The notes below the pieces were generated by a model that was given only the letters and a program-made list of their open reading frames with translations, was not told the origin of the DNA and made no database searches. The position numbers and the translations under genes were made by a program. From Cellulomonas sp. Root930 (GTDB lineage: Bacteria; Actinomycetota; Actinomycetes; Actinomycetales; Cellulomonadaceae), in assembly GCA_001429255.1 (NCBI GenBank), contig LMJI01000001.1, positions 1,343,256-1,407,255 on the forward strand: a stretch of 64,000 nucleotides of DNA, given 5' to 3'. Positions 1 to 64,000 of the stretch are shown one piece after another. How positions within the stretch are numbered: position 1 is the first letter of the stretch; each line of letters begins with the position of its first letter.

Positions 1-402
1 TACGGGGTCCTCGAGGTGCCGTCGGACGACGCCGTCCTGCAGCACCTGCTGGAGTCGCACGCCCCCGACATCGCCCGCTTCCACCCGGGGTTCAGCGCCG
101 TCGACCCCGCGCCGTCGGCGTCGTTCGTCGTGGTCCGCGGCGACGAGCTGGTCGGTGCAGTCGTGGTCCGGTCCGCCGGTGACGGGGTCGGGCGCGTGGA
201 CCTCGACTACGTAACGCCGCGGTACCGGGACTTCACGCCCGGGGAGTTCGTGTACCGGGACAGCGGGGTGTTCGCCTCGCACGGGTTCCGACGGCTGGTG
301 GTGGGCGGCTCGCCCGCGACCGAGGCGCGCGCGTACCTGGAGCGTGTCGGGTTCCGGCCCACCGCGGACGGCTGGGAGCGCGAGGTCCCGACTGCTGCGT
401 GA
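1..402 (+). CDS. C-terminal part of a GNAT-like acetyltransferase (cut by window edge)
   Basis: The frame is open from the first base, so the gene begins outside the window; a GTG at 16 is possible but has no convincing ribosome site. The visible ~133 residues include FVVVRGDELVGAVVV, a strand pattern like the central sheet of GNAT acetyltransferases, then RRLVVGGSPATEARAYLERVGF, which resembles the C-terminal GNAT helix and the usual 'ygF..vG' end. I infer an acyl-CoA-dependent N-acetyltransferase or a GNAT domain at the end of a larger protein. The acetyl-CoA P-loop (Q/RxxGxG/A) is not clear, so family membership is tentative. Confidence 0.5.
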   Translation, partial: YGVLEVPSDDAVLQHLLESHAPDIARFHPGFSAVDPAPSASFVVVRGDELVGAVVVRSAGDGVGRVDLDYVTPRYRDFTPGEFVYRDSGVFASHGFRRLVVGGSPATEARAYLERVGFRPTADGWEREVPTAA

Positions 403-455
403 CGGGCCACCCCGCCATGTCGTTGCGCCGGAGATTCCGTACGTCCGCTAGCATG

Positions 456-473
456 AGTTCGGTAGTCCGAACT
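456..473 (+). promoter_or_regulatory. Palindromic operator before the Mn(II)/Nramp transporter
   Basis: Perfect inverted repeat AGTTCGG-tagt-CCGAACT, 15 nt before the mntH start codon and just downstream of a possible -10 (TAGCAT, 449-454), so it would cover the transcription start. In Actinobacteria, Nramp transporters are usually repressed by MntR (DtxR family) or Mur when Mn is sufficient. Assignment to one of these is inference. Confidence 0.6.
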
Positions 474-487
474 TTCCGAGGTGGGCC

Positions 488-1735
488 ATGGTCAGCAGTG
501 CGACGGACGACGCCGTCCAGGTCGGGACGCCACGGCGTCGTCGTGCCCCGCTGCTGCTCGGACCGGCGTTCGTCGCCGCGATCGCGTACGTCGACCCCGG
601 CAACGTCGCCGCCAACCTCACCGCCGGCGCCCGCTACGGCTACCTCCTCCTGTGGGTGCTCGTCGCGGCGAACGCGATGGCCGTGCTGGTCCAGTACCAG
701 TCCGCCAAGCTCGGGCTCGTCACCGGCGAGTCGCTGCCGGGGGTGCTCGGGCAGCGGATGCGGCGCGGGCCGCGCCTGGCGTTCTGGGCGCAGGCCGAGG
801 TGGTCGCGGCGGCCACCGACATCGCCGAGGTGGTCGGCGGCGCGATCGCGTTGAACCTCCTGTTCGGCGTCCCCCTGCCGATCGGTGGGCTGATCGTCGG
901 CGTCGTGTCCATGCTCCTGCTGGCCACGCAGAACCGGTACGGGCAGCGGCGCTTCGAGTACGTGATCGTCGCGCTGCTCGCCGTCATCAGCATCGGGTTC
1001 CTGGCCGGGCTGTTCGTGTCGCCGCCCGACGCGCGCGGCGTCCTGTCCGGCCTGGTCCCGCGGTTCGACGGCACCGACTCGGTCCTGCTCGCCGCCTCGA
1101 TGCTCGGCGCGACGGTCATGCCGCACGCCATCTACGTGCACTCGGCGCTGGTCCGAGACCGCCACGGACGCCACTCCGGGCCCGCGCTCACCCACCTGCT
1201 GCGCTCCACCCGCTGGGACGTCGGCGCCGCGCTGGTGGTCGCCGGCATCGTGAACATCGGACTGCTGCTCCTGGCCGCGTCCGGCCTGCGCGGGGTCCCC
1301 GGCACCGACTCGATCCCCGGCGCCTACGACGCCATCGTCGCCGCGCTGGGCATCGGCATCGGCATCGCGTTCGCCATCGGCCTGCTGGCGTCCGGCCTGG
1401 CCTCCACCTCGGTCGGTGCCTACGCGGGCGCCACGATCATGGAGGGGCTGATCCACCGGCGGATCCCCCTGCTGGTCCGCCGCGTGGTCACCCTGATCCC
1501 CGCGATCGTGCTCCTGGCCGTCGGCGCCGACGCCACCTGGACCCTGGTCCTCTCGCAGGTGGTGCTCAGCTTCGGCATCCCGTTCGCGGTCATCCCCCTG
1601 GTCGCCCTGACCCGCTCCCGCACGGTCATGGGCCCCCACCGCAACGGCCCCTGGCTCCACGCGACCCTGGTGCTGGTGGTGGCGCTGGTGGTGGCCCTGA
1701 ACGTGACCCTCCTGGCCCTCCTGCTACTGGGCTGA
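488..1735 (+). CDS. mntH: Nramp-family divalent metal (Mn2+/Fe2+) transporter
   Basis: This 415-residue inner-membrane protein takes up Mn(II), and probably Fe(II), with protons. The family signature DPGN is present in AIAYVDPGNVAANLTAG (about residues 32-48), the metal-binding part of helix 1. The helix-6 motif is seen as MPHAIYVHSAL. About 11 hydrophobic segments fill the rest and the length is normal for bacterial MntH. The start at 488 has a GAGG ribosome site 7 nt upstream. The gene stands alone behind the palindrome at 456-473, which fits Mn-dependent repression. No scaffold or exporter partner is adjacent. The reverse strand carries long open frames that I regard as GC shadows. Confidence 0.93.
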   Translation: MVSSATDDAVQVGTPRRRRAPLLLGPAFVAAIAYVDPGNVAANLTAGARYGYLLLWVLVAANAMAVLVQYQSAKLGLVTGESLPGVLGQRMRRGPRLAFWAQAEVVAAATDIAEVVGGAIALNLLFGVPLPIGGLIVGVVSMLLLATQNRYGQRRFEYVIVALLAVISIGFLAGLFVSPPDARGVLSGLVPRFDGTDSVLLAASMLGATVMPHAIYVHSALVRDRHGRHSGPALTHLLRSTRWDVGAALVVAGIVNIGLLLLAASGLRGVPGTDSIPGAYDAIVAALGIGIGIAFAIGLLASGLASTSVGAYAGATIMEGLIHRRIPLLVRRVVTLIPAIVLLAVGADATWTLVLSQVVLSFGIPFAVIPLVALTRSRTVMGPHRNGPWLHATLVLVVALVVALNVTLLALLLLG

Positions 1736-1767
1736 CCGCCCCCGCCCCCGCGCCCGCCCCCGCCCCC
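1736..1767. other. C-rich tract with G-quadruplex potential on the minus strand
   Basis: Directly after the mntH stop, runs of three to five C separated by single G residues give at least five G-runs on the minus strand. This is compatible with a G-quadruplex (or an i-motif on the plus strand). It lies between the mntH stop and the 66-bp palindrome at 1786. Function unknown; it may assist termination. Confidence 0.5.
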
Positions 1768-1785
1768 AGCGCCCCGGGCTGCGGC

Positions 1786-1851
1786 GAGTTCGTGAGTTCG
1801 CGTCGAGTTCGTGAGCTGCAACTGCCGAACTCGGCCGAAACTCACGAACTC
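1786..1851. repeat. 66-bp dispersed palindromic repeat, copy 1
   Basis: Outer arms GAGTTCGTGAGTT / AACTCACGAACTC are perfect and inner arms CGAGTTCG / CGAACTCG are perfect. Each arm holds two GAGTTCG units 19 bp apart, so the order is forward, forward, reverse, reverse around a 14-nt loop. The TGA stop of the DUF559 gene (1842-1844) lies inside the right arm. The same 66-bp design recurs at 2877-2942 and 8868-8933. Confidence 0.85.
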
Positions 1852-2807
1852 AGCTCTGGACGTCGTCTCAGCGTGGCGGCCATGCGAGCCGGGATCACGG
1901 GGAGCAGCCGACGGAGGAGCAGTGTGCCGCGGAGGTCCTCCTTCGTCACGCGGAGCGCTCGCCAGCCGGCCTCGACGATCGCATCGTGTCGTCGCTTCTC
2001 TCTCATGAACACTTCTGTGGAGCTGTCGGCGTACTTCGAACGACCGTCGTACTCCAGCAGCAGCTTCCACTCGGGCCAGCCGAGGTCTGCCCAGAACGTA
2101 CCGAGGCGGGTGGGGACGGCAACCTGGGTCATCGGGACGGGCAGGCCGTCTCGAAGGACGATGAAGCGCGTCGCGGACTCGCCAGGTGACTCGGCTCCCT
2201 CGTCCGCGAAGCCGATGACGGCGCGCGCCCGGACGATGCCGCGATCACCTCCACGCGCGGCGAGCAGGTCGGCCAAGCGCGCGGCGTCGAGTCCGCACCG
2301 GAGTGCGGAGTCGGCGATGACCAGTCCCTGCAGGGGAGCGAGGCTGGCCGCGCAGTCGACCACGGTCCGTTCGAGAGTGGTGGCGGGCAGTCCCCGGCGC
2401 ATCGTCAGCTCGTCGTCCGACACCCGTGTGAAGTGCCTGGTCACCGACGGATCGCCTGCTGAGCTTGTCCTGTACTGCTGGATGACGTGCGTGGTGCGAG
2501 GCGAGACCCACTGGTCCAGCCCCCACAGCAGGGCTGCCGACTCGTGGCTGAACCAGTGCGGGACATGGAGCCTCTGATGCAGACCGATGATCCGGCCGAG
2601 AGCCGCGTCCGTACATCGATCCGGCCCTGGTGCGCCGGCGAGATAGACACCTCGGCCGATCCGCTCCCAGTCGCCGGAGCGGTGTCGCTGTCTGACGACG
2701 GCAGGGTCGTTGTTCCTGGCCAGACGCACCTCCGGAACGGTGTGTCTGTCGGGAGTGGCCCGGTCACCGGCACGTCGAGGCATCCCGCGAGACTGGCCGC
2801 ACGGCAC
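1842..2807 (-). CDS. DUF559/AbiEi-like protein (HTH plus Vsr-like endonuclease fold)
   Basis: 321 residues at this start; a later GTG is possible because the first ~25 residues look unstructured. The N-terminal half resembles the AbiEi antitoxin-type winged helix (DWERIGRGVYL; LPATTLERTVVDCAASL), as in proteins annotated 'type IV toxin-antitoxin system AbiEi family antitoxin'. The C-terminal part, from about residue 230, has the DUF559/Vsr-like pattern (WPEWKLLLEYDGRSKY, then EKRRHDAIVEAGWRALRVT), the restriction-endonuclease-like core seen in many actinobacterial orphans. No AbiEii nucleotidyltransferase is adjacent, so a toxin-antitoxin role is not supported. The gene is bracketed by two copies of the 66-bp palindrome and its stop codon is inside one of them. 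Confidence 0.75.
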   Translation of the reverse strand: MPCGQSRGMPRRAGDRATPDRHTVPEVRLARNNDPAVVRQRHRSGDWERIGRGVYLAGAPGPDRCTDAALGRIIGLHQRLHVPHWFSHESAALLWGLDQWVSPRTTHVIQQYRTSSAGDPSVTRHFTRVSDDELTMRRGLPATTLERTVVDCAASLAPLQGLVIADSALRCGLDAARLADLLAARGGDRGIVRARAVIGFADEGAESPGESATRFIVLRDGLPVPMTQVAVPTRLGTFWADLGWPEWKLLLEYDGRSKYADSSTEVFMREKRRHDAIVEAGWRALRVTKEDLRGTLLLRRLLPVIPARMAATLRRRPELSS

Positions 2808-2876
2808 CGCGCCCGACGCTGGGTGCCGCGACCTGTGGACCTACCCACGCGCGGCTGCCGATGTGGGCGGCTCGCC

Positions 2877-2942
2877 GAGTTCGTTGGTTCCAGTCGAGTT
2901 CGGCTGTTGCAGCTCACGAACTCGACTGGAACTCACGAACTC
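2877..2942. repeat. 66-bp dispersed palindromic repeat, copy 2
   Basis: Two 26-bp arms starting GAGTTCGTTGGTTCCAGTCG with only two mismatches, around a 14-nt loop (gctgttgcagctca). It sits 24 bp downstream of the stop of the minus-strand sigma factor gene (2967) and upstream of the DUF559 gene. Same length and unit spacing as the copies at 1786 and 8868. Confidence 0.85.
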
Positions 2943-2966
2943 ACGCGGGGCAACGGTCGCCCGGGG

Positions 2967-4334
2967 TCAGTCGTCCAGGGCTGCCAGGCGGGCCTGCAGG
3001 TGGGTGCGTTCCGTCGGGTTGGTCACCAGCGACAGGGCTGCTCGGTAGGCGTCGGCGGCTGCTGTGCGGTGGCCAGCGCGGGTGAGGAGCTCGGCGCGGA
3101 CGGCGGGGACCCGGTGATGGCGGGGGAGCGCGTCGTCGAGGCCCTCCAGCAGCTGCAGACCTGCCTCCGGGCCCGACGCCTCCGACACCGCCACCGCGCG
3201 GGCCAGCCGGACGACCGGGGAGCCGGTGAGCGCCTCGAGCTGGGCGTAGAGGTCGGCGATGACGGACCAGCGGGTGTCCGCGGACGTCGGGGCGGTCGCA
3301 CGCTCGGCTGCGATGAGGGCCTGGAGGCGGTACTCGGTCGCGAGGCGGGTCTGGTGCCCGGAGGTAGGGGACGCGCGCGGTGCGTCGGCGAGCGGCGACG
3401 CAGGCCCGCCAGCCGCACCACGACCGTCAGGCGCCGAGCGGGCCTCAGAGCCGGTGGCCCCGGTCGAGCCACCACCGGAAGCGGCCAGCAACTCTAGGAG
3501 CGCGACCCCCTCGACGATCTCGTCGCGGTGCCAGCGGGAGCGGTCCTGGTCGGGCAGGAGGACCAGGGCGCCTGCGGGGTCGAGGCGGGTGTCGCGACGG
3601 GAGTGCTGCAGGAGCAGCAGGGCGAGCAGCGAGCGGATCACGGCACGGTCCGGCAGCAGGTCGTCGAGGACGCGGAGCAGCCGGATCGCCTCGTCGCCCA
3701 GATCGACGCGCAGCGGGACCGCGCCCTCGCCGGGGTGGTACCCGGACGTGAAGGCCAGGTAGACGACGGTCGCGACGACGTCCAGGCGCTCGTCCAGCCG
3801 GGCGGCACCGGGCGTCGCGAAGGGGATGCCGGAGGATGCCAGCCGCTTCTTCGCCCGGGTCATCCGGGCGGCCATGGTGGACTCCTGGACGAGCAGGAGC
3901 CGGCCGATCTCGGCGGTGGTGAGGCCGACGACGAACCGCAGGGTCAGGGCGACGCGGTCGTCGGGCGCGATCGCGGGGTGGCAGCAGGCGAAGATCAGCC
4001 GGAGCTGCTCGTCGGCCACGTGGGCGCCGGGGTCGACGGCGGCCGCGGCGGCGGCACGCATCTCGTCGTCGACCACCATCAACGGCTCCTTCCGGCGCTG
4101 CACCGCCTCCGAGCGCAGGCGGTCGAGGACTCGGCGGCGCGCGGCCGTGAGCAGCCACGCGCCGGTGTTCGTCGGGACCCCGTCCTCCGGCCAGTGCCGC
4201 GCGGCCGACTCGAACGCGTCGGAGACGGCGTCCTCGGCCAGGTCGGGGCGCGCGAACTGGCCGATGAGCAGGCCGATCAGCCGGGACCAGTGGTCGCGCC
4301 AGGCGTCGGCGAGGGCGGTGTCGGAAGGAGTCAC
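2967..4334 (-). CDS. ECF42-type RNA polymerase sigma factor with C-terminal TPR-like extension (module 1)
   Basis: The GTG start at 4334 overlaps the stop of the preceding YCII gene as GTGA, giving 455 residues. Sigma region 2 lies near residues 15-85 (LAEDAVSDAFESAARHWP) and region 4 near 130-175 (GLTTAEIGRLLLVQESTMAA). A long helical C-terminal extension follows, ending in SPVVRLARAVAVSEASGPEA and TPR-like repeats. That order is typical of ECF42 factors, which are encoded with DGPF/YCII proteins instead of an anti-sigma factor and are controlled by the extension. Compared with the three other copies in the window, this one has a ~50-residue Gly/Ala/Ser/Pro-rich insertion at about residues 282-330. 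It ends an operon with two upstream YCII genes and would direct polymerase to DGPF promoters. Confidence 0.88.
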   Translation of the reverse strand: MTPSDTALADAWRDHWSRLIGLLIGQFARPDLAEDAVSDAFESAARHWPEDGVPTNTGAWLLTAARRRVLDRLRSEAVQRRKEPLMVVDDEMRAAAAAAVDPGAHVADEQLRLIFACCHPAIAPDDRVALTLRFVVGLTTAEIGRLLLVQESTMAARMTRAKKRLASSGIPFATPGAARLDERLDVVATVVYLAFTSGYHPGEGAVPLRVDLGDEAIRLLRVLDDLLPDRAVIRSLLALLLLQHSRRDTRLDPAGALVLLPDQDRSRWHRDEIVEGVALLELLAASGGGSTGATGSEARSAPDGRGAAGGPASPLADAPRASPTSGHQTRLATEYRLQALIAAERATAPTSADTRWSVIADLYAQLEALTGSPVVRLARAVAVSEASGPEAGLQLLEGLDDALPRHHRVPAVRAELLTRAGHRTAAADAYRAALSLVTNPTERTHLQARLAALDD

Positions 4335-4558
4335 CAAGCGGGTCGCACCTCGAACGTGCCGGTCGGGGGCAGGGTCTCCAGCACCGCGTCGAGGTCCGAC
4401 GCCTCGACCACCTGGATGCCGGTGAGCGCCCACGCCGGTCCCTCGAACGTGCCGTCCCGCACGCCGCGGTCCTGCACCGAGGTCGCCGTGTCCACGGACC
4501 CCAGTGTGATGCCGGAGGGCAGCTCGGCGGAGCCGAACGCGAGGACGACGAACCTCAC
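4331..4558 (-). CDS. Short, degenerate YCII/DGPF-domain protein
   Basis: The GTG start at 4558 overlaps the previous stop as GTGA, and its own stop overlaps the sigma factor start as GTGA, so the three genes are translationally coupled. At 75 residues it is much shorter than the usual 110-140 of this family. Only the C-terminal half of the ferredoxin-like fold is recognisable (GIQVVEASDLDAVLETLPP, TFEVRPAW), and the signature is changed to RDGTFEG. It may be a decayed copy kept for coupling, or a small partner of the 132-residue protein upstream. YCII proteins have no settled activity. Confidence 0.7.
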   Translation of the reverse strand: MRFVVLAFGSAELPSGITLGSVDTATSVQDRGVRDGTFEGPAWALTGIQVVEASDLDAVLETLPPTGTFEVRPAW

Positions 4559-4953
4559 GAGGCCGAGACCGCGTCGACGCCGTCCACGGGGACGCCGTCG
4601 ACGAACCGCACGGTCGGCCTGATCTCGACGGACTCGCCGTTGAGCACCAGCGCGCTGACCGCCTCGGTGAGCGCGTCCAGCGAGGTGCGGGCCACGAGGT
4701 AGAACCCCGCCACCTGCTCGGCCGTCTCGGCGTAGGGGCCGTCGGTGACGACCACCCCGGCGCGGCCGTCGGACCGCAGCGACCGACCCCGGGCGGCCGC
4801 GCCGAGGGCGCGCGTCGTCACGATCTCCCAGCCCTGCTCGGCGCAGTGCTGCTGGAACCCGAGGTGGGCCGCCCACGCGCGCTCGCGCTCCTCGTCGGTC
4901 AGCTGCGCGTCGTGCGCGTCGTCGCGGTGGAGCACCACGGTGAACTCGGCCAT
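4555..4953 (-). CDS. YCII-related DGPF-family protein
   Basis: 132 residues with ATG at 4953 and a good ribosome site (AGGAG). The signature VVTDGPYAETAEQVAGFYLV (DGPY) sits two-thirds along, and the N-terminal strand reads EFTVVLHRDD. YCII/DGPF proteins adopt a dimeric ferredoxin-like fold with a conserved His/Asp pair. Their reaction is unknown, but they are the standard neighbours of ECF42 sigma factors. This is the first gene of a three-gene operon ending in that sigma factor, and it is preceded by the ECF-like promoter at 5004-5030, so expression under the module's own sigma factor is likely (inference). Confidence 0.85.
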   Translation of the reverse strand: MAEFTVVLHRDDAHDAQLTDEERERAWAAHLGFQQHCAEQGWEIVTTRALGAAARGRSLRSDGRAGVVVTDGPYAETAEQVAGFYLVARTSLDALTEAVSALVLNGESVEIRPTVRFVDGVPVDGVDAVSAS

Positions 4954-5003
4954 GTCGTCTCCTAGGAGGTGGGAGGACGCCCGGCGCGTCCCGCTGCCCC
5001 GAT

Positions 5004-5030
5004 GACGCGCGAGCCGCACCGGGATCGACA
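5004..5030 (-). promoter_or_regulatory. Predicted ECF42 promoter, module 1 (site a)
   Basis: On the minus strand TGTCGA (5030-5025), 17-nt spacer, CGTC (5007-5004), about 51 nt before the ATG at 4953. The same elements with the same spacer occur at 5787-5813 and 6937-6963. TGTCGA / CG[AT]C agrees with what I recall of the ECF42 promoter. Confidence 0.7.
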
Positions 5031-5033
5031 CAC

Positions 5034-5384
5034 TCACATCTGGGCGATCTCGCGGACCTCGATCGTGTACTCGGGCAGCAGCATCGCGTGCCGCAGCACG
5101 GCGTCCCGGTCGGGCGCGGTGACCAGGTAGAAGCCGCCGAGCTGTTCGACGGTCTCGGCGAAGGGGCCCTCGGTGATCTCCGCGTCGTCGCCGGACCGCC
5201 GCAGGGTGACGGCCGTGGTCACCGACTGGAGCGCCTCGCTGGCCAGGAACGTCACACCGAAGTCGGCGGCACGGTCGTCGTAGTCGCCGTGCTGCCGGTA
5301 GTACTCGGCCTTGGTCGCCTCGTCGGCCGCGTCCCAGTCGCCCTCGGTGGCGTACATGAGGAGGACGAACGTCTTCGCGCTCAT
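5034..5384 (-). CDS. YCII-related DGPF-family protein
   Basis: 116 residues; ATG at 5384 overlaps the previous stop as ATGA. N-terminus KTFVLLMYATEGDW, signature EITEGPFAETVEQLGGFYLV (EGPF in place of DGPF), C-terminus EYTIEVREI. It is the second gene of a divergent pair of DGPF proteins transcribed from the promoter at 5787-5813. The stop lies 4 nt from the promoter of the next DGPF gene, so the four YCII genes and the sigma factor may form one long unit with an internal promoter. Molecular function unknown; possibly a stress-related enzyme or an adaptor for the sigma factor. Confidence 0.85.
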   Translation of the reverse strand: MSAKTFVLLMYATEGDWDAADEATKAEYYRQHGDYDDRAADFGVTFLASEALQSVTTAVTLRRSGDDAEITEGPFAETVEQLGGFYLVTAPDRDAVLRHAMLLPEYTIEVREIAQM

Positions 5385-5743
5385 GCGTCGTGCACCACGA
5401 CGGGACGCAGCTCGGCTCCGCCGCCGTCGGTGAGAAGCAGCTCGCCGGTCAGCCGGGCGAGGCCCTGCACGTCGTCGGTCTCGATGACGTAGTAGCCGCC
5501 GAGGTGCTCGGCCAGCTCCACGTACGGGCCGTCGGTGATGGCCAGGGTGTCGCCGTCGGCGCGCACCGTGACAGCGTTCTTGGAGAAGCCCAGCTCCTCG
5601 CCGCCGAGGATCTTGTAGCCGCGCTCGTCGCACGCGTCGGAGTACGCCTGGTGCTCGTTCATGATGCGCTCTTGGGTCTCGGGCGACGCGCCTTCCCAGA
5701 AGTCCTCGTCGCCCCAGAGCAGCACGATCCACCGGTTGGTCAT
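5381..5743 (-). CDS. YCII-related DGPF-family protein
   Basis: 120 residues; ATG at 5743 with ribosome site GGGAG. Reads NRWIVLLWGDEDFWEG, then AITDGPYVELAEHLGGYYVI (DGPY signature). It is the leading gene of the DGPF/sigma block and lies back-to-back with the leaderless ArsR gene at 5854; the two divergent promoters are only a few bases apart. The close likeness to the DGPF protein at 6541-6906 (both open with an 'IV-LYGD/LWGDE' strand and an internal H/E-rich helix) suggests local duplication with the ArsR-VOC operon caught between the copies. Confidence 0.87.
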   Translation of the reverse strand: MTNRWIVLLWGDEDFWEGASPETQERIMNEHQAYSDACDERGYKILGGEELGFSKNAVTVRADGDTLAITDGPYVELAEHLGGYYVIETDDVQGLARLTGELLLTDGGGAELRPVVVHDA

Positions 5744-5786
5744 GTCGTCATCTCCCTCATGCGTCCACTGTGCCGGTCGCGGTGAT

Positions 5787-5813
5787 GACGCGCGAGGGTT
5801 CCGGAAATCGACA
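5787..5813 (-). promoter_or_regulatory. Predicted ECF42 promoter, module 1 (site b)
   Basis: Minus-strand TGTCGA (5813-5808), 17-nt spacer, CGTC (5790-5787), 44 nt before the ATG at 5743. Its upstream end touches the ArsR promoter/operator that begins at 5816, so the two outward promoters are packed together. Confidence 0.72.
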
Positions 5814-5815
5814 GG

Positions 5816-5850
5816 TCTTGACAGGCAAGTCGATGCTTGCCTATACAAGA
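5816..5850 (+). promoter_or_regulatory. ArsR promoter with embedded operator (leaderless transcript)
   Basis: TTGACA (5818-5823), 18-nt spacer, TATACA (5842-5847), which places the start of transcription at about the GTG at 5854. Between and over these boxes is an inverted repeat TCTTG-ac-AGGCAAG-tcgatg-CTTGCCT-ata-CAAGA with both arm segments perfect. A dimeric ArsR-family protein bound here would block polymerase, so autorepression is likely. Confidence 0.75.
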
Positions 5851-5853
5851 GGG

Positions 5854-6144
5854 GTGGCAGCCGACATCTACAAGGCCCTTGCCGACGCCACGCGCCGCGC
5901 GATCCTCGACGAGCTCCAGGACCGTGACGGGCAGTCGCTGTTCGAGCTGTGCACCCGGCTGACCATGCGGCACGGGCTCGGGTCCACGCGGCAGGCCGTC
6001 TCGCAGCACCTCGACGTGCTGCAGGAGGCCGGGCTCGTCACGGTCCGCCGCGAGGGCCGCTACAAGTTCCACCACCTCGACACCCGACCCCTGCGCGAGA
6101 TCACCGCGCGCTGGCCCGCCCCCGACCCAGGAGAGTCCTCATGA
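5854..6144 (+). CDS. ArsR-family winged-helix repressor, probably leaderless
   Basis: 96 residues from GTG 5854; an in-frame ATG at 5833 lies inside the operator and upstream of the predicted transcription start, so GTG is preferred. The fold reads DIYKALADATRRAILDELQD, then STRQAVSQHLDVLQEAGLVT (recognition helix) and RREGRYKFHHLDTRPL (wing). There are no Cys pairs or His-rich sites, so it is not an obvious metal sensor; this type commonly controls SRPBCC/VOC genes. The ATGA overlap with the VOC gene shows one operon, and the palindrome at 5816-5850 is the likely target. Confidence 0.88.
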   Translation: MAADIYKALADATRRAILDELQDRDGQSLFELCTRLTMRHGLGSTRQAVSQHLDVLQEAGLVTVRREGRYKFHHLDTRPLREITARWPAPDPGESS

Positions 6145-6539
6145 TCCGCCTCACCGTGACCAGCGTGTTCGTCGACGACCAGAGCAAGGCACTGGACTTC
6201 TACACCGGCGTGCTCGGCTTCGTGCCGAAGAACGACATCCCGCTCGGCGGCGACGACCGCTGGTTGACGGTCGTGTCGCCGGCGGCCCCGGACGGTGTGG
6301 AGCTCCTCCTCGAACCCAGCAGCCACCCCGCGGTCGGCCCGTACAAGGCGGCGCTGGTCGAGGACGGGATCCCGGCCGCGTCGTTCGGGGTCGACGACCT
6401 CGCCGCCGAGTACGAGCGGCTCACCGCGCTCGGCGTGCGGTTCGTGCAGCCGCCGACGGACATGGGCCCGGTGATCGTCGCGACGCTCGACGACACCTGC
6501 GGGAACCTGATCCAGCTCGCGCAGACGACGGCCGGCTGA
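6141..6539 (+). CDS. VOC-family (glyoxalase/bleomycin resistance) protein
   Basis: 132 residues; ATG 6141 overlaps the arsR stop (ATGA). It shows paired beta-alpha-beta-beta-beta modules: TVTSVFVDDQSKALDFYTGV and GVDDLAAEYERLTALGVRFV, ending TLDDTCGNLIQLAQ. VOC proteins bind a divalent metal through His/Glu residues and act as glyoxalases, dioxygenases or drug-binding proteins. The usual C-terminal metal Glu is replaced by Gln (NLIQL), which argues for a binding rather than a catalytic role. It is convergent with the DGPF gene at 6541, one base between the stops. Confidence 0.85.
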   Translation: MIRLTVTSVFVDDQSKALDFYTGVLGFVPKNDIPLGGDDRWLTVVSPAAPDGVELLLEPSSHPAVGPYKAALVEDGIPAASFGVDDLAAEYERLTALGVRFVQPPTDMGPVIVATLDDTCGNLIQLAQTTAG

Positions 6540-6540
6540 G

Positions 6541-6906
6541 TCAGAACCCGTCCGGGGGAGCGATCGACTCGCGGATCTCGGCGACCTCGCCCGTCCCCCT
6601 GACGAGCTCGCCGACGAGCGCGGCCAGGCCCTCGACGTCGTCCGTCGCGATCCGGTAGAGGCCCGCGAGAACCTCGGTCGGCTCGGCGAACGGCCCGTCG
6701 GTCACGGACACCCTGCCGTCCCTCAGTCGGACGACGCGCGACACGGAGTGATGGAGCTCGGCGCTGTCGCGGATCTCGTGCCCGGCCTCCGCGCAGGCCT
6801 TCCCGAAGGTCTCGTGCACCCGGTACCCCGGCACGCGGTCGGGTGCGTCGTCGCCGTGCCAGACCGTCTGGTCGCCGTACAGCGCCACGATGTACTCGGT
6901 GGTCAT
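6541..6906 (-). CDS. YCII-related DGPF-family protein, separate from a sigma factor gene
   Basis: 121 residues, ATG at 6906. Reads TTEYIVALYGDQTVWHGDD, then VSVTDGPFAEPTEVLAGLYR (true DGPF). It has no adjacent sigma factor but carries the same promoter elements (6937-6963) as the DGPF genes of module 1, 1-2 kb away, so it probably belongs to that regulon. It is convergent with the VOC gene and divergent from the padR gene. Confidence 0.85.
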   Translation of the reverse strand: MTTEYIVALYGDQTVWHGDDAPDRVPGYRVHETFGKACAEAGHEIRDSAELHHSVSRVVRLRDGRVSVTDGPFAEPTEVLAGLYRIATDDVEGLAALVGELVRGTGEVAEIRESIAPPDGF

Positions 6907-6936
6907 GGTCGTCCTCTCGTCGTCGGTCGCACGCAT

Positions 6937-6963
6937 GACGCGCGCCGGCGGGTGCGATCGACA
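6937..6963 (-). promoter_or_regulatory. Predicted ECF42 promoter, module 1 (site c)
   Basis: Minus-strand TGTCGA (6963-6958), 17-nt spacer, CGTC (6940-6937), 31 nt before the ATG at 6906. Identical core elements to the sites at 5004 and 5787, and ATGACGCGCG is shared by at least two of the three -10 regions. Confidence 0.72.
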
Positions 6964-7006
6964 GAGTCCCACGGAGGCTCGGGGGCCGATGTATCGCTAG
7001 GGGTTG

Positions 7007-7035
7007 TCAAAGATCTATCGAAGATATATCTTTGA
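7007..7035 (+). promoter_or_regulatory. PadR-type operator/promoter
   Basis: Inverted repeat TCAAAGAT ... ATCTTTGA with an AT-rich centre (tatcgaagatata) in otherwise GC-rich DNA. TTGTCA (7004-7009) could be the -35 box. It lies ~90 nt before the padR ATG. PadR repressors typically bind such AT-rich palindromes in their own promoters. Confidence 0.65.
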
Positions 7036-7121
7036 GTCATCCGGTCGAGATCGAGAGGCCTCCCGGAACCGCGACAGGGCCGCACCGGCCCGGCGGACCA
7101 CATCCTCAAGGAGACATCCCC

Positions 7122-7877
7122 ATGCGACACCCTCACTCCCACACCGACGGCCGCTTCGCCGGCCCCTCGTTCGACACCTCCGACCTGACCGCCCAGCGCG
7201 GTCGCAACCGTCGCCGCCGCGGCGACTTCCCCGAGGCCCCCTACGAGGAGGGCTTCGACCCCCGGCGCGGCGGACCCCGCGGCGCGTTCCCGCACGAGCA
7301 CCACGAGCACCGCGGTCGCGGCTTCGGCGGCCCGGGCTTCGGCGGTCCCGGCTTCGGCCCCGGCGGACCGCGCGGCTTCGGCGGTCCTGGTGGCCGCGGC
7401 CCCGGCCGTCGCGCCGGTCGCGGTGACATCCGTGCCGCGATCCTGCTCCTCCTCGCCGAGGAGCCCATGCACGGCTACCAGCTGATCCAGCAGATCGGCG
7501 AGCGGTCGGGAGGCACGTGGCGGCCCAGCCCGGGCGCCATCTACCCGGCGCTCAACCTGCTCGAGGACGAGGGCCTGGTGGCGATCACCGCCGAGTCCGG
7601 CCGCAAGATGGCCACGCTCACCGAGGCGGGCGGCACCTACGTCACCGAGAACGCCGAGCAGCTCGGCAGCCCCTGGGAGGACGCCGCGAACCGGCCCGCC
7701 TCCCCGGGTCGCGCGCTGCGCGGTGCCCTCGAGGCGCTCGGCGCGGCGGCCCACCAGGTCGCCCGCACCGGCACGGACGAGCAGGCGACGAAGGCGCTCG
7801 AGGTCATCGACCGCGCGCGCCGGGATCTGTATCTGATCCTGGCGGGCGAGGCGACGCCGACGACGACCCAGGACTGA
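7122..7877 (+). CDS. PadR-family regulator with Gly/His/Arg-rich N-terminal tail
   Basis: 251 residues; ATG 7122 has a strong ribosome site (AAGGAGA). The first ~110 residues are low-complexity, rich in Gly, Arg, Pro and His (GRGFGGPGFGGPGFGPGG). The PadR winged helix follows: IRAAILLLLAEEPMHGYQLI, GGTWRPSPGAIYPALNLLED, TAESGRKMATLTEAG. The C-terminal helices (TDEQATKALEVIDRARRDLY) are the usual dimerisation region. Such Gly-rich extended PadR proteins are common in Actinobacteria and often control efflux or stress genes. No obvious target gene is adjacent; autoregulation through the palindrome at 7007-7035 is likely. A strong terminator follows. Confidence 0.9.
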   Translation: MRHPHSHTDGRFAGPSFDTSDLTAQRGRNRRRRGDFPEAPYEEGFDPRRGGPRGAFPHEHHEHRGRGFGGPGFGGPGFGPGGPRGFGGPGGRGPGRRAGRGDIRAAILLLLAEEPMHGYQLIQQIGERSGGTWRPSPGAIYPALNLLEDEGLVAITAESGRKMATLTEAGGTYVTENAEQLGSPWEDAANRPASPGRALRGALEALGAAAHQVARTGTDEQATKALEVIDRARRDLYLILAGEATPTTTQD

Positions 7878-7889
7878 CCCACCACCCAC

Positions 7890-7926
7890 CGAGGGCACCC
7901 CGTGGCACTGCTGCGGGGTGCCCTCG
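7890..7926 (+). terminator. Rho-independent terminator after padR
   Basis: Perfect 13-bp stem CGAGGGCACCCCG / CGGGGTGCCCTCG with an 11-nt loop and a short T-containing tail (tctgt), beginning 12 nt after the padR stop. It also separates padR from the small HhH gene that starts at 7946. Confidence 0.85.
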
Positions 7927-7945
7927 TCTGTGCGAGCCTCGGGTC

Positions 7946-8119
7946 ATGGACCCACTGCCCCCGGGCCTCGGCAAGCCCGCGACCCGCGCGCTCGCCCTGG
8001 CGGGGATCGCCACGCTCGACGACGTCCGCGACAGGGACCTCGACGACCTCCTGCAGCTGCACGGCGTCGGCCCGAAGGCGATCCGGATCCTGCGCGAGGC
8101 GCTCGCGGCGAGCAGCTAG
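7946..8119 (+). CDS. Small helix-hairpin-helix DNA-binding protein
   Basis: 57 residues beginning MDPLPPGLGKPATRALALAG. The helix-hairpin-helix pattern is clear: GLGKPATRALALAGIATLDD and LLQLHGVGPKAIRILREAL, where HGVGPKA is the hairpin that contacts the DNA backbone. Stand-alone HhH proteins of this size are frequent in Actinobacteria; their role is unknown. The start lies 20 nt after the padR terminator, without an evident ribosome site. It is convergent with the DUF2071 gene (stops overlap by 4 nt). Confidence 0.8.
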   Translation: MDPLPPGLGKPATRALALAGIATLDDVRDRDLDDLLQLHGVGPKAIRILREALAASS

Positions 8120-8862
8120 AGCGGCATCGCGAACCGGGCGTGCACGCCCGGCGAGTACAGCACCGAGTCCGGTGCGCGGTCGGTGACGCCCGGCAGCCCA
8201 CCGGCGGCGACGAGCTCGTCGTCCAGCGACACCAGCGACGCCCGGCGCAGCGGCCACGGCTCGTGCTCGTTGGGCACGAACCTCGTCCGGCCCCTCAGCA
8301 CGGTGTGCATGCCCCAGCGCGCGGTGAGGAAGTCGGCCAGCGGGTCGTCGGTGACGGGTTCCGACGACGGCCGGACCACGAGGTGCGACGACGGCCGGCT
8401 CCCGGTGAGCCGGGTCGACCGGTAGTCGATCGCGTCGCCCGCACGCCGGATCGACATCCGCGCCCACTGGTACGGCACGTTCATCACCATCCGGGCGCCG
8501 AGCACCGTGAGCACGCGGGACGCCTCGAGCGACCGGAACAGGACCCCGCGCCGGCCCTCGTCGTCGACCGTGTAGAGCCGCACGTTGATCTCCGGGAAGT
8601 CCCCGATGTACGGCAGCGCCGGCCCGGGCACGATCGTGAACCGCGCCATCTGGAACGCGATCAGGCCCACCCACGAGGACCCCTCGCACTCGTCGGGACG
8701 CGTGCCCGGGGGCAGCAGCGGTGCGACGACGTCGGACGGCACCCGCCAGTGCAGGAAGCTCGCGCGCAACCAGTCCTGCGACAGGATCACCCGCCCGGGC
8801 AGCGGCGGCGCGACGGCCTGGATGGGATCCACCCCGCCACGGTAGGCGGCGGGCGGCATCAC
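8116..8862 (-). CDS. DUF2071 (YqjF-like) protein
   Basis: 248 residues. Family features: LSQDWLRASFLHWRVPSDVV at the start, LLPPGTRPDECEGSSWVGLI, then a long beta-rich barrel with RMSIRRAGDAIDYRSTRLTG. YqjF/DUF2071 proteins are cytoplasmic, of unknown reaction, with a fold related to acetoacetate decarboxylase-like barrels. The first ATG (8862) is followed by a second one codon later. It is a single gene, convergent with the HhH gene. The 66-bp repeat copy 3 lies immediately upstream of its start. Confidence 0.85.
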   Translation of the reverse strand: MMPPAAYRGGVDPIQAVAPPLPGRVILSQDWLRASFLHWRVPSDVVAPLLPPGTRPDECEGSSWVGLIAFQMARFTIVPGPALPYIGDFPEINVRLYTVDDEGRRGVLFRSLEASRVLTVLGARMVMNVPYQWARMSIRRAGDAIDYRSTRLTGSRPSSHLVVRPSSEPVTDDPLADFLTARWGMHTVLRGRTRFVPNEHEPWPLRRASLVSLDDELVAAGGLPGVTDRAPDSVLYSPGVHARFAMPL

Positions 8863-8867
8863 GCGCC

Positions 8868-8933
8868 GGGTTCGTGAGTTCCGGTCGAGCTCGGCTGTTC
8901 CAGCTACCGAGCTCGACGCGAGCTCACGAACTC
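8868..8933. repeat. 66-bp dispersed palindromic repeat, copy 3
   Basis: Same 66-bp length as the copies at 1786 and 2877: arms beginning GGGTTCGTGAGTTCCGGTCG and ending CGAGCTCACGAACTC, with a 14-nt loop. The inner unit has drifted to GAGCTCG on both arms, so the change is compensated. The TGA stop of the alcohol dehydrogenase gene (8924-8926) lies within the right arm, exactly as for copy 1 and the DUF559 gene. Confidence 0.85.
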
Positions 8934-9979
8934 GCCGGGATCGTGGAGGTGTCGATGACGAAGCGGTACCGGACGTCGCTGCTCACCACGCGCTCGTAGG
9001 CCTTGTCGACGTCGTCGGCCGTGATCGTCTCGACGACCGAGCCGATCCCGTGGGCCGCGCAGAAGTCGAGCATCTCCTGGGTCTCGCGGATGCCGCCGAT
9101 GTTGGAGCCCGACAGGTTCCGACGGGCGCCCGTGAGCGAGAAGACGCGGAACGACTGCGGCTTCTCCGGCAGCCCGACGAACACCAGCGACCCCTCGAAC
9201 CCCAGCAGCGACAGGTACGCGTCGACGTCGATGTCCGCGCCGACCGTGCTGATGATCAGGTCGAACGTCCGGCGCAGGTCCCGGAACGTCTGGCGGTCGC
9301 TCGTCGCGTAGTAGTGGTCGGCGCCGAGCGCCAGGCCGTCGGCCTGCTTGGACAGCGACTGGCTGAGCACGGTGACCTCGGCGCCGAGCGCGTGCGCCAG
9401 CTGCACGCCCATGTGCCCGAGACCGCCCATGCCGACGATGGCGACCTTCGTGCCCGGCCCGGCACCCCAGTGCTTCAGCGGCGAGTAGAGGGTGATCCCG
9501 GCGCACAGCAGCGGCGCGGCGACGTCGAGCGAGATCCCCTCAGGGATGCGCAGCAGGTAGTTCTCGTCGACCACGATCTGCGTCGAGTACCCGCCGTAGG
9601 TGGGGGTGCCGTCGTACGCCTTGCTGTTGTAGGTGCCGACGTTCCCGCGCAGGCAGAACTGCTCCTCGCCGGCCAGGCACATCTCGCACTCGCGGCAGGA
9701 GTCGACGAAGCAGCCGATGCCCCCACGGTCGCCCACGGCGTGCTTGGTGACGCCGGAGCCGACGGCGGAGACGGTGCCGGCGATCTCGTGCCCGGGGACC
9801 ATGGGGAACCTCGCCTTGCCCCACTCCTCGCGTGCCTGGTGGATGTCGGAGTGGCAGATGCCGGCGAAGGCGATGTCGAGCAGCACGTCGTGCTCGCCGA
9901 GGTCCCGGCGCTCGACGGTGCCGCGCTCGAAGGGGGCGCCGGCCGACGGGGTGAGCAGTGCGGGGACGGTCAGGGGCAC
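8924..9979 (-). CDS. Zinc-dependent alcohol/aldehyde dehydrogenase (YahK/cinnamyl-alcohol type)
   Basis: 351 residues with a GTG start (9979) behind GGAG. Medium-chain dehydrogenase: catalytic zinc ligands in [13 protein letters not shown] and PGHEIAG, structural zinc cysteines in [12 protein letters not shown] plus FC, and the nucleotide fold [20 protein letters not shown]. Likely substrates are aliphatic or aromatic aldehydes, reduced with NADPH as in YahK. The last codons lie in the 66-bp palindrome, so the C-terminus (TIPASS) is partly repeat-encoded. It appears to be a single-gene unit. Confidence 0.92.
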
Positions 9980-10044
9980 AGGGACTCCTCGGAGACGTAC
10001 GGGTGGCTGCTCCCATCATGCTCCAGCGGCGATCCCTCCGCGGG

Positions 10045-10203
10045 TCAGGCGTCCTGGGCCAGGCCCACCGTGTGGCCGTCCGGGTCCGTCAGGGTGGCGA
10101 TGGTCCGTCCGCCGCCGACCGGCGTCGCGTCCTGGACGACCGTGGCGCCCGCCGCGACGAGGGCGTCCCGGGTGGCCGCGAGATCCGCCACGTGCCGCGG
10201 CAC
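10045..10203 (-). pseudogene. 5'-truncated VOC/glyoxalase remnant
   Basis: Only the C-terminal ~52 residues of a VOC domain are seen (VADLAATRDALVAAGATVVQ, then TIATLTDPDGHTVGLAQDA). A full VOC domain needs about 120 residues, and the DNA just upstream codes for nothing similar and soon reaches the divergent histidine kinase gene. A GTG at 10203 could start a 52-residue peptide, but the first beta-alpha module is missing. Probably a decayed gene. The 9980-10284 stretch holds nothing else that I can support. Confidence 0.6.
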
Positions 10204-10284
10204 AGGGCAGCCGACCGGAGGACGACTCCGATCTCCGCCGCGCGGCTGTGGTGACGCGGCCCCGACAGCGGTCACCATGGCGCC

Positions 10285-11511
10285 ATGACCACAGCTGCGC
10301 CCACCCGCGTGCACCTCCCGCGTCCGGTGGCGCCCGCCCTCGGCTGGCGGGCGTGGGTCACGCCGGCCGTCTTCGCGGCGATCGTGGGCGCCTTCCTGGT
10401 GATCACGCCCAATCTCGTCTTCCTCAGCATGCTGGAGGCCGACGGCGCCTGGGTGGTCGTCGCGTCGAGCCTCACCGTCGCCGCGGGGGCGACAGTCGTC
10501 CTCGGCGTGCTGCTCGCTCGGTGGTCCCCGGGATGGGCGACGCTGCTCACGGTGGTCCCGTGGGTGCTCGTGCCGACTGCCGGGTGGTTCGTGTACGGCT
10601 GGTGGCTGGGCACGATGGCGGTCGCCGTCGTCGCAGCCGTCGACGGGTTGCGCAGGGCGGTCCTGCCGTGGGCCGTGGCGGTGGCCATCGCGATCTACTA
10701 CTGCGGGTCGGGTGCGGAGGCGGTGCTCCCGATCGGCTTGGTGAACGCAGGGACGGGCAACGGTCCGGGCTTCCAGTGGGTGGTGTTCATCGCGCACGTC
10801 GTCATGTTCACCGCAGCCGTCGGCATCGCTGCCGCGGTCGGCGCGGAGCGACGGGCGAGAGCCCGGCACATCGCGGCCCAGGTCACCGAACAGCACGCCC
10901 TCGAGGTCGAGTCCCTCGCGGGTGAGCGCGCCCGGCTCGCCCGCGACCTGCACGACGTCGTCGCCCACCACGTGTCGCTCGTCGCGGTCCGGGCGGAGTC
11001 GGCGCCCTTCGTCCACCCGGACCTGAACGACGACGCCCGCGCGGTGCTGGCCGCCATCGCGACCGACGCCCGCGAGGCCCTCACCGAGCTGCGTCAGGTG
11101 CTCGTCGTCCTGCAGCGCACGTCCGACGAGGGCGAGCGCACCCCGCAGCCCACCGCGTGCGACGTCGAGGACCTGGTGGCCAGCGCGGTCGCGGCGGGTC
11201 AGCCGGTCGACCTCGACGGCGAGTGGCGCGAGGTCCCGCCCGCCACGGGCTACGTCCTGTACCGGGCCGTGCAGGAGGGGCTGACCAACGCCCGCCGGCA
11301 CGCACCCGGGGTGACCGCGCGGCTGAGCCGGACGCAGACGGACGGCGCGGTCGGCTTCCGGATGACCAACCCGGCGGAGCGCGTGGCGGAGCCGGGGCGC
11401 GGGCTGATCGGGATGCGCGAACGCGTCGAGGCGCTGGGTGGCACGATGACGGCCGTGGTGGACGATGACGAGTTCGTGCTGGAGATCCGCGTGCCCCTGG
11501 TGCCGCGGTGA
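10285..11511 (+). CDS. NarL-type membrane sensor histidine kinase
   Basis: 408 residues. Five or six hydrophobic segments occupy about residues 20-190 with no large extracytoplasmic loop, so it probably senses a membrane or intracellular cue. The HisKA_3 motif RARLARDLHDVVAHHVSLVA places the phosphorylated His at about residue 223. The ATPase domain has an N-box (AVQEGLTNARRHAPGV) and a G-box (GRGLIGMRERVEALGG). The stop overlaps the response regulator start as GTGA, so the pair is co-translated. Actinobacterial pairs of this kind often regulate a nearby ABC exporter, but none is adjacent here. Confidence 0.93.
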   Translation: MTTAAPTRVHLPRPVAPALGWRAWVTPAVFAAIVGAFLVITPNLVFLSMLEADGAWVVVASSLTVAAGATVVLGVLLARWSPGWATLLTVVPWVLVPTAGWFVYGWWLGTMAVAVVAAVDGLRRAVLPWAVAVAIAIYYCGSGAEAVLPIGLVNAGTGNGPGFQWVVFIAHVVMFTAAVGIAAAVGAERRARARHIAAQVTEQHALEVESLAGERARLARDLHDVVAHHVSLVAVRAESAPFVHPDLNDDARAVLAAIATDAREALTELRQVLVVLQRTSDEGERTPQPTACDVEDLVASAVAAGQPVDLDGEWREVPPATGYVLYRAVQEGLTNARRHAPGVTARLSRTQTDGAVGFRMTNPAERVAEPGRGLIGMRERVEALGGTMTAVVDDDEFVLEIRVPLVPR

Positions 11512-12155
11512 CCCGCGTCGTCGTCGCCGACGACCAACCCGTGGTCCTGCTGGGCTTCGCCGCCATCCTCGGGGCGGCACCCGACCTCCAGGTGGTCGGC
11601 GCCGCGAACGACGGCCGCGAGCTGCTGGCGCTCGTCGCCGCCGAGAAGCCCGACGTCGCGGTGGTCGACGTGCGGATGCCGCACCTCGACGGGATCGCGG
11701 CCACGCAGAGGATCACCGCCGAGCACCCCGGCACCCGCGTGCTGATCCTCACCACCTTCGACCTGGACGAGTACGTCTACGACGCCCTGCGGGCCGGTGC
11801 GAGCGGCTTCCTGCTCAAGGACGTGACGGCGGACCGGTTGGTCGAGGCGGTGCGGATGGTCGCCGACGGGTCGATGCTGCTGGGCCCGACGGTGACCCGG
11901 AGGCTGGTCGAGGACTTCACTGCGCGCACGCCGGCGCCGGTGCCGGTGGTCGGCATCGCGGACCTGACGCCCCGCGAGCTGGAGATCCTGCGCGCGGTGG
12001 CTCGTGGCCTGTCGAACGCGGAGATCGGCGCGGAGCTCTGGATCGCGGAGCCCACGGTGAAGTCCCACGTGTCGGAGGCGCTGCGCAAGCTCGGCTGCCG
12101 CGACCGTGTGCAGCTGGTGATCGCGGCGTACGAGTCGGGGCTGGTCGGGGTCTAG
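11508..12155 (+). CDS. NarL/FixJ-family response regulator
   Basis: 215 residues from the GTG at 11508. Receiver domain: TRVVVADDQPVVLLGFAAIL with the acidic pair, phospho-acceptor Asp at about residue 54 in VAVVDVRMPHLDGI, and FLLKDV as the switch Lys. The C-terminal LuxR-type HTH reads LTPRELEILRAVARGLSNAE and EPTVKSHVSEALRKLG. It is the partner of the kinase at 10285. The target is unknown. Confidence 0.94.
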   Translation: MTRVVVADDQPVVLLGFAAILGAAPDLQVVGAANDGRELLALVAAEKPDVAVVDVRMPHLDGIAATQRITAEHPGTRVLILTTFDLDEYVYDALRAGASGFLLKDVTADRLVEAVRMVADGSMLLGPTVTRRLVEDFTARTPAPVPVVGIADLTPRELEILRAVARGLSNAEIGAELWIAEPTVKSHVSEALRKLGCRDRVQLVIAAYESGLVGV

Positions 12156-12271
12156 GAGCAGAGCTGCAGCGGCTCGTCCGCGCCGGGCCGCAGGTCGAAC
12201 GGCTCGGCAGGATCACCTGCGCAGCCTGCGAGCGCGACGAGTGCGACGACGACGACCGGGGCACGCCTCAG
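12152..12271 (-). CDS. Possible small lipoprotein, CTG-started and coupled to the methyltransferase
   Basis: The frame gives about 39 residues: RRAPVVVVALVALAGCAGDP followed by a short polar tail ending LQLCS. Arg residues, a hydrophobic stretch and LVALAGC make a recognisable lipobox. No ATG, GTG or TTG is available upstream in frame. The only candidate is CTG at 12271, which would overlap the methyltransferase stop as CTGA. It may be a real micro-lipoprotein or a chance product of GC-rich DNA; its stop overlaps the response regulator stop. Confidence 0.3.
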   Translation of the reverse strand: MRRAPVVVVALVALAGCAGDPAEPFDLRPGADEPLQLCS

Positions 12272-13110
12272 GTGTGGAGTGTGTCCCCACCGGAGCCGGT
12301 CGTGCGCCCGACGTAGAGCAGGTGGCCGGCGGTCGCGAGCGTGCCGGGGTCCGACGCGGTCTCCACCACCCGGTCGAGCAGCCGGCAGTACGCGGCCGGG
12401 TCCTCCACGCGCAGCGCCTCGAACCCGTCCTCGACGCCGGTGAGGAACCCGTGGGTGGACGCCAGCAGCAGCGACGAGAAACCGTGCGACTCGAAGAACG
12501 GGCACACCTCGCTCGGCTGCACCCCGTACACGTGCGTGAAGCGTCCGGGCACCGCGTTCTCGAGGACGCCCTCGTCGAGGAGCCGGTCGAGGAAGTCCGG
12601 GTCTGCCAGCTGCCAGCGCTCGTCGGGGAGCGAGAGCACCCGGCGGACGGAGGTGTACCGCGGCATGAGCGCGACGGCGACGAGCCCGCCGGGACGAGTG
12701 ACACGGGCCAGCTCGGAGGCGGCGAGCGCGCGGTCGTGCGCGGTGGTCAGGTGGTACATCGGCCCGAGCGACAGGGCCGCGTCGAACGTCCCGTCGGCCC
12801 AGCGGGAGAGGTCGCGGGCGTCGATCTCGACGACCTCCTGGACCGTGCCGGCGGGCAGCGACGACTCGGCGATGGCCAGCAGCTCGGGCGACAGGTCGGC
12901 CAGCGAGACGTCCCAGCCGAGCTCCGCCAGCCAGACGGAGTACGGACCGGTGCCGCCGCCGAGGTCGAGCGCTCGCCCGGGTGTGCCGAGGTGCGGCTCC
13001 AGCAGGCGCGTGGTGAGGATCCGTTCGAGGAGGCCTTCCGGCGAGAGCAGCCGGTCCCGCTCGTGCTCGCTCTTCGCCGCGTAGTACGCGCGGACGGCGG
13101 ACGGGTCCAT
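12268..13110 (-). CDS. Class I SAM-dependent methyltransferase
   Basis: 280 residues from ATG 13110 (TGATG junction with the upstream gene). SAM-binding motif I is GRALDLGGGTGPYSVWLAEL, motif II ADLSPELLAIAESS, motif III VTRPGGLVAVALMPR. Resembles small-molecule methyltransferases of the UbiE/type-11 group; the substrate cannot be read. It is the second of two methyltransferase genes in one operon. The C-terminal helical region (HGFLTGVEDGFEALR) is typical of cytosolic enzymes of ~270 residues. Confidence 0.88.
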   Translation of the reverse strand: MDPSAVRAYYAAKSEHERDRLLSPEGLLERILTTRLLEPHLGTPGRALDLGGGTGPYSVWLAELGWDVSLADLSPELLAIAESSLPAGTVQEVVEIDARDLSRWADGTFDAALSLGPMYHLTTAHDRALAASELARVTRPGGLVAVALMPRYTSVRRVLSLPDERWQLADPDFLDRLLDEGVLENAVPGRFTHVYGVQPSEVCPFFESHGFSSLLLASTHGFLTGVEDGFEALRVEDPAAYCRLLDRVVETASDPGTLATAGHLLYVGRTTGSGGDTLHT

Positions 13111-13832
13111 CACGGCCGCCGCACCAGGGCGAGCACTCCCCATCCGAGGTACGGGCGCTGGTTCGTCACGTAGTCCAGGGGCGCGGTCGTCAGCTCGTCG
13201 CGGAACGCGGGCGCCAGCGGGTCGTCCGGGTGCTCGTCGAGGAACCGGCTCAGGTTGAGCCACTGGGCCGCCACGTACCGGTCCCAGCTGGCCTCGTCGG
13301 CGAGCACCATCTCGATGACGTCCCAGCCGGCGTCCTGCACCGCGGCGACCAGCCCGGGGAGCGTGTGGAAGTCGCCGATGGCACGCGCTGCCTCCGGTGG
13401 GTCGGACCGCCAGAACGGTTCGCCGACCAGCGCGACGCCCCGGGGCGCCAGTGACCGCGCCAGCAGGTCCAGGGTGCCGACCGCACCGTCACCGATCCAG
13501 GTCGCGCCGATGCAGCAGGCGACGTCGACGGGCGTCGGGGACACGTAGCCGGCGGCGTCGCCGAGCTCGACGACGACATCGACGCCCAGCGACGCCGCGC
13601 GTTCCCGGGCCGCGTCGACGAAGGCCGGGTTGAGGTCCACGCCGGTACCGACCGTCCCGTGGTCCCGGGCCCACGTGCACAGCAGCTCCCCCTTGCCGCA
13701 CGCGAGGTCGAGCACGGTCGCGCCCGGATCCAGGCGCAGCGCACGGCCGAGCGTGGCCAGCTGGTCGTCGGTGAACGGGTCGAGGATCCGGTGCGAGCTC
13801 TCGCGGATGGCGTGGTGGCGGAGGTGGTCCAT
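13110..13832 (-). CDS. Class I SAM-dependent methyltransferase
   Basis: 240 residues from ATG 13832. Motif I TVLDLACGKGELLCTWA, acidic loop GVDLNPAFVDAARERA, and CIGATWIGDGAVGTLDLLAR with LAPRGVALVGEPFWRS further on. Similar in layout to actinobacterial SAM methyltransferases acting on small metabolites. Its stop abuts the next methyltransferase start (TGATG), so the two are co-translated and may act in sequence. No pathway genes adjoin, so the substrate is unknown. Confidence 0.88.
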   Translation of the reverse strand: MDHLRHHAIRESSHRILDPFTDDQLATLGRALRLDPGATVLDLACGKGELLCTWARDHGTVGTGVDLNPAFVDAARERAASLGVDVVVELGDAAGYVSPTPVDVACCIGATWIGDGAVGTLDLLARSLAPRGVALVGEPFWRSDPPEAARAIGDFHTLPGLVAAVQDAGWDVIEMVLADEASWDRYVAAQWLNLSRFLDEHPDDPLAPAFRDELTTAPLDYVTNQRPYLGWGVLALVRRP

Positions 13833-13953
13833 GAGCCGGACGCTACGACCGGCTGCGTGCGCGGGCGAGCAGATATGACCCACCGTGCGCGTATCACCAC
13901 CCCGCGGCGCCTCTCTTCCCAGGTGACAGGTCCGACGACGAAGGGGGATGGCG

Positions 13954-14742
13954 ATGTCGTACGGCATCGGCACGGAGTGGATCAACGCGTACAACAACCT
14001 CAATCCGCTGACCCACGAGCACGAGGACGCGGGCGGGTTCTGGTACGAGCTGCGCAACCACGACAGCGGCACCGGGATCTTCAACTGGGGCGACGGGAAC
14101 GCGTTCGAGGACGACTTCAAGGCGAACGCCCGCGGCGGCCACGCCGACCAGTGGGTGGAGCAGGCCGACATCGTCTACTTCACGGGCCACGGCAGCCCGA
14201 GCGGCTTCTACTTCCGCAGCGACGTGCCGGACGACTCGCAGGTGCAGGGCGACTTCACGACGAGCGCGGCCGGCAACGACGGCGACCTGCGCCTGGGCCA
14301 CGGCGACCTGGAGTGGCTCGGCCTGGAGGTCTGCAACACCCTGCAGATGGACGCGGTCCAGCATGGCGCCAACCGGGACGTCTTCGACCGCTGGGCGGAC
14401 GCGTTCGAGGGTCTGCACGCCATCCTCAGCTTCACCACCACCAGCCTCGACCTGGCCAACCCCGGCCGGGCGTTCGCCTCCGCGATGGACGGGCGCTGGC
14501 TCACGGCCATGTTCGGCATCCCCGAGTGGCTCATCGGCCGGCGCCCGATGCGCGTGATCGACGCGTGGTTCTGGATGGCCGAGTTCACGCAGCCCAGCTG
14601 GGTGGAGTCGGCGGTGCTCTACGCCAACGCCCCCGGCACCAACACGGGCGCCGACTTCCTGCACGACCACGGCTTCGTCAGCTCCGACCCGCACCGCGGC
14701 GGCTCCTGGTTCTCCTGGACCTGGATCCCGCACGCCTGCTGA
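13954..14742 (+). CDS. DUF6345-like protein with caspase-type His/Cys pattern
   Basis: 262 residues from ATG 13954. The ATG at 13948 sits too close to the AAGGGGG ribosome site, whereas 13954 is well spaced. No signal peptide or membrane segment, so it looks cytoplasmic. ADIVYFTGHGSPSGFYF puts a His-Gly after a hydrophobic strand (His ~79), and LEWLGLEVCNTLQ puts a Cys after a second strand (Cys ~127). Their order and 48-residue spacing match the catalytic dyad of caspase-like (clan CD) peptidases. The C-terminal part is Trp/Phe-rich (DAWFWMAEFTQPSWVESAVL). I recall such proteins as DUF6345, uncharacterised. It forms an operon with the gene at 14771. Protease activity is inference. Confidence 0.72.
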   Translation: MSYGIGTEWINAYNNLNPLTHEHEDAGGFWYELRNHDSGTGIFNWGDGNAFEDDFKANARGGHADQWVEQADIVYFTGHGSPSGFYFRSDVPDDSQVQGDFTTSAAGNDGDLRLGHGDLEWLGLEVCNTLQMDAVQHGANRDVFDRWADAFEGLHAILSFTTTSLDLANPGRAFASAMDGRWLTAMFGIPEWLIGRRPMRVIDAWFWMAEFTQPSWVESAVLYANAPGTNTGADFLHDHGFVSSDPHRGGSWFSWTWIPHAC

Positions 14743-14770
14743 GCACCCCCGACTCTCGAGAGGAACCGTC

Positions 14771-15562
14771 ATGACCACGATCTCGGTCGCCCGCGTGCGA
14801 CCCGCTGCCCTGGACGACGACCGCTTGCGCAGTCTCGCCGAGGCGTTCCGCATCGACGGTGACGTCGTGCGCACCGAGGAGGCGTTCGCCGTCCTCGGCA
14901 AGGACGCGACGCTGGTGCACGGCGGCCCGGGCAACCGGCTGGCCGGCGTCACCGCCGTCATCGACACGGTGCGAGGCGTCGCCGCAGCGGACCCCGAGAA
15001 GGGCCACCCCGAGCCGCTGCCCGCCGACAAGGCCGTCGGCGTGGCCTCCGAGCTGACCGAGCGGTACGGGCTCGGCCCGGGCGTCGCCCGGTTCGACGGC
15101 GTCCGGCTGGAGACGAGCATCGACGCGACGGTCATCGAGGCGGTGCGCTTCGACGGCAAGGAGCGGACACGGTTCGCGGTGAAGACCGACGTCCGCGCGC
15201 GGGTCACGCTCGACGGCATCCCGGTGACGGGTCCGCGGGCGGGCGTGAACGCGACGTTCCTCGACGACGACCGTCCGCTGCGCCTCATGGCGACGACCTG
15301 GGACAGCGTCGAGCTCTACCGCGAGGCCGAGCTGGTCGAGGAGGGCGAGGCGCTCGAGCGGGTGCTCGAGTCCGCCCGGCACCGCAAAAGCCGGACAGAG
15401 AAGCTCTCGGTCGTCTCGAGCGTCCTCGCGTACTGGGCGGCGCCCTACGAGGGCGGTGCCGACCTGCTGGAGCCCAGCTGGTTCGTCGAGCTGGCGCACC
15501 CGGCCGACGAGTACGGCAACGACGGACCGAAGCAGCTGGTCAGGGTCCCGGCCGCCCGCTGA
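14771..15562 (+). CDS. Uncharacterised partner of the DUF6345-like protein; propeptide-like features
   Basis: 263 residues, 28 nt after the upstream stop with a GAGAGG ribosome site. I do not recognise a named family. The N-terminal third (RLRSLAEAFRIDGDVVRTEE) and the central section (TDVRARVTLDGIPVTGPRAG, followed by DRPLRLMATTWDSVELYRE) look like the small alpha/beta units of PepSY/FTP protease propeptides. The end, YWAAPYEGGADLLEPSWFVE, resembles the linker that precedes peptidase-like domains in fused proteins. An inhibitor, chaperone or substrate role for the DUF6345 protein is therefore possible but unproven. It ends at a strong terminator. Confidence 0.65.
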   Translation: MTTISVARVRPAALDDDRLRSLAEAFRIDGDVVRTEEAFAVLGKDATLVHGGPGNRLAGVTAVIDTVRGVAAADPEKGHPEPLPADKAVGVASELTERYGLGPGVARFDGVRLETSIDATVIEAVRFDGKERTRFAVKTDVRARVTLDGIPVTGPRAGVNATFLDDDRPLRLMATTWDSVELYREAELVEEGEALERVLESARHRKSRTEKLSVVSSVLAYWAAPYEGGADLLEPSWFVELAHPADEYGNDGPKQLVRVPAAR

Positions 15563-15565
15563 GCC

Positions 15566-15613
15566 ACCGGACGGCCTGCGCAGTGAGGGGAGCGCAGGCC
15601 GTCCGGTTCTTCT
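15566..15613. terminator. Bidirectional terminator between convergent genes
   Basis: 16-bp perfect stem ACCGGACGGCCTGCGC / GCGCAGGCCGTCCGGT around a 10-nt loop (agtgagggga), followed by TCTTCT on the plus strand. It begins 4 nt after the stop at 15562 and ends 4 nt before the stop of the minus-strand gene at 15617, so it can serve both. Confidence 0.9.
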
Positions 15614-15616
15614 GTG

Positions 15617-16264
15617 TCACATGTCGCGGTAGCGCACGGCCTTCGACAGGGCGGCGCGCAGGCCGTCGGCGTCGAACCGCTGGACGTAGGCCGCGGTGTC
15701 GCGCTGGTAGCGCCAGCCCTCCGACAGGGGGCCGACGTCGACCGCGTCGAAGCCGAGCTCGTCGATCAGCTCGGCCACCGCGGCCCGGGCCTCGTCCGAG
15801 TCGCCCGCGACGGCCAGCGCCCGGCGCTCGGGGGTGCCGGCGGGGACGCCCTGCGTGGCGAGGTCGCTGAACATGATGTGGTTGAACGCCTTGACCACGT
15901 GCGACGCCGGCAGGTGGGTCTGGAGCAGCTCGGAGACGGTCGTGGACTCGTTGTCGAGCGCCTCGATCTGGCCGTCGCGCTGCGGGTAGTAGTTGTTGGT
16001 GTCGATGACGACCTTGCCGGCCAGGGGCTCGACGGGGACGTCGTTCACGTTCTTGGTGGGGATCGTCACGACGACGACGTCCCCGGCTGCGGCGGCCTCG
16101 GCCGCCGTCCCCGCGCGTGCGCGGTCGCCGAGCTGCTCGACCAGGTCCGTGAGGGTCTCCGGGCCGCGGGAGTTGCTGACGACGACGTCGTAGCCGTGCG
16201 AGATCGCGAGCTGGGCGAGCGTGCCGCCGATGTGGCCTGCGCCGATGAATCCGATAGTGGTCAT
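15617..16264 (-). CDS. NADPH-dependent F420 reductase-like oxidoreductase
   Basis: 215 residues. N-terminal Rossmann fold TTIGFIGAGHIGGTLAQLAI, then VVVTIPTKNVNDVPVEPLAG and VIDTNNYYPQRDGQIEAL, the pattern of the F420-dependent NADP reductase/ProC-like family. The C-terminal part (VKAFNHIMFSDLATQGVPAG, ELIDELGFDAVDVGPLSEG) is characteristic. It may transfer hydride between NADPH and a deazaflavin or other partner; family members without F420 activity also exist. A deazaflavin-type nitroreductase at 33598 shows that F420 use in this genome is plausible. It diverges from the Usp gene with a 52-nt spacer. Confidence 0.85.
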   Translation of the reverse strand: MTTIGFIGAGHIGGTLAQLAISHGYDVVVSNSRGPETLTDLVEQLGDRARAGTAAEAAAAGDVVVVTIPTKNVNDVPVEPLAGKVVIDTNNYYPQRDGQIEALDNESTTVSELLQTHLPASHVVKAFNHIMFSDLATQGVPAGTPERRALAVAGDSDEARAAVAELIDELGFDAVDVGPLSEGWRYQRDTAAYVQRFDADGLRAALSKAVRYRDM

Positions 16265-16316
16265 GGGTCACCGCAACCTCCGCGGCCGGGCGGGTGTTCC
16301 CGCGTAGCCTCGGCGG

Positions 16317-16832
16317 GTGACCCGATCCGCACCGCACGCGTGGCACGGCGTGCCGACGCCGGACGGCCCGGCGGTGGTCGTCGGCGTGCTCCCGGGGCAG
16401 TCGCCGACCGTCGTGCGGGAGGCCGCGCGTCTCGCCCTCGCGATGAGTGCGGACCTCGTGTGCGTGTGGTCCGACGCCGCCCGCACCTCCGTCGCGCAGG
16501 ACCCCGACGGCACCCTGGTCACCACCCCGCTGGACCCGGACCACGTCGACGACCGGGAGGACGAGGTCGCGGCGGAGGTGGAGGTGGCCGCGGAGGTCGA
16601 GCGGAACCTCGAGGGGTCCGACGTGCCGTGGCGGTTCGTGTACACGGTCGGCGAGGCGTCGCGTGAGCTGGCGCGCGTCGGCCGGGAGGCGGGCGCGGCG
16701 ATGATCGTCGTCGGCAGCCGGCGTCCCGGCATCGGCGGGTGGATGAACCATCTGATCGGCGGCTCGACGGCCGGCCACCTCGCGCACACGCAGCCGCTGC
16801 CGGTGACGATCGTCCCGCAGGAGCATCCATGA
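16317..16832 (+). CDS. Universal stress protein (UspA domain)
   Basis: 171 residues, GTG start. AVVVGVLPGQSPTVVREAAR and LALAMSADLVCVWSD form the first beta-alpha unit. The ATP-binding motif G-2x-G-9x-G(S/T) is visible as VVGSRRPGIGGWMNHLIGGSTAGHLAHTQ, ending LPVTIVP. Its stop overlaps the first crcB start (ATGA), so it heads a three-gene operon with two fluoride channel subunits. Usp proteins modulate stress survival, and coupling to fluoride export suggests a role in fluoride or halide stress (inference). I looked for a fluoride riboswitch in the 52-nt leader and did not see one. Confidence 0.88.
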   Translation: MTRSAPHAWHGVPTPDGPAVVVGVLPGQSPTVVREAARLALAMSADLVCVWSDAARTSVAQDPDGTLVTTPLDPDHVDDREDEVAAEVEVAAEVERNLEGSDVPWRFVYTVGEASRELARVGREAGAAMIVVGSRRPGIGGWMNHLIGGSTAGHLAHTQPLPVTIVPQEHP

Positions 16833-17239
16833 CCCGATCCCCGCACCTCGATCCGAGGCTCGCCGCGGTCGTGGCGCTGGGCGGAGCGGTGGGGACGACG
16901 GGCCGCTGGGCGGTCTCCGAGTGGCTCGGCACGTCCGCCGGCGGGTGGCCCACGGCGACGTTCGTCGTGAACGTCGTCGGGTCGTTCCTGCTCGGGCTCC
17001 TGCTCGAGGCGCTGCTGCGGCGCGGTGAGGAGTCGCGCCGGGGCCGGCTGGTGCGGCTCGGTGCCGGCACGGGGGTGCTCGGCGGGTTCACCACGTTCTC
17101 CAGCCTGGCCCTCGAGATGGAGCGGCTGCTCGCGGCCGGCCAGGTGACCATGGGCATCGCCTACGGGGTGCTCAGCGTGGTCCTCGGGCTGCTGGCGTGC
17201 GTGGGTGGCGTCGCGCTCGGGTCTCGGCGGTCGCGATGA
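16829..17239 (+). CDS. crcB: CrcB/Fluc fluoride channel subunit 1
   Basis: 136 residues, four membrane helices. Family motifs: GGAVGTTGRWAVSEWL, PTATFVVNVVGSFLLG (the conserved Asn of helix 2) and GVLGGFTTFSSLALEMERLL (helix-3 break, GFTTFSS). Fluc channels work as dual-topology dimers that let F- leave the cell. Here two unlike subunits are encoded in tandem, so a heterodimer with fixed opposite orientations is likely. ATGA overlaps join it to the genes on both sides. Confidence 0.95.
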   Translation: MTRSPHLDPRLAAVVALGGAVGTTGRWAVSEWLGTSAGGWPTATFVVNVVGSFLLGLLLEALLRRGEESRRGRLVRLGAGTGVLGGFTTFSSLALEMERLLAAGQVTMGIAYGVLSVVLGLLACVGGVALGSRRSR

Positions 17240-17601
17240 CCGTCCTGCTCATCGGGGTCTTCGGCGGGATCGGCGCCGCCACCCGGTTCGTCGTCGACGG
17301 CTCGGTGCGCTCGCGGTGGAACCGGGTGTTCCCGCTGGCCACGCTCGCGGTCAACGTGTCGGGGTCCCTGCTGATCGGCCTGCTCGCCGGCGCGCACGTC
17401 TACCACGGGCTCGGCGAGGCCTGGCAGGTGGTGGCCGCGACCGGGTTCTGCGGCGGGTACACCACGTTCTCCACCGCGATGGTGGAGACCGTCCGGCTGA
17501 TCCAGGCGGGCGAGCTGCGCCGAGCGACCGCGAACGCCGTCGGCTCGGTGGTGCTCTGCCTCGGGGCCGCGGCGCTGGGCGTCGCGCTGATGGCTCTCTA
17601 G
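17236..17601 (+). CDS. crcB: CrcB/Fluc fluoride channel subunit 2
   Basis: 121 residues from ATG 17236 (ATGA overlap). VFGGIGAATRFVVDGSVRSR, PLATLAVNVSGSLLIGLLAG and FCGGYTTFSTAMVETVRLIQ carry the same conserved Asn and (F/Y)TTFS(S/T) features as the first subunit but with different loops, which is the usual sign of a heterodimeric Fluc pair. It is the last gene of the usp-crcB-crcB operon; the stop overlaps the convergent DUF2249 gene by 4 nt. Confidence 0.95.
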   Translation: MTVLLIGVFGGIGAATRFVVDGSVRSRWNRVFPLATLAVNVSGSLLIGLLAGAHVYHGLGEAWQVVAATGFCGGYTTFSTAMVETVRLIQAGELRRATANAVGSVVLCLGAAALGVALMAL

Positions 17602-17909
17602 ACGCGCGTCAGGCGCACGCGGCAGTCGTCGGGCTCGTCGACCAGGAACTCGATCTCCAGCGCACCGGGGGCGTCCTGCTCCAGCTGCGCGAGCAGGGGG
17701 AGCGGCTTGTGCGGCGCGACGAGGATCATCGACTGACCGACGGGGATCGCGCTGAACGCGCCGCGGATCGCCGCGTGCCGGATCGGGCGGGGGAGGCTGC
17801 GCGCGTCGAGCACGATCTCCTTCTCCGCGGCGTGCCCACAGCTGCACACGTGGGCCGCAGCCGCGGGGGCCGGCGTGCCGGTCGAGATCTCGACGTGCTG
17901 CGTGGTCAT
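17598..17909 (-). CDS. DUF2249-domain protein
   Basis: 103 residues with a GGAGG ribosome site upstream of ATG 17909. The domain is seen as EIVLDARSLPRPIRHAAIRG, followed by ILVAPHKPLPLLAQLEQDAP and IEFLVDEPDDCRVRLTR. This is a SirA/TusA-like two-layer fold often linked to redox, nitrosative stress or heme/hemerythrin proteins. An N-terminal HVCSCGH element (Cys-x-Cys, His) could bind a metal. Single gene; function unknown. Confidence 0.85.
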   Translation of the reverse strand: MTTQHVEISTGTPAPAAAAHVCSCGHAAEKEIVLDARSLPRPIRHAAIRGAFSAIPVGQSMILVAPHKPLPLLAQLEQDAPGALEIEFLVDEPDDCRVRLTRV

Positions 17910-17985
17910 GAGGTCCTCCGAGGTCGGTGACGGGCGCCTCCCGAGTATCCGTCGATCCCTGCGGGCACGACCGGGACCAAGGGCT

Positions 17986-19440
17986 CTACAGCGCCGGCTC
18001 CAGGAGCCAGTCGAGCACCTGGTCGGCGGACCAGCCGTCGGGGTGCAGCTCGGCCAGGCGGTTCGCGCCGTCGAGGTCGGTGCCGAGGGTGACCAGCGCC
18101 TCCTCCTCGCGCCCGTCCGGCCGGGTCTGCCCGAGACCGACATCGGCGGACAGCGCGTTGCACAGGCACGCCCGTCCCTCGGTGTCCTGCTCGGAGCCGC
18201 CCTTCTTGACGTACATCGCGACCGGCTCGGCGGGGCAGCGGAACCCGACCCGGCCGTCGTCCTTGAGGTACGGCGAGCGCAGGTAGCCGAGGTCGCAGAG
18301 GCGCGGCCGAGCGCTGCGGATCGCGGGGTCGGAGAGCGTGCCGGTCAGCTGGGCGACCTTGAACGGGAAGCCGGTCGGTGAGGCGTCGCCGTCGGTGAGC
18401 ACCTCGAGCTCGCCGGTGCGCAGCAGGGCGAGGAGGCGGTCGCGCAGCTCGTCGGTCAGGCCCGAGTCGGAGCTGAGCGCGAAGGCCGTCCCCACCTGGA
18501 CGCCGGTCGCGCCGGCGGCGAGGGCCTCGCGGACCGCCTCGGGCGTGCCCAGCGAGCCGGCGAGCCAGAACGGCAGGCCGACCGCGGCGACCTTGCTGAC
18601 GTCCGCCTGGTCCCGGGCGCCGAACACCGGCTGGCCGCGCTCGTCGCGCACCGGGCGGCCACGCGGCGGCGCGTTGTGACCGCCGGCGCGGGGCCCTTCG
18701 ATGACGAACCCGTCCGGCCGGATCGCGGGGTCCCGGGTGAGGTAGGAGGCCAGGACCTCGCTCGACACGATCGCGAGGAACAGCGGGCGGTCCAGTGCCG
18801 GCAGGTCGGGACCGAGCAGGTCCGGCGGGTCGATCTGGACGACGTGGTCGCCGCCGGGGTCGCCGGCGACGTCGACGGGCAGCTGCGTGGGGCGGTTGGC
18901 CGCGAGCTCGTCGAGCAGGTGCGGCAGGTGGCGCGGGATGCCGGCGCCGACCAGCACCGCGTCGACCCCGGCGAGCATGGCGCCGTACACCGCCGCGGGC
19001 ATCGCCATCTGGACCTTCTCCAGGCAGTTGATGCCGACCGGGCCGTCGTGCCCCTCCTTGGCGAGCCACACCTCGACGAAGCTGGCCAGCACGGTGAGCT
19101 CCTGGACGGCGCGTCCCGGGCGCATGCTCAGCCGCGGGACCGGCGTGTAGGCCACGCCCGCCGCCCGGCCGCCGGGGCGCAGGTGCCGCTTGAGCACGCG
19201 CTCGACGATGGCCGGCACCGGGAACGCGGCCATCGCGCGGCGGGCCGAGCCGTCCAGGTCACCGTCCTCGAGCCGGCGGGCCAGCACGAGGTCCAGGGCG
19301 GTGCCGGACACGACACCGAGCTGCCCACGCCGCGCGACCGCGGACGCCAGACGCCACGACGAGACAGCGACGCCCATCCCGCCCTGGATGATCGTCGGCA
19401 GCGCGCGGCGCAGGGACCGGACGGGCGGGGGTGTCGGCAT
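17986..19440 (-). CDS. Nitronate monooxygenase family flavoprotein (FabK-like TIM barrel)
   Basis: 484 residues, longer than the ~330 of classical nitronate monooxygenases. The start is typical: RRALPTIIQGGMGVAVSSWR, then RGQLGVVSGTALDLVLARRL. FMN-phosphate region: FWLAGSLGTPEAVREALAAG and GVQVGTAFALS. A C-terminal section contains KGGSEQDTEGRACLCNALSA, seen in the long actinobacterial subgroup. The same fold includes the enoyl-ACP reductase FabK, which is notable because FabI lies directly upstream. It is preceded by a 31-bp palindrome (19455-19485), so regulation is likely. Reaction uncertain: nitronate oxidation or an enoyl/PUFA-type reduction. Confidence 0.85.
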   Translation of the reverse strand: MPTPPPVRSLRRALPTIIQGGMGVAVSSWRLASAVARRGQLGVVSGTALDLVLARRLEDGDLDGSARRAMAAFPVPAIVERVLKRHLRPGGRAAGVAYTPVPRLSMRPGRAVQELTVLASFVEVWLAKEGHDGPVGINCLEKVQMAMPAAVYGAMLAGVDAVLVGAGIPRHLPHLLDELAANRPTQLPVDVAGDPGGDHVVQIDPPDLLGPDLPALDRPLFLAIVSSEVLASYLTRDPAIRPDGFVIEGPRAGGHNAPPRGRPVRDERGQPVFGARDQADVSKVAAVGLPFWLAGSLGTPEAVREALAAGATGVQVGTAFALSSDSGLTDELRDRLLALLRTGELEVLTDGDASPTGFPFKVAQLTGTLSDPAIRSARPRLCDLGYLRSPYLKDDGRVGFRCPAEPVAMYVKKGGSEQDTEGRACLCNALSADVGLGQTRPDGREEEALVTLGTDLDGANRLAELHPDGWSADQVLDWLLEPAL

Positions 19441-19454
19441 CGAACCTCTCCAGA

Positions 19455-19485
19455 CCTACGGGAGCGTAAGTTACGCAACCGTAGG
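19455..19485 (-). promoter_or_regulatory. 31-bp symmetrical operator before the nitronate monooxygenase gene
   Basis: Nested perfect arms: CCTACGG-ga-GCGTAA-g-TTACGC-aa-CCGTAGG, so every base outside the centre and two spacer pairs is mirrored. It begins 15 nt upstream of the ATG at 19440. This length and symmetry fit a TetR-family dimer (or pair of dimers) of the lipid-metabolism type. The cognate regulator is not identified; the TetR at 20406 is a candidate. Confidence 0.75.
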
Positions 19486-19526
19486 TGAAGGGAGCGGCGT
19501 CGAGCCGGGACCAACGACCCTGGCTG

Positions 19527-20294
19527 TCACATCCCCATCGCGTGGACGCCGCCGTCCACGTGCACGATCTCGCCGGTGGTGGCGGGGAACCAGTCCGAGA
19601 GCAGCGCGACCACCGCGCGGGCTGTCGGACCGGCGTCGCCGACGTCCCAGCCCAGGGGAGCGCGCGCGTCCCAGCCACCCTCGATCGCCTCGAAGCCGGG
19701 GATCGCCTTGGCCGCGGTGGACCGGATCGGGCCGGCGGCGACGAGGTTGCAGCGGATGCCGTGGGGCCCGAGGTCGCGTGCGAGGTAGCGGGACGTCGAC
19801 TCCAGGGCCGCCTTGGCCACGCCCATCCAGTCGTAGACCGGCCACGCCACGGTCGCGTCGAAGGTCAGACCGACCACCGAGCTGCCCCGGACCATCAGCG
19901 GCTGCGCGGCGACGGCCAGCGCCTTGAGCGAGTACGCCGAGATCTCCAGCGCGGTCGCCACGTCGGGCCACTCGCCGTCGAGGAAGTTCCCGCCGAGCAC
20001 CGCCTGCGGCGCGAAGCCGATCGAGTGGACCACCCCGTCGAGCCGGTCCGCGTGCTCGCCGACGGCACCTGCGAGCGCGGCCAGGTCCTCGGCCGACGTG
20101 ACGTCGAGGCGCACCACCGGTGCCGGTGCCGGGAGGCGTCGCGCGATGGCCTCGGTCAGCCGCTGCTGGCGCCCGAAGGAGGTGAGGACCACCTGCGCGC
20201 CCTGCTCCTGGGCCAGCCGGGCGACGTGGAACGCGATCGAGCCCTCGGTGAGCACGCCGGTCACGAGGATCGTCTTGTTGTCGAGCAGCGCCAT
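19527..20294 (-). CDS. fabI: Enoyl-[acyl-carrier-protein] reductase (NADH), InhA/FabI type
   Basis: 255 residues. N-terminus ALLDNKTILVTGVLTEGSIA carries the divergent SDR glycine motif with the SIA segment of InhA/FabI. Catalytic Tyr and Lys are in YDWMGVAKAALESTSRYLAR (Y-x6-K), and substrate-loop residues follow in GPHGIRCNLVAAGPIRSTAA. It reduces enoyl-ACP in the last step of each fatty-acid elongation cycle. It is a stand-alone gene; the fabG partner often seen upstream is not present here. Its proximity to a FabK-fold flavoprotein is interesting. Confidence 0.93.
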   Translation of the reverse strand: MALLDNKTILVTGVLTEGSIAFHVARLAQEQGAQVVLTSFGRQQRLTEAIARRLPAPAPVVRLDVTSAEDLAALAGAVGEHADRLDGVVHSIGFAPQAVLGGNFLDGEWPDVATALEISAYSLKALAVAAQPLMVRGSSVVGLTFDATVAWPVYDWMGVAKAALESTSRYLARDLGPHGIRCNLVAAGPIRSTAAKAIPGFEAIEGGWDARAPLGWDVGDAGPTARAVVALLSDWFPATTGEIVHVDGGVHAMGM

Positions 20295-20381
20295 GCCGTC
20301 GACGGTAGCGCTCGGGGGACGGTTGCCTTGGGTCGTCCGGCTGGATGATCCCGCCGGAGGACGTGGTAGATGCGCCGGACC

Positions 20382-20393
20382 GCACGATCGTGC
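20382..20393 (+). promoter_or_regulatory. Palindrome in the TetR promoter
   Basis: Perfect 12-bp palindrome GCACGATCGTGC immediately upstream of a possible -10 (TATTCA, 20394-20399) that would start transcription close to the ATG at 20406. A plausible autoregulatory site, short for a TetR operator. Confidence 0.45.
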
Positions 20394-20405
20394 TATTCAT
20401 AGACC

Positions 20406-20990
20406 ATGGGCAAGGGTGACGAGACGCGTCAGGCGGTGATCGACCAGGCGGTCGAGATCGCCGGGCGCCTCGGCGTCGCCGGTCTGACCATCGGCACCCT
20501 CGCGTCCGCCACGGGCATGTCGAAGTCCGGCCTCTACGCGCACTTCCGGTCCAAGGAGGCGCTCCAGCTGGCGGTGCTCGCGAGCGCGCGGGAGCACTTC
20601 GTCGACCAGGTGATCCGCCCGGCGCTCGCGGCGCCCCGCGGTGAGCAGCGCGTCCGCACCCTGTTCGAGCGGTGGCTCACCACCTCGTCCTCCGGGGCGG
20701 CCGGCTGCCTGTTCGTCTCGGCGGCCACGGAGTTCGACGACCAGCCCGGGCCGGTCCGCGACCAGCTGGTCCGAGACCACTGGGACCTCGCCGAGTCGCT
20801 CGCGCAGGTCTACCGCTCCGGCGCCAAGGACGGGGCGTTCCGCGACGACCTCGCGCCCGAGCAGTTCGCGCACGACCTGCACGGGCTGCTGCTCGCCCAC
20901 TTCCACGCCTTCCGGCTGCTGCGCGACCCGGCGGCCGAACCGCACACCCGCTTCGCGTTCGAGCGGCTGCTGCAGTCCCTCCTCCGCTGA
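20406..20990 (+). CDS. TetR-family transcriptional regulator
   Basis: 194 residues. HTH: TRQAVIDQAVEIAGRLGVAG, then IGTLASATGMSKSGLYAHFR and SKEALQLAVL. The C-terminal domain (AAGCLFVSAATEFDDQPGPV, HWDLAESLAQVYRSGAKDGA) is the TetR_C type found with alpha/beta hydrolases and lipid genes. It is co-transcribed with the hydrolase at 21011 (20-nt gap) and divergent from fabI. It may act on its own promoter palindrome and possibly on the 31-bp site at 19455 (inference). Confidence 0.9.
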   Translation: MGKGDETRQAVIDQAVEIAGRLGVAGLTIGTLASATGMSKSGLYAHFRSKEALQLAVLASAREHFVDQVIRPALAAPRGEQRVRTLFERWLTTSSSGAAGCLFVSAATEFDDQPGPVRDQLVRDHWDLAESLAQVYRSGAKDGAFRDDLAPEQFAHDLHGLLLAHFHAFRLLRDPAAEPHTRFAFERLLQSLLR

Positions 20991-21010
20991 CTTCTTCTGG
21001 AGACCCCCAA

Positions 21011-21880
21011 ATGACCCAGCCGTCGACCGAAAAAAGCACGACCGTTCGTACGCAGCTCCCGCCAGTCCCTCCGCTGGTCCGGTCCGCGGTGGGCGCCCTG
21101 GACCGCGTGGCCCCCGAGCTCGTCGCCCGCGGGGCGCTGCGCCTGTGGTGCACCCCGGCGCGCGCGAAGCACCCCTCGGCCATCCCCGGCGGCACCGCGT
21201 TCCGCACCGGCCCGATCGCCGGGCAGGTCTGGGGCGACGGGCCGGCCGTCTACCTGGTGCACGGCTGGGGCGGCCACCGCGGGCAGCTGCGCTCGCTGGT
21301 CGAGCCGCTCCTCGCGGCGGGTCTCCGGGTGGTCGCGTACGACGCGCCCGCGCACGGGGACTCGGGCCCCGGCGCGCTCGGTCGTCGGCGGACGACCCTG
21401 CCCGAGATGATGTCCGCGCTCGGCACGGTCATCGACGCGCACGGTCCGGCCCGCGCGGTCGTCGGCCACTCCATGGGCGCGGCCGCGAGCGCGCTCGCCG
21501 TCCTGGACGGGACGCCGACCGAGCGCCTCGTGCTGGTCACGCCGCTGGCCGACCCGTCCACCTACACGGTCGGCTTCGCGCACACCCTCGGGTTCAGCGA
21601 GCGGACGCGGCACCGGTTCGTCGTCCGCATGGAGAAGCTGGCGGGTCGGCGGCTGGCGGAGCTCGACATCCCCGTGCGAGCCGCCAACGCGGGCCGACCG
21701 CTGCCCGCGACGCTCGTCCTGAGCGACCGCGCCGACAAGGAGGCCGACCACGCGGACGGCACCCGCATCGCCCGCGCGTGGCCGGGTGCGGAGCTGGTGG
21801 TCAGTGACGGGCTCGGTCACCGCCGGATCCTGCGCGACGACGAGACGATCAAGCGGATCGTCGCGCACGTGACCGGCTAA
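21011..21880 (+). CDS. Alpha/beta-fold hydrolase
   Basis: 289 residues; ATG 21011 follows TGGAGA. Oxyanion region YLVHGWGGHRGQL, nucleophile elbow VVGHSMGAAASAL (Ser), catalytic His near the end in SDGLGHRRILRDDE. The N-terminal 70 residues resemble actinobacterial hydrolases paired with TetR regulators. Substrate is probably an ester or thioester; not determinable. It overlaps the convergent CDF transporter by 4 nt. Confidence 0.9.
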   Translation: MTQPSTEKSTTVRTQLPPVPPLVRSAVGALDRVAPELVARGALRLWCTPARAKHPSAIPGGTAFRTGPIAGQVWGDGPAVYLVHGWGGHRGQLRSLVEPLLAAGLRVVAYDAPAHGDSGPGALGRRRTTLPEMMSALGTVIDAHGPARAVVGHSMGAAASALAVLDGTPTERLVLVTPLADPSTYTVGFAHTLGFSERTRHRFVVRMEKLAGRRLAELDIPVRAANAGRPLPATLVLSDRADKEADHADGTRIARAWPGAELVVSDGLGHRRILRDDETIKRIVAHVTG

Positions 21881-22518
21881 GCCTCGTCCGACTCCACGAG
21901 GGCGCTGACCGGGACCGTGCAGGCCTCGCCGCGCCACGCCTCGAGGCCCTCACGGACCGCGAACCCGGCGATCACCAGCGCGGCGAGCGGGTCGGCCCAC
22001 GTCCACCCGAGCGTGCTGTTGAGCACGAGGCCCACCAGCAGGACGCCGGACAGCCAGGCGCAGAGCAGGGTCTGCTTCGAGTCGGCGACCGCCGAGGCGG
22101 AGCCCAGCTCGCGCCCGGTCCTGCGCTCGAACCACGAGAACAGCGGCATGATCACCAGGCTCGCGGCGGCCAGCACGATGCCGACCGTCGAGTGCTCCGG
22201 CTCCGAGCCGCCGAGCAGCGTCCGCACCGAGTCGAGGGTGACCACGAGGGCGAGCCCGAAGAACGAGACGGCGATCAGTCGCAGGGCGGTGCGCTCGCGG
22301 CTCTCGGGATCGGGTGCCGCGAACTGCCACGCGACCGCGGCGGCCGACAGGACCTCGACCACCGAGTCGAGCCCGAATGCCAGCAGTGCCGACGACGACG
22401 CCATCCGCCCGGCGACCAGCGCGACCACCGCCTCGACCACGTTGTAGGCGATCGTCAGGGCGACGACCCACCGGATGCGCCGCTGGAGGACCGTGCGTCG
22501 GGTCAGGAGCACGTGCAC
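21877..22518 (-). CDS. Cation diffusion facilitator (CDF) heavy-metal efflux protein
   Basis: 213 residues, GTG start overlapping the upstream arsR gene by 16 nt. CDF helices: RWVVALTIAYNVVEAVVALV, SSALLAFGLDSVVEVLSAAA (site-A Asp in helix 2) and VADSKQTLLCAWLSGVLLVG with DPLAALVIAGFAVREGLEAW (helix-5/6 Asp). The last ~30 residues replace the full C-terminal cytoplasmic domain, so this is the short, membrane-only CDF form. It exports Zn/Cd/Co-type ions with protons and is co-transcribed with a Cys-rich ArsR sensor. Confidence 0.88.
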   Translation of the reverse strand: MHVLLTRRTVLQRRIRWVVALTIAYNVVEAVVALVAGRMASSSALLAFGLDSVVEVLSAAAVAWQFAAPDPESRERTALRLIAVSFFGLALVVTLDSVRTLLGGSEPEHSTVGIVLAAASLVIMPLFSWFERRTGRELGSASAVADSKQTLLCAWLSGVLLVGLVLNSTLGWTWADPLAALVIAGFAVREGLEAWRGEACTVPVSALVESDEA

Positions 22519-22835
22519 CCGTCCGATCCGCAGCAGGTGGGGTCGACGGTGACGACGAGCCGGAGCAGGTCGTCGAGGGCAGGCGCCAGGTGGGCGTCGG
22601 CCAGCCGGTACCAGGTGCGCCGACCGTCGGGGACCGCCTCGACCAGGCCGCAGCCGCGCAGGCAGGCCAGCTGGTTGGACATCACCTGCCGGGAGACGCC
22701 GAGCGCGTCCGCGAGGTCGGACGGGTAGGCCGGGGCCTCGCGCAGGACGAGCAGGATGCGGGTGCGGGTCTCGTCCGAGAGCGCGTGCCCGAGCCGTGCG
22801 AGCGCGGCGGTGTGGGTGAGGGTCACCGTCTCCAT
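22503..22835 (-). CDS. ArsR/SmtB metal sensor (CmtR/CadC-like) with C-terminal Cys cluster
   Basis: 110 residues. Winged helix: ARLGHALSDETRTRILLVLR, PSDLADALGVSRQVMSNQLA, CLRGCGLVEAVPDGRRTWY. Cysteines in the recognition region (CLRGC) and a tail DPTCCGSDGCTCS fit a thiolate soft-metal site of the CmtR type (Cd/Pb/Zn; inference). It is transcribed with the CDF exporter and divergent from the MFS gene. The 16-bp palindrome at 22870-22885 lies between the two and may regulate both. Confidence 0.88.
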   Translation of the reverse strand: METVTLTHTAALARLGHALSDETRTRILLVLREAPAYPSDLADALGVSRQVMSNQLACLRGCGLVEAVPDGRRTWYRLADAHLAPALDDLLRLVVTVDPTCCGSDGCTCS

Positions 22836-22869
22836 CTGGCGAGAGTACAGCGGATCGTGTATTCAGTGC

Positions 22870-22885
22870 TTGCGTAGATACGCAA
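22870..22885. promoter_or_regulatory. ArsR/SmtB-type operator in a divergent promoter
   Basis: Perfect inverted repeat TTGCGTA-ga-TACGCAA, in an AT-enriched spacer between the divergent arsR (22835) and MFS (22896) starts. Its size and position are typical of SmtB-family sites. Confidence 0.75.
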
Positions 22886-22895
22886 TAATAGAAGG

Positions 22896-24098
22896 ATGCT
22901 TCGCGCCCTCGCCCACCCCGTGTACCGCCGGCTGTTCGCCGCGCAGGTGGTGGCGCTGGCCGGAACCGGGCTCGCGACGGTCGCGCTCGGCCTGCTCGCC
23001 TACGACCTCGCCGGCGCCGACGCCGGCTCGGTGCTCGGCACGGCCCTCGCGATCAAGATGCTCGCGTACGTGCTCGTCGCGCCGGTCGCGGCCGTCGTGG
23101 TCGCGCGCCTGCCGCGGAAGGCGGTCCTCATCGGGTCCGACGTGCTGCGGTTGCTGGTCGCGTCGATGCTGCCGTTCGTCGGCGAGGTCTGGCAGGTCTT
23201 CGTCCTGATCTTCGTCCTACAGGCCGCGTCCGCGACGTTCACGCCGACCTTCCAGTCGGTGATCCCGCAGGTCCTTCCCGACGAGGACGACTACACCGCC
23301 GCGCTGTCGCTGTCCCGTCTGGCGTACGACCTCGAGGCGGTCCTGGCGCCGGTGCTCGCGGCGGCCCTGCTGCTCCTGGTCCCGTCCGACGCGCTCTTCG
23401 TCGGCACCGCGATCGGGTTCGCCGGGTCCGCGCTGCTGGTGGGCTCGGTGGTCCTGCCGCGCGGGGTCCCGGCCCCCCAGGGGCGGTTCACGCATGAGGT
23501 GCGGCGCGGTGCGGCGCTGTTCGTGCGGACGCCGGCGCTGCGACCGGTCCTCGCGCTCAACCTCGTGGTGGCGGCCGCCGGGGCGTTCGTGCTGGTGCAG
23601 ACCGTCGTCGTGGTCCGCGGTGAGCTCGGCCTCGGGGACGGCGTCGTGGCGCTGGTGCTCGCCGCGAACGGGCTGGGCTCGATGGCGGCCGCACTGACGC
23701 TGCCGCGGCTGCTGCGCCGCGTCACCGAGCGCCGCGTGATGCTCGGTGGGGCGGCGCTCCTCGCCGTCACCACCGCGGTGATCCCGGTCGCGCTGCACAG
23801 CCTCACGGCCGTGAGCGTGCTCTGGGTGCTCGTCGGTCTCGGCTGGGCCGCCGTCGAGACCCCCGTCGGTCGGCTCGTGCGCCGCGAGGTGTCCACCGAG
23901 GACCTCCCCGCGGCGTTCGCGGCGCAGTTCTCCCTGTCGCACGCGTGCTGGCTGCTCACCTACCCGCTCGCCGGCTGGCTCGGCACCGTCGGGCTCGGGG
24001 TCGCCGCCGTCGTGCTGGCCGTCGTCGCGACCGCCGCGACGATCACCGCGACGCTGCTGTGGCCGAGCCCCGCACGGGTGCCCAGCCTGCGATCATGA
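22896..24098 (+). CDS. MFS exporter, probably for metals
   Basis: 400 residues, about 12 membrane helices. Start MLRALAHPVYRRLFAAQVVA, TM segments with VATVALGLLAYDLAGADAG-like pattern, loop LPDEDDYTAALSLSRLAYDL and ALVLAANGLGSMAAALTLPR. This form of MFS (related to NreB/CnrT-associated permeases) is often found with ArsR/SmtB nickel/cobalt sensors. Here it is flanked by two such sensors, one divergent and one translationally coupled (ATGA with 24095). Export of Ni/Co or a similar ion is inferred. Confidence 0.85.
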   Translation: MLRALAHPVYRRLFAAQVVALAGTGLATVALGLLAYDLAGADAGSVLGTALAIKMLAYVLVAPVAAVVVARLPRKAVLIGSDVLRLLVASMLPFVGEVWQVFVLIFVLQAASATFTPTFQSVIPQVLPDEDDYTAALSLSRLAYDLEAVLAPVLAAALLLLVPSDALFVGTAIGFAGSALLVGSVVLPRGVPAPQGRFTHEVRRGAALFVRTPALRPVLALNLVVAAAGAFVLVQTVVVVRGELGLGDGVVALVLAANGLGSMAAALTLPRLLRRVTERRVMLGGAALLAVTTAVIPVALHSLTAVSVLWVLVGLGWAAVETPVGRLVRREVSTEDLPAAFAAQFSLSHACWLLTYPLAGWLGTVGLGVAAVVLAVVATAATITATLLWPSPARVPSLRS

Positions 24099-24430
24099 CG
24101 ACGATGGCCACCAACCTCACCGGCGCAGCCGACCTCGACCACGCGGTCGACATCCTGCGCCTGCTCGCCGACCGCACCCGGCTGGCGATCCTCGCGCTGC
24201 TGGACGGGACGGAGCTGTCCGTGACCGCGATCGCCGAGGCGCTCGACCGCCCGACACCGGCCGTCTCCCAGCACCTGGCCAAGCTGCGCGCCGGCCACCT
24301 GGTCACCGCTCGCCGGGACGGCACGACGGTCTACTACTCGCAAGCCAACGAGCACGTGTCCGCGCTGGTCACCAACGTGCTGCAGCACACCGAGCACACG
24401 CTCTACCCGGTGCCACCGCACCACCGCTGA
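24095..24430 (+). CDS. ArsR/SmtB metal sensor (NmtR/KmtR-like), His-rich C-terminus
   Basis: 111 residues; ATG 24095 overlaps the MFS stop. HTH: DILRLLADRTRLAILALLDG, VTAIAEALDRPTPAVSQHLA, DGTTVYYSQANEHVSALVTN. The tail HTEHTLYPVPPHHR supplies His ligands as in the alpha-5/C-terminal sites of NmtR and KmtR (Ni/Co). The position after the exporter gene and the ligand type suggest that it senses Ni or Co and controls the operon, together with or opposed to the Cys-type ArsR on the other side. Confidence 0.88.
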   Translation: MTTMATNLTGAADLDHAVDILRLLADRTRLAILALLDGTELSVTAIAEALDRPTPAVSQHLAKLRAGHLVTARRDGTTVYYSQANEHVSALVTNVLQHTEHTLYPVPPHHR

Positions 24431-24431
24431 G

Positions 24432-24923
24432 TCAGAGGCGCTTCTCGACGAGGACGACGTCCCGCCACTGGTCGGCCAGCGGGCCGTAGGTCATCCGGCC
24501 GAGGCGTTCGCGCGTGCCGACCACCCGGAACCCGGCGGCCGCGTGCACGGCGAGGCTCGTCGCGTTCTCGGGGAAGATGCCGGACTGCACGGTCCAGATC
24601 CCCTCGATGCGGGCGTTCTCGAGCAGCGCGGCCAGCAGGGTCCGACCGATCCCGCGGCCCTGCGCGGCGGGGTCCACGTAGACCGAGTGCTCGATGACCC
24701 CGGCGTACGCGCACCGGTCGGAGACCGGGACGGCGGCCGCCCAGCCGACGACGGCGCCGTCGTCGTCGACCGCGACGAGCCGGTGGGCCGGGAGCCGTGC
24801 CGCGTCGAACGCCTCCCACGTGGGCGGCGCGGACTCGAACGTCGCGTGCCCGGTGGCGATCCCGGCGGCGTAGATGCGCTCGACCGCGGGCCAGTGCTCG
24901 GCGGTCAGGGGGAGCACTCTCAT
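24432..24923 (-). CDS. GNAT acetyltransferase of the phosphinothricin/arsinothricin (ArsN1-like) type
   Basis: 163 residues; ATG 24923 overlaps the arsR stop as ATGA. MRVLPLTAEHWPAVERIYAA, TGHATFESAPPTWEAFD, HSVYVDPAAQGRGIGRTLLA (acetyl-CoA P-loop QGRGIG) and FPENATSLAVHAAAGFRVVG match phosphinothricin N-acetyltransferases. In arsenic clusters this family is ArsN1, which acetylates the amino group of arsinothricin and phosphinothricin. Co-operonic ArsR and divergent ArsM support the ArsN role, though substrate specificity cannot be read from sequence alone. Confidence 0.85.
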   Translation of the reverse strand: MRVLPLTAEHWPAVERIYAAGIATGHATFESAPPTWEAFDAARLPAHRLVAVDDDGAVVGWAAAVPVSDRCAYAGVIEHSVYVDPAAQGRGIGRTLLAALLENARIEGIWTVQSGIFPENATSLAVHAAAGFRVVGTRERLGRMTYGPLADQWRDVVLVEKRL

Positions 24924-25294
24924 GAGGCCGCGCCCGCGGTCAGGTGGGTGCCGAGCTGGTGCGTGACGGCGTCGAGCGCTCCGGGCACCAGGGCGTAGTA
25001 GGCCCAGACGCCGCGCTTGTCGCGGGTGACCAGGCCGGCGTCGACCAGGACCTTGAGATGGTGCGACACCGTCGGCTGGCTGAGCCCGACCGGTTCGGTC
25101 AGGTCGCAGACGCACGCCTCGGCGCCGTCGTGCGACGCGATGAGCGACAGCAGGCGCAGACGGGCGGGGTCGGCCAGCGCCTTGAGCACCTGGGACAGGG
25201 AGGCGGCGGCCTGCTCCGTGATCGCGTCGCGGGTCAGCGGGGTGCAGCACGCCCCGCCGGAGGCGGAGACGACGGGCAGGAGATCGAGAGCCAT
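24920..25294 (-). CDS. arsR: ArsR arsenic-responsive repressor
   Basis: 124 residues. SLSQVLKALADPARLRLLSL, then GAEACVCDLTEPVGLSQPTV with the Cys-x-Cys pair at the start of the DNA-reading helix region (classical As(III)/Sb(III) site), and DKRGVWAYYALV. A second Cys pair, GGACCTPLTR, is near the N-terminus and is common in actinobacterial ArsR. It is transcribed with the ArsN-like gene and divergent from arsM; the 44-bp inverted repeat at 25334-25377 is the likely operator. Confidence 0.92.
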   Translation of the reverse strand: MALDLLPVVSASGGACCTPLTRDAITEQAAASLSQVLKALADPARLRLLSLIASHDGAEACVCDLTEPVGLSQPTVSHHLKVLVDAGLVTRDKRGVWAYYALVPGALDAVTHQLGTHLTAGAAS

Positions 25295-25333
25295 GAGGAC
25301 AGTCTGCCTCAGACATTTACGTCTGTCGATATT

Positions 25334-25377
25334 GACAACCATCGATGGATGGGGGATCTTCTCCATTGATGGTTGTC
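25334..25377. promoter_or_regulatory. ars divergent operator/promoter
   Basis: Two 16-bp arms (GACAACCATCGATGGA and TCCATTGATGGTTGTC, one mismatch) around a 12-nt loop. TTGACA (25332-25337) on the plus strand could serve as the arsM -35 box. It lies between arsR (25294) and arsM (25400), so one bound repressor could control both directions. Confidence 0.75.
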
Positions 25378-25399
25378 GATGCCTGAGGAGGCGGACGAG

Positions 25400-26167
25400 A
25401 TGGACGAGGTGCGGGAGCAGGTGCGTCAGCGCTACGCGTTGGCGGCGGTGGAGACGCAGGCCGGGCTGGGTGGGTGTTGTGGCGACGGCGGCTGCTGCAC
25501 GCCGGGCTCGGTGGTCGACGTCGACGAGAAGTTCGGGGCGGGTCTCTACAGCGCGCAGGACGCCGTGAGCATCCCTGTCGAGGCGCTGGCCGCTTCGCTG
25601 GGCTGCGGGAACCCGCTGGCGGTCGCGGAGCTGAGGGCGGGCGAGCGCGTGCTCGACCTGGGCTCGGGCGGCGGGATCGACGTGCTGCTGTCGGCCCGTC
25701 GGGTCGGCCCGGAGGGGTTCGCCTACGGGGTGGACATGACCGACGAGATGCTCGACCTTGCCCGCGCCAACGCGGTCAAGGCGGGGGCCACCAACGTGGA
25801 GTTCCGCAAGGGCACCATCGAGGACCTGCCCCTGGACGACGCCACGGTGGACGTGGTCATCTCCAACTGCGTGGTCAACCTGTCCACCGACAAGCAGGCC
25901 GTGCTCTCGGAGGCCTTCCGGGTGCTCACGCCGGGTGGTCGGGTGGGGATCTCCGACGTCGTCGCCGAGGACCACCTCACGCCGGAGCAGCGCGCCGAGC
26001 GCGGCTCGTACGTCGGCTGCATCGCGGGCGCCCTGTCCCGCACCGAGTACCTCGACGGGCTGACCCGCGCCGGGTTCGCCGACGCCGAGGTCACGTTCAC
26101 GCACCAGGTCGCGGACGGCATGCACGGCGCCGTGGTCCGCGCCCGCAAGCCCCTCACCGAGGAGTAG
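25400..26167 (+). CDS. arsM: Arsenite S-adenosylmethionine methyltransferase
   Basis: 255 residues from ATG 25400, chosen for its GAGGAGG ribosome site; upstream in-frame ATG 25379 and TTG 25373 overlap the operator. The N-terminal cysteine cluster GGCCGDGGCCTPG is typical of ArsM. SAM motif GERVLDLGSGGGIDVLLSAR, and the As-binding cysteines in VVISNCVVNLSTDKQAVLSE and GSYVGCIAGALSRTEYL. It methylates As(III) to mono-, di- and trimethyl forms. Being divergent from an ArsR gene and near arsC, it completes a reduction-methylation route. Confidence 0.94.
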   Translation: MDEVREQVRQRYALAAVETQAGLGGCCGDGGCCTPGSVVDVDEKFGAGLYSAQDAVSIPVEALAASLGCGNPLAVAELRAGERVLDLGSGGGIDVLLSARRVGPEGFAYGVDMTDEMLDLARANAVKAGATNVEFRKGTIEDLPLDDATVDVVISNCVVNLSTDKQAVLSEAFRVLTPGGRVGISDVVAEDHLTPEQRAERGSYVGCIAGALSRTEYLDGLTRAGFADAEVTFTHQVADGMHGAVVRARKPLTEE

Positions 26168-26170
26168 GCC

Positions 26171-26341
26171 ATGCACCCCGAGCTGTTCGCAGTCCTGTAC
26201 GACGAGCGCGAGCGCGAGCTGGAGGCCGAGCTGCACCGTCGGTTCGTCCTCGCGGAGCGGGCGCCGAGGCCGGCGCGCTCCTGGCGCCTGCCGCGGCTGA
26301 CGCTCCGGGCGGCCCCCACCGCCTGCTGCGTCCCGGCATGA
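26171..26341 (+). CDS. Small charged protein downstream of arsM
   Basis: 56 residues, ATG 26171 three bases after the arsM stop, with GAGGAG just upstream (within the arsM end). Begins MHPELFAVLYDERERELEAE, an amphipathic acidic/basic helix, then an Arg/Pro-rich middle and a TACCVPA end with a Cys pair. Short proteins with this start are common in Actinobacteria and unannotated. The Cys pair next to arsM may be chance or may bind As. It is convergent with the APC permease gene, 15 bp between the stops. Confidence 0.5.
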   Translation: MHPELFAVLYDERERELEAELHRRFVLAERAPRPARSWRLPRLTLRAAPTACCVPA

Positions 26342-26356
26342 CGAGCGCGGCCGCGG

Positions 26357-27586
26357 TCACCCGCGGCCGCGCCCCCGCCGCACCGCCCAGACACCCGCAC
26401 CGACGAGCGCCACGGCGAGCCCGCCCAGCACCGACGGGAGCGGCAGGGTGAGCGCGAGGACCACGCAGCCGACCAGCCCGAGCGCGGCGACCCAGCGGGG
26501 CGGGCGGCCCTCGTCGGGCCGCAGGCGCAACGCGCTCGCGTTGGTCAGGGCGTAGTAGGTCAGCACGCCGAACGACGAGAACCCGATCGCGCCCCGCACG
26601 TCCAGCGTGGCGACGAGCACGATCACGACGGCAGCGACCGCCAGCTCCGCCCGGTAGGGCACCCCGTGCCGGGGGTGGACGGCCGCGAGGTACGGGGGCA
26701 GCTCGTGGTCGCGTGCCATGGCGAACGCGGTGCGCGACACCCCGAGCACCAGCGCCAGCAGCGCCCCGAGCGACGCGATGGCGGCGCCGACCTGCACCAC
26801 CGGACTCACGGCCGCCCAGGACCCCGCCTCGACCACCGCGCGCAGGGGAGCCGCGGTCGCGGCGAGGGCGTCGGGCCCGACCGCGAGCAGCGCGCAGACG
26901 CCCACCACGACGTAGACCACGAGCACGATGCCGAGCGCGAGCGGGATGGCCCGGGGGATGGTGCGACGCGGGTCGACCACCTCCTCGCCCAGGGTGGCGA
27001 TCCGCGCGTACCCGGCGAACGCGAAGAACAGCAGCCCCGCGGACTGCAGCACGCCGCCGAGCTCCACGCCGGCGAGGTTCTCGGTCGACGCGGTCCCGCC
27101 GGCCAGCGACGCGGCGACGACCACCGCGAGCGTGACGAGCGTGAGGGCGACGATCACCCGCGTCACCAGGGCGGACTTCTGCACGCCGCGATAGTTCAGC
27201 GCGGTGATCGCGACAACGGCGAGGATCCCGACCAGGCGCGCCTGCCCGGGTGCCGCATAGGACGCGAACGTCAGGGCCATCGCCGCGCAGCTCGCCGTCT
27301 TGCCGACGACGAACGACCAGCCCGCCTGGAACCCCCAGAACCGGCCGAGCCGCCGCCGCGCATAGACGTAGGTGCCGCCCGACTCCGGGTACAGCGCCGC
27401 CAGCCGCGCCGACGACGTCGCGTTGCAGAACGCCACGACCGCGGCGATCGCCAGCCCGATCAGCAGCCCCGACCCGGCGGCCTCGGCCGCGGGCGCGAAG
27501 GCGGCGAACACCCCGGCGCCCAGCATCGCGCCGAGCCCCACGACGACGGCGTCGGCAACCCCCAGCCGACGGACGAGGTCGGTCAC
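26357..27586 (-). CDS. APC-superfamily amino acid permease inside the arsenic operon
   Basis: 409 residues from GTG 27586, overlapping the arsC stop as GTGA. Twelve likely membrane helices: VVVGLGAMLGAGVFAAFAPA (helix 1 with the GAxxGxG-type unwound segment), LAALYPESGGTYVYARRRLG (conserved loop 2-3), LLFFAFAGYARIATLGEEVV and DPRRTIPRAIPLALGIVLVV. It is a proton-coupled amino-acid transporter or exchanger. Its tight coupling with two arsenate reductase genes in place of an Acr3 or ArsB pump is unusual. Transport of an arsenical amino acid or a thiol precursor is a possible explanation (inference). Confidence 0.88.
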   Translation of the reverse strand: MTDLVRRLGVADAVVVGLGAMLGAGVFAAFAPAAEAAGSGLLIGLAIAAVVAFCNATSSARLAALYPESGGTYVYARRRLGRFWGFQAGWSFVVGKTASCAAMALTFASYAAPGQARLVGILAVVAITALNYRGVQKSALVTRVIVALTLVTLAVVVAASLAGGTASTENLAGVELGGVLQSAGLLFFAFAGYARIATLGEEVVDPRRTIPRAIPLALGIVLVVYVVVGVCALLAVGPDALAATAAPLRAVVEAGSWAAVSPVVQVGAAIASLGALLALVLGVSRTAFAMARDHELPPYLAAVHPRHGVPYRAELAVAAVVIVLVATLDVRGAIGFSSFGVLTYYALTNASALRLRPDEGRPPRWVAALGLVGCVVLALTLPLPSVLGGLAVALVGAGVWAVRRGRGRG

Positions 27587-27996
27587 GCGCGGACGGGCTC
27601 CACGCCCAGCTCGTCCAGGAGGGTGAGGATCCGGCCTCGGATCTCGTCGCGGATCGGGCGGACCGACTCGATGCCCTGGCCCGCGGGGTCCTCGAGCACC
27701 CAGTCCTCGTACCGCTTGCCGGGGAAGAACGGGCACACGTCACCGCAGCCCATGGTCACCACGACGTCCGAGGCCTGCACCGCCTCGGTGGTGAGCACCT
27801 TCGGCTGCTCCGCACGGATGTCGATGCCGACCTCCGCCATCGCGTCGACCGCGACCGGGTTGACCTGGTCGGCCGGCATGGACCCGGCGGACAGGACCTC
27901 CACGGCGCCACCGGACAGGGCCTTCAGGAAGCCGGCCGCCATCTGGGACCGGCCGGCGTTGTGCACGCAGACGAACAGGACGCTGGGCTGGGTCAT
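27583..27996 (-). CDS. arsC: Arsenate reductase (LMW tyrosine phosphatase fold)
   Basis: 137 residues. Catalytic P-loop in SVLFVCVHNAGRSQMAAGFL (C-x5-R), then VVVTMGCGDVCPFFPGKRYE with the additional cysteines, and DWVLEDPAGQGIESV (general acid loop). Reduces As(V) to As(III), probably with mycothiol/mycoredoxin or thioredoxin in an actinobacterium. It is coupled by ATGA to the upstream arsR-arsC fusion and by GTGA to the permease. Confidence 0.95.
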   Translation of the reverse strand: MTQPSVLFVCVHNAGRSQMAAGFLKALSGGAVEVLSAGSMPADQVNPVAVDAMAEVGIDIRAEQPKVLTTEAVQASDVVVTMGCGDVCPFFPGKRYEDWVLEDPAGQGIESVRPIRDEIRGRILTLLDELGVEPVRA

Positions 27997-28913
27997 GACA
28001 CTCCAAGGGTGGTGAGCAGGGTCTGGACGCGGGAGTCGATGTCGGCGCGGATCGCCGCGACGCCGTCGGGGGAGGCGAGGGCGGGGTCGCCCACCGCCCA
28101 GTCCTCGTAGCGGATGCCCGGGTAGACCGGGCAGACGTCGCCGCAGCCCATGGTCACGACGACGTCGGCGGCGCGGACGGCGTCGTCGGTCAGCGGCTTG
28201 GGGAAGCCGTCGGCCCCCAGGGCGTCGAGCTCCGGGCGGACGTGCGTGTGGATCGCGGCGGCGGGCGCCGAGCCGGCGGACCGGGCGAGCACCGCGTCGC
28301 CCGCGTAGCGCTGGAGCAGGGCCGCGGCCAGCTGCGAGCGGCCGGCGTTGGCGACGCAGACGAAGAGCACGCGCGGGACGGTCGTCGCGCCGTCGATGCG
28401 GGCCAGGTCGTCCAGGCGCTGCCGCGCGAACCGCTCGGCCAGGCCGACCGTGCGCGACCCGGCGCCGGTCCTGGCGAGGGCCGTCGCGGAGTCGCGGACG
28501 ACGTCGCGGACCCGGAGGGCGTCGATCGTCGGGTACCGCGGCGCGAGGTCGGCGGAGAGGCGGTCGAGGCGCTCGTCGAGGTCGGGGATCGCCTCCCCCG
28601 CGCGCTCCTCGGTGGCCGCGAACGACTCCAGCACCGTGCGCACCGCCCCGCGGTGCTCCGGAGCGATCCGGTACCAGACCCACGTGCCCCGGCGCTCGGC
28701 CGTGACCAGCCCCGCGTCCTTGAGCACCCTGAGGTGGTGGGAGACGGTCGGCTGCGACACCGACGTGAGCTCGCTGACGTCCTCGACGCACGCCTCACCC
28801 GAGGGGCTGGCGGCGATGAGCGAGAGGGCGCGCAGGCGCAGGGGGTCCGCCAGGGCCTTGAGCGCGCGGGCCACCTGGTCCGCGGACGCAGGGCTCATGG
28901 CGATGCTCGGCAC
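27993..28913 (-). CDS. ArsR-ArsC fusion: winged-helix repressor plus arsenate reductase
   Basis: 306 residues from GTG 28913; ATG at 28898 is an alternative. Residues ~10-100 are an ArsR winged helix (DQVARALKALADPLRLRALS, ELTSVSQPTVSHHLRVLKDA) with a single Cys in the sensor segment (GEACVEDVSEL, where ArsR has CVC). A ~70-residue helical linker domain follows (LDERLDRLSADLAPRYPTID), then the full LMW-PTP reductase (RVLFVCVANAGRSQLAAALL, TMGCGDVCPVYPGIRYEDW). It is the first gene of a three-gene operon. Such fusions could couple enzyme state to repression; the Cys loss suggests a sensor site different from classical ArsR. Confidence 0.92.
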   Translation of the reverse strand: MPSIAMSPASADQVARALKALADPLRLRALSLIAASPSGEACVEDVSELTSVSQPTVSHHLRVLKDAGLVTAERRGTWVWYRIAPEHRGAVRTVLESFAATEERAGEAIPDLDERLDRLSADLAPRYPTIDALRVRDVVRDSATALARTGAGSRTVGLAERFARQRLDDLARIDGATTVPRVLFVCVANAGRSQLAAALLQRYAGDAVLARSAGSAPAAAIHTHVRPELDALGADGFPKPLTDDAVRAADVVVTMGCGDVCPVYPGIRYEDWAVGDPALASPDGVAAIRADIDSRVQTLLTTLGVS

Positions 28914-28922
28914 AGGCCTATA

Positions 28923-28941
28923 TTGATGGAATTCGATCCAA
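28923..28941 (-). promoter_or_regulatory. Possible ArsR-type site before the arsR-arsC fusion
   Basis: AT-rich imperfect palindrome TTGATGGAATTCGATCCAA centred on GAATTC in the 31-nt gap between the MFS stop and the GTG at 28913. TATAGG on the minus strand could be a -10 box placing transcription at or near the GTG (leaderless). The half-site TTGATGG also occurs in the arsR/arsM operator at 25334-25377. Confidence 0.5.
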
Positions 28942-28944
28942 GGG

Positions 28945-30189
28945 TCAAACCGGCTCGGGCGCGTCCTGCTCGTCGGTGTGCGCCACGTGCCGCAGCTGGT
29001 GCCAGATGAGCACGACGAAGATCGCGGACCCGACGAACGCGAACCAGAACGGCGCGGTCACCCCGTACCGCTGCGCGAGCAGCCCACCGATCGCCGCGCC
29101 GACCACCAGCCCGCCGAACACCCCCACCAGGTTCACGCTCCCGACCCGCCCCTGGAGCTCGGTCGGCACGGCCCGCTGCCGGATGGTCACCGAGGTGGTA
29201 CCCCAGACGAACGCGTGCGCGCCGAACACGAAGAACACCACGAGGGCGAACCAGGCCGTCGTGGTGAGCGCCAGCGCGAGGTGCGTGAGGGTCTCGACGA
29301 TGAGCCCGATCCGCATGAGGTTCGCGAGGCTCACCCGCCGCGTGATCCAGCCGTAGGACACCGTCCCGACGAGCCCGCCGACGGCCCCGACCGTGGTGAT
29401 GAGCCCGAACCCGATCGCCCCGAGGCCCAGCTGCTCGCGCGCGTAGAGGACGAGCACCGACCACGCGGCCCCGAACGTCACGTTGAAGATGAGGATGGTG
29501 AGCACCAGGGTCCGCACGGCCGCGTGGTGCCGCACCCAGCGCACACCCTCGGCGATGTCGTGGCGCAGGTGCGTGGTCCGGGGCTCGGCCAGGTGCGGCG
29601 GCAGCGAGATCCGCGAGACGAGCACCGCGCCCGCCGCCACCAGCAGCGCGTCGGCGGCGAACGGCCACGCCTGCCCGGCCGCGAAGAGGAACGCTCCCAG
29701 CGGCGGGCCGACCAGCTGGTTCACGGTGACGAACCCGGCCAGGATGCGGCTGTTGGCCAGGGCCAGGTCGTCGCGCTGGACCAGCATCGGCACCATCGTG
29801 CCCGAGGCGTTGTCGGCGAACGTTTCCGCGGTGCCGAGCAGGAACATCGCCACCAGGACCAGCGCGATGGTGGCCACGTCGAAGGCCACGGCGGCGGCCA
29901 GCAGGATCAGGACGACGGTGCGCAGCGAGTCCACGAGGATCACCAGCCGGCGTCTGTCCAGCCGGTCCGTCAGTGCGCCCGCCCACAGCCCGAACAGCAG
30001 CGGCGGCAGCCACTGGAGCAGGGCGGCGAGCGCGACGAGGAACGCGTCCTCGGTGCGAGACGCCACCAGCAGCGGACCGGCCGCGAGGACGATGCCGTCG
30101 CCGAGGTTCGAGCTCCACGACGAGGCCAGCAGCCACCGGAACCCGGTGCCCAGCCTGCGCGGGACGACGACGTCGACGATCCGGCTCAC
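28945..30189 (-). CDS. MFS transporter (multidrug/metabolite exporter type)
   Basis: 414 residues, about 12 membrane helices: FRWLLASSWSSNLGDGIVLA, LFGLWAGALTDRLDRRRLVI (motif A), LLGTAETFADNASGTMVPML, TVGAVGGLVGTVSYGWITRR and IRQRAVPTELQGRVGSVNLV. Resembles the MFS_3/EntS-like exporters of Actinobacteria. It is transcribed toward the arsR-arsC operon with 31 nt between them, so read-through into the ars genes is possible. A role in arsenic export cannot be claimed from sequence. Confidence 0.85.
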   Translation of the reverse strand: MSRIVDVVVPRRLGTGFRWLLASSWSSNLGDGIVLAAGPLLVASRTEDAFLVALAALLQWLPPLLFGLWAGALTDRLDRRRLVILVDSLRTVVLILLAAAVAFDVATIALVLVAMFLLGTAETFADNASGTMVPMLVQRDDLALANSRILAGFVTVNQLVGPPLGAFLFAAGQAWPFAADALLVAAGAVLVSRISLPPHLAEPRTTHLRHDIAEGVRWVRHHAAVRTLVLTILIFNVTFGAAWSVLVLYAREQLGLGAIGFGLITTVGAVGGLVGTVSYGWITRRVSLANLMRIGLIVETLTHLALALTTTAWFALVVFFVFGAHAFVWGTTSVTIRQRAVPTELQGRVGSVNLVGVFGGLVVGAAIGGLLAQRYGVTAPFWFAFVGSAIFVVLIWHQLRHVAHTDEQDAPEPV

Positions 30190-30223
30190 AAGGGCGAGAC
30201 GCTAGTCGACGCCGACGAGCAGG

Positions 30224-30664
30224 TCACCCGAGATCGCCGGCGGAGCCGCGGAACCAGCCGACGAACGCCTCGCCCGGCTCGCCGAGGTACCGGCGGAACG
30301 CGGAGGGGTGGAGCGTGATCGGCCGCCGGTCCAGCCAGCTCGCCTTCGGCAGGCCGGGGACCCCCTGCGGGACCCGGAGGTAGTCGCTCCGGCCGCTGCG
30401 GTCCTGCGACGTGAACCTCGCGACCTCGCACGTCGTGCCGATCACCGACAGGACGAGCACGGGTCGGTCCTTGCCGCCGGTGCCCTCCTCGAACGGCACC
30501 TGCGCGAACCAGACTTCCCCGGTCCGCGGCCGCATCCCGCGCGGCCGGGTCTGACGCGGCCTGGCCCCCCGGGGGCGGCGCAGCCAGCCGACCAGGAGGA
30601 TGGCGGCGATGACGCCGACGGTGGCCCACGGGTGCTCGGCAGGCAGCTGCGCGATCTCACTCAC
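30224..30664 (-). CDS. Membrane-anchored MazF/PemK-like protein
   Basis: 146 residues. One N-terminal membrane segment (PWATVGVIAAILLVGWL, about residues 12-28) and a basic linker (RRPRGARPRQTRPRGMRPRT) precede the PemK-like barrel: GEVWFAQVPFEEGTGGKDRP, VLVLSVIGTTCEVARFTSQD. MazF/PemK toxins are soluble endoribonucleases paired with an antitoxin. Here no antitoxin gene adjoins and the domain is tethered to the membrane, which suggests a housekeeping or regulatory derivative. Catalytic residues cannot be confirmed by eye. Confidence 0.82.
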   Translation of the reverse strand: MSEIAQLPAEHPWATVGVIAAILLVGWLRRPRGARPRQTRPRGMRPRTGEVWFAQVPFEEGTGGKDRPVLVLSVIGTTCEVARFTSQDRSGRSDYLRVPQGVPGLPKASWLDRRPITLHPSAFRRYLGEPGEAFVGWFRGSAGDLG

Positions 30665-30682
30665 GCGAGCGAGCGTAGGGCC

Positions 30683-31156
30683 TCATTCGTCGGCACGGAC
30701 GGGGGGCGCCTCTGGTGCCCGGACGCCGAGCACGTCGCGTTCGAGCGCGGCCAGCGCCTCGTCGACCACGCCGCGGGTGGCAGTCCGGTGTCCCAGAGGG
30801 AGTGGACGCCGGTACTGCTCGCGTTGCTCGCTCGTCAGGTACCACGGAGGCGCAGAGTTCGACAGCAGGCGGTCCACCGCGGCGACCCTGGCGACCGCGT
30901 CGGGTGAGCCCAGCACCTTGACCCGTAGCAGGAGGAAGCGCAGGTCGCCGACGACCGACGTGTCGGGGGGCACCTCCCGGAGCGCCTCTGTCCTGGCCCG
31001 CTGCAGCACGGGCACGGCCTCGACGTACAGCTCGTACCGCCGCTCGCGACGCCACGCCTCCCGCTGCGCCCGCACGGAGAACCGGTGACTGAGCCACGCA
31101 CCCACCACCACGCCGACGAGGCCGACGACCACGGTCACGGCTGCAGACGTGTCCAC
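30683..31156 (-). CDS. Membrane-anchored helical protein of unknown function
   Basis: 157 residues. A single N-terminal membrane helix (AAVTVVVGLVGVVVGAWLSH) is followed by an amphipathic helical body (RFSVRAQREAWRRERRYELY, VPVLQRARTEALREV). Proteins with this 'VG-x-G-x-x-(I/L)S-x-R' anchor and charged helix are widespread in Actinobacteria and unassigned. It may be co-transcribed with the tethered MazF-like gene 18 nt downstream. Confidence 0.65.
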   Translation of the reverse strand: MDTSAAVTVVVGLVGVVVGAWLSHRFSVRAQREAWRRERRYELYVEAVPVLQRARTEALREVPPDTSVVGDLRFLLLRVKVLGSPDAVARVAAVDRLLSNSAPPWYLTSEQREQYRRPLPLGHRTATRGVVDEALAALERDVLGVRAPEAPPVRADE

Positions 31157-31165
31157 CGGTCCAGG

Positions 31166-32545
31166 CTACGGACCGCGCTCGTCCGCGAACACCTGCGGGC
31201 GCGGCGTCGGGTCTCCGTACCCGCGCAGCCGCGCCCGCACCGAGCGTGCGACGAGCGCGGGGTGCAGCAGCAGCCAGGGCGAGGCCATCACGTGGTACAC
31301 CCGGGCGATCGACAGCTGCGCGAGCTGGTCGCCGTGCGCGCCCATCCGTCCCAGCTCCCGCGTCCAGGCGGAGAACAGGGCGGATGCGCGAGGCACGCGC
31401 CCCCCGGCGGTGGGATAGCGGAGGTCCTCGCTCGTGGCGATCCGCCACGGCAGGTCGACCACCCGGCCGAAACGGCGCAGCAGCCGCCGCGTGCGCAGCG
31501 GGCCGCGGGCCGCGTCGCGCAGGGCCAAAGCCTCGAGCGCCGCGACCGTGACGCCCTGGCCGTAGACCGGGTTGAACGCGCACAGGGCGTCACCGACGAC
31601 GAGCAGCCCGTCCGGCCAGCCGCGCACCCGGTCGTAGTGGTGCCGCTGGTTGCCGGTCTGGCGGTGGATGACGACCTCCGCCTCGGCACGCGCGGCCAGG
31701 TCGTGGAGAGACGGGTCGGGCAGCGAGGCGAGGGTGCCGACGAACGATGCGCGGTCCCGCCCCGGACGACGCGCACCTGCACCGACGGCGGTGACCAGCC
31801 AGGTGTCGCCCTCGACGGGCAGCGCGCTGCCGCCGGACCGGTCCGGGGTCTGCAGCAGCTCGATCCCGTCGACCGTGACCGTCCCCGGAGGCACCGCGAC
31901 GCGGGCGGTGGCGTACCCCACCCGCGCGTCCACCCGCGTGGTGCGCGCCGGACCGACGCCGAGCGCGACCAGCCAGGGCGGCAGCCGCGACGACCGACCC
32001 GACGCGTCGATCACCAGGTCGGCGGGCACCGGGTCGCCGGCCGTGTCCACCCACCAGCGGGGACCGGTCGACGAGCCCCGCCGCAGCCCGGTCACGGCGG
32101 TCCCGTCGCGCAGCTCCACCCCGGCGAGCCGGCAGACGTGGTCGCGCACGACGTGCTCGAACAGCGGCCTGGTCAGCGAGAGGATCTCGTACTGCGGTCC
32201 CCGCGGCGCCCACCCCGACTCACCGAGCCAGGCGATGTACCCGGTGTCGAGCGGCACCGCGCCGGCCGCGCGAAGGTCGGCGTCGACCCCCGGCAGCAGC
32301 TCCTCGACGGCGAGGAGCCCGCGGTGCAGGAACACGTGCGGCTGCCGGCCCTGGGGGACGCCCGGACGCGGTTCCGGCCCGACGGGAAGCGCGTCGCGTT
32401 CCAGCACGGTGACCGACCGTCCCGGGCTGGCGAGCGCCGCCGCGGCGAGGAGCCCCGCGATGCTCCCGCCGACCACGACCACACGCCGGACCTGCTCCCG
32501 CTCCCGCACGCCGGCCCCCTCAGCCTCGGACTGCGAGACCAGCAT
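31166..32545 (-). CDS. FAD-dependent monooxygenase/oxidoreductase
   Basis: 459 residues. Dinucleotide motif VRRVVVVGGSIAGLLAAAAL near the N-terminus, the DG-type motif PADLVIDASGRSSRLPPWLV, and the second FAD motif LLVVGDALCAFNPVYGQGVT. These define the PHBH-fold (class A) flavoprotein group, close to 2-polyprenyl-6-methoxyphenol hydroxylase-like proteins of Actinobacteria. Substrate not predictable. The start is uncertain: the first ~18 residues precede the Rossmann strand and a later start is possible. Confidence 0.88.
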   Translation of the reverse strand: MLVSQSEAEGAGVREREQVRRVVVVGGSIAGLLAAAALASPGRSVTVLERDALPVGPEPRPGVPQGRQPHVFLHRGLLAVEELLPGVDADLRAAGAVPLDTGYIAWLGESGWAPRGPQYEILSLTRPLFEHVVRDHVCRLAGVELRDGTAVTGLRRGSSTGPRWWVDTAGDPVPADLVIDASGRSSRLPPWLVALGVGPARTTRVDARVGYATARVAVPPGTVTVDGIELLQTPDRSGGSALPVEGDTWLVTAVGAGARRPGRDRASFVGTLASLPDPSLHDLAARAEAEVVIHRQTGNQRHHYDRVRGWPDGLLVVGDALCAFNPVYGQGVTVAALEALALRDAARGPLRTRRLLRRFGRVVDLPWRIATSEDLRYPTAGGRVPRASALFSAWTRELGRMGAHGDQLAQLSIARVYHVMASPWLLLHPALVARSVRARLRGYGDPTPRPQVFADERGP

Positions 32546-32573
32546 GCCGCCGGGGCGGACCCTGCGGCGAGGG

Positions 32574-33128
32574 TCACCGCACCGGCACGGCCTCCCGGAG
32601 GAGTGGGACGAGCGCGAGAGCCGGTGCCGGGTCGGACGCCAGCCGCGCGTGCGTCTCGACGTGGTACCTGTTGGAGCCGTACCGGAGCTTCGCGCGCTGG
32701 ATCCCCTCGGCGGAGAACCCGGCGGCGGAGGCCACCCGGCAGGACGCGGGGTTGTTCACGCGGTGCCCGAGCTCGAGCCGGAACAGGCCGAGCGTCTCGA
32801 ACGCGTAGGCGGCGACCGTGGCGAGCGCGCGGGACGCCAGGCCGTGGCCACGGCGGCTGGCCGACACCCAGTACGACGCCCACGCGGTGTCGTGCCGGCG
32901 CTCGATGTGGCTGAGGGCGACGTGGCCGACGGCGGTCCCGTCGACGCGGATCGCGAACGTGATCGTCCCCTCGTCGTGGCCGAGGTACCGCTCGATGTAG
33001 CTGCGGGCGGCCTCGGGCGTGCCGAGCGCCTCGTCGCCGAGCTGGACCGCGAGATCGGGACTGTCCCGCACGGCGGCGGCGAGGGCCTCGTCGTCGTCGG
33101 TCGACCACGGGCTGAGCGTCACGTTCAT
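32574..33128 (-). CDS. RimJ/RimL-type GNAT acetyltransferase
   Basis: 184 residues, ATG 33128 overlapping the PIN gene stop (ATGA). TFAIRVDGTAVGHVALSHIE, then YWVSASRRGHGLASRALATV with the P-loop RRGHGLAS, and FRLELGHRVNNPASCRVASA (typical 'NxxS' segment), FSAEGIQRAKLRYGSNRY. Acetylates an amine, in many homologs a protein N-terminus or an antibiotic. Coupling to a PIN-domain gene is odd, since toxin genes of that kind usually follow an antitoxin gene, not a GNAT. Confidence 0.88.
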   Translation of the reverse strand: MNVTLSPWSTDDDEALAAAVRDSPDLAVQLGDEALGTPEAARSYIERYLGHDEGTITFAIRVDGTAVGHVALSHIERRHDTAWASYWVSASRRGHGLASRALATVAAYAFETLGLFRLELGHRVNNPASCRVASAAGFSAEGIQRAKLRYGSNRYHVETHARLASDPAPALALVPLLREAVPVR

Positions 33129-33532
33129 GCGGCGGGGTCCAGCAGCGCCTCGAACGGCGCCGTCGCGACGACACCCTCGACGGCGCGCGCCAGGCCGTCG
33201 TCGAGGGTCACCAGGGCGTCGGCCTGCAGCCGCGTGAGCGCGACGTACTCGGCCGCGTAGGTCGACTCCCAGCCTAGCTCGTCGGCGATCTTCCAGGCCG
33301 TGTTCCGCAGGACGCCGTCGCCGAGGAGCCGGATCGACATCCGGTTCAGGCGCGCGAGGCGCTCGCGGGCCTCCGCGGACGTGAGGTCACCGCGGTGGAC
33401 GGCCTCGTGCATCGCGGACAGCGCCTGCGAGCGCAGCAGGGTCGGGGCCAGCAGCTCGTGGGCCACGGGCACCGGGGTGTCGATCGCCGCCAGCCGGAGC
33501 GCGGCGGCGGCGTCGACGACGAAGCGGGTCAT
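33125..33532 (-). CDS. Orphan VapC-like PIN-domain protein
   Basis: 135 residues from ATG 33532. PIN layout: TRFVVDAAAALRLAA (first acidic residue), LLRSQALSAMHEAVHRGDLT (the usual Glu of this helix is replaced by Gln/Ser-rich sequence), AAEYVALTRLQADALVTLDD (third acidic cluster, Y/EY-x-A...TLD). PIN domains are Mg-dependent ribonucleases. No VapB-type antitoxin precedes it; upstream is the divergent Ddn-like gene. It is coupled downstream to a GNAT gene. It could be an orphan toxin with a trans-acting antitoxin or a non-toxic nuclease. Confidence 0.8.
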   Translation of the reverse strand: MTRFVVDAAAALRLAAIDTPVPVAHELLAPTLLRSQALSAMHEAVHRGDLTSAEARERLARLNRMSIRLLGDGVLRNTAWKIADELGWESTYAAEYVALTRLQADALVTLDDGLARAVEGVVATAPFEALLDPAA

Positions 33533-33541
33533 CGGAGAATC

Positions 33542-33559
33542 GTCGCACCGCGGTGCGAC
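33542..33559. promoter_or_regulatory. 18-bp perfect palindrome in a divergent promoter
   Basis: GTCGCACCG / CGGTGCGAC, perfectly symmetrical, between the PIN gene start (33532) and the Ddn-like gene start (33598). A likely operator for an unidentified dimeric regulator acting on both directions. Confidence 0.6.
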
Positions 33560-33597
33560 ACGTGCTCTCATCGAGACATGTTCCTGAGACGCCGACC

Positions 33598-34026
33598 ATG
33601 ACCAGCACCGTCCTCATGCGGTCCCTGAGCTGGCTGCACCGCGCCCTCCTCCGGCTCACGCGCGGTCGCTTCGGTGGCGAGCTGGTGGGGCTGCCGTCGC
33701 TCGAGCTGGTGACGATCGGACGCCGGTCGGGCAGGCCGCGGTCGTCGATGCTGACCGCGCCGGTGACCCTGGGGGAGACGTTCGTGATCGTGGCGTCCGC
33801 CGGCGGGAACGACGACCACCCGTCGTGGTTCCTCAACCTGCGCGACCACCCGCAGGTGCACGTGGCGGTCGGCGGCGGACCGGCTCGCCCGATGCTCGCG
33901 AGGGTGGCGACGACGGACGAGCGCGACCGGCTGTGGCCGCGGATCGTCGAGGCGCTGCCCAACTACGCGCGGTACCAGGAGCGGACGTCCCGCGTGATCC
34001 CCGTGGTCCTGCTGGAACCGGTCTGA
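33598..34026 (+). CDS. Deazaflavin (F420)-dependent nitroreductase family protein
   Basis: 142 residues from ATG 33598. Ddn-like split-barrel: LELVTIGRRSGRPRSSMLTA, GGNDDHPSWFLNLRDHPQVH (signature 'xxHPxWxxNLxAxPxV') and RLWPRIVEALPNYARYQERT ending IPVVLLEPV. Family members use F420H2 for quinone or nitro reduction, or have unknown roles. Single gene, ending 29 nt before the AAA ATPase. Confidence 0.9.
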   Translation: MTSTVLMRSLSWLHRALLRLTRGRFGGELVGLPSLELVTIGRRSGRPRSSMLTAPVTLGETFVIVASAGGNDDHPSWFLNLRDHPQVHVAVGGGPARPMLARVATTDERDRLWPRIVEALPNYARYQERTSRVIPVVLLEPV

Positions 34027-34055
34027 GCGTCGGCGCCCGCCGCTATGGTCGCGCC

Positions 34056-35162
34056 ATGATCCGGACGCTGGCGGTCGAGGGGTACCGCAGCCTGCGGTCG
34101 CTGGTGCTCGGCCTCGACGACCTCACGGTGGTCACCGGCGCCAACGGGAGCGGCAAGACGAGCGTCTACCGGGCGCTCCGCCTGCTCGCCGAGGTGGCCC
34201 GTGACGGCGCCGTCTCGTCGCTGGCCCGCGAGGGCGGGATGCGGTCGGCCATGCACGCCGGCCGGCGCGCCGGGGGACCCGTCGCTGTCCGGCTGGGCAT
34301 CGCCACGGAGGACCTCTCGTACGCGATCGACCTGGGCCTGCCGCAGCTGGGTCCGTTCATGCTCGACCCGGAGATCAAGTCCGAGGTGGTGTGGGCCGGT
34401 CCCGTGCTGCGGCCGTCGACGGTCCTGACCGAGCGCACCGGGTCGCGGATCCGCACGCGGGACGACGCCGGCTCGTGGACGACGGTCCCGCTCACGGTCG
34501 GCGATCACGAGTCGGTCATGGCGCTCCTGGCCGACCCCGCCGCGACGCCCGACCTGTTCGCGCTGCGGGAGCAGGCCCGCCGCTGGCGGTTCTACGACCA
34601 CCTGCGCACCGACGCCGACTCCCCGGCGCGGCGGCCGGGGATCGCGACGTTCACGCCGGTGCTCGCCGCCACCGGCGACGACCTGGCCGCCGCCCTGCTG
34701 ACGATCGACCGCGTGGGCGACGCGGACGGGCTGCAGGCGTCGGTCGACGTGGCGTTCCCGGGCTCGCGCCTGGTGGTCACGGAGGACGACGACGGAGTCT
34801 GCCGCGTCGCCATGACCCAGCCGGGGCTGCGTCGGCCCTTGTCCGCCGCCGAGCTGTCCGACGGCACGCTGACGTTCCTGCTGCTGGTCGCGGCCGCGCA
34901 CGCCACCCGACCGCCGGACCTGCTCGTCCTCAACGAGCCCGAGTCGAGCCTGCACCCGAGCCTCATGCCGGCCGTCGGCGCCCTCGTCGCGTCGGCGGCG
35001 GAACGGTCGCAGGTGCTCGTCGTCACCCACTCCGGGGACCTGGTCCGGGCTCTGCGCGGCGCGGGAGCGACGACGATCGAGCTCACCAAGGGCGGCGGCG
35101 CGACGTCGGTGGACGGCGCCGGGGTGCTCGACGGCCCGGCGTGGACGTGGCCGACGCGCTGA
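34056..35162 (+). CDS. AAA family (RecF/SMC-like) ATPase
   Basis: 368 residues. Walker A VVTGANGSGKTSVYRALRLL near residue 30, signature-like AAELSDGTLTFLLLVAAAHA, Walker B LLVLNEPESSLHPSLMPAVG (LNEPE, Asn where the usual Asp stands), and VLVVTHSGDLVRALRG for the switch His. This head-only form with a short middle insert is the AAA_21-type 'predicted ATPase'. Its role is unknown; related ATPases occur in anti-phage systems with a nuclease partner, but no nuclease gene adjoins here. A second member of a related ATPase group is cut at the window end. Confidence 0.87.
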   Translation: MIRTLAVEGYRSLRSLVLGLDDLTVVTGANGSGKTSVYRALRLLAEVARDGAVSSLAREGGMRSAMHAGRRAGGPVAVRLGIATEDLSYAIDLGLPQLGPFMLDPEIKSEVVWAGPVLRPSTVLTERTGSRIRTRDDAGSWTTVPLTVGDHESVMALLADPAATPDLFALREQARRWRFYDHLRTDADSPARRPGIATFTPVLAATGDDLAAALLTIDRVGDADGLQASVDVAFPGSRLVVTEDDDGVCRVAMTQPGLRRPLSAAELSDGTLTFLLLVAAAHATRPPDLLVLNEPESSLHPSLMPAVGALVASAAERSQVLVVTHSGDLVRALRGAGATTIELTKGGGATSVDGAGVLDGPAWTWPTR

Positions 35163-35287
35163 GCCGCATGAGGACGGTCACGCTCACGCTCCCGTCCGGT
35201 GCTCTCGTGCACCACTGGAGCAGCGGTGAGCTGCGCGGCTCGCTGAGGGGTGTGGCCGACCCGGGTGCGGTGGCAACCTAGGGCGGC

Positions 35288-35905
35288 ATGAGCGTGTCGC
35301 GGGAGGCGTACTGGGACGACCAGGCGGCGACCTACGACCGCACGACCGCGTTCCTCGAACCCCGGTTGTTCGCCCCGGCGCGGCAGTGGATCGCTGACCG
35401 CGTCACGGGCCGCACCCTCGAGGTGGGCGTCGGCACGGGCGCCAACCTGCCGTACTACGCCGACCGCGTCACCGATCTCACGCTCACCGACGTCAGCGCC
35501 GCCATGCTCCGCGCTGCCTCGGCGCGGGCGCGGGCAGTCGGAGTCCCGGCACGCGTGGTGCAGGCCGACTCGGCGCACCTGGACCTGCCGGACCACTCGT
35601 TCGACACGGTGGTGAGCACCCTTGCCCTGTGCTGCGTGGACGACGAGCTCGCCGTGCTGCGTGAGCTCGCGCGCGTGCTGCGTCCGGGCGGTCTGCTGCT
35701 GATGGCGGACCACGTGGAGTCGTCGGCCTGGCTCGGACGCGGGGTGCAGGGGGTGCTCGAGCGCATCTCGCCTCGTCGCGCAGGGGAGCACTTCCGCCGA
35801 CGCCCCCTGCTGCTGCTGGAGCCGGCGGGGCTGGAGCTCGTCGAGAGCGCCGCGTCGCGCTGGCGGCTGGTCGAGCGGCTGTCGGCGAAACTCGTCGGGA
35901 CGTGA
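35288..35905 (+). CDS. Class I SAM-dependent methyltransferase (UbiE-like)
   Basis: 205 residues. YWDDQAATYDRTTAFLEPRL, motif I GRTLEVGVGTGANLPYYADR, TLTDVSAAMLRAASARARAV, LDLPDHSFDTVVSTLALCCV and LRPGGLLLMADHVESS. This is the METTL7/phospholipid-type pattern found in small actinobacterial methyltransferases. Substrate unknown. It ends one base before the predicted ECF42 promoter of module 2. The 125 nt before its start hold only a short open frame that I do not support. Confidence 0.9.
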   Translation: MSVSREAYWDDQAATYDRTTAFLEPRLFAPARQWIADRVTGRTLEVGVGTGANLPYYADRVTDLTLTDVSAAMLRAASARARAVGVPARVVQADSAHLDLPDHSFDTVVSTLALCCVDDELAVLRELARVLRPGGLLLMADHVESSAWLGRGVQGVLERISPRRAGEHFRRRPLLLLEPAGLELVESAASRWRLVERLSAKLVGT

Positions 35906-35933
35906 TGTCGATCCGGCGGTTCCGCCGCTCGAC
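35906..35933 (+). promoter_or_regulatory. Predicted ECF42 promoter, module 2
   Basis: TGTCGA (35906-35911), 18-nt spacer, CGAC (35930-35933), 48 nt before the GTG at 35981. Same -35 as module 1, different -10 and a one-base longer spacer. The -35 box starts right after the stop codon of the methyltransferase. Confidence 0.6.
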
Positions 35934-35980
35934 TGGCAGGTGAGAGGGTCCGAAGGGGGCCCCGGACACAGGAGACGACC

Positions 35981-36400
35981 GTGAAGTACATGCTGATCAT
36001 GCGCGCGACCGACGAGGCGCTCGAGTCGTTCCAGAACGTCGACTTCGAGCAGATCATGGAGGCGATGGGCCGGTTCAACGACGAGATGGTCTCCGCCGGC
36101 GTCCTCGTGGCGGCCGAGGGCCTGGACGACGCGGCCGACGGGGTCGTCATCGACTTCTCCTCGCAGCCGCCCGTCGTCAGCGACGGCCCGTACGGGGAGA
36201 CCAAGGAGCTGTTCGGCGGCTTCTGGATCCTCGACGTCGCGTCCAAGGAGGAGGCCGTCGAGTGGGCCAAGCGCGCCCCGATGACCGGCCCCGGCCAGAA
36301 GACCGAGATCCGCCGGGTGACGAGCATCGAGGAGTTCCCGCAGGACAACGAGTGGATCCAGAAGGAGCGGGCGTGGCGCGAGCGGACGGGCCAGCTCTGA
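35981..36400 (+). CDS. YCII-related DGPF-family protein (module 2)
   Basis: 139 residues, GTG start with AGGAGA ribosome site. MKYMLIMRATDEALESFQNV, then VVSDGPYGETKELFGGFWIL (DGPY signature) and RAPMTGPGQKTEIRRVTSIE. The 'PMTGPGQ-EIR' C-terminus, including a longer charged tail (DNEWIQKERAWRERTGQL), is the subclass most often paired with ECF42. The sigma factor gene follows after 23 nt. A ~22-bp segment containing the stop region (GCCAGCTCTGACC) is repeated 53 bp further on, inside the sigma factor start. Confidence 0.9.
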   Translation: MKYMLIMRATDEALESFQNVDFEQIMEAMGRFNDEMVSAGVLVAAEGLDDAADGVVIDFSSQPPVVSDGPYGETKELFGGFWILDVASKEEAVEWAKRAPMTGPGQKTEIRRVTSIEEFPQDNEWIQKERAWRERTGQL

Positions 36401-36423
36401 CCGATGGGAAGGCGAGCGAACCC

Positions 36424-37695
36424 ATGGCCGGAGCGGAGCGGCCAGCTCTGACCCGCTCCGGTTCCGGTCGCGACGCGGTCGAGGCCGTCTGGCGGATCGA
36501 GTCGGCGCGCATCGTCGCCACCCTGGCCCGGTTCACCGGGGACTTCCCGCTCGCGGAGGACCTGGCCCAGGAGGCGCTGGCCGCGGCGCTCGTGGCGTGG
36601 CCGCGCGACGGCGTCCCGAGCAACCCCGCCGGCTGGCTGCTCACGGTGGGTCGTCGGCGCGCGATCGACGCCTACCGACGCCGGTCGGCGCTCGACGAGC
36701 GGTACACCCTCCTCGCCCGCGACCTGGGCGAGGAGGGTGCCGACGACTGGGACCCCGACCGGATCGACGACGACGTGCTGGCGCTGATGTTCACCGCGTG
36801 CCACCCGGTGCTCTCGCGGGAGGCCCAGCTCACGATGACGCTCCGGGTGGTCGGCGGCCTGACCAGCGACGAGATCGCCCGTGCGCTCCTGGTGCCCACC
36901 GCCACGGTCCAGGCACGGATCACCCGCGCCAAGAAGACGCTCGCGGCGGCACAGGTCCCGTTCGACGTGCCGCCCGCCGACGAGCGCCGCGCCCGCCTCG
37001 GCTCGGTGCTGCACGTCCTGTACCTCGTGTTCACCGAGGGCTCGTCGGCCACGTCCGGCGCCGACTGGATCCGGGCCGACCTGGCCCACGAGGCGATCCG
37101 GCAGACCCGCGTCCTGGCGCGGCTGGTGCCCGACGAGCCCGAGGTGCACGGGCTGCTCGCCCTGCTGGAGCTCACCGCCGCCCGGTTCCCCGCGCGGGTG
37201 CGCGACGACGGCGAGCCGGTGCTGCTCGAGGCGCAGGACCGCCGGCGGTGGGACCGTGCGGCGATCCGGCGCGGGCGGGCAGCGCTGGCCACCGCCGGCC
37301 GTGTGGGTCGTGGGCTCGGTGCGTACGGCGTCCAGGCGGCGATCGCCGAGTGCCACGCGGTCGCCCCGTCCGTGGAGGCGACCGACTGGGAGCGGATCGT
37401 GGTGCTGTACGAGGCGCTCGGTCGCCTTGCCCCGTCCCCCGTGGTGGAGCTCAACCGGGCGGTGGCGGTGTCGATGGCGCAGGGGCCGGCGGCGGCGCTC
37501 CCGCTGGTCGACGAGCTCGTCGCGACGGACCGGCTCTCCGGCTCGCACCTGCTGCCGAGCGTCCGCGGCGAGCTGCTCACCCGGTTGGGCCGGACCGACG
37601 AGGCCCGGCGTGAGCTGGAGCTCGCGGTGCGGCTGTGCGGGAACGCGCGGGAGCGAGGGTTGCTCGAGGGCAAGCTCGCCGCGCTGACGCACTGA
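36424..37695 (+). CDS. ECF42-type sigma factor with C-terminal extension (module 2)
   Basis: 423 residues from ATG 36424 (GGAAGG upstream). Region 2: FPLAEDLAQEALAAALVAWP, SNPAGWLLTVGRRRAIDAYR. Region 4: LTSDEIARALLVPTATVQAR. The C-terminal extension has LGSVLHVLYLVFTEGSSATS, ADLAHEAIRQTRVLARLVPD, and the conserved SPVVELNRAVAVSMAQGPAA followed by TPR-like helices. No anti-sigma gene is adjacent. It is expected to read the promoter at 35906 and others in the genome. Confidence 0.93.
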   Translation: MAGAERPALTRSGSGRDAVEAVWRIESARIVATLARFTGDFPLAEDLAQEALAAALVAWPRDGVPSNPAGWLLTVGRRRAIDAYRRRSALDERYTLLARDLGEEGADDWDPDRIDDDVLALMFTACHPVLSREAQLTMTLRVVGGLTSDEIARALLVPTATVQARITRAKKTLAAAQVPFDVPPADERRARLGSVLHVLYLVFTEGSSATSGADWIRADLAHEAIRQTRVLARLVPDEPEVHGLLALLELTAARFPARVRDDGEPVLLEAQDRRRWDRAAIRRGRAALATAGRVGRGLGAYGVQAAIAECHAVAPSVEATDWERIVVLYEALGRLAPSPVVELNRAVAVSMAQGPAAALPLVDELVATDRLSGSHLLPSVRGELLTRLGRTDEARRELELAVRLCGNARERGLLEGKLAALTH

Positions 37696-37787
37696 ACTGC
37701 CCATACGGTCCCTGCGGAAACGCTACGGTGCACGCGACCGGGCGCAGTGCTCGTTCCTCGCGTCCGAGCGTCAAGGGGCACACCGAC

Positions 37788-38771
37788 GTGTCAACGGAAC
37801 TCGCCATCTCCACCCGCGGCCTGCGCAAGACGTATCGCAGCCGGACCGGGCGGCGGGCGGTCGCGGTCGGGGGGCTGGACCTGGACGTGCCGGTCGGTGG
37901 GGTGCACGGGTTCCTCGGCCCGAACGGCGCCGGCAAGACGACGACCATCCGCATGCTGCTGGGCCTGATCCGCGCGGACTCCGGGACGATGTCACTGTTC
38001 GGCCAGGAGGTGCCGCAGCGGCTGCCCGAGGTGATCGGCCGGGTGGGCGCGATCGTCGAGCAGCCCAAGTTCTTCCCCAGCTTCTCCGGTCGCAAGAACC
38101 TGTCGATGCTGGCCCGGGCCATCGACGCCCCGACGCGGCTGGTCGACGTGGTGCTCTCGGACGTGGGGCTGCTGGACCGCGCCGACGACCGCTACAAGGG
38201 CTACTCGCTCGGCATGAAGCAGCGGCTCGCCATCGCGGCCACGCTGCTCAAGGACCCGGACCTGCTCATCTTCGACGAGCCGACCAACGGGCTCGACCCC
38301 GCCGGCATCCGGGAGATCCGCGGCACGATGCGGGGGCTCGCCGACCGCGGCAAGACCGTGCTGGTGTCCAGCCACATCCTGGCCGAGGTCGAGCAGGTGG
38401 CCGACACGGTCTCGATCATCGCGCGCGGCGAGCTCATCGCGAGCGGTCGTGTGGCCGACCTGATCGGCACCGGGGTGGCCGCCACGGTCCGGGTGGGAGT
38501 GGCCGACCCGCAGCGGGCGCAGCACGTGCTCGGCGCGCAGGGCTGGACCGTGCGCCCCGACGGCCGGTACCTCCTGGTCGACGGCGGAGTGCCCCCGGCG
38601 CACATCACTCAGGCGCTCGCGGCGCACCAGCTGTTCGTCGAGGAGCTGGTGCCCCTGCGCGCCGACCTGGAGTCCGTGTTCCTCGAGCTCACGGCGGGCC
38701 GAGGTCCGGGGACCCACGCGCCACCGACCGGGGATGCCAGACCCGCGCACCACGCGGGGGAGGAGTCGTGA
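37788..38771 (+). CDS. ABC transporter ATP-binding protein (bacitracin/ABC-2 type)
   Basis: 327 residues from GTG 37788. Walker A GFLGPNGAGKTTTIRMLLGL, signature YSLGMKQRLAIAATLL, Walker B LLIFDEPTNGLDPAGIREIR, H-loop VLVSSHILAEVEQVAD. Group of BcrA-like exporters paired with single-gene ABC-2 permeases. Its stop overlaps the permease start as GTGA. No sensor kinase is adjacent. The substrate could be a peptide antibiotic or a lipid. Confidence 0.93.
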   Translation: MSTELAISTRGLRKTYRSRTGRRAVAVGGLDLDVPVGGVHGFLGPNGAGKTTTIRMLLGLIRADSGTMSLFGQEVPQRLPEVIGRVGAIVEQPKFFPSFSGRKNLSMLARAIDAPTRLVDVVLSDVGLLDRADDRYKGYSLGMKQRLAIAATLLKDPDLLIFDEPTNGLDPAGIREIRGTMRGLADRGKTVLVSSHILAEVEQVADTVSIIARGELIASGRVADLIGTGVAATVRVGVADPQRAQHVLGAQGWTVRPDGRYLLVDGGVPPAHITQALAAHQLFVEELVPLRADLESVFLELTAGRGPGTHAPPTGDARPAHHAGEES

Positions 38772-39766
38772 GCCGGCTGCTGCGGGTCGAGCTGGACCGG
38801 TTCGCTTCCCGCGCGCTGATCCGCGCCGGGGTGGTCGCCGTGCTGGTCATCTGCTGCTTCGCGGTCGTCTCGGCCTGGAACTCGGCGTCTCCGCCGTCGC
38901 AGGCCGAGCAGGACCAGGCCCGCGTCTACTACGAGCAGGCGCTCACGGACTGGGAGCAGAACGGCGAGCAGTACGTCGCCGACTGCCGAGCGCAGGAGGA
39001 GGCCGACAAGGAGACTGCCGACGATCCGGCCTTGGTCGACTACGGGTGCGACGGGATGACGGCACCCCGGCTCGAGGACTGGATCGCCGGTGCTCCGAGC
39101 TTCGCGCGGGACACGGCCGCGCTGCTGACGTCGCTCTCGCTGCTTCTCGTCCTGGCGCCCGTCCTGCTTGCGGGGAGCTTCGTCTCGGCCGAGTTCTCCA
39201 CCGGCTCGATCGCCAACTGGCTCACGTTCGCCCCGCGCCGGGTGCGCGTGTACCTGAGCAAGGTGCTGGCGGCCGGGCTGGCGATCATCCCGGTGGCTCT
39301 GGTCGCGGCGGCGATCGTCCTCGGGGGGTCGTGGGCGGCCTATCGGTACTTCGACACGATCAACGCAGGGGTCTCGACGGACCTGGGGTCGCCCATGGCG
39401 GTCGCCCTGCGCCTCGTGGCCCTGACGCCGGTGGTCGCCGTGCTCGGGGCCGCCCTCGGCTTCCTCGTGCGGCACACCGCGGCTGTGCTCGGCGTCGTCC
39501 TGGGCTGGGTCGTGCTCGTCGAGGGGATCCTGGTCACCTGGGTCCAGACGCTGCGACCGTGGACCCTCACCCTCAACATCTCGGCCTGGGTGTCGGGCAG
39601 CGCACCGTACTGGACGCAGGAGTGCACGACGACCGAGTCCGGCCGGTCGTGCCGAAGCGTCGAGCACGCGCTGTCGCAGACCCAGGGCGCGGTGTTCCTG
39701 CTCGTCGTCACCGCGGTGGTCGCCGGCGTCGCGCTCCTGGTGTTCCGGCGGCGCGACGTCGGCTGA
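38768..39766 (+). CDS. ABC-2 type permease with large extracytoplasmic loop
   Basis: 332 residues; GTG start overlapping the ATPase stop. First helix RAGVVAVLVICCFAVVSAWN, then a ~90-residue Glu/Gln-rich soluble loop (QAEQDQARVYYEQALTDWEQ) with two cysteines that may form a disulfide (ADCRAQEEADK, DYGCDGMTAPRLEDWI). Five further helices follow, including LLLVLAPVLLAGSFVSAEFS and VAVLGAALGFLVRHTAAVLG. FVSAEFSTGSIANWLTF is the conserved ABC-2 segment. Membrane subunit of the exporter encoded at 37788. Confidence 0.88.
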   Translation: MSRLLRVELDRFASRALIRAGVVAVLVICCFAVVSAWNSASPPSQAEQDQARVYYEQALTDWEQNGEQYVADCRAQEEADKETADDPALVDYGCDGMTAPRLEDWIAGAPSFARDTAALLTSLSLLLVLAPVLLAGSFVSAEFSTGSIANWLTFAPRRVRVYLSKVLAAGLAIIPVALVAAAIVLGGSWAAYRYFDTINAGVSTDLGSPMAVALRLVALTPVVAVLGAALGFLVRHTAAVLGVVLGWVVLVEGILVTWVQTLRPWTLTLNISAWVSGSAPYWTQECTTTESGRSCRSVEHALSQTQGAVFLLVVTAVVAGVALLVFRRRDVG

Positions 39767-39773
39767 CCCCCGG

Positions 39774-40550
39774 TCACCGGCCCAGGTGCGCCCAGCGACG
39801 GACCGCGAGCGTGCCGAAGATCGTGACGAGCACGATCGGCCAGACGACGGCCAGGAGCACCACGTTGTCGGACGCCCACCCGCTGGCGGCCACGGTCGGG
39901 TTGCCGAACAGGTCGCGCGTCGCGGCCACGGTCGCGGTGACCGGGTTCCACGCCGAGAGGGTCTGGAGCCACCCGGGCATGGTCGAGATCGGCACGAACG
40001 CGTTCGACAGGAACACGAACGGCCACACCAGGATCTGGACCGCCATCACGCCGCCCTGCCCGCGGAACAGCAGGCCGAGGTAGATGCCGACCCACAGGAA
40101 CGCGAACCGCAGGAGCAGCAGCAGCCCGACGCCGGCCAGCGCGCTGCCGAGCCCCTCGTGCACCCGCCACCCGACCGCCAGCCCGGCGACCAGCAGCACC
40201 GCGAGGCCGACGACGGTCGCGAGCATGTCCGCGGTCGCCCGCCCGAGAAGCACCGCGGCGCGGGACATCGGCAGCGAGCGGAACCGGTCGGTCACCCCGC
40301 GCTGTACGTCCTGCGACACCGCGGTCATGGTGCTCTCCAGCCCGAACGCCATGGTGACGGCGAGCATGCCGGGGAACAGGAACTCGATGTAGCCGCCCGG
40401 CACCTCGATCGCGCCGCCCAGCAGGTAGCCGAACATGAGGAGCAGCAGGATCGGGAACGCGAGGCCGATGAGCAGGTCCCACGGCTGACGCCGCCAGTGC
40501 CCGAGGTCGCGCAGGGTCACGGTCCACGAGTCACGCAGTGCCCAGGTCAT
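39774..40550 (-). CDS. ABC-2 permease, daunorubicin-resistance (DrrB) type
   Basis: 258 residues from ATG 40550. Six helices; conserved ABC-2 EAA-like motif in ESTMTAVSQDVQRGVTDRFR and LPMSRAAVLLGRATADML, and the C-terminal WNPVTATVAATRDLFGNPTV ('NP-T' segment typical of DrrB). It forms a drug exporter with the ATPase at 40547. Likely repressed by the TetR at 41575 through the operator at 41508-41522. Confidence 0.92.
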   Translation of the reverse strand: MTWALRDSWTVTLRDLGHWRRQPWDLLIGLAFPILLLLMFGYLLGGAIEVPGGYIEFLFPGMLAVTMAFGLESTMTAVSQDVQRGVTDRFRSLPMSRAAVLLGRATADMLATVVGLAVLLVAGLAVGWRVHEGLGSALAGVGLLLLLRFAFLWVGIYLGLLFRGQGGVMAVQILVWPFVFLSNAFVPISTMPGWLQTLSAWNPVTATVAATRDLFGNPTVAASGWASDNVVLLAVVWPIVLVTIFGTLAVRRWAHLGR

Positions 40551-41488
40551 GCGGCCTCCTTCGTCGTTCCGGTCAGGTGCAGGAAGACCTCGTCGAGGGT
40601 CGGCCGGCGCAGGATCACGTCGTCGACGACGATCCCGGCGTCGTCGAGCGTGCGGACCACGTGCGTGAGCGCGGCGACGCGGTCGGTGACGGTCGCGGTG
40701 ACCCGTCGCCCGTCGAGGTCGATCTCCGCGTCCCCCGCGACCGCCCGCAGCGCGGACTGCGCGGCGGGCAGGTCGGCCTCGTCGTGGACCACGACGTCGA
40801 GCCGGTCCTGGCCGATCGACGCCTTGAGCGCATCCGGGGTGCCCTCGGCGGCGACCCGGCCGTGGTCGAGCACGGTGACCTGCGACGCCAGCTGGTCCAC
40901 CTCCTCCAGGTACTGGGTGGTGAGCAGCACGGCGGTCCCGCCCGCGACCAGCGCCCGGACCGACTGCCACACCTCCCGCCGGCCGCCGGGGTCCAGTCCG
41001 GTGGTCGGCTCGTCGAGCAGCAGGACCGTCGGGTCGAGGACGAGCCCGGCGGCGAGGTCGAGCCGCCGCCGCATGCCGCCGGAGTAGGTGGACACGGGCC
41101 GGTCGGCGGCGTCGACCAGGTCGAACCGCTCGAGCAGCTCCTGCGCGCGGTGTCGCGCCTGCCGGGTGCCCAGGTGGCTCAGCCGCCCGAACATCACGAG
41201 GTTGTCGCGGCCGCCGAGGATCTCGTCGACGGCCGCGTGCTGGCCGACGAGCCCGAGGTGGCGGCGCACCTGGCCGGCCTGGCGGACCACGTCGAAGCCG
41301 GCCACGCGCGCCGAGCCGCCGTGCGGGTCCAGGAGCGTCGACAGGATGCGCACGGCCGTCGTCTTCCCCGCGCCGTTGGGGCCGAGCAGGCCGTGCACGG
41401 TGCCCGGCTCCACCGCGAGGTCGAGGCTGTCGAGCACGGTGGTGTCGCCGTACCGGCGGGTCAGTCCGAGGGTCTGGATGGCTGTCAT
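40547..41488 (-). CDS. ABC exporter ATPase, daunorubicin-resistance (DrrA) type
   Basis: 313 residues. Walker A GLLGPNGAGKTTAVRILSTL, signature YSGGMRRRLDLAAGLVLDPT, Walker B VLLLDEPTTGLDPGGRREVW, and the DrrA C-terminal extension (DVILRRPTLDEVFLHLTG). The ATG at 41488 faces the TetR gene; the two are divergent. The stop overlaps the permease start (ATGA). Energises efflux of hydrophobic drugs. Confidence 0.94.
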   Translation of the reverse strand: MTAIQTLGLTRRYGDTTVLDSLDLAVEPGTVHGLLGPNGAGKTTAVRILSTLLDPHGGSARVAGFDVVRQAGQVRRHLGLVGQHAAVDEILGGRDNLVMFGRLSHLGTRQARHRAQELLERFDLVDAADRPVSTYSGGMRRRLDLAAGLVLDPTVLLLDEPTTGLDPGGRREVWQSVRALVAGGTAVLLTTQYLEEVDQLASQVTVLDHGRVAAEGTPDALKASIGQDRLDVVVHDEADLPAAQSALRAVAGDAEIDLDGRRVTATVTDRVAALTHVVRTLDDAGIVVDDVILRRPTLDEVFLHLTGTTKEAA

Positions 41489-41507
41489 GGGCTCCTCCGT
41501 CGTCTAG

Positions 41508-41522
41508 CCGTACACTGTACGG
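41508..41522. promoter_or_regulatory. TetR operator between drrAB-like genes and their regulator
   Basis: CCGTACA-c-TGTACGG, perfect 15-bp palindrome, 19 nt upstream of the ATPase start and 52 nt before the TetR start. A single site able to silence both directions. Confidence 0.8.
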
Positions 41523-41574
41523 TAAGGAGCGCGCGACGTCACCCCCGTGTTCCCGGCGGGAGAGGATGGGTGCC

Positions 41575-42351
41575 ATGACGGAGATCACAGGCACCGGCGA
41601 CCCGGCCCGGAGCATGGCGCTGCTGTGGCGCGAGTCGGAGCCCGCCCCCCGCGGCCGCGGTGCCGCCGCCGGCCTCTCCGTCGACCGCGTCGTGACCGCC
41701 GGGATCGCGCTCGCGGACACCGAAGGCCTGGGCGCGCTGTCGATGCGGCGGCTCGCCACCGACCTCGGCGTCGGCGCGATGACCGTCTACACCTACGTGC
41801 CCGGCAAGGCCGAGCTGGTCGACCTCATGGTGGACGCCGTGCTCGGGGAGATGGCGGACCTGTACACCCCCGTCTCCGACGACTGGCGCGCCCGGCTCGA
41901 GGCCGTCGCCCGCGCCAACTGGTCCCTCTACGAGCGCCACCCGTGGCTCCTGCACGTCGCCGCCTCCGGGCGACCCCCGCTGGGCCCGGGGGTGATGGCC
42001 AAGTACGAGCTCGAGCTGCGCGCGGTCGACGGCAGCGGGCTCGACGAGGTCGCGATGGATGCGGTGGTCACGCTCGTCGACGGCTTCGTGGCCGGCACCG
42101 CGCGGGGCGTCGTCGAGCAGGCGGCCGCGCAGCAGGCCACCGGGATCAGCGAGGCCGAGTGGTGGGCCGCCACCGAGCCGTTCGTCGCCCGCGTGTTCGA
42201 CGCCGAGGCGTACCCGACGGTCGCGCGCGTCGGACCGATCGCCGGGGAGGCCCAGCAGGCGGCCTACGACCCGCGCCGCGCGTTCGAGTTCGGGCTGACA
42301 CGCCTGCTCGACGGCATCGCGGTCCTGGTCGAGGGGACGAACCGGTCATAG
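41575..42351 (+). CDS. TetR-family regulator of the Drr-like exporter
   Basis: 258 residues from ATG 41575 (GAGAGG at proper distance); ATG 41566 is possible. HTH: VDRVVTAGIALADTEGLGAL, RLATDLGVGAMTVYTYVPGK, AELVDLMVDAVLGE. The C-terminal domain is the TetR_C_1 type used by drug-efflux regulators (RHPWLLHVAASGRPPLGPGV). Divergent from the exporter; drug binding would release the palindrome at 41508-41522. Confidence 0.92.
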   Translation: MTEITGTGDPARSMALLWRESEPAPRGRGAAAGLSVDRVVTAGIALADTEGLGALSMRRLATDLGVGAMTVYTYVPGKAELVDLMVDAVLGEMADLYTPVSDDWRARLEAVARANWSLYERHPWLLHVAASGRPPLGPGVMAKYELELRAVDGSGLDEVAMDAVVTLVDGFVAGTARGVVEQAAAQQATGISEAEWWAATEPFVARVFDAEAYPTVARVGPIAGEAQQAAYDPRRAFEFGLTRLLDGIAVLVEGTNRS

Positions 42352-42360
42352 TCTCGGCCC

Positions 42361-42621
42361 ATGCTCATCCTCGGACTGATCCTCTTCGGCATGCTGATCG
42401 GCGCACTGGCGCAGCTGATCCTCGGCAAGGAACGTGGCGGGATCGACTGGACCATGGCGATCGTCGCCGGGCTGGTCGGGTCGTTCGTCGGTGGGCTGCT
42501 GGCCAGCCTGCTCGCCGGCGACGGGCTCGAGCTGCGCCCGAGCGGCATCATCGGCTCGATCGTCGGCGCGCTGATCGTCACCGCGATCTGGCGCGGCACC
42601 CGCGGGCGCGCCAAGGCCTGA
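42361..42621 (+). CDS. GlsB/YeaQ/YmgE-family small membrane protein
   Basis: 86 residues, three short membrane helices: MLILGLILFGMLIGALAQLI, MAIVAGLVGSFVGGLLASLL, PSGIIGSIVGALIVTAIWRG. This Gly-rich pattern defines the 'transglycosylase-associated protein' family, stress-induced in several bacteria and without known activity. The start is 9 nt after the TetR stop, so it could be co-transcribed with it. A palindromic element (42634-42701) follows. Confidence 0.9.
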   Translation: MLILGLILFGMLIGALAQLILGKERGGIDWTMAIVAGLVGSFVGGLLASLLAGDGLELRPSGIIGSIVGALIVTAIWRGTRGRAKA

Positions 42622-42633
42622 CCGCCGGACGCG

Positions 42634-42701
42634 CGAGAACGGCAGTCCCCCGCGAGAACGTCACTCTGAACCGACGTTCTCGCGGGGAGCTGCCGTCCTC
42701 G
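42634..42701. repeat. 68-bp palindromic element of the same design as the 66-bp repeats
   Basis: Arms of 29 bp with three mismatches around a 10-nt loop (actctgaacc). Each arm contains two GCGAGAACG-like units 19 bp apart, so the order is again forward, forward, reverse, reverse. It fills the gap between the convergent GlsB-like gene (stop 42621) and the xylanase gene (stop 42710), where it can serve as a bidirectional terminator. Confidence 0.75.
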
Positions 42702-42709
42702 TCGGACCG

Positions 42710-44716
<2,007 letters not shown>

Positions 44717-44769
44717 TCACGCCAAAGGGAACAGTCGCGGACGCAGGCGAACCGTTTAGGTTCGCTACC

Positions 44770-44782
44770 CCGAAACTATCGG
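44770..44782. promoter_or_regulatory. Second operator-like 13-mer upstream of xynD
   Basis: CCGAAACTATCGG, differing only in the central base from the site at 44589-44601 (181 bp apart). Together with the 26-bp palindrome it makes the 44606-44868 intergenic region rich in candidate sites. I see no gene in this 263-bp stretch. Confidence 0.45.
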
Positions 44783-44868
44783 GCGTGAGCCGCTTGCCGG
44801 AACCAGCAGCCCGGTGTGTGCCGCGTCCGGGAACGTGCGTCCCGAAGGAGGGGGCGAAATCGATAGGC

Positions 44869-45072
44869 CTACGGCTCGTGGCGCAGCAGGTCCCCGGGCT
44901 GGCACTCCAGCACTGCGCACAGGGCCTCGAGCGTGGTGAACCGGACCGCCTTGGCCCGGCCGTTCTTGAGCACGGCGAGGTTGGCGGGGGTGATGCCGAC
45001 GCGGTCGGCCAGCTCGCCTACGGACATCTTGCGGCGGGCCAGCATCACGTCGACGTCGACGACGATCGGCAT
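44869..45072 (-). CDS. Small XRE-family HTH regulator (YozG-like)
   Basis: 67 residues: MPIVVDVDVMLARRKMSVGE, LADRVGITPANLAVLKNGRA, FTTLEALCAVLECQPGDLLR. One helix-turn-helix domain and nothing else. The ATG at 45072 touches the stop of the DUF2975 gene (TGATG). This XRE plus DUF2975 pair is common in Firmicutes and Actinobacteria, where the regulator controls the membrane protein. AT-rich inverted sites at 45591-45623 are candidate targets. Confidence 0.93.
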   Translation of the reverse strand: MPIVVDVDVMLARRKMSVGELADRVGITPANLAVLKNGRAKAVRFTTLEALCAVLECQPGDLLRHEP

Positions 45073-45569
45073 CAGATGACCTCGTCGAGCTCGGCGCGCA
45101 GGGTCGTCGCCGTCGAGTCGAGGACCATCGCCTTGGCCAGCAGCACCCGCAGGACGAGCACCACCAGGGCGATGCCGGCCGTGCCCATGCCGCCGATCAC
45201 GACGAGCAGGACGATCCCGGGCGCCACCGCCTCGCCGGGTGCGAGCACGAACGACAGGATCATTGCCAGCACGGTGGCCGTGACCGCCGCCCCGATGATG
45301 ACGTCGACGTACCGGAACGCCGCGGTGCTGAACACCGTGTCGCGCCGGACCATGGTGAGCAGCTGCCAGACGCAGACGAGAGTGGCCTGCACGGCCAGCA
45401 CACCCAGGAACCCGATGATCATCACCGGCCAGCGCAGGTGCTCCACCGCGGCACCGCCGTCGTCGATGTCGCGACCGATGGCCGGGATGATCATGATCTG
45501 CACCGCCAGCAGGCCGGCGAACATCACCACGATCACCACCCGCAGCGCGAGGATGGCCAGTCGGCTCAT
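45072..45569 (-). CDS. DUF2975 membrane protein
   Basis: 165 residues from ATG 45569. Four membrane helices: LAILALRVVIVVMFAGLLAV, WPVMIIGFLGVLAVQATLVC, YVDVIIGAAVTATVLAMILS, IVLLVVIGGMGTAGIALVVL. The family has no known activity. It is always found near a small XRE regulator, as here, and may act as a signal receptor for it (inference). Confidence 0.88.
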   Translation of the reverse strand: MSRLAILALRVVIVVMFAGLLAVQIMIIPAIGRDIDDGGAAVEHLRWPVMIIGFLGVLAVQATLVCVWQLLTMVRRDTVFSTAAFRYVDVIIGAAVTATVLAMILSFVLAPGEAVAPGIVLLVVIGGMGTAGIALVVLVLRVLLAKAMVLDSTATTLRAELDEVI

Positions 45570-45590
45570 GGCAGTGCTCCTTGGTGGCGA

Positions 45591-45623
45591 TCTATCGATT
45601 AACGAGAGAAACCTATCGATAGA
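45591..45623 (-). promoter_or_regulatory. AT-rich inverted repeat before the DUF2975/XRE operon
   Basis: TCTATCGAT at 45591-45599 and ATCGATAGA at 45615-45623, 15 nt apart, in the promoter region 22 nt upstream of the ATG. Each half contains TATCGAT, itself nearly palindromic. Likely autoregulatory target of the XRE protein. Confidence 0.6.
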
Positions 45624-45641
45624 CAGCCGCCATGGCAACCG

Positions 45642-46067
45642 TCAGCTGACCGCCTTCTTCACGAGCTCGCCGATCCGCTTCTCGTCCGCGGCCGTCAGAC
45701 CGGTCAGCGCGAAGGCCGTCGGCCACATGGAGCCGTCGTCGATTGTCGCCACGTCGTTGAAGCCGAGCGTCGCGTACCGGGTGTTGAACTTCGACGCGGC
45801 CTGGAAGAAGACGACCACCTTGCCGTCCTTCGCGTAGGCGGGCTGGCCGTACCAGGTCTTGGGCTCGAGCTCCGGGGCGACCTCCGTGACGATGGCGTGG
45901 ATCCGCTCCGCCATCGCACGGTCGTCGTCGGCCATCTCGGCGATCTTCTCGAGCAGGTCGGCCTCGCCGTTCGCCTTGCGCCGCGACTCCTTGGCGCGCT
46001 CCTTGATCGCGGCGCGCTCCTCCGCGGTGAACCCCTCGGACTCCGTGCTCGTCGCCTTCGCCATCAT
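45642..46067 (-). CDS. DUF1801-family protein
   Basis: 141 residues; ATG 46067 is preceded by GAGAGGAAACAG, and ATG 46064 is an alternative. N-terminal charged helix TAEERAAIKERAKESRRKAN, then the DUF1801 fold: AERIHAIVTEVAPELEPKTW, YGQPAYAKDGKVVVFFQAAS, YATLGFNDVATIDDGSMWPT. DUF1801 proteins have a lipocalin/YdhG-like fold of unknown function. Single gene, 32 nt after the UvrA-like stop. Confidence 0.87.
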   Translation of the reverse strand: MMAKATSTESEGFTAEERAAIKERAKESRRKANGEADLLEKIAEMADDDRAMAERIHAIVTEVAPELEPKTWYGQPAYAKDGKVVVFFQAASKFNTRYATLGFNDVATIDDGSMWPTAFALTGLTAADEKRIGELVKKAVS

Positions 46068-46098
46068 CTGTTTCCTCTCTGGACCGTTGCCGAGAACC

Positions 46099-48507
<2,409 letters not shown>

Positions 48508-48571
48508 CTCGTCCATCACCATGTGCGACACGCTAGCGGCGGGCGGGGACACCCGGACGGGTGGGGTCCGC

Positions 48572-49759
48572 TCAGCTCAGCCGCGCGACCTGCGCCTCCA
48601 GGTAGCGGCGCTCCGCCACGTTGACCGCGCGGCCCGCGGCCCGCCGGTAGTGCGCGAGCGCCAGGTCGGTCTCACCGGCGCGCTCGTGCAGGTACGCGCG
48701 CAGCTGGTCGACCCGGGGAAGCGCGTCGTCCACGCCGTCCAGGATGGCCAGCCCGGCGGCCGGTCCGTCGACCATCGCCGCCGCGACCGACCGGTTGAGC
48801 GTGACCACCGGGTTGCCGGTCATCCGCTCGAGCAGGCCGTAGAGCGCGAGGATCTGCGACCAGTCCGTCGCGTCCGCCGTGGGCGCACGGTCGTGGATCG
48901 CGGCGATCGCCGCCTGCAGCTGGTACTCGCCGACCGTCGCGCGTCCGAACGCCGCGTCGAGCAGGGCCGTGCCCTCGGCGATCCGGGCGCGGTCCCACCG
49001 GCTCCGGTCCTGGTCGGCCAGCGGCACGGGCGCACCCGAGGCGTCGGTCCGCGCCGGTCGGCGTGCGTCGGTCAGGAGCATGAGGGCGAGCAGCCCGGCC
49101 ACCTCGGCGTCGTCCTCGGCCGCGCGCAGGAGCCGCGCGATCCGGATCGCCTCGTCGGAGAGGTCGGCGCGCGTGAGGTCGGAGCCGGCGCTGCTGATGT
49201 AGCCCTCGTTGAACATCAGGTAGAGCACGCGCAGGACGCTGCGCAGCCGGGCCGGGTGCTCGTCGGGCGCGGGCATCGAGAACCGCTCACCCGCGACCCG
49301 CTGCTTGGCGCGGCTGATCCGCTGCGCCATGGTCGGCTCCGGCACCAGGAACGCCCGCGCGATCTCCGCGGTGGTCAGCCCGCCGACCGCGCGCAGGGTC
49401 AGCGCGATCGCGGACGGGGGAGTGAGCACCGGGTGGCAGCACAGGAACAGGACCGTCAGCGTGTCGTCGTCCTGCGCAGCGCCGCCGGACGCGGGCTCGG
49501 TGGCGGCGTGGAGCTCACGGCTGCGGCGGGCGAAGTCGCTGCGCCACCGGTCGACCATCCGCCGCGACGCGGTCTGCAGCAACCACCCTCGTGGCTGCGC
49601 GGGGACCCCGTCCGCCGACCAGTGCTGCGCGGCCGCCAGGAGCGCCTCCTGCACCGCGTCCTCCGCGGCGTCGAAGTCGCCCCACCTGCGCGCGAGCATG
49701 CCGAGGACCTGCGGCGCCAGCTGACGCAGCAGGTCCTCGACGTCGTCGGGGACGTTCAG
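48572..49759 (-). CDS. ECF42-type sigma factor with C-terminal extension (module 3), probable CTG start
   Basis: 395 residues. No ATG or GTG is available near the natural N-terminus (NVPDDVEDLLRQLAPQVLG). CTG at 49759 overlaps the DGPF stop as CTGA, mirroring the GTGA junctions of modules 1 and 4. Region 2: FDAAEDAVQEALLAAAQHWS, AQPRGWLLQTASRRMVDRWR. Region 4: GGLTTAEIARAFLVPEPTMA. Extension: LYLMFNEGYISSAGSDLTRA, NPVVTLNRSVAAAMVDGPAA. It may recognise the promoter at 50245-50271. Confidence 0.9.
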   Translation of the reverse strand: MNVPDDVEDLLRQLAPQVLGMLARRWGDFDAAEDAVQEALLAAAQHWSADGVPAQPRGWLLQTASRRMVDRWRSDFARRSRELHAATEPASGGAAQDDDTLTVLFLCCHPVLTPPSAIALTLRAVGGLTTAEIARAFLVPEPTMAQRISRAKQRVAGERFSMPAPDEHPARLRSVLRVLYLMFNEGYISSAGSDLTRADLSDEAIRIARLLRAAEDDAEVAGLLALMLLTDARRPARTDASGAPVPLADQDRSRWDRARIAEGTALLDAAFGRATVGEYQLQAAIAAIHDRAPTADATDWSQILALYGLLERMTGNPVVTLNRSVAAAMVDGPAAGLAILDGVDDALPRVDQLRAYLHERAGETDLALAHYRRAAGRAVNVAERRYLEAQVARLS

Positions 49760-50196
49760 CGGGCGTCGCTCGCCGTCTCGAGGAACGCGTTCATCTCCTC
49801 GACGTCCGACGGCCCGTCCTCCATGATCCGGCGCACCTGGATGGGCTGCTGGGTCGGCACCCCGCCGCGTCCGGGCACCGCCGAGACGAGGCCGGCGATC
49901 TCCACCGCGCGCGCCTCGGTCTCCGTCTCGACGATCTGGTACCCCGCGACCCACTCCTTGAACTCCTGGAACGGCCCGTCGGTGACGACCGTCGTGGCGC
50001 CGTCCGACGTCACGACCTTCGCCAGGTCGGGGCCGGTGAGGATCTCCCCGCCGACGAGCTCGCCGCTCTCGGTCAGCTCGCGGTTCAGCCGGCCGTAGTA
50101 GTTCAGGTGCGCGGCGACCTCGTCGTCGGTCCACGCCGACATGGGGGCGTCGTCGGGACCGCTCTGGAAGTCCACGATCAGCAGGTACTTCGCCAT
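49756..50196 (-). CDS. YCII-related DGPF-family protein (module 3)
   Basis: 146 residues from ATG 50196. AKYLLIVDFQSGPDDAPMSA, then TVVTDGPFQEFKEWVAGYQI (true DGPF) and PIQVRRIMEDGPSDVEEMNA. First gene of a two-gene operon with the sigma factor. The DGPF signature with a Trp/aromatic following segment is the typical ECF42 partner. Confidence 0.9.
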   Translation of the reverse strand: MAKYLLIVDFQSGPDDAPMSAWTDDEVAAHLNYYGRLNRELTESGELVGGEILTGPDLAKVVTSDGATTVVTDGPFQEFKEWVAGYQIVETETEARAVEIAGLVSAVPGRGGVPTQQPIQVRRIMEDGPSDVEEMNAFLETASDAR

Positions 50197-50244
50197 GGTT
50201 CTGCTCCTTCGTCGTCGTGCCCAGACTGGCACTGTCACTCGAGG

Positions 50245-50271
50245 AACGGAGCGGTCCCGCGTTCCTCTACA
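50245..50271 (-). promoter_or_regulatory. Predicted ECF42 promoter, module 3 (diverged)
   Basis: Minus strand TGTAGA (50271-50266), 17-nt spacer, CGTT (50248-50245), 49 nt before the ATG at 50196. One base differs from the module-1 consensus in each element. Weaker evidence alone; it fits the position and spacing of the other five sites. Confidence 0.45.
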
Positions 50272-50296
50272 TGGTTCGGAGGAGTAGTTTCCGCGC

Positions 50297-50647
50297 ATGG
50301 ACCCGTCGTCCTCGACCCGGATGCCCGGCCGCCTCGTGCCCGCGAGCGGCGGTCACGTCCCCGTGCGGGTGCGCGGGTTCCTCGACTCGGCGGCGCCCAC
50401 CCGCGCCACCCGCTCCGAGCGGGGGTTCGCCGTCGCGCTGGCCCGCAGCGAGCACGACGTCGTCAAGGTGCTCGACGGCTCCACGGTCCTCGGGTTCCTG
50501 CCGGCCACGTGGTCGCAGACGGTCGACTTCGAGCTGTGGTCGTGCGAGCAGGCGGGGGAGCCTGCCCTGGCCCGCGCGGTGCTCGAGGGTGTCCCCGGCG
50601 AGCGCGACCTGTTCGTCATGCTCGACTGGAAGCGCCGCCGCGCCTGA
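50297..50647 (+). CDS. Hypothetical protein, 116 residues
   Basis: Not recognised. MDPSSSTRMPGRLVPASGGH, then VRGFLDSAAPTRATRSERGF, VKVLDGSTVLGFLPATW, FELWSCEQAGEPALARAVLE. The beta-strand order and 'LGFLPA' segment are faintly like HIRAN domains, which bind DNA, but no firm call is possible. It is divergent from the module-3 DGPF gene and convergent with the GH9 gene (stops 3 nt apart). Confidence 0.6.
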   Translation: MDPSSSTRMPGRLVPASGGHVPVRVRGFLDSAAPTRATRSERGFAVALARSEHDVVKVLDGSTVLGFLPATWSQTVDFELWSCEQAGEPALARAVLEGVPGERDLFVMLDWKRRRA

Positions 50648-50649
50648 CC

Positions 50650-52335
50650 TCACCGGTCGAGGAACGTGGCCACCCAGACCAAGGGTGCGTTCCAGCGGAT
50701 GCAGACGTCGTTGGTGACCTCGGACGTCGGCTCGTCCAGGTAGCAGAGCTGGGGGGCGAGGCCGACGAGCCGCGAGTCGTAGGGGAAGTCCGGCGCGGGA
50801 ACGGAGTTGGCGCCGCCGGCCAGGGCGCCGGGCGGGGGTGGCGGCATCGTCGGGTCGAGGTCGTGCCCGAACTGGCGGGTGCGCTGGTGGTGGCTGTGGT
50901 CGGTGCCGTACCCGGTGACGTAGCTCTGGCCGAGCGCGTTGCGTCCGAGCAGGTAGTCCACGCCGGACGCGACCGCGTCGCGGTAGGCGGTGCTCCCGGT
51001 GACCAGGTGGGCGACCCCGAGGACGACGAGGTTGTTCAGGATCCGACCGTTCGACCCCCAGCCCCACCCGTCGGCGGGCGCGTAGGGCTGCCCCCACGGC
51101 TGGTGGGACTGCAGGTCGAGCAGCCGGTCGGCGGCGCGGCGAACGCCGTCGACCACCCGCGCGTGGTCCTCGAGCCGGCGGCCGTGCAGTGCCAGGTCCA
51201 GGCGCGCGGGCGCGCTGACGCGGTGGAAGTCGTACCCGGAGGTGTCGAACGGGTCGGCGGCGTGCTCGGAGCAGTCGAGGACGTGCTCCTCGTACACGCG
51301 CTCACCGGTGGCCAGCCAGAGCTCGGCGGCGGCCCAGTAGAAGTCGTCGCCCACGTCGCCGTCGTCGTACGGTCCGCCGCCGTGCCGCGCGTGGTCGTCC
51401 GGGGGGAGCAGGTCGGGATGACGCCGCGCGGCGTCGTAGGCCGACCGCGCGGCCGCCAGCAGGCGTGCGGCGTAGTCGGGATCGGTCGGGCGGACGTGCC
51501 GGGCGCCGGCCGCCGCCGCAGCCGCCAGGTGCAGGGCCGCGGTGGTCGACGGCCGGTGCAGGACGCGTTCCGTGGGGTCGAGGTGCGGCCATCCGGGCAG
51601 CGGCGACCAGACGGTCCCGTGTACGCGGTGGAACGCCAGCCCGGCGAGCGGACGGCCCGGCGGCACCTGCATCCGCAGCAGCCAGTCCAGCTCCCAGCGG
51701 CACTCGGTCAGCACCGCGGCGGCCCTCGGGTCGTCGGGCGGGAGCACGTCGAGCGTGCCGAGCAGCTGCCAGACCGCGAGCGCGCCGCTGGTCGTGTACT
51801 TGCCGTAGTCGCCGGCGTCGTACCAGCCGCCCGAGACGTCGTACGTGCCGTCGTCGTGCCAGCCGGGGTAGAGGGCCTCCGCGTCGGGACCCGTCCAGGC
51901 GGGCACGGCGCCGTCCCCGGTGTGCCCGGCCGGGCGCTCGTAGCCGGGCACGTCGACCGGGGCGCCCGACCGCAGGAGCAAGAAGAAGCGCAGGGCGTCG
52001 TCGCCGAGGTCGGCGTACCGGCGGCCGTCCACGACGAACGGATGGCTGACGTGCTGGGCGGAACGGACCCGGAACGACCCCTCGGGAAGGCCGGTGAGGT
52101 CGAGCACGTGCACCGGGAGGCCGGAGGTCGGTTCGGGACGGACCGGCCACGGCCGCGACACCCCGGACAGGACCACGCGGTCGTCGTCACTGACCACCTC
52201 GAACGCCACGGGACCGGGTTCCGTCGACACCAGCGTGGCGCCCATCGGCAGGCCGGGGACGTAGCCCAGCTGGTTCACCAGCACGGCAGGGCGCCGCGCG
52301 AGGACGGTCTCGACGGACCACCGTGGCCTGCTCAC
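50650..52335 (-). CDS. GH9 glycoside hydrolase without signal peptide, unusual acid residue
   Basis: 561 residues, cytoplasmic by sequence. An N-terminal Ig-like CelD_N domain (PAVLVNQLGYVPGLPMGATL) precedes the (alpha/alpha)6 barrel. The catalytic base pair is seen in DVSGGWYDAGDYGKYTTSGA, and substrate-binding His/Arg in GTDHSHHQRTRQFG. The proton-donor motif, normally NE(V/I)xxxWNA, reads TNDVCIRWNAPLVW, an Asp in place of Glu (codon GAC). It probably cleaves imported cello- or glucan-oligosaccharides, if active. The Glu-to-Asp change should lower or alter activity. Confidence 0.9.
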   Translation of the reverse strand: MSRPRWSVETVLARRPAVLVNQLGYVPGLPMGATLVSTEPGPVAFEVVSDDDRVVLSGVSRPWPVRPEPTSGLPVHVLDLTGLPEGSFRVRSAQHVSHPFVVDGRRYADLGDDALRFFLLLRSGAPVDVPGYERPAGHTGDGAVPAWTGPDAEALYPGWHDDGTYDVSGGWYDAGDYGKYTTSGALAVWQLLGTLDVLPPDDPRAAAVLTECRWELDWLLRMQVPPGRPLAGLAFHRVHGTVWSPLPGWPHLDPTERVLHRPSTTAALHLAAAAAAGARHVRPTDPDYAARLLAAARSAYDAARRHPDLLPPDDHARHGGGPYDDGDVGDDFYWAAAELWLATGERVYEEHVLDCSEHAADPFDTSGYDFHRVSAPARLDLALHGRRLEDHARVVDGVRRAADRLLDLQSHQPWGQPYAPADGWGWGSNGRILNNLVVLGVAHLVTGSTAYRDAVASGVDYLLGRNALGQSYVTGYGTDHSHHQRTRQFGHDLDPTMPPPPPGALAGGANSVPAPDFPYDSRLVGLAPQLCYLDEPTSEVTNDVCIRWNAPLVWVATFLDR

Positions 52336-52357
52336 CCCCGGCAGCCTAGGCGAGCGC

Positions 52358-53140
52358 TCAGACCTCCACCACGAGCGGCCGACCCGGTTCCGCCCACGTG
52401 GTGCGCCCGGGATCGGGAGCCAGCTCCGGTCGCTCGAGCGCAGCCGGCCGGTCGACGAAGTGCGACCACCCCTCGTAGTGCACGGGGAGCACCGTCCGGG
52501 GCTGCAGGGCGCGGCACAGCTCGCGTCCGTCGTCCACCGTCATCGAGTAGCGCAGCGGACCGGTCACGGGGAACCGGACGCCGCCGAGGTGCAGCACCGC
52601 GGTGCCGACGCGCCTCCGCTCGGCGACCTGGCGCACCCCGCCGTACAGGACGGTGTCCCCGGAGAACCACAGGGACCCGTGCACCTGGCCTTCCCACGTG
52701 AGGTCGAACCCGATGACGGCCCCGGCGACCGGACGGCTGCCGACGGGTCCGTGCCGGCACGGGGTCGCCGTGACGGTCAGCGTGGGACGGTCCGGATGGG
52801 TGAGCGTCGTCGTGGCCCACGGACGCAGGCCCACCGCGGGCGGACCGAGGCGGCGCGCACCCGGCACGGTGGTCAGGATCGTGGGTGCCCCGCCGAGCAG
52901 CTGTCGGCCGGCGTCGTCGAGGTTGTCGGCGTGGTGGTCGTGGGTGAGCAGCACCGCGTCGACGTCGCCGACCTCCGCCGCCGCGACGGCCGGGCCGGTG
53001 GTCTTCCGCGACGACGTCCCCCAGCCGAACGCGTACGTCCGGCCGGGGGCGTCGAAGGTCGGGTCCGTGAGGATGCGCCAGCCGTCCACCTCCACGAGGG
53101 TCGTCGGCCCGCCGACGTGCGTGAACGTCAGGGTGGACAC
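52358..53140 (-). CDS. MBL-fold (UlaG-like) metal-dependent hydrolase
   Basis: 260 residues from GTG 53140. TLTFTHVGGPTTLVEVDGWR, metal motif AVLLTHDHHADNLDDAG (HxHxxD), later His/Asp in HGSLWFSGDTVLYGGV and VLPVHYEGWSHFVDRPAALE. This is the L-ascorbate-6-phosphate lactonase-like branch; the substrate may be a lactone or phosphodiester. It follows the esterase gene by 2 nt, so one operon. Confidence 0.9.
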   Translation of the reverse strand: MSTLTFTHVGGPTTLVEVDGWRILTDPTFDAPGRTYAFGWGTSSRKTTGPAVAAAEVGDVDAVLLTHDHHADNLDDAGRQLLGGAPTILTTVPGARRLGPPAVGLRPWATTTLTHPDRPTLTVTATPCRHGPVGSRPVAGAVIGFDLTWEGQVHGSLWFSGDTVLYGGVRQVAERRRVGTAVLHLGGVRFPVTGPLRYSMTVDDGRELCRALQPRTVLPVHYEGWSHFVDRPAALERPELAPDPGRTTWAEPGRPLVVEV

Positions 53141-53142
53141 CG

Positions 53143-53979
53143 TCAGGACGCGGCGGAGCTCTGCGCGGGAGCCCAGGCGGCATGGGCGAGCGCCCACTCG
53201 AGGGCCCGGTCGGCGACCTCCTCCCAGCCCGGCCCGGCGACCATGAGGTGCGGTCGGCCCTCGTAGGTCTCGTGCTCGGTGACGGTGCCCGCGCCGCGGT
53301 AGTGCTTGGCGTTCGACGCCTGCACCGAGGGCGGCATGATGTGGTCCTCGGAGCCCGACAGGAACAGCAGCGGCACGCGGTTCGGGTTGCCGAAGTCCAC
53401 CCAGGCGTCCTGGTGTCCGGGCTGGACGTTCGCGAGCACGGAGTCGATGAGCACGCGGCCCGACGCCGGGATGTGGTACCGGTCGAAGAAGTACTGCGAC
53501 TCCTCCTGCGTGTACGTGTTGGTGAACGCGTACGTCCACTCCTCGAACGACAGGCCGACCGCCCGGTGGTGGTTCGCCGGGTTCTTCACCACGGGGAACA
53601 CCGACTTCAGCTGCGACCAGGGGGTGGTCTTCACCCCCTCCACCGGCGCCGAGTTCAGCGCGACCCCCGCGCTGCCGTGCCCCCGGTCGAGCATCAGCTG
53701 CAGAAACGTCCCGCCCGCGGAGTGACCCATGAGGATCGGCGGGGTGGCGGTGTCCAGCGCGCTCAGGAACGCGTCGAGGTGGGATGCGATCGCGTCCGTC
53801 GTGAGGTCGGCGATCGGCGTCGGGTCGGCCCGCAGAGCCTCGACCTCGACCTCGAACCCGGGGTAGCCCGGCGTGTGGACGGTGTAGCCCTTGGCCTCGT
53901 AGTGCGCCTTCCACCCCTCCCACGAGCGGGGCGTGACCCAGAAGCCATGGATGAGCACGATCGTGTCCGGAGTGGTCAT
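53143..53979 (-). CDS. Alpha/beta hydrolase (esterase/lipase-like)
   Basis: 278 residues. IVLIHGFWVTPRSWEGWKAH (oxyanion loop), PILMGHSAGGTFLQLMLDRG (nucleophile Ser in GHSAGG), LLFLSGSEDHIMPPSVQASN (catalytic Asp) and THEHETYEGRPHLMVAGPGW-like end with the His in GRPHLM. First gene of an operon with the MBL hydrolase; a long divergent promoter region (53980-54210) separates it from the OYE-type reductase. Substrate unknown. Confidence 0.9.
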   Translation of the reverse strand: MTTPDTIVLIHGFWVTPRSWEGWKAHYEAKGYTVHTPGYPGFEVEVEALRADPTPIADLTTDAIASHLDAFLSALDTATPPILMGHSAGGTFLQLMLDRGHGSAGVALNSAPVEGVKTTPWSQLKSVFPVVKNPANHHRAVGLSFEEWTYAFTNTYTQEESQYFFDRYHIPASGRVLIDSVLANVQPGHQDAWVDFGNPNRVPLLFLSGSEDHIMPPSVQASNAKHYRGAGTVTEHETYEGRPHLMVAGPGWEEVADRALEWALAHAAWAPAQSSAAS

Positions 53980-54025
53980 GAGGTCTCCTCGTCTCGCGGC
54001 GGTCGGTCCCGTCCGGCCCGCTCAG

Positions 54026-54064
54026 CAGCACAGTCGCACCAGGTGTCCGGGGAGCACTGTGCTG
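54026..54064. promoter_or_regulatory. Inverted repeat in the divergent hydrolase/reductase promoter
   Basis: CAGCACAGT (54026-54034) and ACTGTGCTG (54056-54064), perfect 9-bp arms 21 nt apart. It lies in the 231-nt spacer between 53979 and 54211, where I see no gene. Candidate operator or attenuator. Confidence 0.4.
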
Positions 54065-54210
54065 GCCGTGCACGGTTCTGGTGCCTGCGTGCACACGACG
54101 GACCCACCCGGGACCTCCGACCCAGGAACCGCTTCGACGACCGGCGGACGATCGAGCCACCACTGGCACTGCCCCGGCCGCATCGTCGCGCGCCGGAGGA
54201 AAGGACTCCG

Positions 54211-56136
54211 ATGTCCGCGTTCGCCCACGTCATCGCACCCGGACGCATCGGCGCCCTCGAGCTCGCCAACCGCGTGATCATGCCGCCGATGGGGACCAGC
54301 CTCTCCGACGCGGACGGCCACTTCTCCGACCGTCAGGTGGCCTGGTACGCCGAGCGTGCCGGCACGGGTGCGGGCCTGGTGGTCACCGAGCTCACCGCCG
54401 TGAGCCGCGACCTCGAGCTCACGGCGGGCCTCGCGCACGCCGACTCCGACGCCGCGATCCCGGCCCTGACCCGGCTCGCCGACGCGGTGCACGCCAAGGG
54501 CGGGCGGCTCGGGGTGCAGCTCACGGCCGGCATGGGACGCAACAACCCCGCGTACACGCCCGAGCAGCCGCCGGTCTCGGCGTCGGACAACCCGAACTTC
54601 TTCGACCCGACCGTCCTGTGCCGCCCGCTGACCACCGACGAGGTCCGCGCGCTCGTCGGCCGGTTCGCCGAGGCGGCGGTCCGGTGCGCGGCCGCCGGCG
54701 TCGACATGGTGGACCTGCACGGCCACACGGGCTACCTGATCGACCAGTTCCTCGGCCCGCAGTGGAACCGCCGCACCGACGTCTACGGCGGCTCGGTCAC
54801 CAACCGCGCACGCTTCGCCACCGAGATCATCCAGGCGATCAAGGCCGCGGTCCCGGACCTGCCGATCAGCTTCCGGCTGTCCGTCAGCAACAAGATGCCC
54901 GGCAGCCGCGACGTGGCGGAGGCGCAGCAGGTCGCGCGCCTGCTCGAGGCGGCGGGGCTGGACCTGCTCATGGTCGACGACGGCGCCTACGACGCCATGG
55001 ACTGGGTGTTCCCGCCGTACTACCTCGGTGACGCGTGCATGGTCCCGTCGGCGCGGGCGATCAAGGCGGTCGTGTCGATCCCCGTCATGGCCGTCGGCAA
55101 CCTCACGCCGGAGAACGCCGAGGGCGTGCTCGCCGCCGGTGACGCGGACTTCGTCGGCATCGGTCGCGGGCTCATCGCCGACCCGGAGTGGGTGGCCAAG
55201 CTCGCGGACGGGCGTCGCGACGACATCCGCCCCTGCATCCGCTGCAACCAGCTGTGCATCGGCGCGATCTTCACCGGCGCCACCATCGGCTGCGCGGTGA
55301 ACCCCACCGCCGGCTACGAGCTGGAGCGTGCCCTCGTCCCCGCGGCCGTGCCCAAGCGCATCGCCGTCGTCGGCGGCGGCCCGGCCGGCCTGGAGGCGGC
55401 GCGCGTCGCCGCCCTGCGCGGCCACACGGTCGACGTCTACGAGAAGGCCGAGCACCTGGGTGGCGTGCTGCTGCCGGCCGCGACCCCGGAGTTCAAGAAG
55501 GAGCTGCGGGCCATGATCGGCTGGTGGGAGCGGCAGATCGCCGACCTGCCCGTCACGGTGCACCTGGGCACCGAGATCCTCGCCGACGACACCCGCCTGG
55601 CCGGTGCGGACGAGGTCGTGGTCGCCACCGGTGCGGACCCGTTCGTCCTGCCGATCTCGGGCGTCGACGGCGAGAACGTGCTCGAGGTGCTGGACGCCCA
55701 CCTGCACCGTGACCGCGTGGGTTCTCGCGTCGTCGTCGCCGGCGGCGGACTGTCCGGCGCCGACCTCGCTCTCGAGCTGGCTGAGGACGGCCACGAGGTC
55801 ACCATCGTCGAGATGGCCGACGCGATCACCGCGGACCTGCTGTTCATCAACGCGATCAGCCTGCTGCGCAGCCTCACGGACGCGCGCGTGCACGTGCTCA
55901 CCGGCCACCGCGTCACCGAGATCGACGAGAAGGGCCTGACCGCCGTCGGGCCCGACGGCGAGGTGCACGTGGACGCCGACACGGTCGTGACCGCGTTCGG
56001 TGTGCGACCCGCCCACCGGTTGGCCGACGCGCTGGCCGCGACCGGGCTCAACGTCCACGCGATCGGCGACTGCGTGCTCCCGGCGAAGGTCGGCGAGGCG
56101 ATCAACGCGGGGTACCTGACGGCAGCGGTGCTCTGA
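54211..56136 (+). CDS. Old yellow enzyme/2,4-dienoyl-CoA reductase-type flavoprotein
   Basis: 641 residues; ATG 54211 behind GGAGGAAAGG. The N-terminal FMN TIM barrel (VIMPPMGTSLSDADGHFSD, DMVDLHGHTGYLIDQFLGPQ, DVYGGSVTNRARF) is followed by the 4Fe-4S ligands at about Cys342, 345, 349 and 361 (CIRCNQLC ... GC). A FAD domain (IAVVGGGPAGLEAARVAALR) and an NAD(P) domain (VVVAGGGLSGADLALELAED) complete it. This is the FadH/trimethylamine dehydrogenase layout, reducing enoyl or enone substrates. The preceding TIM-barrel residues (YYLGDACMVPSARAIKAVV) are of the enoate reductase type. Confidence 0.93.
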   Translation: MSAFAHVIAPGRIGALELANRVIMPPMGTSLSDADGHFSDRQVAWYAERAGTGAGLVVTELTAVSRDLELTAGLAHADSDAAIPALTRLADAVHAKGGRLGVQLTAGMGRNNPAYTPEQPPVSASDNPNFFDPTVLCRPLTTDEVRALVGRFAEAAVRCAAAGVDMVDLHGHTGYLIDQFLGPQWNRRTDVYGGSVTNRARFATEIIQAIKAAVPDLPISFRLSVSNKMPGSRDVAEAQQVARLLEAAGLDLLMVDDGAYDAMDWVFPPYYLGDACMVPSARAIKAVVSIPVMAVGNLTPENAEGVLAAGDADFVGIGRGLIADPEWVAKLADGRRDDIRPCIRCNQLCIGAIFTGATIGCAVNPTAGYELERALVPAAVPKRIAVVGGGPAGLEAARVAALRGHTVDVYEKAEHLGGVLLPAATPEFKKELRAMIGWWERQIADLPVTVHLGTEILADDTRLAGADEVVVATGADPFVLPISGVDGENVLEVLDAHLHRDRVGSRVVVAGGGLSGADLALELAEDGHEVTIVEMADAITADLLFINAISLLRSLTDARVHVLTGHRVTEIDEKGLTAVGPDGEVHVDADTVVTAFGVRPAHRLADALAATGLNVHAIGDCVLPAKVGEAINAGYLTAAVL

Positions 56137-56160
56137 GGTTCGGGCTGGTAGGAACGTGGG

Positions 56161-56679
56161 GTGCCGATCCTCCCGACCGAGCGTGACCCGCGGCTGATCA
56201 CCGTCCGCCGCGGCGGCACCCTGACGGACGACCACCACCGGCTGCTGGCCGAGTGGGCGCTGCAGTGCGCGGAGCACGTGCTGCACCTGTTCGAGGCCGA
56301 CCGACCGGACGACGACCGTCCCCGGCAGGCGATCGCCGTCGGTCGGGCGTGGATCCGCGGCGAGGTGCCGATGCAGGTCGCGCACAGCGAGGCGTTCCAG
56401 GCGAACGCCGCGGCCCGCGGGATGCCGGACCCGGTGAAGTTCGCCGCGCTGTCGGCCGGTCAGGCGGTGGCGGTGGCGCACGTCGCGGCCCACGACCTCG
56501 GCGCCGCCGCGTACGCGATCAGGGCGGTCGGTGCCTCGGTGCCCTCCGCCGAGGCCGCACACGCGCAGGCAGCGGAACGGCGGTGGCAGCGGGAGCGTCT
56601 GCCGTCAGCCGTCCGCGCGCTGGTGCTCGACGACCAGCGCCGCCGGAGCGCGATCTGCTGGAACGTCTTCGACGACTGA
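56161..56679 (+). CDS. Putative immunity-protein family (Imm5-like) helical protein
   Basis: 172 residues, GTG start. LTDDHHRLLAEWALQCAEHV, RPRQAIAVGRAWIRGEVPMQ and ALSAGQAVAVAHVAAHDLGA form a pair of Ala-rich helical repeats, as in actinobacterial proteins annotated 'putative immunity protein' (Imm5-type). The end, SAVRALVLDDQRRRSAICWN, is typical. No polymorphic toxin gene adjoins, so a toxin-immunity role is not supported here. It is a stand-alone gene, convergent with the module-4 sigma factor. Confidence 0.7.
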   Translation: MPILPTERDPRLITVRRGGTLTDDHHRLLAEWALQCAEHVLHLFEADRPDDDRPRQAIAVGRAWIRGEVPMQVAHSEAFQANAAARGMPDPVKFAALSAGQAVAVAHVAAHDLGAAAYAIRAVGASVPSAEAAHAQAAERRWQRERLPSAVRALVLDDQRRRSAICWNVFDD

Positions 56680-56686
56680 CGCCAGA

Positions 56687-57919
56687 TCACCCCAGCTCGT
56701 CGCGGCGCCGGGTCAGGTAGGCGGTCTCGGCGGTGTTGCCCGCCAGCGCGATCGCCCGGTCGTACGCCTCGCGCGCCTCGGTGCCGCGGTCCAGCCGACG
56801 CAACAGCTCCGCGCGGGTGGCATGGAAGGCGTGATAGCCGTCCAGCGCCTCCCCCAGCGGGGCGATGGCCGCGAGCGCCACCTCGGGCCCGTCGAGCTCC
56901 GCGACCGCGACCGCGCGGTTGAGGGCGACGACCGGGGAGCGGTCCAGGCGGACGAGCTGGTCGTACAGGGCGACCACCTGCGACCAGTCGGTGTCGCGGG
57001 CGTCGCGGGCGGAGGTGTGCACCGCGTTGATCGCGGCGAGGAGCTGGTACCGACCCGGGGCCGCCCCGGTCGCCAGGCGCTCGCGGACCAGCCGGTGCCC
57101 CTCGGCGATCAGCTCCCCGTCCCAGAGCCCGCGGTCCTGCTGCTCGAGGACCACCAGCTCGCCGGTCGTCGAGACGCGAGCGGTGCGGCGGGCCTCGGTG
57201 AGGAGCATCAGCGCCAGCAAGCCGGCCACCTCACCGTCCTCGGGCACGAGGACGCGGACCAGGCGGGCGAGCCGGATCGCCTCGGCGGTCAGGTGCGGAC
57301 GGACGGGGTCGGCGTCGGGGCTCGTCGCCAGGTGGCCCTCGTTGAACACGAGGTAGAGGACCGCGAGCACCCCCGAGACGCGCGCCGGGAGGTCGTCCGC
57401 CGACGGGACCCGGTAGGGGATCCGCGCGGCCTTGATCTTCGCCTTCGCGCGGGTGATCCGCTGACCCGTGGCGGACTCCTGCACGAGGAACGCCCGCGCG
57501 ATCTCCGGCACGGTCAGTCCGCCGACCATGCGCAGGGTCAGTGCCACGCGCGACTCCATGGCGAGTGCGGGGTGGCAGCACGTGAAGATCAGCCGCAGCC
57601 GCAGGTCGTCGACCACTCCGAGCTGTTCCGGGGGATCGTCACCGCTCAGCATCCGAGCCGCCTCGTGCTTGTCGTCGCGCTTGGCCTCGCGGCGGATCCG
57701 GTCGATGGCCTTGCGGTTGGCCGTCGTCGTCAGCCAGCCTCCCGGGTTGGGGGGCACGCCGTCCGACGGCCACCGCTCGACGGCCACCGCGAAGGCCTCC
57801 GCGGCGGCGTCCTCGGCGAGGTCGAGGTCGCCGAACCGCCTGGTCAGGGAGGCCACCACGCGTGCCCACTCGTCGCGGTGCGCCGCGGCGACCGCCTCCC
57901 GGACGTCGACCTCGGTCAC
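56687..57919 (-). CDS. ECF42-type sigma factor with C-terminal extension (module 4)
   Basis: 410 residues; GTG 57919 overlaps the DGPF stop as GTGA. Region 2: LDLAEDAAAEAFAVAVERWP, PNPGGWLTTTANRKAIDRIR. Region 4: GGLTVPEIARAFLVQESATG. Extension: AVLYLVFNEGHLATSPDADP, ARLVRVLVPEDGEVAGLLAL, SPVVALNRAVAVAELDGPEV, then TPR-like helices. Closest in layout to module 2. No anti-sigma gene. Likely to act at the promoter 58301-58327. Confidence 0.93.
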   Translation of the reverse strand: MTEVDVREAVAAAHRDEWARVVASLTRRFGDLDLAEDAAAEAFAVAVERWPSDGVPPNPGGWLTTTANRKAIDRIRREAKRDDKHEAARMLSGDDPPEQLGVVDDLRLRLIFTCCHPALAMESRVALTLRMVGGLTVPEIARAFLVQESATGQRITRAKAKIKAARIPYRVPSADDLPARVSGVLAVLYLVFNEGHLATSPDADPVRPHLTAEAIRLARLVRVLVPEDGEVAGLLALMLLTEARRTARVSTTGELVVLEQQDRGLWDGELIAEGHRLVRERLATGAAPGRYQLLAAINAVHTSARDARDTDWSQVVALYDQLVRLDRSPVVALNRAVAVAELDGPEVALAAIAPLGEALDGYHAFHATRAELLRRLDRGTEAREAYDRAIALAGNTAETAYLTRRRDELG

Positions 57920-58254
57920 AGGAACGGACGCACCTCGACCTTCCGGTTGCAGGCCCGTGACCCCTCGGCAGCGAGCCTGAGGGCCACGTCGAGGTCGGCG
58001 GCCTCGATGATCCAGAAACCGGCGACGTGCTCCTTGGTCTCGACGAAGGGACCGTCGGTGACGATCGCCTCGCCCGCACCCCGGTTGTCGATGACGGTCG
58101 CGGTGTCGGGTGAGGCCAGACCGCCGGCGAACACCCAGCTCCCCTCGGCCCGCAGCCCGTCGTTGAACGCGTCGATCGCGGTCATCTCCTCCGGCGTCGC
58201 GAAGCCGGACGTCTCGTCGAAGATCACGGACACCAGATACTGCATCTCGGCCAT
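57916..58254 (-). CDS. YCII-related DGPF-family protein (module 4)
   Basis: 112 residues. MAEMQYLVSVIFDETSGFAT, then AIVTDGPFVETKEHVAGFWI (DGPF) and a short end NRKVEVRPFL. Begins with the 'MQYL-S-I' strand typical of the ECF42-linked subgroup. GTGA overlap with the sigma factor gene. Confidence 0.92.
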   Translation of the reverse strand: MAEMQYLVSVIFDETSGFATPEEMTAIDAFNDGLRAEGSWVFAGGLASPDTATVIDNRGAGEAIVTDGPFVETKEHVAGFWIIEAADLDVALRLAAEGSRACNRKVEVRPFL

Positions 58255-58300
58255 CCCTGTGCTCGGCGGCCGCCCGGCGCGGGCGACCTCTCACCCTTGC

Positions 58301-58327
58301 TACGAACGATGCTGCCCCGATCCGACA
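58301..58327 (-). promoter_or_regulatory. Predicted ECF42 promoter, module 4
   Basis: Minus strand TGTCGG (58327-58322), 17-nt spacer, CGTA (58304-58301), 47 nt before the ATG at 58254. It deviates by one base per element from module 1. Position and spacing agree with the other sites. Confidence 0.55.
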
Positions 58328-58372
58328 CCGCGTGCCGGGCTTTCGCAGCGACCTGCACCGGGCGGCGACACC

Positions 58373-59635
58373 CTACCGAGGGGGCGGCGTGTGCTTGTCG
58401 CCGAGCCGCGCCCGTCGCACCCCGGTGGCCAGCGACACGGTCGCGACGACGACCAGCGTCGCCCCGGCCACGACGAGGGCGGTGCCATAGCCGGCCGCGT
58501 CGCCGAGCAGGCCACCGAGCGGTGCGGCGACGACGATCACCGCGCGGTTGGCGGACCGCCGGGTGGCGTTGGTCCGCCCCTGCAACCGGTCGGGTGTCGC
58601 GGTCTGCCAGTAGGCCATCTCGTTGGCGTTCTCGGCGCCCATGCACAGGCCGAGCAGCAGCTGTCCGAGCGCGAAGACCACCCACGCGCCGGCGCCCGGG
58701 ACCAGCAGCGCCGCCGCCGCCATCACGCCCCACGCCGTCCCCGTGCCCAGCCGGGCGCCGATGATGACGTGCCCGGCGCCCCACCGGTCGCCGAGCCGCA
58801 CCGCGACGGAGGCCCCCGCGAGCGCCCCGACGCCGGCCGCGGCCAGCGCCAGGCCGAGCGTGGCAGGGCTGAGGTGCAGGGTCCGCAGGGCGAAGGGCGT
58901 CATCACGGCCCCCGCCACGGCCGAGCACGCGAACCACGCGTGGGTCGAGAGCGCCAGCGGCCGCAGGGTCGCGTGCCGGTAGATCCAGTGGAGGCCCTCG
59001 CGGATCTCGGGGCCGATGTCCCGCACCCTGCGCCGGGACTCGCCCCGGGGCTCGTCGACCTTCACGGTGATCAGGAGGATGGCCGAGACGAGGTAGCTGA
59101 CGGCGTCGACGAGCACCGCGAGGGGCGCTCCCAGCAGCTGCACCAGGCCGCCCGCGACCGCCGGCCCGCTCGCCTGCGCCACGGCGTCGGACTGGTCCAG
59201 CCGGGCGTGCGCGGGCCCGAGCAGCCGCGTGGGGACGAGCCGGGGGACGAACGACTGGAACGCCGCGTCGCCCACCACGGTGCACAGCCCGAAGACCGCC
59301 ATCACCCCCGCCAGCCAGCCGACGGTCAGCGACCCGGTCGCGGACAGGACGGGGATCGCCGAGAGTGCGACCGCGCTGAGCAGGTCCGTCGCGACGAGCA
59401 CGGGCCGGCGGCGGACCCGGTCGACGAGCACCCCCGCGAGCAGCCCGAACAGCAGGTACGGCACCCACCGTGCGGCGTTGACCAGCCCGACGTCCACGGC
59501 GTCGCCGGCCAGCACGTCGACCACCAGGACCTGGATCGCCAGGACGGTGACGTAGCTCCCGAACGCCGAGGCGGTCGAGGCGGTCCACAGGCGGGCGAAG
59601 CCGCGCGACTCGCGCAGGGTCGCCGGAGAGGTCAC
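58373..59635 (-). CDS. MFS transporter (EntS/MFS_3 type)
   Basis: 420 residues, about 12 helices: RGFARLWTASTASAFGSYVT, LFGLLAGVLVDRVRRRPVLV (motif A), SFVPRLVPTRLLGPAHARLD, TPDRLQGRTNATRRSANRAV. The last is the conserved inter-domain loop of this group of multidrug/siderophore exporters. It stands apart, transcribed after the acetyltransferase-regulator pair. Substrate unknown. Confidence 0.88.
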   Translation of the reverse strand: MTSPATLRESRGFARLWTASTASAFGSYVTVLAIQVLVVDVLAGDAVDVGLVNAARWVPYLLFGLLAGVLVDRVRRRPVLVATDLLSAVALSAIPVLSATGSLTVGWLAGVMAVFGLCTVVGDAAFQSFVPRLVPTRLLGPAHARLDQSDAVAQASGPAVAGGLVQLLGAPLAVLVDAVSYLVSAILLITVKVDEPRGESRRRVRDIGPEIREGLHWIYRHATLRPLALSTHAWFACSAVAGAVMTPFALRTLHLSPATLGLALAAAGVGALAGASVAVRLGDRWGAGHVIIGARLGTGTAWGVMAAAALLVPGAGAWVVFALGQLLLGLCMGAENANEMAYWQTATPDRLQGRTNATRRSANRAVIVVAAPLGGLLGDAAGYGTALVVAGATLVVVATVSLATGVRRARLGDKHTPPPR

Positions 59636-59673
59636 CGGTGCTTTCTACCGCACCCGCGTCGGTCCGCTGACTG

Positions 59674-60258
59674 TCAGGCCTCGGAGGCGTCGAATCCCGT
59701 GGTGCGAATCAGCCGGGCCGGGACGCCCGCCACGATCGCGTCGGCCGGTACGTCCTTCGTCACCACAGCGCCGGCCCCGACGATCGCGCCGTCGCCGATC
59801 GTCACGCCCGGCACGATCGTCACGCCCGCACCCAGCCAGACCTTGCGGCCGATGACCACGGGCGCCGGGAGCATGTCCGCTCGACGAGCGGGGTCCGTCG
59901 CGTGGTTGAGGGTGACGATGGTGCTCCCGTGGCCGATGAGCGTGCCGTCCCCGATGGTGATGCCGCCGGCGTCCTGGAACGTGCACCCCATGTTGATGAA
60001 GACGTCCCTGCCGAGCGTCAGGTTCGTGCCGAACTCGCAGAAGAACGGCGGGAAGAGGGTGACCGACTCGTCCACGGGCCGCCCGGTCAGCCGCGCGAGC
60101 AGGGCGCGCACCTCCTCAGGCGTGCGGTAGCCGGTGTTCAGCACCGCGACGATCCGCAGCGCGTCCTGCGCTGTGCGGTGGAGGAGCTCGTGCGCTGCCG
60201 AGCCGCCCTCGATGACGGCTCGACGGCGCACGTGGTCGCGGAATCCCTCCAGGTCCAT
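59674..60258 (-). CDS. Hexapeptide-repeat O-acetyltransferase (maltose/galactoside acetyltransferase-like)
   Basis: 194 residues; ATG 60258 forms TGATG with the regulator stop. N-terminal helices ([20 protein letters not shown]) precede the left-handed beta-helix: [40 protein letters not shown] (catalytic His in LNHAT), [20 protein letters not shown]. Uses acetyl-CoA to acetylate a sugar hydroxyl or similar. Coupled to an XRE regulator. Confidence 0.92.
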
Positions 60259-61136
60259 CACTGCTCCGCACCCGTCACCGCGACGGTGTCGGCCGCCCAC
60301 GAGGCCAGCAGGCGCAGGCGCTCGGCCGACGGGGAGCCCGGCTCGGCCGTGTAGACCAGGAGCACCTGCCCCGGTTCGGCGGTGATGGCCAGCTCCTCGT
60401 AGGCGAGGGTGAGGTCGCCGACCACGGGGTGGTGGAACCGCTTGGTCCCGGCCCCGTGCGTGCGGACGTCGTGGGTGCCCCACAGCCGGCGGAACGTCTC
60501 GCTCTGCGTTGACAGCTCGCCGACGAGGTCCTGCAGACCCTTGTCGTGCGGGTCGCGGCCGGCCTCGGCACGCATGATCGCGACACACATCTCCGCGAAC
60601 AGGTCCCAGTCCGGGTAGAAGTCGCGCGCCGCGGGGTCGAGGAACTGGAACCGGGCAAGGTTCGGCGTGCGGCCGCCGTCGCCGATGACGGGGGAGTAGA
60701 ACGCGCGGCCGAGCGCGTTGGTGGCCAGCAGGTCCTGGCGCTGGTCACGCACGAACGCGACACCGTCGGTGATCGCGGACAGCGCCCACTGCAGGCTCGG
60801 CCGGGGTGTCGACGACCGCGTCGTGCGGCGGCGCGGCCGTCCCGACGAGGGGATGCCGTCGGCGGCCCGCGCCAGGTCGAACAGGTGCGCGCGCTCGGTG
60901 TCGTCGAGCTGGAGCGCCCGCGCGACGGAGTCGAGCACCGACGCCGACGCCCCGCCGATCGCCCCGCGCTCGAGCTTGGCGTAGTACTCGACGCTCACTC
61001 CGGCCAGGATCGCGACCTCGCTGCGCCGCAGGCCGGGCACACGGCGGTTGGTGCCGCCGAGGACGCCCGCCGCCTCGGGGGTGACCTTCGCCCGTCGCGA
61101 CATGAGGAACTCGCGCACGTCCGCTCGGTTGTCCAT
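60258..61136 (-). CDS. XRE-family regulator with MmyB-like ligand-binding domain
   Basis: 292 residues from ATG 61136. [43 protein letters not shown]. The C-terminal domain, from ~100, has [60 protein letters not shown], which form the MmyB-like PAS-type ligand fold. In Actinobacteria these regulators usually control the neighbouring oxidoreductase gene; here the divergent zinc dehydrogenase at 61279 is the expected target. Confidence 0.93.
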
Positions 61137-61169
61137 GCTCCCGACGGTAGGCCGCACAGCGCCGACGAG

Positions 61170-61220
61170 GGAGTCCGTGCGGAGAGGTGCACCGCTGGTA
61201 CACCCCTCAGCAGGGACTCC
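61170..61220. promoter_or_regulatory. Nested inverted repeats between MmyB-type regulator and dehydrogenase
   Basis: Outer arms GGAGTCC (61170-61176) and GGACTCC (61214-61220); inner GGTGCACC-gct-GGTACACC (61186-61204, one mismatch). They lie in the 142-nt divergent spacer and are candidate operators for the regulator at 60258. Confidence 0.5.
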
Positions 61221-61278
61221 CCGCCTCGCTCGACGTCCGGTTGTCTGGGGGCGATCCCCACAGAGAGGCACCACCACC

Positions 61279-62298
61279 ATGCGCGCTGTCGTCATGTACG
61301 CACCGGGCGACGTCCGGGTCGACGAGACCGAGCGGCCGACGATCGTCGAGCCGACCGACGCCATCATCAAGCTCGCGGCCACCTGCATCTGCGGGTCCGA
61401 CCTGTGGCCGTACCGGGGCACGGACGCCGTCGACCACCAGCCGATGGGCCACGAGTACGTGGGCGTCGTCGAGGAGATCGGCTCCGCGGTCCAGAACGTG
61501 CAGGTCGGCGACTTCGTCGTCGGGTCGTTCTTCGCCTCCGACAACACCTGCGACATCTGCGTCGCCGGCTACCAGACCCACTGCGTGCACCGTCAGCCCG
61601 GTGCGCTGCCCGGCGCGCAGGCGGAGTACGCCCGCATCCCGCTGGCCGACGGCACCCTCGTCGCCACGCCCGGAACCCCCGACCCCGACCTGATCCCGTC
61701 GCTGCTGGCCGCCTCCGACGTCCTCGGCACCGGCTGGTTCGCCGCCGTCGCCGCCGAGGTCGGACCGGGCAAGACCGTCGCGGTCGTCGGTGACGGCGCC
61801 GTGGGCCTGCTCGGTGTGCTCGCCGCCAAGCAGCTCGGCGCCGACCGGATCATCGCCATGTCCCGGCACGCGGACCGGCAGGCCCTGGCCCGTGAACTCG
61901 GCGCTACCGACATCGTCGAGGAGCGCGGCGACGCCGGTGTGGCGCGGATCAAGGAGCTCACCGGCGGGCTCGGCGCGCACTCCACGATCGAGGCCGTGGG
62001 CACCCAGGAGTCGATGATGCAGGCCATCCGCGCCACCCGCGCCGGCGGGCACGTCGGCTACGTCGGCGTCTCCCACGACGTGGCGCTGCCCGGCCAGGAG
62101 CTCTTCTTCTCGGGCGTCCACCTGCACGGCGGTCCCGCACCGGTGCGCCGCTTCCTGCCCGAGCTCATCACGCTCATCTGGGACCGGCAGATCGACCCGG
62201 GCACGGTGTTCGACCTCACCCTGCCGATCGAGCAGGCCGCCGAGGGCTACCGGGCGATGGACGAGCGCCGCGCCACCAAGGTGCTGCTCACGTTCTGA
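61279..62298 (+). CDS. Zinc-dependent medium-chain alcohol dehydrogenase
   Basis: 339 residues; AGAGAGG ribosome site. Zinc ligands CICGSDLWPYRG and MGHEYVGVVEEIG (catalytic), structural cysteines in SDNTCDICVAGYQTHC (three of the usual four are clear). NAD fold TVAVVGDGAVGLLGVLAAKQ, and AIRATRAGGHVGYVGVSH. Of the Tdh/FDH-like type that lacks fixed specificity. Probably induced by an aldehyde or alcohol through the divergent MmyB-type regulator. Confidence 0.92.
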   Translation: MRAVVMYAPGDVRVDETERPTIVEPTDAIIKLAATCICGSDLWPYRGTDAVDHQPMGHEYVGVVEEIGSAVQNVQVGDFVVGSFFASDNTCDICVAGYQTHCVHRQPGALPGAQAEYARIPLADGTLVATPGTPDPDLIPSLLAASDVLGTGWFAAVAAEVGPGKTVAVVGDGAVGLLGVLAAKQLGADRIIAMSRHADRQALARELGATDIVEERGDAGVARIKELTGGLGAHSTIEAVGTQESMMQAIRATRAGGHVGYVGVSHDVALPGQELFFSGVHLHGGPAPVRRFLPELITLIWDRQIDPGTVFDLTLPIEQAAEGYRAMDERRATKVLLTF

Positions 62299-62305
62299 CC
62301 GACGG

Positions 62306-62947
62306 TCAGGCGGCCAGGTGGAACGTGATGGCGAAGCGGTCGAGGAGCTCACTGCGCCCGTGCAGCACCTCGACCACGCCGGTCGCGATCGCGCGGTCCG
62401 GGGCGAGCTCGCCGGAGATGACCCGGCGGAGCCCCGGACCCGCGGCGAACGCGAGGTCGACCGGTCCGTCGCCGCGCGTCACCTCGAGGGCGGAGCCGTC
62501 GACCCGGACCAGCAGCTCGGCCGGGCCGACCCGTGCCCCGTAGGCGGTCGCGGGCAGGTGCGCCGCCACCTGCGGCCGAAAGGCGGTGCGCAGGGTCATG
62601 GTCATCGAGTCGGGCGTGATGACCTGCTCCCCGCGCGGGTCGCCCATCGCCTTGAAGCCCCAGGCCCCGAGCGCGAGCACGACGGGCTCAAGCTCGCGGC
62701 CGTAGGGCGTCAGCTCGTAGATGACGATGCGTGAGCGCGGCGCCCGCCGGATGATGCCGGCGGCCTGCAGCTCCTTGAGCCGTGCGGCCAGGATGTTGGT
62801 CGGGATGCGGGGGAGCCCTGCGGCCAGCTCCCCGTAGCGGCGCGGCCCGACCAGCAGGTCACGCACGATGAGCAGGGCCCAGCGCTCGCCCACCAGCTCG
62901 AGGGCCTGCGTGACGCCGCAGTACTGCCCGTACTCGCGTGCAGCCAT
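62306..62947 (-). CDS. HxlR-family regulator with C-terminal sterol-carrier-like domain
   Basis: 213 residues. HxlR winged helix: YCGVTQALELVGERWALLIV, GPRRYGELAAGLPRIPTNIL, RAPRSRIVIYELTPYGREL. The second half (PAELLVRVDGSALEVTRGDG, FAAGPGLRRVISGELAPDRA) resembles an SCP2-like ligand-binding fold found fused to HxlR in Actinobacteria. Five nt after the VOC stop, so it is second in that operon. Likely autorepressor at the 63424 palindrome. Confidence 0.9.
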   Translation of the reverse strand: MAAREYGQYCGVTQALELVGERWALLIVRDLLVGPRRYGELAAGLPRIPTNILAARLKELQAAGIIRRAPRSRIVIYELTPYGRELEPVVLALGAWGFKAMGDPRGEQVITPDSMTMTLRTAFRPQVAAHLPATAYGARVGPAELLVRVDGSALEVTRGDGPVDLAFAAGPGLRRVISGELAPDRAIATGVVEVLHGRSELLDRFAITFHLAA

Positions 62948-62952
62948 CGGCC

Positions 62953-63384
62953 TCAGGCCTGCTGGTCCGCGAGGGCCTCGGGAGCCGGCGCGGCGGCAGG
63001 GTCGAACCAGCCGAACTCGAGGATGTTGCCGTCGGGGTCGGTGAGCTGGCGCTGGTACATGAAGCCGTAGTCCGAGGCGGGTCGCTCCTCGACACCGCCG
63101 GCGGCGAGACCGTCGGCAACCCTCGCGTCGACGGCCTCCCGGCTGTCGAGGTAGACGACGGTCGACACCGACGGGTTCACCGCCGGGTCGCCGAGCGGCT
63201 TGTCGGTGAAGCTCTGGAAGAACTCGCGCACCAGGACCATGAGGTAGCTGTGGTCCTGCTCGACGACGAAGCACGCGGCGTTGTGATCGGACATCTGCGG
63301 GTTGAGGGCGAATCCGACCCCGGTGTAGAACGCCTTCGCGCGCTCCAGGTCGGTCACGGGCAGGTTGACGAACATCGCGGTCAT
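62953..63384 (-). CDS. VOC-family (glyoxalase-like) protein
   Basis: 143 residues from ATG 63384. MFVNLPVTDLERAKAFYTGV (first module), NPQMSDHNAACFVVEQDHSY, GFMYQRQLTDPDGNILEFGW with the metal-ligand Glu of the second module. Typical of actinobacterial VOC proteins in HxlR operons that respond to thiol-reactive or antibiotic stress; reaction unknown. Confidence 0.92.
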   Translation of the reverse strand: MTAMFVNLPVTDLERAKAFYTGVGFALNPQMSDHNAACFVVEQDHSYLMVLVREFFQSFTDKPLGDPAVNPSVSTVVYLDSREAVDARVADGLAAGGVEERPASDYGFMYQRQLTDPDGNILEFGWFDPAAAPAPEALADQQA

Positions 63385-63423
63385 GGTGCTGCCTCTCGTG
63401 GGTGTGGTTCGTGGCGGTACCGA

Positions 63424-63442
63424 CACTTGCAAAAAACAAGTG
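63424..63442 (-). promoter_or_regulatory. HxlR-type operator
   Basis: CACTTG-N7-CAAGTG with an A-rich centre (caaaaaa), 39 nt upstream of the VOC ATG. Matches the ACTTG-N-CAAGT form often seen before HxlR-controlled genes. Confidence 0.7.
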
Positions 63443-63447
63443 AACCG

Positions 63448-64000
63448 TCAAGACCCAGGATCGTCGATCACGTGCCGGAGGTAGCGACGCGGGTCGTCCA
63501 GGAACCCGCGGTACCTCTGCACCAGCTCCAGCTCGTCCCAGTCGCAGCGTCGAAGGCCCCAGTCGCCGACCTCGTAGATCGTCGCGCCCGGGATCGCCGC
63601 CAGCACCGGCGAGTGCGTCGACAGCAGGACCTGCGACGGCGTCGTGCGCACCAGCGTGGTCAGGTGCGAGACCAGCGCGAGGCACCCGGTGAACGAGAGC
63701 GCGGACTCGGGCTCGTCGAGCAGGAACAGACCGGGGTACCGCGGCTTCATGCGCTCGGTGACCAGTGCGAGGAACGACTCGCCGTGCGACATCTCGTGGA
63801 ACACCGGCTCCGGCCGGCGGCCGGGGTTGTCCTCGAGGTACGAGTAGAACGAGTGCATCGTCTCCGCGCGCAGGAAGAACCCTCCCCGTGGGGCGCCGAT
63901 CTCGCGCTCCAGCCGCAGGTACCGCCACAGCTCGGACTCGGACCGGCGGGTGGCGTGCCTCGACCCGGTCGAGCCGCCCTCGGCCCCCATCCCGAACATC
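63448..64000 (-). CDS. C-terminal part of an ABC/AAA ATPase (cut by window edge)
   Basis: The frame is open to the end of the window, so the N-terminus is missing. ABC-type signature region FHEMSHGESFLALVTERM, Walker B PGLFLLDEPESALSFTGCLA and H-loop QVLLSTHSPVLAAIPGATIY. This is the stand-alone 'predicted ATPase' group (RloC/YbjD-type AAA), 230-260 residues when complete. Function unknown; sometimes linked to phage defence. It starts 5 nt from the VOC/HxlR operator. Confidence 0.85.
   Translation of the reverse strand, partial: MFGMGAEGGSTGSRHATRRSESELWRYLRLEREIGAPRGGFFLRAETMHSFYSYLEDNPGRRPEPVFHEMSHGESFLALVTERMKPRYPGLFLLDEPESALSFTGCLALVSHLTTLVRTTPSQVLLSTHSPVLAAIPGATIYEVGDWGLRRCDWDELELVQRYRGFLDDPRRYLRHVIDDPGS

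Follow-up and report, generated by a model that had tools for sequence, protein, structure and literature searches.

Metallopeptidase prodomains provide the precedent for a partner domain fused to a peptidase, reportedly set out by Gao et al. 2010 and Yeats et al. 2004, and in metallopeptidase zymogens the prodomain directly precedes the catalytic domain. YycI and YycH are regulators of the WalK kinase, and Craspase cleaves its target protein, releasing an active fragment. We know of no earlier link between the cysteine peptidases of clan CD and the PepSY/FTP fold seen in metallopeptidase prodomains, and no known clan CD family has, to our knowledge, a PepSY/FTP-type partner. PMC6393860 describes double PepSY-like proteins as inhibitors of protease activity and ties YpeB and the structure 3NQZ to 'double PepSY-like' domains. 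SleB and YpeB of Bacillus are encoded in one operon, and the PepSY protein YpeB is hypothesized to hold SleB inactive (PMC13393411).

A two-gene operon of Cellulomonas sp. Root930 probably encodes a latent cysteine peptidase that is folded and/or restrained by a dedicated PepSY-type partner encoded in trans. The operon lies in the window, the whole stretch of 64,000 nucleotides that was analyzed, at G000:C1:1343256-1407255, and has the following features:

13940..13947, + strand: ribosome-binding stretch GAAGGGGG preceding ATG 13954, from sequence
13954..14742, + strand: p1, DUF6345 protein of 262 aa, predicted to be a clan CD cysteine peptidase with a caspase fold
14188..14190, + strand: codon of His79 (TGHG), presumed catalytic, from conservation and from strand 73-77 just before it in the model
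14332..14334, + strand: codon of Cys127 (EVCN), presumed nucleophile, from conservation and from strand 121-125 just before it in the model
14758..14765, + strand: ribosome-binding stretch GAGAGGAA preceding p2, from sequence
14771..15562, + strand: p2, partner of 263 aa with a predicted PepSY/FTP-type fold (YycI/YpeB/metallopeptidase-prodomain-like)
15023..15295, + strand: p2 central part, aa 85-175, helix and long strands with a conserved GxPVxGPG-type motif, from model secondary structure and alignment
15332..15550, + strand: p2 C-terminal part, aa 188-260, helix and three strands, PepSY-like, from model secondary structure
15566..15607, + strand: hairpin 3' of p2 with a 16-bp stem, possible transcript end, from folding energy

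Both ORFs occupy the positions and the strand given by an earlier reading made from the letters alone (the sequence-only reading) and, with translation from ATG 13954, the His of TGHG is residue 79 and the Cys of EVCN residue 127, as that reading had numbered them. This start is preferred over the in-frame ATG at 13948 because of the ribosome-binding stretch at 13940-13947. The p1 stop and the p2 start are separated by a gap of 28 bases. The hairpin after p2 has a folding energy of -37.7 kcal/mol for 15560-15625 (z -4.03) and lacks the T run of the consensus terminator rule; promoter and terminator consensus scans returned none. Orthologues of p1 and p2 are present in six named Cellulomonas records, the p1 of named relatives is up to 96% identical to that of the window, and dN/dS between the window genes and the six orthologues is 0.10-0.38 for p1 and 0.21-0.71 for p2. 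These ratios make p1 and p2 look like real genes of which the partner changes faster and, together with the strong hairpin 3' of p2, indicate that both are more than chance ORFs.

The p1 protein belongs to a Pfam family of unknown function and adopts a predicted caspase fold. It matches PF19872 (DUF6345) over positions 1-219 of 221 with an E-value of 4.9e-62 and 209.7 bits against a curated cut-off of 26.9. DUF6345 alone matched at E<=5, in a scan where HMMER filters drop most matches above about 0.1, and none of the known clan CD families in Pfam (C14, C25, CHAT and others) matched p1. A PDB sequence search with p1 gave no match at E<=10. One candidate relative, 3mfn, was reached only by a p1 profile against the PDB at E 0.52 and was rejected as unconvincing. 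The AlphaFold2 model of p1, built from 17 sequences, has a pLDDT of 79.2 and a pTM of 0.84; it is the one of five models to reach 79 (the other four stand at 70.5, 49.4, 47.1 and 46.8), and its weak loops with pLDDT under 50 are residues 58-61, 91-95, 98-110 and 137-140. Foldseek places the SAVED-CHAT filament 8tl0 on top (E 2.6e-3, probability 1.00), with Craspase TPR-CHAT also among the best matches and all E-values above 1e-3. Of the 50 chains listed, 46 carry clan CD titles (CHAT, separase, caspases, MALT1, C11), whereas four are flavodoxin-type proteins outside the clan. VIA-align matches are clan CD by title in 50 of the 50 entries among those listed, with Z scores of 10.5-13.2, including 8tl0_I (SAVED-CHAT; Z 13.2, 3.2 Å, 187 aa) and the gingipain RgpB chain 4ief_D (Z 12.8, 3.2 Å, 184 aa). 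In the model, His79 follows strand 3 (73-77) and Cys127 follows strand 4 (121-125), which is the clan CD order.

The presumed active site is conserved throughout the DUF6345 family. Our sample of 88 ORF hits at 84 loci gave 63 DUF6345 domains after identical ones were dropped; these are non-identical and not independent, with near copies each counting singly (7 Cellulomonas domains of the window type, 8 of a second type and 11 fused domains from the Chloroflexota phylum). Position 79 is His in 60 of the 63, with gaps in L039 and L080 and Asp in L059, and position 127 is Cys in 62, with Pro in L080. Trp147 is found in all 63 domains, Trp205 in 62 and Gly80 of the HG motif in 53. Computation supports both the fold and the dyad, and the two together suggest that His79 and Cys127 would have catalytic roles. 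The sequence-only reading had called p1 caspase-like, and the predicted clan CD fold, in which His and Cys come in the order of that clan, bears this out; it had also named a fold unrelated to caspases and a lack of conservation of the two residues as grounds for abandoning the idea, and neither was observed. A caspase-fold protein that is no peptidase, for example a scaffold or a ligase-like enzyme, would be compatible with the loss of His in L059 and of Cys in L080 and with the legumain-type peptide ligases found among the VIA-align matches, but the dyad is kept in nearly all members of a very diverse family and we consider such a function very unlikely. L059 and L080 are divergent DUF6345 proteins that may be inactive.

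Searches of defense families and of the genomic setting argue against the role in defense or cell death toward which the sequence-only reading had leaned. A defense or programmed cell-death module would fit the patchy spread within the genus, where 15 of 81 genomes have DUF6345, and the occurrence of caspase-like folds in bacterial immunity, with SAVED-CHAT and Craspase among the matches. However, PADLOC 2023 had nothing at E<=1 for p1, for p2 or for the two fused relatives scanned, the six window neighbors scanned against Pfam are ordinary genes with no defense gene among them, no relative turned up in the phage records or the viral contigs, and by a hydrophobicity rule many relatives look exported, all of which makes such a module highly improbable. 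The mobile setting is represented by one relative on a plasmid (Deinococcus). In the PADLOC search, which also covered two neighbors of the pair, the methyltransferase gene at 13113-13844 (- strand), upstream of p1, matches the PADLOC profile mad2 at 6.4e-15 over profile positions 260-397 of 492, probably through a generic methyltransferase part. A two-component pair is located at 10285-12152, about 1.8 kb upstream of p1, with two opposite-strand methyltransferase genes in between. At 16739-17601, the window contains two overlapping short membrane-protein ORFs which we take to resemble a paired fluoride channel (FluC/CrcB).

The p2 protein has a predicted PepSY/FTP fold without being a member of these families by sequence. 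Neither Pfam nor NCBIfam contains a family that matches it at E<=5, and none of the 38 partner-family members hits the PepSY or FTP models of Pfam at E<=1; the 38 instead touch 11 other Pfam families, one member each, including YycI (0.021) and DUF4901 (0.074). A search of its own Cellulomonas genome for the FTP family found none. PDB matches to the p2 sequence (6iva at 0.037, 9i5t at 0.69) and to its profile (8yu5/8q9x at 0.038, YycI at 0.22) were set aside as unconvincing. The AlphaFold2 model of p2, built from 16 sequences, has a pLDDT of 86.6 and a pTM of 0.80. Twelve Foldseek matches fall under 1e-3: 5coz leads at 1.5e-6, and the other 11 are all chains of YycI 2o3o, from 3.1e-5. In VIA-align, 5coz (Z 12.9) is followed by YycI (10.9), a YycH model (9.6), the C-terminal domain of YpeB (9.4), the Aspergillus metalloproteinase (fungalysin) chain 4k90_B (8.2, 155 aa) and the vibriolysin MCP-02 chain 3nqz_A (7.2, 150 aa), the last in the range under Z 8 where the tool advises caution; after CD1622 (6.0) and YpmB (5.4), rows from Z 4.5 down are unrelated, and the lists rule out no family. 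Fetuin-B and cystatin-type inhibitors appear at Z of about 4, too weak to be taken as likenesses of p2. The top match 5coz is an uncharacterized Eubacterium rectale protein, EUBREC_2869, and may share a fold group with p2. We take 4k90_B and 3nqz_A to be prodomain chains and YycI, YycH, YpeB and these two chains to form one PepSY/FTP-type fold class.

Within the model, the central part of p2 would be FTP-like by topology, and the C-terminal part aligns with YpmB (model residues 188-263) and CD1622 (185-263), both weakly by Z. A PepSY/FTP-type module had been proposed for p2 from the letters alone; its fold (YycI, YycH, YpeB, 4k90_B) agrees with this, while Pfam sequence models do not. The end of p2, which had been likened to the linker of fused versions, is instead the last strand of the PepSY-like part in the model and is aligned with the corresponding part of the fused proteins. 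Since the top fold matches are an uncharacterized protein and YycI/YycH-type regulators, ranking above YpeB and the metallopeptidase chains with vibriolysin at Z 7.2, p2 could be a sensor: a YycI/YycH-like regulator that turns p1 on after binding a ligand or a second protein, instead of a prodomain that blocks it. The partner is also a separate protein in 35 of the 61 cases described below. We nevertheless find this unlikely, as YpeB and the metallopeptidase prodomains share the same fold and the precedent given for a PepSY partner of an enzyme, in PMC13393411 and PMC6393860, is restraint.

DUF6345 and the partner domain form a near-obligate pair. DUF6345 is found in Actinobacteria (Cellulomonas, Frankia, Knoellia and Salsipaludibacter in the sample), Pseudomonadota, Verrucomicrobia, Armatimonadetes, Deinococcus, a Bathyarchaeote, a Chloroflexi MAG, a Cyanobacteria MAG and further members of these two phyla, and in the control genome of Methanosarcina acetivorans. 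The partner accompanies 61 of the 63 domains: in 35 it is encoded by a separate gene that follows on the same strand, in 21 it is fused N-terminally and in 5 C-terminally. The two domains seen without it, L039 and L082, are both truncated on their N-terminal side, where the contig ends. Direct neighbors account for 33 of the 35 downstream genes, with the partner domain starting within 436 bases, and a second DUF6345 gene lies between in the other two. The partner profile was seeded with the N-terminal domains of four fused proteins only (L025, L035, L036 and L037) and, before iteration, matched window-type p2 (2.3e-5 in L001) and other genes downstream of DUF6345. Within loci chosen for DUF6345, the partner was found at E<1e-10 in 81 of 2395 ORFs, all adjoining or inside a DUF6345 gene, with the next ORF at E 0.84. 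Whole-genome searches represent the unbiased tests. Across 81 genomes of the genus, DUF6345 occurs at 18 places in 15 genomes, and the 18 strong partner places (E<=5.2e-19) are these same loci. Nine weaker, partial partner hits (E 4.9e-6 to 0.007) lie away from DUF6345, in a search that at first scored at most 31 candidates per genome and that weak partner-like domains could escape. Whole-genome searches in 26 of 39 further DUF6345 genomes (the remainder being G397, G485, G538 and ten Chloroflexota-phylum genomes) gave 30 partner hits, of which 29 lie at a DUF6345; the thirtieth (G884) ends 7 bases from a contig end, and the DUF6345 of that genome is itself truncated by the end of a different contig. 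Many hit sequences trained the partner profile, which flatters its E-values and leaves the positions unaffected. In a zymogen, prodomain and peptidase are made together in fixed association, and the same is seen here in the 61 linked cases and in the 2:2 arrays described next.

The pair recurs in fused, split and tandem forms. Fused versions, to which the sequence-only reading had alluded, were found in both orders in the neighborhood survey of the 63 domains. In the Deinococcus protein L025, a lipoprotein-like start is followed by the partner, an Ig-like stretch and DUF6345; the Ig-like stretch of fused forms is above the Pfam cut-off in L071 (Big_7) and weak in L025, L035, L059 and L068. This stretch counts against a zymogen reading because a metallopeptidase prodomain directly precedes its catalytic domain. 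The genome of the window itself also encodes a 502-aa DUF6345-then-partner fusion (L002; G000:C1:1420382-1421605, - strand) about 13 kb past the window end, and this type of fusion is present in two relatives (L023, L024) that both possess a split pair too. Genome G401 has two arrays (L089 and L090), each made up of two DUF6345 genes in tandem and, after them, a single gene that encodes two near-full partner domains, and these 2:2 arrays fit a 1:1 complex, which predicts two DUF6345 genes per two partner domains. In profile comparisons, window-type p2 matches the N-terminal domain of the four fused proteins with an E-value of 6.9e-5 and a probability of 63%, which is suggestive, and the C-terminal domain of the fused Cellulomonas paralogue with an E-value of 0.055 and a probability of 1%, which is not significant; the latter link is the weaker one as it is reached through the iterated profile alone. 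The pairing, the fused and split forms, the 2:2 duplication and the mostly matched export signals described below are likewise supported by computation.

A tree of 60 DUF6345 domains, drawn without L039, L082 and L080, contains seven changes between split, fused-N and fused-C forms. Its starred branches force only one change per label and many branches are long, so that repeated fission and fusion is likely and not proven. For 26 representatives of these 60 domains, with a mean identity of about 24%, p1 and partner distances co-vary weakly (Spearman 0.24, with 12 of 2000 permutations as high), a correlation confounded by species relatedness. Export signals, called by a simple hydrophobicity rule and not by a signal-peptide predictor, agree in 32 of the 35 split pairs: neither protein has one in 21, and both do in 11. 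In the three pairs where only the partner carries one, L034 is truncated by the end of its contig, a hydrophobic stretch of L065 lies farther upstream than the range of the script and the second L056 gene scores 1.64 against a cut of 2.0. Eight Cellulomonas genomes (L015-L022) harbor a second split DUF6345 type with THGN and YSCD/YACE motifs and a partner gene downstream; this type and the window type never occur together in any of the 81 Cellulomonas genomes. In Cellulomonas sp. PhB150, long ORFs with similar starts (VTTTQTR..., FRPDIQG) flank the pair (L031:2756-4855 and 6626-8713, - strand), as if it had been inserted between tandem copies.

The genes are adjacent and SAVED-CHAT and Craspase TPR-CHAT are Foldseek's best p1 matches, as would be expected if p2 were a substrate or effector that p1 cuts to free an active fragment in the manner of Craspase. 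Against this stand the single polypeptide in 26 of 61 cases, the 2:2 ratio in tandem arrays, the prodomain-type fold of the partner and a window p2 that leaves no room for an added effector domain, and we regard a substrate role as quite unlikely. In the latent peptidase model that we prefer, p1, with its caspase fold and His79/Cys127 dyad, would cleave peptide bonds with a narrow P1 preference like that of clan CD enzymes. p2 would bind p1 one to one, help it fold and/or cover the active site, and this restraint would end with the removal or degradation of p2 or with a ligand that triggers it. In fused relatives, partner and peptidase share one polypeptide, often with an Ig-like stretch between them and an export signal in front, and in the window the partner would be supplied in trans, inside the cell. 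We infer peptidase activity for p1 and binding, inhibition or chaperoning for p2, and the same applies to any trigger, substrate and biological role. A bolder version, which we offer tentatively, is that of a widespread and undescribed class of caspase-fold peptidases whose inhibitor, a PepSY/FTP prodomain of metallopeptidase type, has repeatedly moved between N-terminal fusion, C-terminal fusion and a separate gene, with a two-gene zymogen acting as an intracellular proteolytic switch in Cellulomonas.

We found no paper naming DUF6345 or PF19872 in the open-licence literature, and the papers found there on PepSY together with caspases or cysteine proteases describe, by their titles and the opening lines of their abstracts, no caspase-like protein paired with a PepSY partner, in agreement with the sequence-only reading, which had known of no described system matching the pair. 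p1 and p2 combine a predicted peptidase of caspase fold with a type of prodomain that is otherwise familiar from metallopeptidases, in what looks like an undescribed self-restrained bacterial protease family. A Pfam family of unknown function that spans several bacterial phyla and archaea thereby gains a fixed partner as well as a predicted fold with a presumed active site, and a PepSY-type family here comes with a concrete enzyme partner. The pair ties clan CD cysteine peptidases to the PepSY/FTP prodomain fold and, because it exists both fused and split, makes prodomain action in trans and the release of latency directly testable in small soluble proteins.

The locus combines features of several known systems. 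p1 is similar to clan CD enzymes (gingipain RgpB of C25, SAVED-CHAT, Craspase CHAT, caspases, legumain and separase) in predicted fold, His/Cys order and HG motif and differs from them in sequence, with at most 14% identity in the VIA-align rows among the matches listed and DUF6345 as its only Pfam family. p2 shares its predicted fold with YycI and YycH and has no kinase partner. Like SleB-YpeB, the window operon joins an enzyme gene to a gene for a PepSY-type partner, and p2 resembles the C-terminal domain of YpeB; according to PMC13393411, however, SleB is cortex-lytic and not caspase-like, and YpeB is membrane-anchored. Compared with the FTP + PepSY prodomains of M4 thermolysin-type and M36 fungalysin enzymes, p2 possesses an extra N-terminal part (aa 1-72), is encoded by a separate downstream gene and matches neither FTP nor PepSY in Pfam, and the enzymes served are zinc peptidases in M4/M36 and a predicted cysteine peptidase in p1. 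p2 nonetheless aligns with 4k90_B and 3nqz_A, and 21 of 61 relatives carry the partner ahead of the peptidase in a single chain, as in the M4/M36 enzymes.
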